A stretch of 30,574 nucleotides of DNA from positions 1-30,574 of IMG/VR virus record IMGVR_UViG_3300021185_001049. One strand, written 5' to 3'. Position 1 is the stretch's first letter; every line of letters starts with the position of its first letter. This DNA is from a virus. The translations under genes and the position numbers were made by a program. Positions 1 through 30,574 of the stretch are shown piece after piece. Under the pieces are notes generated by a model. It was not told the DNA's origin. It was given only the letters and a program-made list of their open reading frames with translations, and did no database searches.

Positions 1-2
1 AG

Positions 3-263
3 TACTTTGTAGATAGTAAGGGCAAGCCTTTCATTTATGAAAAGACAAAGCTAACACCTCTAAAGTATATGAAAATTAAGAAAGTGGAGCGTAAAGAATA
101 TGCTACACTAATATGGGTAAAGGGGCATAACGCTCCTTTTACCGTACCACGCCCTCCCGAAGATGGACAGACATGGGCAGGGGTTCTGCATCTACATGGA
201 ATACCGTGGATGCTTTATGAGTATTCTTCCGAGAAACTCAAAGACACTAGAAGAAAAGTATAA
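3..263 (+). CDS. Unknown phage protein, C-terminal part (5' end outside window)
   Basis: The reading frame is open from the first bases of the window to a TAA at 261-263, so this is the last ~86 codons of a gene that starts upstream. An internal ATG at 69 could begin a 64-residue protein, but the uninterrupted frame before it argues for a longer product. The visible part is basic and soluble-looking. It has a proline-rich turn (PFTVPRPPEDGQTW, about residues 46-59 of the visible part) followed by a hydrophobic stretch and a basic C-terminus (KDTRRKV). I recognise no catalytic motif and assign no function. The stop lies one base before the PhoH start codon, so it is very likely co-transcribed with the replication genes. 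Confidence 0.75.
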   Translation, partial: YFVDSKGKPFIYEKTKLTPLKYMKIKKVERKEYATLIWVKGHNAPFTVPRPPEDGQTWAGVLHLHGIPWMLYEYSSEKLKDTRRKV

Positions 264-264
264 T

Positions 265-924
265 ATGGCTAAAAGACGTAAAACTCTATCAGGTGTAAAC
301 TTTGATCTGAGAGAGATTGAACCTTTAACACGAAACCAACTAAAAGCATTTGATGCAACAAACAATTTGGTACTGCATGGACTAGCAGGAACAGGTAAAA
401 CCTTCATATCCTCATATCTAGCATTTGATGATATGGCAAAGGGAGACTATCAAAAGCTAGTAATTATACGAAGTGCAGTACCTACGAGAGATATTGGGTT
501 TCTGCCAGGCACTGAGAAAGAGAAAGCCTCTGTTTATGAAGAGCCTTATAAAGATATTGCAAACGACTTATTTGGTCGAGGAGATGCTTATGAGATTCTT
601 AAACAGAAAACTTTAGTAGAGTTTATGACTACTTCGTTTATTCGAGGTATTACTTTACGAGATGCGGTTATTCTTATTGACGAGTGTCAAAATATGTCAT
701 TCCACGAGCTAGACTCTATTATCACTCGTATGGGTGAGAACTGTAGAGTTATATTTTGTGGAGACTTCCGACAAGCTGACTTAAGAGGAAACGGTATTAA
801 AGATTTCTTCCAAGTATTGAAACGTATGGGTCTATTCACCTTTATAGAATTTGAGGTCGAAGACATTGTGCGATCCGAGTTTGTTAAAACTTATATTATT
901 GCTAAGAACGAACTTGAACTATGA
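265..924 (+). CDS. phoH: PhoH-like P-loop ATPase
   Basis: PhoH-family ATPase of 219 residues. Walker A is GLAGTGKT at residues 39-46. Walker B is ILIDECQNM at about 136-144. A sensor-like CGDFRQ lies at 165-170, followed by a conserved RSEFV near the C-terminus. These motifs in this order are diagnostic of the PhoH/RecD-like ATPase family. Bacterial PhoH was named for phosphate-starvation induction. In marine phages the gene is common but its biochemical role is unsettled, with RNA or DNA helicase-like activity most often proposed. I chose the ATG at 265 over the open frame beginning at 163: the upstream 34 codons overlap the preceding gene, and the family normally starts shortly before the Walker A. 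The purine-rich AAGAAAAG just upstream is a weak ribosome site. The end overlaps the helicase start (ATGA), implying translational coupling. Confidence 0.93.
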   Translation: MAKRRKTLSGVNFDLREIEPLTRNQLKAFDATNNLVLHGLAGTGKTFISSYLAFDDMAKGDYQKLVIIRSAVPTRDIGFLPGTEKEKASVYEEPYKDIANDLFGRGDAYEILKQKTLVEFMTTSFIRGITLRDAVILIDECQNMSFHELDSIITRMGENCRVIFCGDFRQADLRGNGIKDFFQVLKRMGLFTFIEFEVEDIVRSEFVKTYIIAKNELEL

Positions 925-2204
925 AGGCAGTCATAAGCCACAGAATTTATATGGAATGCGGTGCTGATCTCCAAGAGAAGATCGACAAAGAGCTCACGTA
1001 CTCAATTCCTACGCACAACCCTTTAGATCCTCCTCAGATCATTAAGAATATGGGCATTATTCGTAATGGGTTAGTATCACTACCAATAGGACGTACGGAT
1101 TTGATACCGTCGCACTACGAAATAGTTGATAAGCGAGTAAACAAACCTGTGGACTTTCCTGACTTTAAGTTTGATTTACGACCAAGTCAGCAAGCGGTTT
1201 ATGATGAGATCGAAGACAATAGTATAATTAACGCATGGGTCAGTTGGGGTAAGACATTTACAGGTCTTGCTATCGCAGGCAAGCTAGGTCAAAAGACTCT
1301 CGTTATTACCCACACTGTCCCTCTGCGAAATCAGTGGGCAAAAGAAGTAAAAAAAGTCTATGGTTTTGAACCAGGCATCATAGGCAGTGGTAGATTTGAA
1401 ATTGACGCTCCTATCGTGATTGGGAATACTCAGACTTTATACCGCAATATCGAGAAGATTCGTAAGGAGTTTGGCACTATCATACTTGATGAGATGCATC
1501 ACGTTAGTAGTCCCACCTTTAGTAAACTTTTAGATACAAATTACTGTAGATATAAGATTGGTCTATCGGGTACTATAGAAAGAAAAGATGGAAAGCACGT
1601 TGTGTTCAGAGATTACTTTGGTAATACTCTTTTTAAGCCACCTAAAGAAAACTATATGACCCCTACAGTACATATTGTACCATCAGAGATTCGTTTTATG
1701 GATGGTGCAAAAATTCCCTGGGCTAACAGAGTAACAAAACTGGCTACTGATGAAGAATATCAACATACAGTAAGTATGCTTGCCGCGGCCTACGCCGCAA
1801 GAGGGCATAAAGTGCTAGTAGTAAGTGATCGTGTTAGCTTTTTGAAAAGATGTGCAGAACTTACTGGAGACAAAGCAATTTGTGTAACTGGTGAAGTATC
1901 TCACGAAGATCGAGAAACGCTTGTAGATGAAATTCTCTACGGGGATAAAGAGGTTCTCTACGGAACGCAGGCAATTTTCTCAGAGGGTATATCAGTAGAC
2001 ACGCTAAGCTGTCTTATACTTGGTACACCTGTAAACAACGAACCCTTACTTACGCAGCTAGTGGGCAGGGTAATTCGTAAAAAGGAAGGTAAGATTGATC
2101 CAGTCATCATTGATATTCACCTCAAAGGGAACACTGCTCGCAAGCAGGCTTCTAATAGGGTAGGATTTTATATGAAACAAGGCTGGAACATGAAGTACCT
2201 TTAA
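921..2204 (+). CDS. uvsW: UvsW-like superfamily 2 DNA helicase
   Basis: SF2 (XPB/UvsW-type) helicase of 427 residues. The N-terminal ~85 residues precede a Q-like region, DLRPSQQAV (85-93). Motif I is AWVSWGKT at 105-112. Motif Ia is LVITHTVPLRNQW (127-139). Motif II is DEMH (190-193). Motif III is LSGT, and motif VI is QLVGRVIRKKEGK in the last quarter. T4 UvsW unwinds branched DNA and promotes fork regression and recombination-dependent replication, and adjacent gp32-, gp46- and gp47-like genes fit that role. Motif I lacks the first glycine of the usual GxGKT (it reads SWGKT), but the lysine and threonine that contact phosphate are kept. It overlaps PhoH by four bases with no obvious ribosome site of its own, so coupling is likely. 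UvsW is the closest name; another phage SF2 helicase is possible. Confidence 0.88.
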   Translation: MKAVISHRIYMECGADLQEKIDKELTYSIPTHNPLDPPQIIKNMGIIRNGLVSLPIGRTDLIPSHYEIVDKRVNKPVDFPDFKFDLRPSQQAVYDEIEDNSIINAWVSWGKTFTGLAIAGKLGQKTLVITHTVPLRNQWAKEVKKVYGFEPGIIGSGRFEIDAPIVIGNTQTLYRNIEKIRKEFGTIILDEMHHVSSPTFSKLLDTNYCRYKIGLSGTIERKDGKHVVFRDYFGNTLFKPPKENYMTPTVHIVPSEIRFMDGAKIPWANRVTKLATDEEYQHTVSMLAAAYAARGHKVLVVSDRVSFLKRCAELTGDKAICVTGEVSHEDRETLVDEILYGDKEVLYGTQAIFSEGISVDTLSCLILGTPVNNEPLLTQLVGRVIRKKEGKIDPVIIDIHLKGNTARKQASNRVGFYMKQGWNMKYL

Positions 2205-2244
2205 AAAAATATTTCTTGACAACTTACTTAAACTTCGGTATAAT
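2203..2244 (+). promoter_or_regulatory. Consensus sigma-70 promoter P1 with A/T-rich upstream element
   Basis: TTGACA at 2216-2221 and TATAAT at 2239-2244 are separated by exactly 17 bp, a perfect match to the bacterial sigma-70 consensus. An A/T-rich tract resembling an UP element (A7-TATTTC) sits directly upstream and overlaps the helicase stop codon. The expected start of transcription is around 2251. It would drive the single-strand binding protein and the recombination and dNTP genes downstream. The same upstream sequence recurs at the leftward promoter near 25064-25107. Confidence 0.85.
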
Positions 2245-2246
2245 AT

Positions 2247-2648
2247 ATGCTCTTATTTGATTGGAAGAAGGTATTCGATACGGCGGCGGGTAGCATTTAC
2301 AATTGCAACCTTATTATGGAGATGCTCATAAAGGGCAGTATCCCTAAGAATAAATACGACCCTATTTATACTTTCTCACAGAAAAACTTTTCAGGCAATT
2401 CCTTTCTGGTACATCCAGAGTTTCTTCTGTACCATTCTCATAAGTACGAGCAAAAAGAAATATGTATGTATTATGCACTTGCTTCTTTACGAAGCCTGTC
2501 AGACTACTATGCATCAAACAAAACGACGCTAGATCCACTACATTGTCCTGTGGATTTAGATGACATTAAAGACAACAGACTACTCATAGTACTAGAGGAT
2601 GAAATTACCTTTATCTATGAAGAAGCCACTTTGGAGACCTTACACTAA
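2247..2648 (+). CDS. Small phage protein of unknown function
   Basis: 133-residue ORF between the helicase and single-strand binding protein genes, in the same direction and ending in a TAATG overlap with the next gene. It opens with FDWKKVFDTAAGS and has aromatic-rich segments (KYDPIYTF, FLVHPEFLLYHSHKY) and an acidic C-terminus. I recognise no catalytic motif or membrane segment. The first ATG (2247) lies only three bases after the -10 hexamer of P1, upstream of the start of transcription expected from that promoter, and has no ribosome site. Either this start is used only on read-through mRNA from the PhoH-helicase genes, or translation from P1 transcripts begins at 2316 or 2322. Position in the operon suggests a role in replication or recombination, but that is only context. 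Confidence 0.75.
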   Translation: MLLFDWKKVFDTAAGSIYNCNLIMEMLIKGSIPKNKYDPIYTFSQKNFSGNSFLVHPEFLLYHSHKYEQKEICMYYALASLRSLSDYYASNKTTLDPLHCPVDLDDIKDNRLLIVLEDEITFIYEEATLETLH

Positions 2649-3274
2649 TGGCATTATCATTTAACAAACAAACGGGCGGAGCCCAAAAATCATCAATCGA
2701 CACCTTTCAATACGTAGACGGCGACAACAAAATGCGCGTAGTTGGCGACATTCTTGCACGCTATGTTTACTGGATTAAAGGCGAGAACGATAAAAATATT
2801 CCAATGGAGTGTCTATCTTTCGATAGAAATTCCGAACGATTCAACAATGTAGACAAAGACTGGGTACGTGAGTACTATCCTGATCTTAAATGCGGGTGGA
2901 GCTATGCTACACAGTGCATTGAAGGCGGTAAAGTAAAAGTAGTAAACCTCAAGAAAAAATTGTGGGAACAAATTATTACTGCTGCTGAAGATCTAGGTGA
3001 TCCTACTGATCCTGATACTGGTTGGGACATTTGTTTCAAGCGCGTAAAGACCGGGCCACTACCTTACAATGTTGAATATCAACTACAAGCACTTAAGTGC
3101 AAGCCTCGTCCATTGACTGACGAAGAGCGTGACTTGATTGCTGATCTAAAGTCTATGGATGATGTAATGTCACGCCCAACACCTGACGCTCAGAAAGAGC
3201 TTCTTGACCGTGTTCGTGGCGCAGCTAACGAAGCAGATGACGAACTACTTGACGAAGAGTTTAACGTAGGATGA
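2648..3274 (+). CDS. gp32-like single-stranded DNA-binding protein
   Basis: 208 residues. The N-terminus is basic and polar, the middle is a likely OB-fold rich in aromatic and basic residues (RYVYWIKGE, KDWVREYYPD), and a conserved block reads GWDICFKRVKTGPLP. The C-terminal tail is strongly acidic (DDELLDEEF), as in T4 gp32 and other phage single-strand binding proteins that recruit partners through an acidic tail. It is shorter than T4 gp32 (301 residues), and I do not see a canonical zinc-binding cluster, although several cysteines are present. It would coat single-stranded DNA during replication and recombination. A GGAG at 2633-2636 precedes the ATG, which overlaps the previous stop (TAATG). 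The end overlaps the gp47-like gene by four bases (ATGA). The gene looks richer in G+C than its neighbours, as expected for an abundant protein. Confidence 0.82.
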   Translation: MALSFNKQTGGAQKSSIDTFQYVDGDNKMRVVGDILARYVYWIKGENDKNIPMECLSFDRNSERFNNVDKDWVREYYPDLKCGWSYATQCIEGGKVKVVNLKKKLWEQIITAAEDLGDPTDPDTGWDICFKRVKTGPLPYNVEYQLQALKCKPRPLTDEERDLIADLKSMDDVMSRPTPDAQKELLDRVRGAANEADDELLDEEFNVG

Positions 3275-4230
3275 TTCTCTTTACGGCAGACTGGCACATA
3301 AAGCTGGGGCAGAAAAACGTCCCTGTAAAGTGGGCTACAAACCGTTATCAAATGTTCTTTGACCAAATCTATGAGTTAGAGAATGAGTGTAATATGCACA
3401 TAATCGGTGGCGATCTCTTTGATCGTCTACCGAATATGGAAGAGTTGGAACTTTACTTCAAGTTTATTCGTGGAGTAAAGATTCCGACTATTATTTATGA
3501 TGGGAACCATGAAGCTACAAAGAAGAACAAGACGTTCTTTACACAGCTTAAACAAGTATCCAGAGATATTAACCCTCTTATAAATATAGTAGATATATCG
3601 TATGTAGATAACGATCTAGGCTACGGCATACTGCCCTACGCTGATCTGCACAGAAAAGGTGCTATAGATCACTTTGATAAGAGTCAGCCCTTGTTCACCC
3701 ATGTCCGAGGAGAGATTCCACCACACGTTAAACCAGAGATCGACCTAGACTTACTAGAAGATTTCCCTGTCGTATTCGCAGGAGACTTACACTCTCACAG
3801 TAATACACAAAGAAATATTGTATACCCAGGTAGTCCCATGACTACATCATTTCATAGAACAAAGGTAAAGACCGGGTATCTATTGATCAATGAGAACAAT
3901 TGGGAATGGATGTGGGAACAGTTTAACTTACCACAACTACTTCGTAAAACAGTAACAAATGAAGATGAGATGATTCCAACTGACTTTGATCATACTATTT
4001 ACGAGATAGAAGGCGATATACAAGATTTAGCAGAAGTAAAAAATTCAGAATTGCTAGACAAGAAAGTAGTAAAGAGAAAGTCAGAAGCGACTCTCATCAT
4101 GGACAAAGAGATGTCCGTACAAGAGGAGCTAGTAGAGTATCTAAACTATATTCTTGAAATAAACCCCGATAAAATACCAGACATAATAGGCACATACAAT
4201 GATTACACTACAAACGTTGAGATGGGATAA
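3271..4230 (+). CDS. Recombination endonuclease subunit, gp47/SbcD/Mre11-like
   Basis: Calcineurin-like metallophosphoesterase of 319 residues with the Mre11/SbcD motifs in order: DWH at 7-9, GGDLFD at 46-51, GNHE at 78-81, the conserved H144 in FTHVRG, and GDLHSH at 171-176 (the GDxH motif). These residues bind two metal ions. T4 gp47 is the nuclease subunit that works with gp46 to resect DNA ends, producing 3' single strands for recombination-dependent replication. The C-terminal ~90 residues probably form the capping and partner-binding region. The gene overlaps the single-strand binding protein gene by ATGA, and the gp46-like ATPase gene begins inside its last 32 bases, so the two subunits are translationally coupled. 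Confidence 0.92.
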   Translation: MILFTADWHIKLGQKNVPVKWATNRYQMFFDQIYELENECNMHIIGGDLFDRLPNMEELELYFKFIRGVKIPTIIYDGNHEATKKNKTFFTQLKQVSRDINPLINIVDISYVDNDLGYGILPYADLHRKGAIDHFDKSQPLFTHVRGEIPPHVKPEIDLDLLEDFPVVFAGDLHSHSNTQRNIVYPGSPMTTSFHRTKVKTGYLLINENNWEWMWEQFNLPQLLRKTVTNEDEMIPTDFDHTIYEIEGDIQDLAEVKNSELLDKKVVKRKSEATLIMDKEMSVQEELVEYLNYILEINPDKIPDIIGTYNDYTTNVEMG

Positions 4231-5989
4231 CTGCTTTAGTTATGGTTCTGGTAATGAGTTACAATTAGATGATAATACGCTAACCCAGATTCTGGGAACA
4301 AATGGTATGGGCAAGTCATCCATACCATTAATTATAGAAGAAGCGTTATTCAATAAAAACTCAAAAGGGATTAAAAAAGCAGACATTCCTAATCGTTATG
4401 TAAATGACGGTTACAATATCTACTTGTCTCTAACAAAAGATGACGATAGATACGAGATTACAATCAATCGTAAGAAAAGTATCAAAGTAAAACTAGAGAA
4501 GAATGGTGAAGATATTTCTAGCCACACAGCTACAAATACTTACAAAACTCTACAAGAGATTCTTGGAGTAGATTTTAAAACATTCTCTCAACTAGTATAT
4601 CAAAACACAAACGCAAGTTTACAGTTTCTAACTGCTACAGATGCAAACCGTAAGAAGTTTCTTATTGATTTATTGCACCTAGAGAAGTATGTTGAATTAT
4701 TTGATCTATTTAAAGCAGCCTCTAAAGAGGTATCCAGTACCTCTAATACGATAGCAGGGAAACTTGCAACTGTTGAAAAGTGGTTAAATGATAATAAGTT
4801 GAGTGATACATCCATACTACCCTTGTTGGATTTAGAAATTGATACATCTAAAGATGAGAAGACTTTGCGTTCTCTTACGGTAGAGATTGAAAATATTTCG
4901 GAAAAAAATAAAAAAATTCAAACGAATAATCAATATAAGTCAATGCTCGATGCGATAGATATTAATGAAGCGAATAAATCGACAGCACAGTATAATTCCT
5001 ACGATGATTTACAGTCAGAATTAGGAGCAGTAAAAGCAGTCGCTACGGGTGCTCAACGAACTTTGAAACAATTAGGGGAAATTCGAGATACTTGCCCTAC
5101 TTGTGAGCAACCTATCGACAGTTCTGTCGAATTGGCTATGAAGGAAGCGGAAGAGGTAAAATATGAAGAAGCTACAAGAAGAATTAAAGATCTTCAACGA
5201 CAAATTGTCGACATCAAATCTGAAAATAATGAGTACGAACGCTGTCAATCAATTAAGAAAGATTGGGAAGACTTGTTTCGATCTATCGACAGAGAGCTAC
5301 AGACGGATTTGTTGGATCAGCAAGAGCTTGAAAGTAGGGTGTCAGACGTGCAAGGGCGCTTACGAGAGTCAAAGCAAGAGTTATCAAGAATCGCAGAAGA
5401 AAACGAGCGAATAACTCGTCGAAATACCCGAATACAAGTAATACAGGAACAAACAGATGAGTTTATTGCTCAGCTGGAAGAATACTCCGAGAAGTTAGAG
5501 AAGAATCGTAAGCTAGAGTCAAACCTTGATATACTCAAGAAGTCGTTTAGTACGAATGGATTACTTGCTTACAAAATCGAAAACCTTGTCGGAGAACTCG
5601 AAGAATTAGCTAACGTGTACTTGGCTGAACTTTCTGATGGTAGATTTACATTAGAGTTTGTTGTATCGAATGACAAACTGAATGTACAAATTACAGATGC
5701 CGGGAATGTTATTGACATTCTAGCACTCTCCTCAGGCGAGTTAGCCCGTGTAAACACTGCAACACTACTAGCAATTCGTAAGCTGATGAGTAGTATATCG
5801 AAGTCTAAAATCAATATATTATTCTTAGATGAAGTAATTAGTGTGTTAGATGATGCAGGTAAAGAACGTCTAGTAGAGGTTCTAATGCGAGAAGACTTAA
5901 ATACTTACTTAGTTTCACATGGTTGGTCACATCCATTGCTAGAAAAGATCGAAGTAGTAAAGTCAGAAAATATAAGTACATTGGAGTAA
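4199..5989 (+). CDS. Recombination endonuclease ATPase subunit, gp46/SbcC/Rad50-like
   Basis: ABC-type SMC-like ATPase of 596 residues. Walker A is GTNGMGKSS at 33-41. Two coiled-coil arms flank a zinc hook CPTC at 299-302. The ABC signature is LSSGE at 510-514. Walker B with D-loop (ILFLDEVISVLDD) follows at about 540-552, and an H-loop (YLVSHGW) comes near the C-terminus. This is the complete Rad50/SbcC architecture in T4 gp46-like size. It would form the end-resection complex with the gp47-like product, ATP driving opening and closing of the nuclease. The start at 4199 is inside the end of the gp47-like gene, giving stoichiometric coupled translation. The stop is two bases before the Hjc-like nuclease start. 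Confidence 0.93.
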   Translation: MITLQTLRWDNCFSYGSGNELQLDDNTLTQILGTNGMGKSSIPLIIEEALFNKNSKGIKKADIPNRYVNDGYNIYLSLTKDDDRYEITINRKKSIKVKLEKNGEDISSHTATNTYKTLQEILGVDFKTFSQLVYQNTNASLQFLTATDANRKKFLIDLLHLEKYVELFDLFKAASKEVSSTSNTIAGKLATVEKWLNDNKLSDTSILPLLDLEIDTSKDEKTLRSLTVEIENISEKNKKIQTNNQYKSMLDAIDINEANKSTAQYNSYDDLQSELGAVKAVATGAQRTLKQLGEIRDTCPTCEQPIDSSVELAMKEAEEVKYEEATRRIKDLQRQIVDIKSENNEYERCQSIKKDWEDLFRSIDRELQTDLLDQQELESRVSDVQGRLRESKQELSRIAEENERITRRNTRIQVIQEQTDEFIAQLEEYSEKLEKNRKLESNLDILKKSFSTNGLLAYKIENLVGELEELANVYLAELSDGRFTLEFVVSNDKLNVQITDAGNVIDILALSSGELARVNTATLLAIRKLMSSISKSKINILFLDEVISVLDDAGKERLVEVLMREDLNTYLVSHGWSHPLLEKIEVVKSENISTLE

Positions 5990-5991
5990 TT

Positions 5992-6435
5992 ATGGTAGAT
6001 TCGAGAGCAAAAGGAGCGCGTGGCGAGTATCTTGTAAGAGATATGCTTCGAGAAGCCACAGGGTTAAAGTTTGAAAGAGTACCTGCTTCTGGTGCATTGG
6101 AATATCTGAAAGGGGACTTATATGTCCCCAATCAGAGAAACCATTATTGCATCGAAGTAAAAAACTACAAAGATTCACCACTCAATGATAAGATATTTAC
6201 GGCTAAAAAGACCAATAATCTTATACGTTGGTGGAAAAAGATTGTAATACAGGCAGAAGGCGGAGATCAAAAGCCTATGCTATTTTTTAAATACGATAGA
6301 TCTAAGGTATTTGTAGCTACACAGGAAACGCCAGAGACCACAGAAGATTATATGTGGATTGCATTTCTAGATTGTTATATACTACTAGCCGAAGATTTCT
6401 TAAAAGAAGATGTGGAGTGGATAGGTGGCTTTTAA
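5992..6435 (+). CDS. Hjc-like PD-(D/E)XK nuclease, probable Holliday junction resolvase
   Basis: 147 residues with the layout of an archaeal-type Holliday junction resolvase or related PD-(D/E)XK nuclease. SRAKGARGEYLV puts an acidic residue at E12, followed by a loop containing GDLYVP (D42), and CIEVKN gives E55 and K57, the ExK of the metal-binding site. I chose the ATG at 5992, preceded by GGAG six bases upstream. The frame is open further back to 5923, but that part lies inside the gp46-like gene. The location directly after the gp46/gp47-like pair supports a role in cleaving branched recombination or replication intermediates before packaging. A VRR-NUC or other endonuclease of the same fold cannot be excluded. 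The last 11 bases overlap the exonuclease gene. Confidence 0.72.
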   Translation: MVDSRAKGARGEYLVRDMLREATGLKFERVPASGALEYLKGDLYVPNQRNHYCIEVKNYKDSPLNDKIFTAKKTNNLIRWWKKIVIQAEGGDQKPMLFFKYDRSKVFVATQETPETTEDYMWIAFLDCYILLAEDFLKEDVEWIGGF

Positions 6436-7264
6436 TTTTGAAGATAAAATAGGCGGAGACAGCGGTACAGCACTAGTAGTAGATGCTTTAAACCTTGCGT
6501 TTCGTTGGAAGCATCAAGGTAGAACAGATTTTCGACACGATTATGTAGCAGTAGTAAAATCATTAGCAAACTCTTATAATTGTGGTAATGTTATTATTAC
6601 CGCAGATTGGGGATCTTCTAGTTATAGAAAAGAGATTTTACCTGAATACAAACAGAATCGAAAAGATAAGTATGCAACACAGACAGAAGAAGAGAAGCAA
6701 GCATTTATAGACTTCTTTGAAGAGTACGAAGAAACACTAGAACTACTTGCTGAAGAATATCAAGTTCTTCGTTTCAAAGGTGTAGAGGCAGATGATCTTG
6801 CTGCCCACCTTGTAAAACGTAAAGTAGACTACGGACTAGAGGATGTATGGCTAATCTCTAGTGACCGAGATTGGGATTTGTTGATTCAAGACGGAGTAAG
6901 TAGATTTTCTTACGTTACTCGAAAAGAAGTAACTATAGACAACTGGAGTGAGCATTACAATGTTTCTCCAGAAGAGTATATTTCTTTTAAATGTCTAACA
7001 GGCGATAAAGGGGATAATGTTCCTGGCATTAATGGAATCGGACCAAAGAGAGCCGAAGGTCTTATAAAAGACTATGGAGATGCCATGACTATCTATGATA
7101 ATATCCCGTTAAGTGGTAGTTATAAATATATACAAGAGTTAAATGCAAATGCAGAAGTTCTCTTGAAAAACTACGAGTTAATGGATTTAGTAACATATTG
7201 CGATGATGCAATTGGGGTGGACAATGTGTCCGAGATTGAAGGGAGAATGATGAATGCAAATTGA
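6425..7264 (+). CDS. 5'-3' exonuclease / flap endonuclease (T4 RNase H, T5 D15-like)
   Basis: FEN-family nuclease of 279 residues that removes RNA primers and 5' flaps during lagging-strand synthesis. Visible motifs are VVDALN (D20), TADWG (D61) with the arch residues YRK at 67-69, EADD at 121-124, SSDRDWD at 145-151, and a helix-3-turn-helix DNA-binding element GDKGDNVPGINGIGPKRA at 193-210. All the expected metal-binding acidic residues appear present. The start codon is GTG at 6425, with GGAG at 6414-6417 seven bases upstream. It lies inside the previous gene by 11 bases, and its own end overlaps nrdA by 11 bases. No polymerase domain is attached, so it is a stand-alone exonuclease, as in T4 and T5. 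Confidence 0.92.
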   Translation: MAFNFEDKIGGDSGTALVVDALNLAFRWKHQGRTDFRHDYVAVVKSLANSYNCGNVIITADWGSSSYRKEILPEYKQNRKDKYATQTEEEKQAFIDFFEEYEETLELLAEEYQVLRFKGVEADDLAAHLVKRKVDYGLEDVWLISSDRDWDLLIQDGVSRFSYVTRKEVTIDNWSEHYNVSPEEYISFKCLTGDKGDNVPGINGIGPKRAEGLIKDYGDAMTIYDNIPLSGSYKYIQELNANAEVLLKNYELMDLVTYCDDAIGVDNVSEIEGRMMNAN

Positions 7265-9023
7265 TTATAAAAGAGATAACTATCTGTCAGAGTTTAGCAA
7301 GAAAACTCTAGAAGATCGTTACTTAGTAGAAGGGGAAACATCTCCCCAGGATGCGTTCGCTCGGGCAGCAAAAACATTTGCAGATGACGACGCACATGCA
7401 CAAAGGCTATACGACTATGCTAGTAAATTATGGTTTATGTTCAGTACACCTGTACTTAGTAATGGTGGGACTAGTAGGGGCTTGCCTATTTCTTGCTTCC
7501 TTAACTATGTCGAAGACTCAAGAGAAGGAATCACAGGACATTATACCGAAAATGCTTTCCTTTCTTCTGTGGGTGGCGGCATTGGTGGTTGTTGGAATGA
7601 CGTACGATCAGTAGGTAGTCGAACCTCTGCGGGGTCAGAGTCAACTGGAGTAATTCCTTTCTTGAAAGTGGTTGATGCAGAAATGCTCGCTTTCTCGCAA
7701 GGTGTAACAAGAAGAGGTAGTTATGCAGCATATTTGGAAATGTCTCACCCAGAAATCGAAGAGTTTCTGGATATTCGTAAACCTACAGGCGGGGACGTTA
7801 ATCGCAAGTCTACTAACTTGCACCATGCTGTCACTGTTTCTGACGAGTTTATGGAATTAATCGAAGGAGCCACGAGAGAAGAAGGCTTTGACGATTCATG
7901 GGATCTAGTAGATCCGCATAGTGGTGAAGTTACTAAAACTGTTTCCGCTAAAACACTTTGGGTAAAGTTAATCCAGAATCGTGTAGAGACTGGTGAACCT
8001 TACATTATGTTTAAAGATACAGTACAGGACGCTTTACCACAATTTCAGAAAGATGCAGGATTACAGGTACATCACTCTAATCTATGCTCTGAAATTACTC
8101 TTGCCACTGATGATGAGCGTACAGCAGTATGTTGTCTATCAAGTGTAAATCTGGAAGAGTATGACGAGTGGAAAGATAATGATCAGTTTATACCTGATCT
8201 AGTACGAATGTTAGATAATGTTCTTACACACTTTATTGAAAATGCGCCAGATGCATTATACCGTGCTAAGTTAAGTGCAGAAAGAGAAAGAAGTATTGGT
8301 TTGGGGGCAATGGGTTTCCATGCGTATCTACAAAGACACAATATTCCTTTTGAGAGTGTACTTGCGAAAGGCGCAAACAATAGAATGTTTACAAGAATTA
8401 AAGAGGAGGCAGTACGTGCCACAAGACAACTTGCAACAGAAAGAGGGGAATGCCCTGATGGCAAAGGTCATGGAGTTAGGAATGCACATCTTCTTGCTGT
8501 GGCCCCTAACGCTAGTAGTTCTATCATCTGTGGTAATACTAGTCCTAGTATTGAGCCTTATAGGGCTAATGCTTTCACCCAAAAAACTAAAAGTGGCTCT
8601 AGCCTACTTAAAAACGAGTATTTACAACACGCTCTCCAAGAAATTGGTATGGATACAGAAGAAGTTTGGAAAAGTGTAATTACAAACGGCGGCTCAGTTC
8701 AGCAGTTAGAATTTTTAGATGAGTACACAAAAGACGTATTTAAGACAGCTGTAGAGATAGATCAAAAGTGGATAATTGAAATGGCAGGAGATAGACAGCA
8801 GCACATTTGCCAGAGTCAGTCTCTAAACGTATTCTTCCCTGCTGATGTATCGAAGCAAGAATTGCATGCTATACACATGATGGCATGGAAACAAAGAGTA
8901 AAAACTCTATATTATTTGCGTAGTGAAGCAATCAAAAGAGCTGAGACTGTATCAGACGAAGCATTAAGACAATATATGTTCGATAGTATCGACGAAGGCG
9001 CTTGTTTAGCGTGTGAGGGTTAA
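7254..9023 (+). CDS. nrdA: Class I ribonucleoside-diphosphate reductase, alpha subunit
   Basis: Reduces ribonucleotides to deoxyribonucleotides for phage DNA synthesis. The product has 589 residues. Catalytic residues are visible: C81 (SCFLN) and C294 or C293 (AVCCLSS) as the redox pair, N276-L-C278-S-E280 as the thiyl-radical site, the radical-transfer pair Y553-Y554 (TLYYLRS), and the C-terminal reductant cysteines C584 and C587 (CLAC). Compared with E. coli NrdA (761 residues), the first active-site cysteine comes about 140 residues earlier and there is no room for the N-terminal ATP-cone, so overall activity control by dATP is probably absent. A purine-rich ribosome site (GGGAG) precedes the ATG, which lies within the exonuclease gene. 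Thioredoxin and nrdB follow immediately. Confidence 0.95.
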   Translation: MQIDYKRDNYLSEFSKKTLEDRYLVEGETSPQDAFARAAKTFADDDAHAQRLYDYASKLWFMFSTPVLSNGGTSRGLPISCFLNYVEDSREGITGHYTENAFLSSVGGGIGGCWNDVRSVGSRTSAGSESTGVIPFLKVVDAEMLAFSQGVTRRGSYAAYLEMSHPEIEEFLDIRKPTGGDVNRKSTNLHHAVTVSDEFMELIEGATREEGFDDSWDLVDPHSGEVTKTVSAKTLWVKLIQNRVETGEPYIMFKDTVQDALPQFQKDAGLQVHHSNLCSEITLATDDERTAVCCLSSVNLEEYDEWKDNDQFIPDLVRMLDNVLTHFIENAPDALYRAKLSAERERSIGLGAMGFHAYLQRHNIPFESVLAKGANNRMFTRIKEEAVRATRQLATERGECPDGKGHGVRNAHLLAVAPNASSSIICGNTSPSIEPYRANAFTQKTKSGSSLLKNEYLQHALQEIGMDTEEVWKSVITNGGSVQQLEFLDEYTKDVFKTAVEIDQKWIIEMAGDRQQHICQSQSLNVFFPADVSKQELHAIHMMAWKQRVKTLYYLRSEAIKRAETVSDEALRQYMFDSIDEGACLACEG

Positions 9024-9024
9024 G

Positions 9025-9267
9025 ATGAAAATACTAAAATTTAGTGCTGATTGGTGTGGGCCTTGCAAGATGTTACAGAAAACTCTTGATGATATGGTTC
9101 TACCTTATCCAGTAGAAAGTGTAGATATAGATAAACAACCAGAATTAGCTGGTGAGTTTGGCATAAGAGGAGTACCTACTATGGTACTCCTTACAAGCGA
9201 AGGGTCAGAGCAGGGACGTCTAGTAGGCGGTAAAAGCAAGGCCGATATAATGGAGTGGTTATCATGA
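9025..9267 (+). CDS. Thioredoxin-like protein
   Basis: 80-residue thioredoxin-fold protein. The active site is WCGPC at residues 10-14, and the cis-proline motif GVPT comes about two thirds of the way along. It is shorter than E. coli thioredoxin (about 108 residues), lacking most of the N-terminal strand and helix, as is common for phage thioredoxins and NrdH-like redoxins. Lying between nrdA and nrdB, it most likely re-reduces the C-terminal cysteine pair of the NrdA subunit. I chose the ATG at 9025, with GAGGG at 9015-9019 as ribosome site, rather than the in-frame GTG at 9013 that would overlap nrdA. The end overlaps nrdB by ATGA. Confidence 0.9.
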   Translation: MKILKFSADWCGPCKMLQKTLDDMVLPYPVESVDIDKQPELAGEFGIRGVPTMVLLTSEGSEQGRLVGGKSKADIMEWLS

Positions 9268-10226
9268 GTAATTTATTAGAAGAAAGAGAGTATTATAAAC
9301 CTTTTAACTATCCGTGGGCGTTTGAGCACTATAAGTCTCAACAGCATATGCACTGGTTACCTGATGAAGTAAACCTAGCAGATGATTTGAAAGATTTTCG
9401 TGAGAATCTTAGTGAAGGCAATAAGTCTCTACTGGCAAATATCTTTCGTTTCTTTACGCAAGCAGATGTTGACGTATGTTGTGGTTATGCTACACACTAT
9501 TTGCCAACATTTAAACAACCTGAAGTACGTATGATGCTATCTGCATTTGCAGCAATGGAAGCAGTGCACCAGGAAGCATACTCATTACTACTAGAAACAC
9601 TTGGTTTCGGTGATGATGAGTATCAGAAGTTTATGGAACACAAAGCTATGATGGATAAGCATGAGCATCTTAGCAACTTTGGTATGGGTAGTAAAATGGA
9701 TATTGCAAAAACAATGGCTATTTACTCAGGCTTTACCGAAGGAGTGCAGTTGTTTAGTAGTTTTGCTATTCTGTTAAACTTCCCCCGACATAACTTGATG
9801 AAAGGTATGGGTCAAATTGTTACTTGGTCTGTGCGAGATGAAAGTCTCCACGTTGAAGGCATGAGTCAACTATTCCGTACATATATTCAAGAGAATCCAG
9901 AGTTATGGAACGATGATCTAAAGTATGAAATCTATTGTGCGGCAGAACGTTCTGTAGAGCTAGAAGATGCTTTTATTGACTTGTGTTTTGCGGGCGCGGA
10001 TGTGCCTGACCTTACACCAGAAGATGTAAAGCTATATATTCGATACATCGCAGATCGAAGACTATTAGGGCTAGGTTTGAAAAAGATTTTTGGTAGTGAT
10101 AAAAATCCTTTAGATTGGCTAGACTATATGTTAAACGGCGTAGAACACGCTAACTTTTTTGAAAACAGAGCCACCGAGTACTCAAAAGCGAGTACAACCG
10201 GAAATTGGCAAGACATATTTAAATAG
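9264..10226 (+). CDS. nrdB: Class I ribonucleotide reductase, beta (radical) subunit
   Basis: 320-residue ferritin-like di-metal protein that generates the radical used by NrdA. Aligning by motif with E. coli NrdB, the metal ligands are D68, E99, H102, E159, E193 and H196. Y106 occupies the tyrosyl-radical position (EAVHQEAY), so this looks like a standard tyrosyl-radical enzyme and not a tyrosine-less variant. The C-terminus (NWQDIFK) would be the tail that docks on NrdA. I chose the ATG at 9264, which overlaps the thioredoxin stop as ATGA and has GGAG eight bases upstream. A GTG at 9255 in frame is the alternative. It completes an nrdA-thioredoxin-nrdB cassette. Confidence 0.95.
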   Translation: MSNLLEEREYYKPFNYPWAFEHYKSQQHMHWLPDEVNLADDLKDFRENLSEGNKSLLANIFRFFTQADVDVCCGYATHYLPTFKQPEVRMMLSAFAAMEAVHQEAYSLLLETLGFGDDEYQKFMEHKAMMDKHEHLSNFGMGSKMDIAKTMAIYSGFTEGVQLFSSFAILLNFPRHNLMKGMGQIVTWSVRDESLHVEGMSQLFRTYIQENPELWNDDLKYEIYCAAERSVELEDAFIDLCFAGADVPDLTPEDVKLYIRYIADRRLLGLGLKKIFGSDKNPLDWLDYMLNGVEHANFFENRATEYSKASTTGNWQDIFK

Positions 10227-10234
10227 GAAATAAA

Positions 10235-10447
10235 ATGACAGAACTAACTTTTAATGATAAAACATATGACACAGAAAATCTAAGTAAAAAAGCCCAGTAT
10301 ATTGTAAAACAAATAGAGGATTTACAAGGGCAAAGTCTAGGGACAAGAGCAAGACTAGAGCAGATAGAAATGTCTATAAAAGGTTTCAAGGAGATACTAG
10401 CTGAAGAGTTAGAAACCTCTGAAGAAGCTGGCGAGGAGGGGGCATAA
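10235..10447 (+). CDS. Small coiled-coil protein of unknown function
   Basis: 70-residue acidic protein, last gene of the rightward operon. It starts with a short beta-like stretch (LTFNDKTYDTENLS), then a predicted helix with heptad-like hydrophobics (residues ~18-60) and a Glu-rich end. The overall shape resembles small phage proteins grouped as DUF6447, but I make that link from memory of the pattern and not from a search. AGGAA about six bases before the ATG serves as ribosome site. Its stop codon TAA (10445-10447) forms part of the loop of the terminator hairpin. Function unknown. Confidence 0.8.
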   Translation: MTELTFNDKTYDTENLSKKAQYIVKQIEDLQGQSLGTRARLEQIEMSIKGFKEILAEELETSEEAGEEGA

Positions 10448-10459
10448 GCCCCCTTTTTT
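10438..10459 (+). terminator. Rho-independent terminator ending the rightward operon
   Basis: GGGGGC (10438-10443) pairs perfectly with GCCCCC (10448-10453) around a four-base loop ATAA, followed by six T residues (10454-10459). The T-tract exists only for rightward transcription; read leftward, the hairpin is followed by TCCTCG, so it is not a canonical terminator for the convergent tail-fibre gene ending at 10467. The stop codon of the last operon gene lies in the loop. Confidence 0.93.
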
Positions 10460-10466
10460 ATTAGTT

Positions 10467-13400
10467 TTATAACCTGCCTAGTCTAACTCTAAGAGTACTT
10501 CCTTGATATACTTCTAACCTATCATCTATAATTTTAAGTCTAGAAGTGCTAGCGCTAGTGCTAGATTGTAAAGAAAAGCTTTTACATTTAAGATCTATAT
10601 TATCACCATCAAAGCGAAGGTATTCATCTGATCCACCAATATCCAGTTTATATTTTCCGCCTGTATGCCCCAAGAAAATTCCGTCTGTCACATCTCCATA
10701 GTTGGTTTTATTTGTAGTATGTAGCTGACCTCCTGAAAGAAGCTCAAACTTTCCAGATGTAGTAAGGTTAGAATATATTTGGCTGGTAGTAAGAACAGCT
10801 GCATCTAGTGTTCCTTCTACTATTACACTACCTTCAAATCTCTCTACTACAATGCTGGACCATTCACTTGCTGTTACACTATCTTCATTTGATACAAACC
10901 TATCAGCTCCTTGATATATTCTAGTAGTAGCACTGGTATCATCATAAATAGTTAGTTTATCCCCCGCTACAAGTGTACTAGTTACATTTGTATCAAAAAG
11001 TCTTTTTACCGCGTCCTTGGCGGCTTGGTTAGTTAAAGTACCTTTCCACGAACCAAAATCCGACGACCCAAAAGGACTTGCACCTGTATACTCAAAACTC
11101 AAAGGTGTCCCGACCCTTCTCCCTGTTGACTTAGTTAAAGTGAAAGATAGTATAGCAAGAGTTTGATTTGACTCATTACTGATAACTGGAACAGTAAAAG
11201 TTGAACTTGTATCATTTGCAGTATCTAGTATATTTGAAGTGCCCTGAATAAGAATTTTACCTTGTGCAGTAGCATACGGACTAGATTTTCCATCTGTATT
11301 AGTAAAAGATCCATATCTAAAAGTATTACTAAGATATGGTGTAGTGCCATCAAAACCATATTGTGTACCATCAACAGTTACATCTACCTTACTTTCAAAG
11401 TTATTAGAGCTAACTATTCCTGTTGAAGGGGCATTAAAAATATGATTATTATTTGTAGGAACAACAGTTATAATTTGTCCAGGTTTAAGTGCTGGTATCA
11501 GTAAGTGATCTTCTGCGATTATAGTAGTACCATCTTTAACTTGAACCCTATAAACCTCTGGCACGTCAGAAAAAGTTACGGGAAGTGCAGAAGAGTGAGT
11601 AGTTCCTGTTACGTTACCCAGAGTATCTGTAACAACTCCTGTACGTTTCGTAAAGAGACATTTTGTAGTACTAGGTGAATGATCTATACCAGTTGTTTCA
11701 GCTGTTAATGTTAAGGTGCCTGACGCGGGGAATGTTCTAACACCTGTTTCACTGAACTCATACTTTAGTGTATTTGCAACGAGTTTTACGCTTTGCACTC
11801 CAGCAAGCCCTTGAATACTTTGCTTAATAATTCTAGTAAAGGCTACTCCATCCGAGCTTTTACCTTCTATAGTAAATGTAACATCCGCTACATCGGAAGA
11901 AATACTTATATGATCCTTAACTCTAGCAAATGTTCCTTGGTCACTAGGATTGGTGCCGGTACCTACAGTAAGATTAGTACCCACCATGGAAGTAACACCC
12001 CAATAGCCTACTTGGCTGGCGGTAGGGCTTGGATCGTAATTTAAGGTAGAAGTACCTTCATATACGTATATATCCGTACCGGAACCAGAAAAGTCACGAG
12101 TGCCATCTTCTCTAAGAGGTATACCATGATTCTCATTTGTTAAGTCTACTCTTATTGAATCATTTCCTGGAGCTCCATCACTACCATCCTGAAAAGCTAT
12201 CTGAGGGTAGGACCATGTAATGGTGGCGGCAGTAGCACTTGGATTTCCTTCCACTGCGTAACCAGTTGATACATATACCGGAGTGCTTCCCGAAGGAACT
12301 CCATCACTCCAGTTTGTAGGAGGTGTTAAACTCTGTGTATTAAAGTTAAATGTTCCTCCTGTAGGAGTACTTAATGCAGAAGAGCTTCTTCTATAGACAG
12401 CAAGCTCTACTACTGCTGCACCTTGCGGACCTTCTGTTCCCTCTACCCGTACAACATCCTGCCAAGTATAATTAGTATCACTACCAGCTTTAAGACCTAT
12501 AGAAGACCATAAAACGTCAGTACCCGTTGTTCCCGATACTGTTGTAGACCAACCTGAAGGTGTAGTAGCACTCGCTGCGGGTGTAGAAGGGGCTGTAGCA
12601 CTTCTCTGAAAAATAATATCTACAGAATCTCCAGGATCTCCGTCTCCTAAAAGCCTTGCTGCAGTAAAGTTTATAGTTTGTTGCTTTTCGATGTAAACTA
12701 AGGGATCATCAGTAGGCTCTCTCATTTTTACAACAACGCTTTGAGGCATTTTATCAAAACCTGATGAACGAGTAACACCTGTAGGGGCATTGTAAGTATA
12801 GGATGCAGTAACTGAAAAAGCTTGAGAAACTACAGTACCGCTCGCATCTACAGTTTCAAATTGAAACTCTGGTGTATTTGTGTTATTTATACCTATACAA
12901 GTTATGTCACAACTTCCTCCATACCCAGAAGCAATAGCGTTACCAAGAGTAGTATAAATAAACTCTGTCGGAGCAGACAAAGATATATTAATGTCTCTAA
13001 CCTTAAAATTAGTTATACTCTCTGCGGTACCATCTATGCCGCCTGTATTATTATTAGGAAAGAATGCGGAATATACTGGTTTTTTCAATACTCCTGCATT
13101 ATTTAAAACACTTTTTATTATTTTATATCGTACCCAGTAGTACCTAGTAACAGAACCAGTTCCTTCTAGCACTAAGTCGGTGTAGGTATTTACACCAGAA
13201 ACTGTAGCTATCTTAGGAGCAGTAATAGTTAGGTTTGCACCTACAGACCACTTAGCTGGCATATTAATATCAATATAGGGCTGACCACTAATTGCCACTC
13301 CGACATTTGTTACTTTTATTTCTGCTTCTTCTGTTCGCACTTGGCCTGTACCTGCACGAGTAGTACCAACAGCAGGAACAATAATAGAACCTATTTCATA

Positions 13401-16400
13401 CTCTATATTGATTGTTCCTGCTACAGCATTCCAATCCGTATCTCCTAGTACTGATATCTGGTAAGTTACTCCGTCTTGAGCGAGTGCAACTGAGAAGGTT
13501 TGAACAGCAGTTATATCTCCCGAAACTACCATGCCTTCTGTAAGTGTGGCGATATCATCTTTGAGAGCTTGATATCCCGCTGTGGAACCCGACGGGGGGA
13601 ATATAATTGTATTTGAAAGAATGTTTGCAGCTGTTGCTGTAAAGTCGTAGCTTCTTTTGTTATATGTATTACTAAAAATTTCTACGCTGTGAGTATCTTC
13701 TCTAAAAGAAGGAGAGTTTTGCCAGTTTAATTTTATAGCAGTATCAATACTTTGAGTAGCTGTTAAACTGTGAGGAGATCTAGGAATTGCTGATCCTGTA
13801 GCACCTGCACCTGTAGAAGCTACGACGATAGGCTTGCTCTCATCTGGGGCAGGCACAAAGTATGCGCTATCTGAGTGCTCTTCTGCAGTTACAGATACAT
13901 TACCGTTGCTTAAAAAGTTAAGATTAGTAATTCTCCATAGTTTTTCTGTCCACCCAAACCTATTATAGCTTAGTGCAAATACCTCTCCTGCCATAAGTAA
14001 TGCAGCAGAAGGTCTAGCGGTAAACTGTACCTCTAAACCGTTTCTAGATTCATCCAAAAATTGCTTTATATTTACTCTAGCATTATAATAGTTAGTTATG
14101 GACGGGGTTGAAAAACTACCTTTTTTAGGTACATTATTATCTTGGTTTAAGTATTCAGAATTAAAGAAAGATACACTTCTAGTTTCGAACCCGTTTTGAG
14201 GATCTATTATACTTGCAGAGACACTGTTAAATGTTTTTTTACTACCTTTGTCAGATAGTTTTATAGACCCTATAATATCATCATTGCTGAGTTTTTCATA
14301 AACACTTAGTGCAGGGGATGCAGATTTTACCTTAAGTTGATACTTACCATTACTATAGCGCAATATCCCATTAAATTGACGTAACATATTATTTACGTTA
14401 TCAAAAACTGTACCAGTAGTAGAAATAACTTGATTTAATTGATGTCGTGTAACATTACGTTGATCAGGACTGTCCCATCCTACCATTCTCCAATATTTTA
14501 TATTATCGGAATCATATAAGCTATATCCCGAGCCTGTAAAACCTTGCTGAGAATCTATGTTTTTAACAATAGGGTTTCCATCTGCAGAAAGTCCTGCTTC
14601 TCCGCTATCTACTGTAAGGTTTGGAGCTACGTGATCAACAGCCTCAATAGAAATCCCGGCAGTGCCGCTAATAGCTGTAAAATTGGCGCCGATAAAACCA
14701 GCACCATTTAGTCGTACTAAAGTAGTACCAGTAAGTGCGTCGGATAGCCAGACTAGTGCACCATCAAAATACTGTTTATAGTCTTGTGCTTTTTGTACGA
14801 TCTTACCCATACAATCGGTAAAAGTAACAACATAATAATCCGCCCCTACGGGTACAATTTTAGATACTTCACCCCTCCAAAAAGTACGACCTGCATATCT
14901 TCTATGGTATTCTTTGCCCATTACCGGAAGATTTCCTTCATTTTTTATAACCATAGTAACATCAGACCGAGTATCACAAGCTACTGCAGCAGATTTAAAT
15001 GTTTCTAGATCTATATCTTCTTGTAAACTCAGACCTTTACCATATCTTATACTAGTAAGATAGTCTAATAGTTGCATTGCTGGATTTAAGGAAATCCTCT
15101 TATCTTTAGGAGTTCGTATTTGATATTTATCCCCTGTAGAAGGGTGATATCCTGCATCCCAAGCAATGTCAACAATTGCTACTGGATTAGTTGCATCTGG
15201 AATCCAGTCTATAATTGTTCTTTCCTGGGTATAAGGTATATTATTAGAATTAAATCTAGATAGGATAATTGTAGATCCTTCCAATACTGTTCCAGTTCCG
15301 GAAGGAAATCTAATTGCATTTTTTAAAAATATTTTTTCAAATACCGGAGTGCCGTCAGAATCTGCAGGTAGTATAGGATCTGGTATCCCTCCTACGTTTG
15401 TTAGTGTATTTGTGTTAGAGTTAAAATTTTGGAAAAGTAAATTTGATTTACTTAGATAGCTTAAATCGCCAGTGGCATATACATTACCACCCACTATATT
15501 TGAAGCTAGCACACCAAAATAACTTTTAGGCCTTTGATAAGTACCTATAGTTTCTGTGCTGTCCGTGGCAGAGATAGCATTGTTAAAACCGTTTGCCAAG
15601 TTTTGTAAAGTAATATCTACACCCTCAGAGCCTAGAGCAGACGATGCAATTTCAGCCTCTAGTGCTCCAGGAATTGTACCTGTATAGAGCAAAGAGTTAG
15701 ACTTTTGCATAGTCCAAGTATAACTACCTTGAGTCATTATTACTTCTGGACCTCCTACAGGGTTAGGCTCTTCTTTCCACCTAAATCTACACTCAGTAGT
15801 ATTGTCTTCATTTTTAAAAAACCATCGATCAATAATTGTAGTAGTATATGGTGTAATACCATCCCCAGATATAGTTACAGTATCGCCTATATTAAATTCG
15901 AAGGCATCAATACTGAAAGAGCTTTCTTGGCGAAAGCTACCATCATAGTTATGGCAGTCTATAGACTTCCCTCTAACTACGAAGTCTAATGAAGGTAGGT
16001 TGGTTTCTCCTTCTGATAATAAATATTCTGCTACTACATAAGCGGTGTCAAGTAATCTATGGTTGGGGGTCCAGTATTGATGAGGGTTTCCCGCATAAAA
16101 ATCGTTTTGTACTTTGAATAATTGTTTATCCGCCTTTTCTACTAATAAATTATTTGCTCTTTGGTTAGGTTTTCCCTGGTGGAATATTAAAGTAAAATCG
16201 ATTGGATCTCTAAATGCATATGCTTGCTCATGGCTTATACCTATACTTTGGCCGACAGTATCAACATCAGAAGCAACATCTCCTGCATCCATAATTCTAG
16301 TTTCTTCGGTATAGTAAGGAGTATTTTCAATAGGTCCCAAGTTTTTAGCAGATCTAAATATACTACCACCCTGAGCTGAATTATACCCGTTCCAGTTGTA

Positions 16401-17909
16401 GGTTTTATGGGCATAAATACCTACACCTTGAGAAGCATCAGTACCTAATAAAACGTCTCCTCTATCTTGTCTACCTTTACATAAAACATCTATAGAGTTA
16501 TTTTCGTTCTGCTCTGACCTAGCTAAAGAATCAGCACCGTCTAAACATAGTGTGGTTTTGTCGTCAATCGATATATCAAGTAAACTACCTATAGTACCTT
16601 CTGCTAAGGCATATGCAACATACACTCTATCAGGTTGATCTTTAAAATTATCAAAAAATATTGGTATGCTATCAATTTTTTGAACGCCATAAACTACAGG
16701 TAGAGCTTTAGATTGCATGTTTATATTTAATTCTACGTCTGTAGGTATTTCTACTTCATACTCAATCTGTGTATACTTTTTACTCAACCCTAAAGCTTTC
16801 TTTTTCTTCTTTAGTCTAGTTCTTGTTTCGGTTCTATTATAAGTAGCTATTAAATTTAAAGAACTTTCTGAATGCTCAAACCCGTAATCTCCTTCGTACT
16901 CTTTCCTAAGAATCATATTTTCGTCGGAAAGTCCATCAATGCCTACAGCTCTATGATCTGCATCTGAAGTTAATCTATTTTGTACTCTTACAAAATCTCC
17001 CCAGTGGCTAGCCAATGTCCAAGACATTTCACTAGAGTTTCCAGGATTTTCGCTTAAAGCAGCATTTGAAATTATACCTTTAAATATTAAAACAGCACCT
17101 TTTTGATCATATACTCCATTTATAAAAGCGGGAAAACCTCCTATAATAGAGTTTGTATTAGGATCTATAAACACTCGGTAAATAACTACTTCTCTGTTTA
17201 TATAGTTAGTATATGACGTAGATCCGTTTCCTATAACTAAAGTAGATATTTCTTCTGAAATAAGGCTCATATTATAACTAGCAGTTTCAGCCGTCCACGA
17301 ACTAGAGCCTTTTGTTTGGGTAACCATAATTGCAGGTCTGGGAGTTCCATAAGTTGTAGAATCTATAAAGAATCTATTTATAATAAAAGTAATATTATTA
17401 TTACTTCCAGAGCCCGCAGACAGTGTTACAGTATCTCCCTCCTTAAAGCCTATTTCTGATATATCAGTGTTTAATACAATAGTAGTATTATCTGCTAAAA
17501 ATCTCATATCTTTTTCAAAATGAACAAGACCCAGACTACTGCTATCCAGCTTTATTGTAAGGCTAGAGGCTTTTGCTTCGATTCCTTCATTTAAAGTTCC
17601 TACACTAAGTAGTTTATTTGCGTGATACGTTTGTAAACCGTTAGGGATAGCTCCTGAAAGGGAATTAGGGTTTTCAAAAATATCTTTTTCACGTTGAAAC
17701 TCTTGTAAACGGCTAAATGATCCATCATTAAACTCTATATTAAAAGGAGCGTCCGTTATATAAGAATACGTAACAGCTTCTTTACTGGCTACTCCGTTAT
17801 AATTTGGGTTAAGGGTAGGTTTTTCGAATTTTACAAGATGTGCTACTAAATACTCGTCGTTATTAAGTAAAGCATTTGCTAAATCTGGGTGATAAGATCT
17901 ATATGTCAT
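10467..17909 (-). CDS. Giant gpJ-like tail-tip hub and receptor-binding protein
   Basis: 2480 residues, about twice lambda gpJ. Residues 1-~350 resemble the separate minor tail proteins that precede gpJ in other phages. Residues ~365-1350 look like the hub, with a Lys-rich stretch near 366, a conserved NPAMQLLDYLTSIRYGKG near 940-960, and a late hub segment ending near 1360. A fibronectin-III-like domain follows at ~1375-1425. A small module around 1480-1522 (TYQISVLGDTDWNAV) recurs in the neighbouring Dit-like protein. Two tandem ~70-80 residue repeats lie at ~1762-1829 and ~1832-1914, each ending in a short collagen-like Gly-x-y run. The last ~120 residues (VEGTLDAAVLTTSQIYSNL onwards) resemble gpJ C-terminal domains. 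It probably closes the tail tube, forms the central fibre and contacts the host receptor. Start is coupled to the previous gene (TAATG). Confidence 0.88.
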   Translation of the reverse strand: MTYRSYHPDLANALLNNDEYLVAHLVKFEKPTLNPNYNGVASKEAVTYSYITDAPFNIEFNDGSFSRLQEFQREKDIFENPNSLSGAIPNGLQTYHANKLLSVGTLNEGIEAKASSLTIKLDSSSLGLVHFEKDMRFLADNTTIVLNTDISEIGFKEGDTVTLSAGSGSNNNITFIINRFFIDSTTYGTPRPAIMVTQTKGSSSWTAETASYNMSLISEEISTLVIGNGSTSYTNYINREVVIYRVFIDPNTNSIIGGFPAFINGVYDQKGAVLIFKGIISNAALSENPGNSSEMSWTLASHWGDFVRVQNRLTSDADHRAVGIDGLSDENMILRKEYEGDYGFEHSESSLNLIATYNRTETRTRLKKKKKALGLSKKYTQIEYEVEIPTDVELNINMQSKALPVVYGVQKIDSIPIFFDNFKDQPDRVYVAYALAEGTIGSLLDISIDDKTTLCLDGADSLARSEQNENNSIDVLCKGRQDRGDVLLGTDASQGVGIYAHKTYNWNGYNSAQGGSIFRSAKNLGPIENTPYYTEETRIMDAGDVASDVDTVGQSIGISHEQAYAFRDPIDFTLIFHQGKPNQRANNLLVEKADKQLFKVQNDFYAGNPHQYWTPNHRLLDTAYVVAEYLLSEGETNLPSLDFVVRGKSIDCHNYDGSFRQESSFSIDAFEFNIGDTVTISGDGITPYTTTIIDRWFFKNEDNTTECRFRWKEEPNPVGGPEVIMTQGSYTWTMQKSNSLLYTGTIPGALEAEIASSALGSEGVDITLQNLANGFNNAISATDSTETIGTYQRPKSYFGVLASNIVGGNVYATGDLSYLSKSNLLFQNFNSNTNTLTNVGGIPDPILPADSDGTPVFEKIFLKNAIRFPSGTGTVLEGSTIILSRFNSNNIPYTQERTIIDWIPDATNPVAIVDIAWDAGYHPSTGDKYQIRTPKDKRISLNPAMQLLDYLTSIRYGKGLSLQEDIDLETFKSAAVACDTRSDVTMVIKNEGNLPVMGKEYHRRYAGRTFWRGEVSKIVPVGADYYVVTFTDCMGKIVQKAQDYKQYFDGALVWLSDALTGTTLVRLNGAGFIGANFTAISGTAGISIEAVDHVAPNLTVDSGEAGLSADGNPIVKNIDSQQGFTGSGYSLYDSDNIKYWRMVGWDSPDQRNVTRHQLNQVISTTGTVFDNVNNMLRQFNGILRYSNGKYQLKVKSASPALSVYEKLSNDDIIGSIKLSDKGSKKTFNSVSASIIDPQNGFETRSVSFFNSEYLNQDNNVPKKGSFSTPSITNYYNARVNIKQFLDESRNGLEVQFTARPSAALLMAGEVFALSYNRFGWTEKLWRITNLNFLSNGNVSVTAEEHSDSAYFVPAPDESKPIVVASTGAGATGSAIPRSPHSLTATQSIDTAIKLNWQNSPSFREDTHSVEIFSNTYNKRSYDFTATAANILSNTIIFPPSGSTAGYQALKDDIATLTEGMVVSGDITAVQTFSVALAQDGVTYQISVLGDTDWNAVAGTINIEYEIGSIIVPAVGTTRAGTGQVRTEEAEIKVTNVGVAISGQPYIDINMPAKWSVGANLTITAPKIATVSGVNTYTDLVLEGTGSVTRYYWVRYKIIKSVLNNAGVLKKPVYSAFFPNNNTGGIDGTAESITNFKVRDINISLSAPTEFIYTTLGNAIASGYGGSCDITCIGINNTNTPEFQFETVDASGTVVSQAFSVTASYTYNAPTGVTRSSGFDKMPQSVVVKMREPTDDPLVYIEKQQTINFTAARLLGDGDPGDSVDIIFQRSATAPSTPAASATTPSGWSTTVSGTTGTDVLWSSIGLKAGSDTNYTWQDVVRVEGTEGPQGAAVVELAVYRRSSSALSTPTGGTFNFNTQSLTPPTNWSDGVPSGSTPVYVSTGYAVEGNPSATAATITWSYPQIAFQDGSDGAPGNDSIRVDLTNENHGIPLREDGTRDFSGSGTDIYVYEGTSTLNYDPSPTASQVGYWGVTSMVGTNLTVGTGTNPSDQGTFARVKDHISISSDVADVTFTIEGKSSDGVAFTRIIKQSIQGLAGVQSVKLVANTLKYEFSETGVRTFPASGTLTLTAETTGIDHSPSTTKCLFTKRTGVVTDTLGNVTGTTHSSALPVTFSDVPEVYRVQVKDGTTIIAEDHLLIPALKPGQIITVVPTNNNHIFNAPSTGIVSSNNFESKVDVTVDGTQYGFDGTTPYLSNTFRYGSFTNTDGKSSPYATAQGKILIQGTSNILDTANDTSSTFTVPVISNESNQTLAILSFTLTKSTGRRVGTPLSFEYTGASPFGSSDFGSWKGTLTNQAAKDAVKRLFDTNVTSTLVAGDKLTIYDDTSATTRIYQGADRFVSNEDSVTASEWSSIVVERFEGSVIVEGTLDAAVLTTSQIYSNLTTSGKFELLSGGQLHTTNKTNYGDVTDGIFLGHTGGKYKLDIGGSDEYLRFDGDNIDLKCKSFSLQSSTSASTSRLKIIDDRLEVYQGSTLRVRLGRL

Positions 17910-18829
17910 TATTTTTCAGCCTCTTCTAGCTTTAGTGAAAAAGAATATAAATTATCTACATTTGTACGATATTCTTGCACGTCGGAAGATAAAAATACTC
18001 GGGGTTTAGGGTCTAAAAAGTTTGGATAAGCATTTACATAGGTGTTTCTTCTAAGAGAGGGAGTAAAGTGTACTCTGACTTCGTTAGTCCCTAAAGTAAT
18101 AGCGCCAGTTTGTTGATTTGTAGATGTCTCTACTCTATTTACTCTATATAGTTTTGTATGTAAAGGTTCTAGACTGTCCTCTAACACAAAAAAGTCGCCC
18201 GGCTCCGGAGTCTTGTTTGTACTAACATTATAAGTAGCTCCAGTAAATATAAAAGAATCTGTTCCAGCAGGTACATAAGTAGCTTGAATTGTTCCGTCTC
18301 CCGCTGCGGGGACTGAAGTAGCAGTAAAAATATCATTTGTATTAGGAGAAACAGGCGCGCCTATAGAAGACCAGTTAGTCGCTCCTGTAGTACTAATAAC
18401 TTTATATTCCTGTCCAGGCCTTAAATCTGTAACATTAATTGTAGGTGTTTGAACTTTAAGAAAAGTATTAGAAAAAATAGATAAAGCAGAACCAAATACG
18501 AGATTTCTTGTAAATTTAGACGAAGGCATGGAAAAATAAAAAGGAGAAAGTCTTCCCTTTTTATGTAGTATAAAGCTTTGAACAGGCTCAAAATCTTCCC
18601 TTGTCATATCGTTATAAGATAAATCAAAATCCCAAGAATGTTTGCCTACCCCTGCGGTAATGAGTCTGCCAGAGTTTGTCCTTGACGACATATTCTCTGA
18701 TTTTGACTTAATTTTTATAGACGTTATACCTCCTATAGTACTATTGGTAGTAGAAACGGCTGCACCGGCATTGTCGACAGGGTTTTGAGGATCTGGTAAA
18801 ATATTTGAAAAATCTGTAAAAGTAGTCAT
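17909..18829 (-). CDS. Dit-like / minor tail-tip protein
   Basis: 306 residues, the only gene between the tape measure and the gpJ-like hub, overlapping both by one base (TAATG at each end). The N-terminal part (GRLITAGVGKHSWDFDLSY, then MTREDFEPVQSFILHKKGR at about 75-95) resembles the beta-rich distal tail or gpM/gpL-type proteins that start tail-tube assembly on the tip. An inserted module at ~135-185 (GQEYKVISTTGATNWSSIG, then a Gly/Thr-rich end) is of a kind often found as a mobile insertion in phage virion proteins and has a relative in the gpJ-like protein. The C-terminal part returns to beta-strand-like sequence. Placement strongly supports a tail-tip role; the exact family is inferred. 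Confidence 0.75.
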   Translation of the reverse strand: MTTFTDFSNILPDPQNPVDNAGAAVSTTNSTIGGITSIKIKSKSENMSSRTNSGRLITAGVGKHSWDFDLSYNDMTREDFEPVQSFILHKKGRLSPFYFSMPSSKFTRNLVFGSALSIFSNTFLKVQTPTINVTDLRPGQEYKVISTTGATNWSSIGAPVSPNTNDIFTATSVPAAGDGTIQATYVPAGTDSFIFTGATYNVSTNKTPEPGDFFVLEDSLEPLHTKLYRVNRVETSTNQQTGAITLGTNEVRVHFTPSLRRNTYVNAYPNFLDPKPRVFLSSDVQEYRTNVDNLYSFSLKLEEAEK

Positions 18830-21800
18830 TATAGTTGTGTCTCCGATACTCCTTCTAAGAAGTACTCTCCTTGTTCATTAGCGGCCTCTCTAATCATTCT
18901 TATTAGATTTCCTCGTTGATTTATTAGTAGCTCCTCTACACCTGCTGAATCTACAGCATTTATTGTAAAAGTAACGTTTGTATTACTTGCTGAAGTAGTT
19001 TCATCGGCAGGAAGTATAGTTCCTGGTACGCTAGGTATAAAGGTTTCAGGCCCTTGTTCTCCTACCATAAAGCCTGTACCGCCCCCTGAAGCTCTGTTTC
19101 TATAACCCGAGAAAGCAGGAGTAAAGTTTTGCATACCTCCTATACCAGAAGCTCCTCTCATATAAGATAACTCTCCTGACTGACTTCCTCCTTTAGCTAG
19201 ATCTACAGTATTTTTTCTTTCGCCCATTCCTATTTTAGAAACTCCTCCAGCATTTATAGAAGAACCTCCCCCATCATAGCTCGTTTTGGCAATAGTAGCA
19301 AGTTGAGCAGCACCTAATGCACCTACTACGGCCATTTGAGCTGCCGCTAGTGTAGGACCTACGTAAGGATCTTTAATGCCTGACCATAAACCCATAATTG
19401 CCGATGCAGTATTTGCAACAACTTGTGCCATTTGCATTTTCTTATTTTGCTCAAACTCTTTTCTCTTCATTTGTTCTTTTTTCTTCTCAAGAGCTTTGAG
19501 TTTAGAAACACTTCCCGCTGATTGGCCGTCTCGTTTTTGCTCTGCAGCAATCTCTTTATCAATGGCTGCAATTTTTGCGGTGTGGTGAGCAGCCGTTATC
19601 TGAGATATACTGTTTATAGCTGCTGCTGCCATTTCTACGCCTGCTTGTGCTTTAGAGCCTCCCGCTTCAATACTCTCAAAGGCAGATGTAAATGCTTCAC
19701 CCATATTTAAAGCGCCTTCCATTACGGAACTCATTAAAGCACCTTCAGGGCCTAAAGAAGCTAATTGTTCCATCATTGGACCGGCCGTTTCTGAAAGCTG
19801 GGAAAATACTTGAGACCCTGTAAGGGCCGGCATTTCGGCATTCGGATCTTTTTGTTTTGCAGCCTGATGTGCTATTTCTCTTTTTTCGGAAAAATCTCCT
19901 GCGGAATCTACTGCGAACCTTGCTGCTGCGTAGCCTTCGCCTCCCAAGCGTTTGTTTCTATCAGACTGGGCTTTGGTCATTTTTTCTACCATATCTGCTT
20001 GTTTAGCTAGTATTTCAAGAACTGCTATTTCTGCATCGTATTTTTCCTGGGTACCTAATTTTTCTAGATTTACTCTATCTTTTGCTAGCTTTAACTCAGT
20101 ATCTAATAGGTTTGATTCTTTGCCTAAACCTGTAATCGCGGACATATTTGCTGACGTGGCATTAAGAGTAGCTTGATCTTTAGCTAACTTATTCATTCCG
20201 TCTCTATATTTTTCTAAATCGTCTGATAGCGTAATAAATCTAGACTGACCGCCCCCTTCTATGCCGTAAACTTTTAGAAATTCATTTGCTTTCTTATTGG
20301 CTGTATCTTGCCCTTTACCGTTCAATAAAATAGAATTTACTTCTGTTAGTGCCGAATTAACATTAGATATTCTGTCAGCTAATGGTCCAAAATTACTATC
20401 TCCAGAGGATATTAAGGTGTTTGCTTCTGCTATAAGATCATTGAATTTTTCAAAAGATTGTACAGCTGAATTTGTAGAGATAGATAAAGCATTTAAATCT
20501 GTCTGAGCTTTTTTAATATTGCCATCTGTGGAGAACTGTTCCATAATGGCCTGGGCCTTTGTAATAGTATTTGTAAGAAGGGCTTGGGCATCAGCATTCT
20601 CTTCTACAGTTTTTTTGTTTGACTGCAGGGCTGTTTCCATAATCTTGCTTTTTGCTATAAGAGTACTTACTGAAGTCACAAAATTATCTTTTAAGGTTTG
20701 AGATGCTTCAGCTGAAATATTATTAAATCTTTCCACGGCTGCAGTTGCGCCGGCCACTGCGCTACCTCTAGCCCTAATCAAATTAACGTCGTTCGTATCA
20801 GTAGATTTACCTTTGTCTGCTTGAGCCTGTTTTAGTTTAGTAGTTGCCTTTGTTAAACCTTTTATTCTTTCTACTTCTTCTACAATTCCTGCATCTACAA
20901 TCGCTGAATTTACTTCTGTCAGTATACCTGCTAAAGGCTTGGCGGTATTATACCAACGACTACTGGCGCCTGACGCTTTTTTAATTGTTTTAGTGTACAA
21001 TTCAATAACTTCAGTAAACTCTTCAAATCTCTCTGCATTCTTTTTAACTTGTTGCTCTAGTCTACTATCTTCTAAACCAAACATTTTTTCTATAACGGGA
21101 TAAAGCAGAGACACCGCCATTCCTATTAGAGCAATATAAGGCATAATCTTTAAGGTTAGAGCGAACAATAGCTTGGCAGAGGAGGTTAAAGCAAGAAACA
21201 ATCCCTGAGTTACTATTAAAGTGCCGTTCCAAAAACTTTGTCCTGCAGCTGCAGCTAAAGTATTTGTAGCTAAGCCTTTTAAACTTAGTATATGGTGACC
21301 TATGGCGGCAGTTACACCTTCTTCCATTAGTATATTCAAGGAGTTAGAAAGATTTAGTTTATCAGTTGCAAGAGTACCCTGCCAAAGAGCCATGTTTAAG
21401 GCGTTACGCATAGCAGTTACTTTACCAAGAGCAGGATTTGTTTTGTTCATCATATTGATGGACATATTTAAACTTTTTGTCATGGATTTAATTTGTGTAT
21501 CACCAAACTTACCCGCTTTAGCTAATCTGTTAAAAGCGGGAGGCAGGTTTTCCATAGGTTTAATAGCTTTAAGAGAGTTTGCGGCTAACTTTGCTTGTTC
21601 AGTAGAGGCTTCTGCTGAGGCCTTTGCTAAACCTGCTAAGCCTCCAATCATCGTACCTCCAATAGAAGATAAAAACGCAGCGCCTACTCCAAGAAGTGCT
21701 ACCTTTGACTCTGCTAAAAAGTTAATTACAGGTCTTAAGCCTTTTTGTACAAACTCTATAACATCTTTAGTAAGATCACTAAAGGTTGCACTTAATTTAG

Positions 21801-22548
21801 AGTAGGGACTAGCATCTAAAGCGTCTGCTAGCTGATCGTATTTTGCAGTACCATCTGCAATAATTGCATTTGTAAAAGCCATTCTACGCTCAAACATAGT
21901 TAAGCTAGTTACGTTTTTATTTAGGCTATTGGCGTAGTCTTTTGTTGCTTTATCTAACCGTACCATAATACCTAATTCATCTAGAATCTCTGGCTCTAGT
22001 TTGGCAGCACCTCGAGTAAGACGATCCATAGCATCTCCAAGATCTCTACCAAGAGCAAGGGAAGCACCTTTTGCTACTTTTGCTAATCCTTCCATTTGAG
22101 ATTCACTAAAACCTGCAGATATACCTACAGCAGTAGTTCGCATAGCTTGTTCTGTAGAAATAGCATTATCTGTTATCTCTCTGAGCTTGTCAGCTACAAG
22201 AGTTAAGTTTCTGCCTGCTGATCGTCCTGTAAACTCTAAGCCTTCTTGTAATTTAGAAATTGCATCGTTTCTTGAAAGCAAGCCGAAAGCCGCAGACAAC
22301 GCAAAAGCGTTCGCGGCTAGAGTTGCATAGGCGGGAACTAGACCGCCGGAGATACCGGCAGTCATTTTTGAAAATGCTTTAGTACTGTTAGAAGTAGCCT
22401 GTGCTACGCCTTTATTCTTTTTACTATATCGATCCGCGGATTTAGTTGCTTTATCAGTACTTTGTGCAGCTTTTTCTGCATCTTTACCAATAGCTTTTAA
22501 ACTACCGTCTTCCATGACCTTATACGTAACTTGAATTGTATCTGCCAC
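18829..22548 (-). CDS. Tail tape measure protein
   Basis: 1239 residues. It sets tail length and is thought to be ejected through the tail into the host envelope. Evidence is length, position after the chaperone ORFs, and composition. There is an N-terminal beta strand (DTIQVTYKV) followed by a Lys/Ser/Ala helix-rich region. Hydrophobic segments lie at ~70-95, ~280-310 and ~459-490, with long helical or coiled-coil stretches. A late helix (KKMQMAQVVANTASAIMG, from about 1037) follows, then a Gly-rich C-terminal region containing GFMVGEQGPETFIP, typical of many tape measures. At about 0.15 nm per residue the tail would be roughly 185 nm. The start codon is GTG at 22548, two bases after the chaperone stop; starting at the later ATG (22515) would delete the conserved first strand. 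No lysozyme or peptidase domain is evident. Confidence 0.93.
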   Translation of the reverse strand: MADTIQVTYKVMEDGSLKAIGKDAEKAAQSTDKATKSADRYSKKNKGVAQATSNSTKAFSKMTAGISGGLVPAYATLAANAFALSAAFGLLSRNDAISKLQEGLEFTGRSAGRNLTLVADKLREITDNAISTEQAMRTTAVGISAGFSESQMEGLAKVAKGASLALGRDLGDAMDRLTRGAAKLEPEILDELGIMVRLDKATKDYANSLNKNVTSLTMFERRMAFTNAIIADGTAKYDQLADALDASPYSKLSATFSDLTKDVIEFVQKGLRPVINFLAESKVALLGVGAAFLSSIGGTMIGGLAGLAKASAEASTEQAKLAANSLKAIKPMENLPPAFNRLAKAGKFGDTQIKSMTKSLNMSINMMNKTNPALGKVTAMRNALNMALWQGTLATDKLNLSNSLNILMEEGVTAAIGHHILSLKGLATNTLAAAAGQSFWNGTLIVTQGLFLALTSSAKLLFALTLKIMPYIALIGMAVSLLYPVIEKMFGLEDSRLEQQVKKNAERFEEFTEVIELYTKTIKKASGASSRWYNTAKPLAGILTEVNSAIVDAGIVEEVERIKGLTKATTKLKQAQADKGKSTDTNDVNLIRARGSAVAGATAAVERFNNISAEASQTLKDNFVTSVSTLIAKSKIMETALQSNKKTVEENADAQALLTNTITKAQAIMEQFSTDGNIKKAQTDLNALSISTNSAVQSFEKFNDLIAEANTLISSGDSNFGPLADRISNVNSALTEVNSILLNGKGQDTANKKANEFLKVYGIEGGGQSRFITLSDDLEKYRDGMNKLAKDQATLNATSANMSAITGLGKESNLLDTELKLAKDRVNLEKLGTQEKYDAEIAVLEILAKQADMVEKMTKAQSDRNKRLGGEGYAAARFAVDSAGDFSEKREIAHQAAKQKDPNAEMPALTGSQVFSQLSETAGPMMEQLASLGPEGALMSSVMEGALNMGEAFTSAFESIEAGGSKAQAGVEMAAAAINSISQITAAHHTAKIAAIDKEIAAEQKRDGQSAGSVSKLKALEKKKEQMKRKEFEQNKKMQMAQVVANTASAIMGLWSGIKDPYVGPTLAAAQMAVVGALGAAQLATIAKTSYDGGGSSINAGGVSKIGMGERKNTVDLAKGGSQSGELSYMRGASGIGGMQNFTPAFSGYRNRASGGGTGFMVGEQGPETFIPSVPGTILPADETTSASNTNVTFTINAVDSAGVEELLINQRGNLIRMIREAANEQGEYFLEGVSETQL

Positions 22549-22550
22549 TA

Positions 22551-22952
22551 CTATTTTCTCTTTAGCTTCTCCCTATCTCTTTTTAGTCTTTCTTGAGAAT
22601 GTTCGATTGCTCTTGATTCTAAATATGTAAGAATCTCTAAAAATAATTCTGTATCATCTACGTCATATATATCTAAATAGTACGGTAGATTAGTGAAATC
22701 TTTGCCCATATATCCTATATCCGGATATACTCTATCTCCTAACTGGCTAAAAGTTCTCATAGCATCTATTACGAGAGTAGGAAAATCATCTAGATCCAAA
22801 GGTATTTCTTGCTCTACAGGATCTTTACCTAGTTGTTCACACATAGCAAAGTAACGCTGTCGCGTCATTTTACTATCAGACTCCTTCAGATACCTTTGCA
22901 GGTTTTTCAGGAGCTTTTCCTTTTGATCCTGTACGAAAGTTGTCCAAGTCAA
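22551..22952 (-). CDS. Tail assembly chaperone, second ORF (gpT-like), probably frameshift-expressed
   Basis: Charged, helical ORF just upstream of the tape measure. The 133-codon form begins at TTG (22952), deep inside the preceding chaperone gene. The frame is open only back to about 22955, where a TAG closes it. The first ATG is at 22868, eight bases past the end of the first ORF, giving a 105-residue product. GGAG lies 12 bases before that ATG, a long spacing. By analogy with lambda gpG/gpGT, a fraction of ribosomes on the first ORF would shift frame and make a fusion that loads the tape measure. Here the second frame is +1 (equivalently -2) relative to the first. Key features are YFAMCEQLGKDPVEQEIPLDLDDFP and a basic C-terminus RDREKLKRK. 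Confidence 0.8.
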   Translation of the reverse strand: MTWTTFVQDQKEKLLKNLQRYLKESDSKMTRQRYFAMCEQLGKDPVEQEIPLDLDDFPTLVIDAMRTFSQLGDRVYPDIGYMGKDFTNLPYYLDIYDVDDTELFLEILTYLESRAIEHSQERLKRDREKLKRK

Positions 22953-22955
22953 AGA
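22876..22955 (-). other. Candidate programmed +1/-2 frameshift region between tail chaperone ORFs
   Basis: Both frames are open for 80 bases. The -1 frame is closed by several TGA codons here, so the usual lambda-type -1 shift cannot join the ORFs. Two sites allow good re-pairing. AAA-G within TCAAAAGG (22926-22919) would let a lysine tRNA slip +1 to AAG. The run of five A (22907-22903) in GAA-AAA-CCT would let a lysine tRNA slip back two bases onto AAA. An SD-like AAGGAG lies right before the first ORF's final GTC-TGA. I cannot tell which, if any, is used. Confidence 0.5.
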
Positions 22956-23328
22956 CTACCTCATTGAGCCATCCATCAAATTCAGTAGAGGAACTTACAA
23001 GAGTTTCCGCATTTTCAGAGGTATACTCTAATTGTTTTTTAGGGTTTTCGTTAGATACGTCTACTAATAGTAATGTTTCTAAGTGTTCCATAGTTAAACC
23101 CTTCCAGTTTTTTACAACTGCAGAGGTAAACTCTTGGACAAATTTTTCTTCGTTTATGTCTTCTATAGCCTGACGAGTCTTTCTATCAAACTTTGTAGAA
23201 ATACATTTTTTTCTTAAATTAGCTAATTCTTTTCTTGATAGATTTACTACTTCTACGGAAAAACCTTCCAAGCCTGGAAAGTCTACCCATACTGCTTTTG
23301 TGTCTACCATTAAGTTTTTAAGTTGCAT
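22876..23328 (-). CDS. Tail assembly chaperone, first ORF (gpG-like)
   Basis: 150-residue protein between the tail tube genes and the tape measure, the standard position of gpG-type tail assembly chaperones. It starts with a short beta-rich segment (VWVDFPGLEGFSVEVVNLSR), continues with acidic helical sequence (residues ~55-130, including EFDGWLNEVVFDLDNF), and ends in a lysine- and proline-rich tail (KGKAPEKPAKV). The ribosome site AGGAG lies five bases before the ATG. The second chaperone ORF overlaps its end in another frame. Identification rests on position, size and the overlap arrangement, as this family diverges fast. Confidence 0.83.
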   Translation of the reverse strand: MQLKNLMVDTKAVWVDFPGLEGFSVEVVNLSRKELANLRKKCISTKFDRKTRQAIEDINEEKFVQEFTSAVVKNWKGLTMEHLETLLLVDVSNENPKKQLEYTSENAETLVSSSTEFDGWLNEVVFDLDNFRTGSKGKAPEKPAKVSEGV

Positions 23329-23336
23329 TGTTACTC

Positions 23337-25004
23337 CTATATATTAATATATTTAATTGTTGAACTAAGTGGTCTGGAATTATCTGTAAGTCTCCAGTCA
23401 TAATTTTGTGTAAATATTTCATCTGAAGATGATCTATTTGTAAATGAGCATGTTAACATATCAAATTCGAATCCATATATTACTCCCTCTTTCTCTCCTA
23501 CTTTTATCTTTAAAGAGCTATTTATACTAGAAGTATTTTCTAAGTTTGAATTTGTATCGCATGAGTATCTGCCTATAGAACCCGAAAATATTTTTTTATT
23601 TATAATAAAATTTTCAGGATAAACCAGTGCGTCCTGATTTTGTTGTATTGCCATAGCATCATATAAAGTCCTATTCTCTACCCATTTTATATCGTTTTGT
23701 AGCTCTGCTGATATTGAAAATACTTCTGAAGAAATTTCTACACTGTCTAATTCAATAGATATGTCATCTCCTCTTAAATATTTTCTCCCTGATGTCATAG
23801 GCTGGTGGACACCTGGGGAAGTAAAGCTTGTGGCATTTACTAATAGTTTTGATAGCTTAGACGCTTCACCAGATACTGTTAATGTCAGGGGTGTAGATCG
23901 CTCGATCCCATACGTCCCATTAGTAATAACGCATTTATCTAGTTTATAGACAGCTTCTGTAGAAGCTATATACAACGAAAAAACAGTAGAATTTATAAGT
24001 TTATCGTGTACTACTTGTAAATCATTTTCTTTAAATACTGGAATTTTAAATTCAAAATTAGCCGGATTTGCTTTAACTATAGAAGATTTTTCAAAGTAAT
24101 CTTCTGGCCTATTTAAAGTCTTGTTCATACTAGATTTATCAGTACTAGTTTGACTAAAGCTAAAATTTTCGGAAAGCTCTAGCTTATAAGATTCTCCTGT
24201 TGAATGAAGGTTATAAGAGTCCCTTGACTGTGCCTCCGAATGTACGCTGTCATAAAACTTTACCTCTGCTATAGAGCCTTCAAAGTTATTAGTAATATAG
24301 AGACTGTTTGGTGCAATATTTCTTGCCGCTAAACTTAAAGACCCGAGACTAGACCCGTTTTCTACAAACCTCGGCCTACTGCTAGGAGTGCCCAATGTAG
24401 AATTGTTTAAGTGTAGACTTAATAGATTAGTAGGTACTCCGTAATGTGATTTTATGTGTAAATAATTCCATTGACCTGGAGTAACTACATTTTCATATAC
24501 TATCACGTCATCTGACGAATTGTTGGGCGACTCACCTGTTAATTTTAAGTCTAGAGTGGTCTGTCCGACTCTTTGAATTATTTCAACCCCCCACCCAAAT
24601 CCAGAGGCTCCTCTACCTATTAAATATCCAGTGTAGTCTTGTGACTGAGGGGCTACATCGTCTACGTTAAACCATAAACTTATTTCCCAGTTGTTATTGT
24701 TTTCAAAACTTCTTGCATCTTCTCTTGAGAGTAAAGTCATCCCTTTACCCCCGTTTTTAAAAGTCAGTGCACCTAAAAAAGGAGAATCTGTAGATTCTAC
24801 TGTATGGGAATTATTAGATACTGTAGTACCTGGGTTATTACTACTTACTACTCCGGAAACAGAGGTTATTTTATCAACTATTCCGTCCGATAAATTTCTA
24901 AGGCTAAAGTAGTGGTACGGATTTCGGTATTCGTAGTGCTCTAGATAAGACTCGTCTACAACTAAGTATGCTTGCGAGTCTTTTTTTAAGTTATAACTAG
25001 CCAT
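23337..25004 (-). CDS. Tail-tube-like protein with an inserted LamG/concanavalin-like domain
   Basis: 555 residues. Residues 4-20 (KKDSQAYLVVDESY) match the start of the neighbouring tail tube protein (SRDTNVYLIVANKKY). The match resumes at Y273 with YKLELSENFSFSQ versus YTIPVLDGFSFSQ, then at ~350-385 (VYKLDKCVITN versus IYKIKDCVVNE) and ~472-482 (FSGSIGRYSC versus VNGSFTCYL). Between residues ~21 and 272 lies an insertion with LamG/concanavalin-A-like features: NNWEISLWFNVDD near 101, WNYLHIKSH in the middle and FEGSIAEVKFYDS at ~239-251. I infer a second tail-tube-fold protein displaying a carbohydrate-binding-type domain, either as a minor ring or at the distal end of the tube. The ribosome site GGAG lies four bases before the ATG. 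A promoter and a terminator lie just upstream. Confidence 0.75.
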   Translation of the reverse strand: MASYNLKKDSQAYLVVDESYLEHYEYRNPYHYFSLRNLSDGIVDKITSVSGVVSSNNPGTTVSNNSHTVESTDSPFLGALTFKNGGKGMTLLSREDARSFENNNNWEISLWFNVDDVAPQSQDYTGYLIGRGASGFGWGVEIIQRVGQTTLDLKLTGESPNNSSDDVIVYENVVTPGQWNYLHIKSHYGVPTNLLSLHLNNSTLGTPSSRPRFVENGSSLGSLSLAARNIAPNSLYITNNFEGSIAEVKFYDSVHSEAQSRDSYNLHSTGESYKLELSENFSFSQTSTDKSSMNKTLNRPEDYFEKSSIVKANPANFEFKIPVFKENDLQVVHDKLINSTVFSLYIASTEAVYKLDKCVITNGTYGIERSTPLTLTVSGEASKLSKLLVNATSFTSPGVHQPMTSGRKYLRGDDISIELDSVEISSEVFSISAELQNDIKWVENRTLYDAMAIQQNQDALVYPENFIINKKIFSGSIGRYSCDTNSNLENTSSINSSLKIKVGEKEGVIYGFEFDMLTCSFTNRSSSDEIFTQNYDWRLTDNSRPLSSTIKYINI

Positions 25005-25019
25005 AAATCTCCGTACAAT

Positions 25020-25043
25020 AAAAAGGGGTCCGAAAAAGACCCC
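25020..25043 (-). terminator. Rho-independent terminator after the tail tube gene
   Basis: On the leftward strand GGGGTC (25043-25038) pairs with GACCCC (25030-25025) around a seven-base U-rich loop, followed by five U residues (25024-25020). It lies between the tail tube gene stop and the start of the LamG-containing paralogue, so it should reduce downstream tail gene expression relative to the abundant tube protein. It is also only about 14 bases downstream of the expected start of the P2 promoter. Confidence 0.87.
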
Positions 25044-25063
25044 CTTAACTTTTTCTATATCAT

Positions 25064-25107
25064 ATTATAGTCTAAGAGACCATAAATGTCAAGAAATATT
25101 TTTAACT
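25064..25107 (-). promoter_or_regulatory. Consensus sigma-70 promoter P2 with A/T-rich upstream element
   Basis: Read leftward, TTGACA (25092-25087) and TATAAT (25069-25064) are separated by exactly 17 bp, a perfect sigma-70 consensus. Immediately upstream is AAAAATATTTC, overlapping the tail tube gene's TAA stop. The 17-mer AAAAATATTTCTTGACA is identical to that in P1 at about 2205-2221, and both have TATAATAT at the -10. Expected transcription start is near 25057, pointing into the terminator at 25043-25020 and then the LamG-containing tail gene. Confidence 0.85.
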
Positions 25108-26517
25108 ACCTTTATATACAATAGTCATCTCATTGGCTTCTGAAATTGTGCTAGGTAAACTATTAAAGTTAGCTTCTAAAGAAATAACATCTTCAATAGA
25201 ATGTGTAGGTAGCTCCAACTGTGAGTTTGGTAAACTAACTTCCATTCTAGGAGTAGATGTTGAGCCTCCTACATCAAACTGTAGTTGGAAAGAGTTATTA
25301 ATATTATCTGTGTCAACTATTAAATCTTGAAATAGTTGATGACTTTCATTAGCTCCAGAGCTTAAGTAGCAAGTAAAGCTACCGTTTACTGATCTTGTTC
25401 CAGTGACATGTCCGATTGGCTGATTAACTACTCCTAAACTTTCTGGTGTTAGAAATGATATATTATTAGACAATGTTACACTACCACCTGTAAGTGTTAA
25501 GGAGTAAGTTTTGGATCCCGGACCTCCTACTGCGGTAAGTTGTGTTAATCTATTTCTAATAAAGTTGCCTGTACTAGTTCCTTCGGTACCTAGAGTTACG
25601 TCTGTACCTACTGATGGAACACTTGCTACATTTTCTATTAAAGAGCCCATTCCTGACCAGCTAATAGTAGTAATTCCGTCAATATCAAACTCTAAACCTG
25701 CTTCATTAACAACGCAATCTTTAATCTTATAAATCTTAGTACCTGTATTAGAGCTACCTAGTTCAAAATATAAATCACCTGTCGCAAGTTGAGTCTTGTT
25801 AGAGTTACTAAATTCAATTTCGGCTTGAGTAGCGCTTGAGGTGTATCCTTCTACAGTTGCATTACCTGTAGTAATATTTGAACCCGAAAGAGCTATAGTT
25901 ATATCCTGTGAAGGTGCAGCTCCTAATTCGAAAGCTGATTCTATATCTTCTTTAGAAATAAATAGTTTATCACCTGATCCATATCCTGAGCCTCCATAAC
26001 TACCCGTTCCCATAGAGGCTGTAATTGCTCCAGTTGTATCAGAAATACTAATTTGTAATACAACACCTGCACCGTTTCCATCAGTTTCTGCTGCGATAAA
26101 TTGATCACTACCATAACTACCAGCTCCTAATGCTGTCGGGCCAGTTACAGAAAAAACACCTGTAACAACACCAGTAGTACTAACACCTTGTCCAGCATCT
26201 CCTGCCATCATTGTCCATAAAATATCTTCTGGAGCATAATGAGAGTTACTAGCCCTGCCGCCAGATGTAGCACCTGTATTTTTAGAAGGTCGAGCATATG
26301 TTGAAAAACTCCATTCCGCAGGCGCAAAAGAGTCTGTAAATACTTGTCTACCTCTACGGCTGACATTTGATGAGTTGGACATTTCGTTCAGAGTAACTTC
26401 TGAAGTATTTGTTGCTTGAGAGAATGAAAATCCATCTAATACCGGAATAGTGTACTTTTTATTAGCCACTATCAGGTATACGTTGGTATCTCTGCTAAAA
26501 AATAAATTATTTGACAT
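25102..26517 (-). CDS. Major tail tube protein
   Basis: 471 residues, forming the tube around the tape measure by stacking of rings. It starts with SRDTNVYLIVANKKY and continues YTIPVLDGFSFSQ, SEVTLNEM and a segment near 65-80 (FAPAEWSFSTYARPS) typical of siphovirus tube proteins. A Gly/Ser-rich insertion (about residues 95-240) with repeated motifs (GAGSYGSDQF, GGSGYGSGDKLF) follows. The fold then resumes at about 260 (IYKIKDCVVNE), with a C-terminal half that also matches the LamG-containing neighbour. AGGAG lies six bases upstream of the ATG. A hairpin precedes the gene and a terminator follows it, as expected for a highly expressed structural gene. The position between tail terminator and chaperones supports the call. 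Confidence 0.85.
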   Translation of the reverse strand: MSNNLFFSRDTNVYLIVANKKYTIPVLDGFSFSQATNTSEVTLNEMSNSSNVSRRGRQVFTDSFAPAEWSFSTYARPSKNTGATSGGRASNSHYAPEDILWTMMAGDAGQGVSTTGVVTGVFSVTGPTALGAGSYGSDQFIAAETDGNGAGVVLQISISDTTGAITASMGTGSYGGSGYGSGDKLFISKEDIESAFELGAAPSQDITIALSGSNITTGNATVEGYTSSATQAEIEFSNSNKTQLATGDLYFELGSSNTGTKIYKIKDCVVNEAGLEFDIDGITTISWSGMGSLIENVASVPSVGTDVTLGTEGTSTGNFIRNRLTQLTAVGGPGSKTYSLTLTGGSVTLSNNISFLTPESLGVVNQPIGHVTGTRSVNGSFTCYLSSGANESHQLFQDLIVDTDNINNSFQLQFDVGGSTSTPRMEVSLPNSQLELPTHSIEDVISLEANFNSLPSTISEANEMTIVYKGS

Positions 26518-26548
26518 AATTTTCTCCTATGTATCTTGAAAAGACAAG

Positions 26549-26570
26549 GGCGTGAACTTTTGTTCGTGCC
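26549..26570 (-). other. Hairpin in the leader of the tail tube gene
   Basis: In the 61-base gap before the tail tube gene the leftward RNA can form GGC-AC-GAAC, loop AAAA, GTTC-AC-GCC: a seven-pair stem with a symmetric 2x2 internal loop, followed by a U-rich CUUGUCUUUUC. It could be a weak terminator, an mRNA-stabilising 5' structure or an RNase processing site. In the rightward direction the two internal mismatches become G-U pairs. The function is not established by the sequence. Confidence 0.45.
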
Positions 26571-26578
26571 TGTATTTT

Positions 26579-27028
26579 CTAGTATCGAACCTCTATTTGT
26601 AGTTCTCCTACTCCTAAAGGTTCAAGTACACCTTCATCAGTGTCTACACTGACTATTGTGATTTGTTGTGTATATTGAGTCGTACCTGTACGATCTTTAT
26701 ACGCTAATCGAGAGTTTGTTTCCAGTACAGTCTCTACGTCTTCTAATAACTCGTCGAGTGCTAGTACTGAATCTTCATCTTGTACATAACATCTAACTGT
26801 TACAGACAGAAATCTGTCTTTATAACCGCCTCCTTGATACTCTCGGGTTTCGGAGCCAGCATTTAGGTGAACTGCAGGAAATTCCTCCACCTCATCCCAA
26901 AATTTTAGTCTTGGAGATACATTTCCAGCAAGATCGCTGAGAAAAGTACCAGTACCATTTATATCTTTGAGTTTTTCTACAAGAGCTTCTACAATTCCTA
27001 AACGTCTTGTTGTGTATGCTCTGCTCAT
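26579..27028 (-). CDS. Tail terminator protein (gpU-like)
   Basis: 149 residues. The layout is typical of tail terminators: an N-terminal helix (RLGIVEALVEKLKDI), then FPAVHLNAGSETREY followed by KDRFLSVTVRCYVQDED, a helix of alternating leucines and acids (ALDELLEDVETVL), and a C-terminal strand (GELQIEVRY). The ring formed by such proteins caps the tube when the tape measure length is reached and docks on the head connector. Placement just before the tail tube gene matches lambda-type gene order. AGGAG lies six bases before the ATG, which overlaps the previous stop as TAATG. The N-terminal assignment is by pattern, not by search. Confidence 0.8.
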   Translation of the reverse strand: MSRAYTTRRLGIVEALVEKLKDINGTGTFLSDLAGNVSPRLKFWDEVEEFPAVHLNAGSETREYQGGGYKDRFLSVTVRCYVQDEDSVLALDELLEDVETVLETNSRLAYKDRTGTTQYTQQITIVSVDTDEGVLEPLGVGELQIEVRY

Positions 27029-28431
27029 TATACTCTCCTCGTATAGAATCTACCAATAGCAAACTGTGCTGCTATTTCTCGAATAGATTTGTCTATTAAA
27101 TCTCGTGGGTCTCTATCACCGTTTGACCAATTCCCCCTGCTACCTTCCTCAAAAACTTGATAAGGGTTTCTTTGATAAGTATATCCTATACTTGGGAAAC
27201 CTTTAGGGGTTTGAGCAATTTCTGTTACTTTTACACTTTCTGCAAATCTTCCACTTCTATTAACAAGAGAAGGTTCTTTCATATTTTTTCTTACAGTTTC
27301 AGGAAGTTTCTGATTAAGCAATCCTAAAAGTTCCAAAGGTTGTCTAGCCGCTGAACGGTCCGCTGCTTTTTTTCGTCTCATTCTGGCTACTGCTGGCAAG
27401 GCTGCTCTACCGATTCTGTTTTTAGACCTTGCCGCTTTCTTAGCTTTAGCTTTAGAGTTTTTATTTCCTGAACTAGATTTATCATCTATTTTTAAATCGT
27501 TTGCTGAAACTTTTACATTCTTTAAATTTTTAAAAGGATCTAAAACTTCCTGACGGGTCTTTTTAATATACTTTTCTCTAGGAGTATCTGAACCAGATAA
27601 ATTCTTAATACCTCCAAGTTTCTTTATAGCTTTTTTAATTTGACCTTGTAGTACGCTTTTTTGCTTTTTTAACATTGCGCCTCCAGACCTGTTATCTACC
27701 GCTGCTTCTAGTTCTACAGTATAAGTGTCTATTTTTGCATCTTTAATAAGGCTTACATCTATACCTAAGTCTGACATCATTTTTCTAATGTCTGGCTCTT
27801 TTAAAGCATCTCCAGTTTCTGTAAAAATAGACTCATCGCCTAATACGTCTTCAAAAGCATCTCTAATCAAGGATTCTATAACACTTTTTCCTTCAACGTG
27901 ACCTAGTTGCACCTCTCTTCCTGGTGCCTCTCTTACTTTTCCTGTCTTTGTTCGGAGTGCTTTATTTTTTACTCTTCCAGTCTTTTCGTTAGTAAACTCT
28001 TGTTGTCTTAAGTAATTTTGTATATTAGTAAAAGCTACTTTTAAATGTGGTCTATATGTATCGTATATTTTTCCATAAATAGAATCAGGATCTCCGTACT
28101 GACTCTTTCTCTTTACAGAGGATGTAAACGTCATTCTTATAAAACTTTTTCCAGAAGTTAGCTTTTTCTCATCGGCTTTAATTCTAGGCAAACTTTTTTT
28201 TAGTTTAGTTAGTAGTCCTTCTGCTTCTTTGTTTATAAACGCTTTATCTTTATTACTTAAAGGTATACCCTGAGCCCCTGCTTGTATTTTTACTTGTTTT
28301 GCAAACTTTCCTGAGTTAAACCTAAAAATATGTGCACGTTTATCAGCTTGTTCTCTTCTATAATCTTTAGAACTTCTCTTCAATTCTGAGTCTAATTTAT
28401 TTAGAAACGCTAATAAATCTTTTTGAGCCAT
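27028..28431 (-). CDS. Long basic neck-region structural protein, possibly head-closure or gp10-like
   Basis: 467 residues, strongly basic, with many Lys/Arg clusters (KAKAKKAARSKNRIGRAA, MRRKKAADRSAAR in the middle third). It is flanked by one-base TAATG overlaps with the adaptor and tail terminator genes, exactly where HK97-like phages encode short head-closure and tail-completion proteins (HK97 gp10 is ~130 residues). The C-terminal ~100 residues (VNRSGRFAESVKVTEIAQ, then GFPSIGYTYQRNPYQVFEEG) look like such a protein. The preceding ~350 residues, including VQLGHVEGKSVIESLIRDAFE around residue 175-195, are additional. The basic middle could contact DNA in the connector. No enzyme motif is visible, and the function is inferred from position. 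Confidence 0.6.
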   Translation of the reverse strand: MAQKDLLAFLNKLDSELKRSSKDYRREQADKRAHIFRFNSGKFAKQVKIQAGAQGIPLSNKDKAFINKEAEGLLTKLKKSLPRIKADEKKLTSGKSFIRMTFTSSVKRKSQYGDPDSIYGKIYDTYRPHLKVAFTNIQNYLRQQEFTNEKTGRVKNKALRTKTGKVREAPGREVQLGHVEGKSVIESLIRDAFEDVLGDESIFTETGDALKEPDIRKMMSDLGIDVSLIKDAKIDTYTVELEAAVDNRSGGAMLKKQKSVLQGQIKKAIKKLGGIKNLSGSDTPREKYIKKTRQEVLDPFKNLKNVKVSANDLKIDDKSSSGNKNSKAKAKKAARSKNRIGRAALPAVARMRRKKAADRSAARQPLELLGLLNQKLPETVRKNMKEPSLVNRSGRFAESVKVTEIAQTPKGFPSIGYTYQRNPYQVFEEGSRGNWSNGDRDPRDLIDKSIREIAAQFAIGRFYTRRV

Positions 28432-29018
28432 TAGAAGTTCTTATAAAGATCTAGTACTCTTTTAATATGGTCAGGGAACGCAACATTGTTTCTCTGACTT
28501 GAAGAGCTTTGATTCTGTATGCTCGCACCCGCAATAGTTTGACGCGCTTTGTGCTCGTCTTTTACATAATAAGTAATTAAATCAATAACTGCTAACTCTA
28601 AATCAGCAGGGCAATTTTCATATCCTGCAGTGTAAACTACTTGCACAGCACCTGGACCATTTGCCCAGTTTCTTGCTGCGCCACTTGAAGATACTCTATA
28701 AATACTGTCGGTAGAGTAGTCTACATAGTAGTCAGTATTTTCTACAAGAGTAGTGTAACTATCTGAGAGATTCTCTCTCTCTTTTACTGAAGTTACTCCT
28801 ACTAAAGGGCTTTCTGTAAGTTGTACAATATTAGATGCCCAATTAACACTTAACGTTTCGGTCTTTGCCGAAGTATGATAAGTAGTTATACCATTTCCAC
28901 AATAAGTTCTTACTAATTGACTCACACGAGCAATAATAGACTCTATCTTAGAATCGTCTTTCGTAGACTGAATTCCTTCTGCTATTTTATAGTTTGATAG
29001 TGTTATTAAATCTGCCAT
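28431..29018 (-). CDS. Head-tail connector / adaptor protein (HK97 gp6-like)
   Basis: 195 residues. The N-terminal helix (NYKIAEGIQSTKDDSKIESIIARVSQLVRTYCG) matches the usual opening of gp6/gp15-type adaptors. It is followed by beta segments (ESPLVGVTSVKERE, DYYVDYSTDSIYRV), GAVQVVYTAGYENCPADLELAVIDLITYYVK and a C-terminal helix. YTAGY-x-x-xPADL-x-x-A is a recurrent signature of these proteins. The adaptor ring binds beneath the portal and connects to the neck. It follows the capsid gene, separated by a terminator. I see no strong ribosome site before its ATG. The end overlaps the next start as TAATG. Confidence 0.82.
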   Translation of the reverse strand: MADLITLSNYKIAEGIQSTKDDSKIESIIARVSQLVRTYCGNGITTYHTSAKTETLSVNWASNIVQLTESPLVGVTSVKERENLSDSYTTLVENTDYYVDYSTDSIYRVSSSGAARNWANGPGAVQVVYTAGYENCPADLELAVIDLITYYVKDEHKARQTIAGASIQNQSSSSQRNNVAFPDHIKRVLDLYKNF

Positions 29019-29038
29019 AATTCTATAAGTCCATTAGT

Positions 29039-29071
29039 AAAAACTTGGGGGAGGCGAACCTCCCCGAAGTT
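29039..29071 (-). terminator. Rho-independent terminator after the major capsid gene
   Basis: Leftward RNA forms AACTT-C-GGGGAGG, loop TTCG, CCTCCCC-C-AAGTT (29071-29042), a 12-pair stem with a single C-C mismatch and a UUCG tetraloop, running into five U residues (29043-29039). It sits 21 bases after the capsid stop. Its likely effect is to lower expression of adaptor, neck and tail genes relative to the capsid protein by partial termination. Confidence 0.93.
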
Positions 29072-29091
29072 TAAAAGTAAAAGTATTACTA

Positions 29092-30528
29092 TTAGTCAGC
29101 TGTTTCAACGTATGTGATACGCTGAGCTGCAGTGTTGCCACCAACCACTTGAGTGAAACCAAGAGATTGAGAAGCTACAAGAGCAGTACGCTGGTTCGCA
29201 ACTTCGTAATCTGTCTCAATAGAGACGTCACGTAGACGTGGAATTACGAAAGAGTTACGGTTAACAACGATAGCAGCAGTGTTGAGAACGTCATTAGCAT
29301 CAGTATCATTATTATCTTCGCCAACTAGTTGATCACTAACAATTACAGGTGAACCATATACAGATCCAACTTGACCAGTAATCTTAGTTGCTAGATCATT
29401 GCCGACTTCCGAAATATCAGAGAAACCATTAGCATCAAGCATTAAGTTATGATACTGCTTTACACCTACGATATAAGCAACATCTGCAGGGTTAACGCCA
29501 TAAGCCTCCATATTGCCGCGAGCAGCTAATAGGTTTGCTGCTGTTAGAGTACCATCACCACCAGTAGTAGTACCAATTGTAGTAGTACCTCCTGCATAGC
29601 CTGAAGTTACATCAGTTTCTGCACCACCAGTACCTACTAGACCTTTGTTAGTACCATAACCGTATAGACAAGCTTTATCTACAGCTCGTGCATGAGCACG
29701 TGCTAGAGCTGCTGTCAACATTGGAATGATGCTAAGAACCACTTGCTCGTCAGTATCTGAAGGTAGGAAAGTACCAGAGATTAGACGCTCTGCGTATGCA
29801 GTTACTGAAGTGATTGGGAAGTCGCTGTTAGCAGCTCCACCTTTTGCACTTAGGTTGTTAGCAGTAGCAGAAACACCGCCAGCACTGAAAGATGCAAAGT
29901 TAGTGTCACCAACTACAGGTAGAATGGTTGCACCTGAGTTTACTTGTAACTCTTGGAAAAGGCCAGCTACTTGTTGCTGAAGACGTACATCTTCATTAAA
30001 AGTTTGTGAAATTAAAGTATCAATTGGCTGAGCCTGCGCTGGGTTGTTAGCAGTATAAGACGTTGAAGCGTCTTTTAATACAGACTGGCCATATGCAGTA
30101 CCTTCCAAGCCTTTACCAGTAATTTTACCTAGTACGTGAGCTTTAAGAAAGTCTTTACCGAAAGAAGAAAGCTCTGAACCACGATCAGAGAAAGATTTTT
30201 TGCTTGATTGCATTGCTGCAATTTCAGCTTTCTTCTCTTCAAGTTCTGCACGGAAAGTGCCCATTACTTCTTCAAGGTTTGCGTCTTTTTCAGCAATTTT
30301 TGCTTCTACGTCTGACATAAGTTTTTCAACACCTGATTCAACACCAGTGTTAATAACTGTTTTAATTGATTCTGCTTCTAAAGCTTTCGCTTCGTCTGCT
30401 TCTTGAGCTGCTTTAGCGGTGGCTTCGTCAGCTGCTTTTTGCTCGGCTTGCTTCATAGCAATCTTAGCGGCAGTATCTTCTGCTACTTTCTTTGCAAAAG
30501 CTTCCAAGTCGATGTTTTGATTATCCAT
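29092..30528 (-). CDS. Major capsid protein, HK97 fold, with N-terminal scaffolding-like domain
   Basis: 478 residues. Residues 1 to about 110 are Ala/Glu/Lys-rich coiled coil (the delta or scaffolding domain of HK97-like capsid proteins, normally cleaved off during maturation). The rest has HK97-fold features: a linker with FGKDFLKAHVLGK, an N-arm-like region, LISGTFLPSDTDEQ, a spine-helix region IPMLTAALARAHARAVDKACLYG, then VNPADVAYIVGVKQYHNLM and a C-terminal segment with GSPVIVSDQL and VIPRLRDVSIETDYEV. The AGGAG ribosome site lies six bases before the ATG. Visibly higher G+C than the tail genes fits a highly expressed gene. A GNRA hairpin lies in its leader and a strong terminator follows. 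Portal and maturation protease are presumably just beyond the right edge. Confidence 0.9.
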   Translation of the reverse strand: MDNQNIDLEAFAKKVAEDTAAKIAMKQAEQKAADEATAKAAQEADEAKALEAESIKTVINTGVESGVEKLMSDVEAKIAEKDANLEEVMGTFRAELEEKKAEIAAMQSSKKSFSDRGSELSSFGKDFLKAHVLGKITGKGLEGTAYGQSVLKDASTSYTANNPAQAQPIDTLISQTFNEDVRLQQQVAGLFQELQVNSGATILPVVGDTNFASFSAGGVSATANNLSAKGGAANSDFPITSVTAYAERLISGTFLPSDTDEQVVLSIIPMLTAALARAHARAVDKACLYGYGTNKGLVGTGGAETDVTSGYAGGTTTIGTTTGGDGTLTAANLLAARGNMEAYGVNPADVAYIVGVKQYHNLMLDANGFSDISEVGNDLATKITGQVGSVYGSPVIVSDQLVGEDNNDTDANDVLNTAAIVVNRNSFVIPRLRDVSIETDYEVANQRTALVASQSLGFTQVVGGNTAAQRITYVETAD

Positions 30529-30544
30529 CTTGATCTCCTGATCT

Positions 30545-30558
30545 GCGGATTTCTCCGC
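30545..30558 (-). other. GNRA hairpin in the leader of the capsid gene
   Basis: The leftward RNA contains GCGGA-GAAA-UCCGC, a five-pair stem closed by a GAAA tetraloop, ending about six bases before the AGGAG ribosome site of the major capsid gene. Such a compact 5' structure could stabilise the mRNA or mark a processed end. It has no U-tract, so it is not a terminator. Confidence 0.6.
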
Positions 30559-30574
30559 GCTTTTCGGTGTGTCA

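Follow-up and report, generated by a model that had tools for sequence, protein, structure and literature searches.

In T5-type phages, recognition of the host is attributed to the receptor-binding protein of the central fibre and to the lateral fibres. The holder of the lateral fibres in T5, the p132/LtfC collar, surrounds p140, which forms one trimeric ring between the last ring of the tail tube and the distal tail protein, and p140 carries the LtfC collar in DT57C as well. T5 p140 is a protein of 298 aa with a tight turn between its strands beta1 and beta2 and no inserted domain. Its kinship with pb6 in T5 was described previously (PMC10038345), as was that of the TTP and TTMP of DT57C (PMC10713586). 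Several tail proteins with a tube fold are known to carry additional domains. The evolved Dit proteins of lactococcal 936 phages and others, from phages of Gram-positive bacteria, form a tail-tip Dit ring with an internally inserted BppA-like binding module that is found in some relatives and not in others (PMC6669499). Domain2 of the YSD1 major tail protein is a beta-sandwich at the alpha1-beta4 position that braces the ring; the partner of the beta1-beta2 loop is the external Ig domain in lambda gpV, and in the T6SS of V. cholerae it is the sheath (PMC8718954). The Ig-like decorations of T5 pb6, lambda gpV and SPP1 gp17.1* are extra domains added at the C terminus of tube-fold proteins, and contact with surface carbohydrates has been proposed for them.

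The stretch of DNA analysed here (the window) is a 30,574-base IMG/VR virus fragment from the late region of a T5-like siphophage. Profile and homologue searches placed the minus-strand genes from 30528 to 10467 in the T5 late order. Upstream of the tube gene, these were the major head protein, the head-tail adaptor (T5 p144), a p143-like tail completion protein and the tail terminator (p142), and from the tube gene on they were the tail tube (pb6), p140, two chaperone ORFs, the tape measure (pb2), the distal tail protein, which is a gene of its own (17909-18829), and a 2480-aa protein that matched both T5 pb3 and PHROG 31, central tail fibre J. The tube gene and its neighbour were both intact where the earlier note on this DNA had placed them, and the neighbour follows the tube gene and precedes the tail assembly chaperones, the position expected of a p140 in PF23779, with the chaperone ORFs directly downstream as in T5. 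A search of a genome collection gave one distant match, to a Halieaceae MAG, which was too little to assign a host. Coordinates of the features are given in Table 1. Several structural proteins share an inserted module of about 55 to 70 aa (Y.I...G.TNW..IGA....F...G.GT), among them the window's distal tail protein (18230-18445, about residues 129-200) and the tubes of relatives L006, L035 and L042-L047.

Table 1. Features of the tail region of the window, and occurrences of the type B insert in other proteins
Feature	Position	Strand	Basis or remark
p140-type baseplate tube ring protein with inserted ConA/LamG-like domain, 555 aa	23337..25004	-	
p140 core residues 1-19, N terminus and beta strand 1 of first hairpin	24948..25004	-	p140 profile positions 1-19
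Type A ConA/LamG-like domain, residues 20-265, in the beta1-beta2 turn	24210..24947	-	Laminin_G_3; ConA-like structural matches
p140 core residues 266-555, rest of double tail-tube domain	23337..24209	-	p140 profile positions 14-301
T5 pb6-type tail tube protein, 471 aa	25102..26517	-	phmmer to T5 pb6 7qg9_F, E 1.6e-33
Gly/Ser-rich tube insert, about residues 109-220, alpha1-beta4, approximate boundaries	25858..26193	-	
sigma70 promoter TTGACA-17-TATAAT (25092-25064), then intrinsic terminator (25046-25022)	25022..25092	-	
Two overlapping tail assembly chaperone ORFs	22551..23328	-	PHROG 313 and 3914; T5 homologues
Tape measure, distal tail protein and T5 pb3-like hub/central fibre gene; end of tail operon	10467..22548	-	
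Type B (L028-type) insert elsewhere	L171 5001-5537; L170 6001-6588		

The earlier note had matched four pairs of sequence blocks by eye and had proposed that the tube protein and its neighbour are paralogues sharing a tail-tube fold. BLASTP of the two window proteins against each other gave nothing significant (E 0.61). Profiles were then compared, one of 69 insert-free p140 homologues and one of 50 insert-free tubes, with the window's own proteins left out of both. The two profiles aligned with a probability of 98.4% (E 9.7e-15, 267 columns), and in the alignment the YVV..FSFSQ, YKL..C and GSI/GSF blocks were paired with their order kept. The p140 profile found every one of the 50 tube sequences, with a top score of 39.7 and a median of 24.2 bits, and the best decoy among 2,117 shuffled or reversed sequences reached 10.1 bits. 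The four block pairs are thus homologous by profile-profile alignment, and the profiles and the AF2/Foldseek cross-matches bear out the proposed paralogy; the pair being blank in BLASTP, the reading by eye outdid the pairwise search. The blocks were not equally spaced in the two proteins, for which a distance of about 118-121 had been given: measured between the first residues of the YKI/YKL and GSF/GSI blocks, it was approximately 115 residues in the tube and 122 in p140. Paralogy of this kind is already published for T5 and DT57C and is now detectable by sequence profiles too. Among the relatives, two tandem tube paralogues, the first with several inserts, precede p140 in L006 (4295-9665), L007 (4502-9662), L008 (24-4092) and L009 (4778-9680), and likewise in L084, L119 and L126; L032, L059 and L062 have two p140 genes each.

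The 555-aa protein matched PF23779 (Baseplate_Tube_p140) at 59 bits against a cut-off of 27, as well as PHROG 3889 (E 4.5e-14); phmmer against the PDB gave no match. Its AF2 model (pLDDT 83) had T5 p140 (7qg9_G) as the top-ranked Foldseek match (E 1.1e-15, TMt 0.70), followed by pb6 (8e-12), and the protein is accordingly predicted to have a double tail-tube fold closest to that of solved p140. It resembles T5 p140 and DT57C TTMP (PF23779) in gene order, in its double tail-tube domain, in having a tube paralogue and in its top structural match. It differs in an insert of about 246 aa within the turn of its first beta-hairpin, where T5 p140 has a short turn and the 297-aa gene of relative L002 has no insert. 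Residues 266-555 of the core were modelled mostly with pLDDT above 90. The insert itself scored 24.2-25.8 bits against Laminin_G_3 (PF13385), just under the Pfam cut-off of 27.6, and Laminin_G_3 matched all seven of the seven inserts of the same type (type A, below), with a best E of 7.9e-18. In the AF2 model the insert adopted a ConA-like jelly-roll fold, mostly at pLDDT 70-90, and Foldseek matched it to viral ConA-like lectin proteins at E about 8e-9. Many further Foldseek matches to the LamG part were discounted as signs of kinship, being generic jelly-rolls from the binding domains of unrelated proteins at approximately 20 A rmsd. Taken together, the profiles, the model and the structural matches uphold the earlier proposal of some 250 extra ConA/LamG-like residues after the first strand (residues ~20-265), and they support a fold of lectin type in the first loop. 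Residues that might bind sugar or metal were not identified in the LamG-like domain of the window.

The 471-aa protein is assigned to the T5 pb6 type of tube by sequence and by its predicted fold. Its AF2 model (pLDDT 82) matched 8hrg in Foldseek at E 1.4e-29, the solved tubes of T5 and DT57C at E 1e-29 to 1e-28 and T5 p140 at E 1.8e-13, so that the models of both window proteins share the tail-tube fold, with matches to T5 p140 and pb6. The protein ends with its second tube domain and has no C-terminal Ig-like domain (no Pfam match); some T5-like tubes lack one, and it is not required for pb6-type membership. An insert was found in the tube also, although not as the earlier note had described it, namely as approximately 150 residues directly after FSFSQ. 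It comprises about 90-120 residues after helix alpha1, some 75 residues past FSFSQ, with low-pLDDT edges at 109-116 and 216-220. Since it is smaller than first proposed, the tube core is about 360 residues; of the proposed cores of 300-310 residues each, only that of p140, at about 305, stood. The tubes of L001 and L002 lack this insert, and the alpha1-beta4 site is used by 46 of the aligned tube proteins. The window tube shares this site with domain2 of the YSD1 major tail protein; unlike that beta-sandwich, which braces the ring, the window insert is Gly/Ser-rich and less confidently modelled (PMC8718954).

Inserts at the first hairpin of p140 were present in relatives of the window protein. 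Among 92 distinct p140 homologues, 15 had an insert at profile positions 14-24, 192-305 aa in length: seven of type A (LamG) and eight of an unnamed type B. A second scan for type A members added none, and searches with the LamG inserts alone were unproductive, as these lack conserved stretches. Type B had no relative in Pfam or the PDB. The two types showed no detectable profile kinship (hhalign probability 1.5%), which leaves a common origin for them unsupported. In other phages, 16 tube proteins had a third, Gly-rich type of insert at the equivalent turn. When 93 p140 cores were placed on a tree, types A and B fell in separate regions, interspersed with insert-free relatives; the insert types need five changes on this tree, and for presence or absence at least four of the five are forced by supported branches. 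In phages of Rhodobacter and Dinoroseobacter, type B also matched internal parts of GTA-like hub proteins, and in a Paracoccus phage it matched a stand-alone protein. As it lies inside these hub-like proteins too, type B moves between tail-tip proteins.

Comparisons of close relatives indicated, at the level of their sequences, that the insert acts as a cassette. The DNA of L009 and L008 was 95.6% identical over 2.3 kb, ending at about codon 30 of p140, and from there to the end of the insert no DNA could be aligned; at the protein level the cores were 85% and the LamG domains 32% identical. The insert nearest to the LamG domain of L008 was that of L004 (47%), yet the L004 core was only 51% alike. 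The reverse was seen for L030 and L043, whose cores were 75% and inserts 91% identical. Between flanks of approximately 85% identity, L028 has 616 bp at the place of 22 bp in L022, and this reads as a clean gain or loss of the insert. The L008 and L009 contigs have separate metagenomes as their sources and each frame is open, which makes an assembly chimera an unlikely cause of their difference. Within the LamG domain of L008 there is a stretch resembling the Y.I...G.TNW module described above. Most pairs showed purifying selection on the insert, at dN/dS about 0.1-0.3; in one pair, L039/L056, the insert dN/dS was 0.68.

The gap between the tube and p140 genes also holds a conserved element. 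In all 66 distinct tube-p140 junctions of at least 60 bp, the best promoter scored at least 10 of 12 (about 3 expected from shuffles), a terminator hairpin was present in 59 (2.3 expected), and the promoter preceded the terminator in 47. The terminator lies 8-21 nt after the promoter and just ahead of p140, and the promoter spacer is partly conserved too. This combination was almost confined to the tube-p140 junction (115 loci), and Rfam gave nothing credible for the element. It is possibly an attenuation or antitermination device: it could lower expression between the tube gene, whose product is needed in many copies, and the tip genes, needed in few, or it could work by antitermination. The window has a second perfect sigma70 promoter at 2216-2244 (+), upstream of the ORF at 2247, making two perfect sites against 0.07 expected.

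The families involved are known; what is new is the insertion and its variation. No paper describing a LamG domain in a p140-type protein was found in the literature searched, and a tube-fold protein with a lectin-type domain in its first loop is, in these sources, a new arrangement, as had been suspected. Ig-like decorations are C-terminal additions rather than insertions into hairpin 1. The nearest functional parallel is the evolved Dit, which likewise is a tail-tip ring protein of tube fold with an internal binding module (here a putative one) present in some relatives and absent from others (PMC6669499). The window protein is not itself an evolved Dit: the ring concerned is the additional p140 ring, the module is LamG-like or unnamed and sits in the beta1-beta2 turn, and the distal tail protein is a separate gene. 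By analogy, the p140-LamG protein may work like an evolved Dit.

A glycan-binding adhesin is probably the best functional reading of the putative lectin domain, and we think it fairly likely that the p140-type tip ring carries swappable lectin-like heads that serve as a putative accessory adhesin for host surface glycans. From the homology, operon position, fold, insertion site and cassette swapping seen in the sequences and models, we infer an arrangement in which three p140 copies would form a single ring, as in T5, with the last tube ring on one side and the distal tail protein on the other. The insert should be external, because the beta1-beta2 loop touches the Ig domain in lambda and the sheath in the T6SS; the hairpin turn would point outward, and three heads would stick out around the tail tip. 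The earlier note had allowed for a sugar-binding module on the tail or at one end of the tube; given the homology to T5 p140, which forms one trimeric ring by the distal tail protein, the end of the tube is likely and a place along the tail is not. The heads would bind host surface glycans weakly and reversibly, and recombination would exchange them, tracking variation of the host surface and so affecting host range, while the core ring and the DNA conduit would remain constant.

A ConA-like fold can be purely structural. The inserted domain might instead brace the p140 ring, the collar or the fibre bases with no host binding, which we consider unlikely. Such a role is known for YSD1 domain2, which lies against the outer sheet of its neighbour (PMC8718954), the p140 ring bears the LtfC collar in T5 and DT57C, and LtfC genes, which the Pfam LtfC model alone missed, lie approximately 13-15 kb downstream of p140 in G004, G006, G008 and G013, all four of which carry a LamG or type B insert. 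Conversely, one would expect a part that bears load to coevolve with the parts next to it, and near-identical phages have a wholly different insert or none. It is improbable that the domain rides along as a neutral passenger in an exposed loop that tolerates it: most relatives do without it, but it recurs at one site, its frames are open throughout and most pairs show purifying selection. Substitution of the domain for the LtfC collar and lateral fibres is very improbable and was rejected as a general rule, for although LtfC was detected neither in the window's tail operon, which ends at 10467, nor elsewhere in its record, that record is a fragment whose genome may hold it elsewhere, and in at least four relatives the LtfC gene coexists with LamG or type B inserts.

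Returning to swappable heads on the tip ring, gain, loss and exchange of domains at the first loop probably help these phages to grip different bacterial surfaces. We give even chances to the broader proposal that the beta1-beta2 hairpin of T5-type ring proteins, both tube and p140, is a general docking site at which recombination adds, removes and exchanges surface-binding modules of unrelated kinds. The tube wall itself would then hold a host-range hotspot apart from the fibres and receptor-binding proteins. The close pairs L008/L009 and L028/L022 are natural experiments on the role of the module, and a loop of the tail wall is already used in nature to carry whole domains. If the adhesin reading is true, T5-type phages would have, in the swappable module of the tube ring, a third point of adhesion that has been overlooked.
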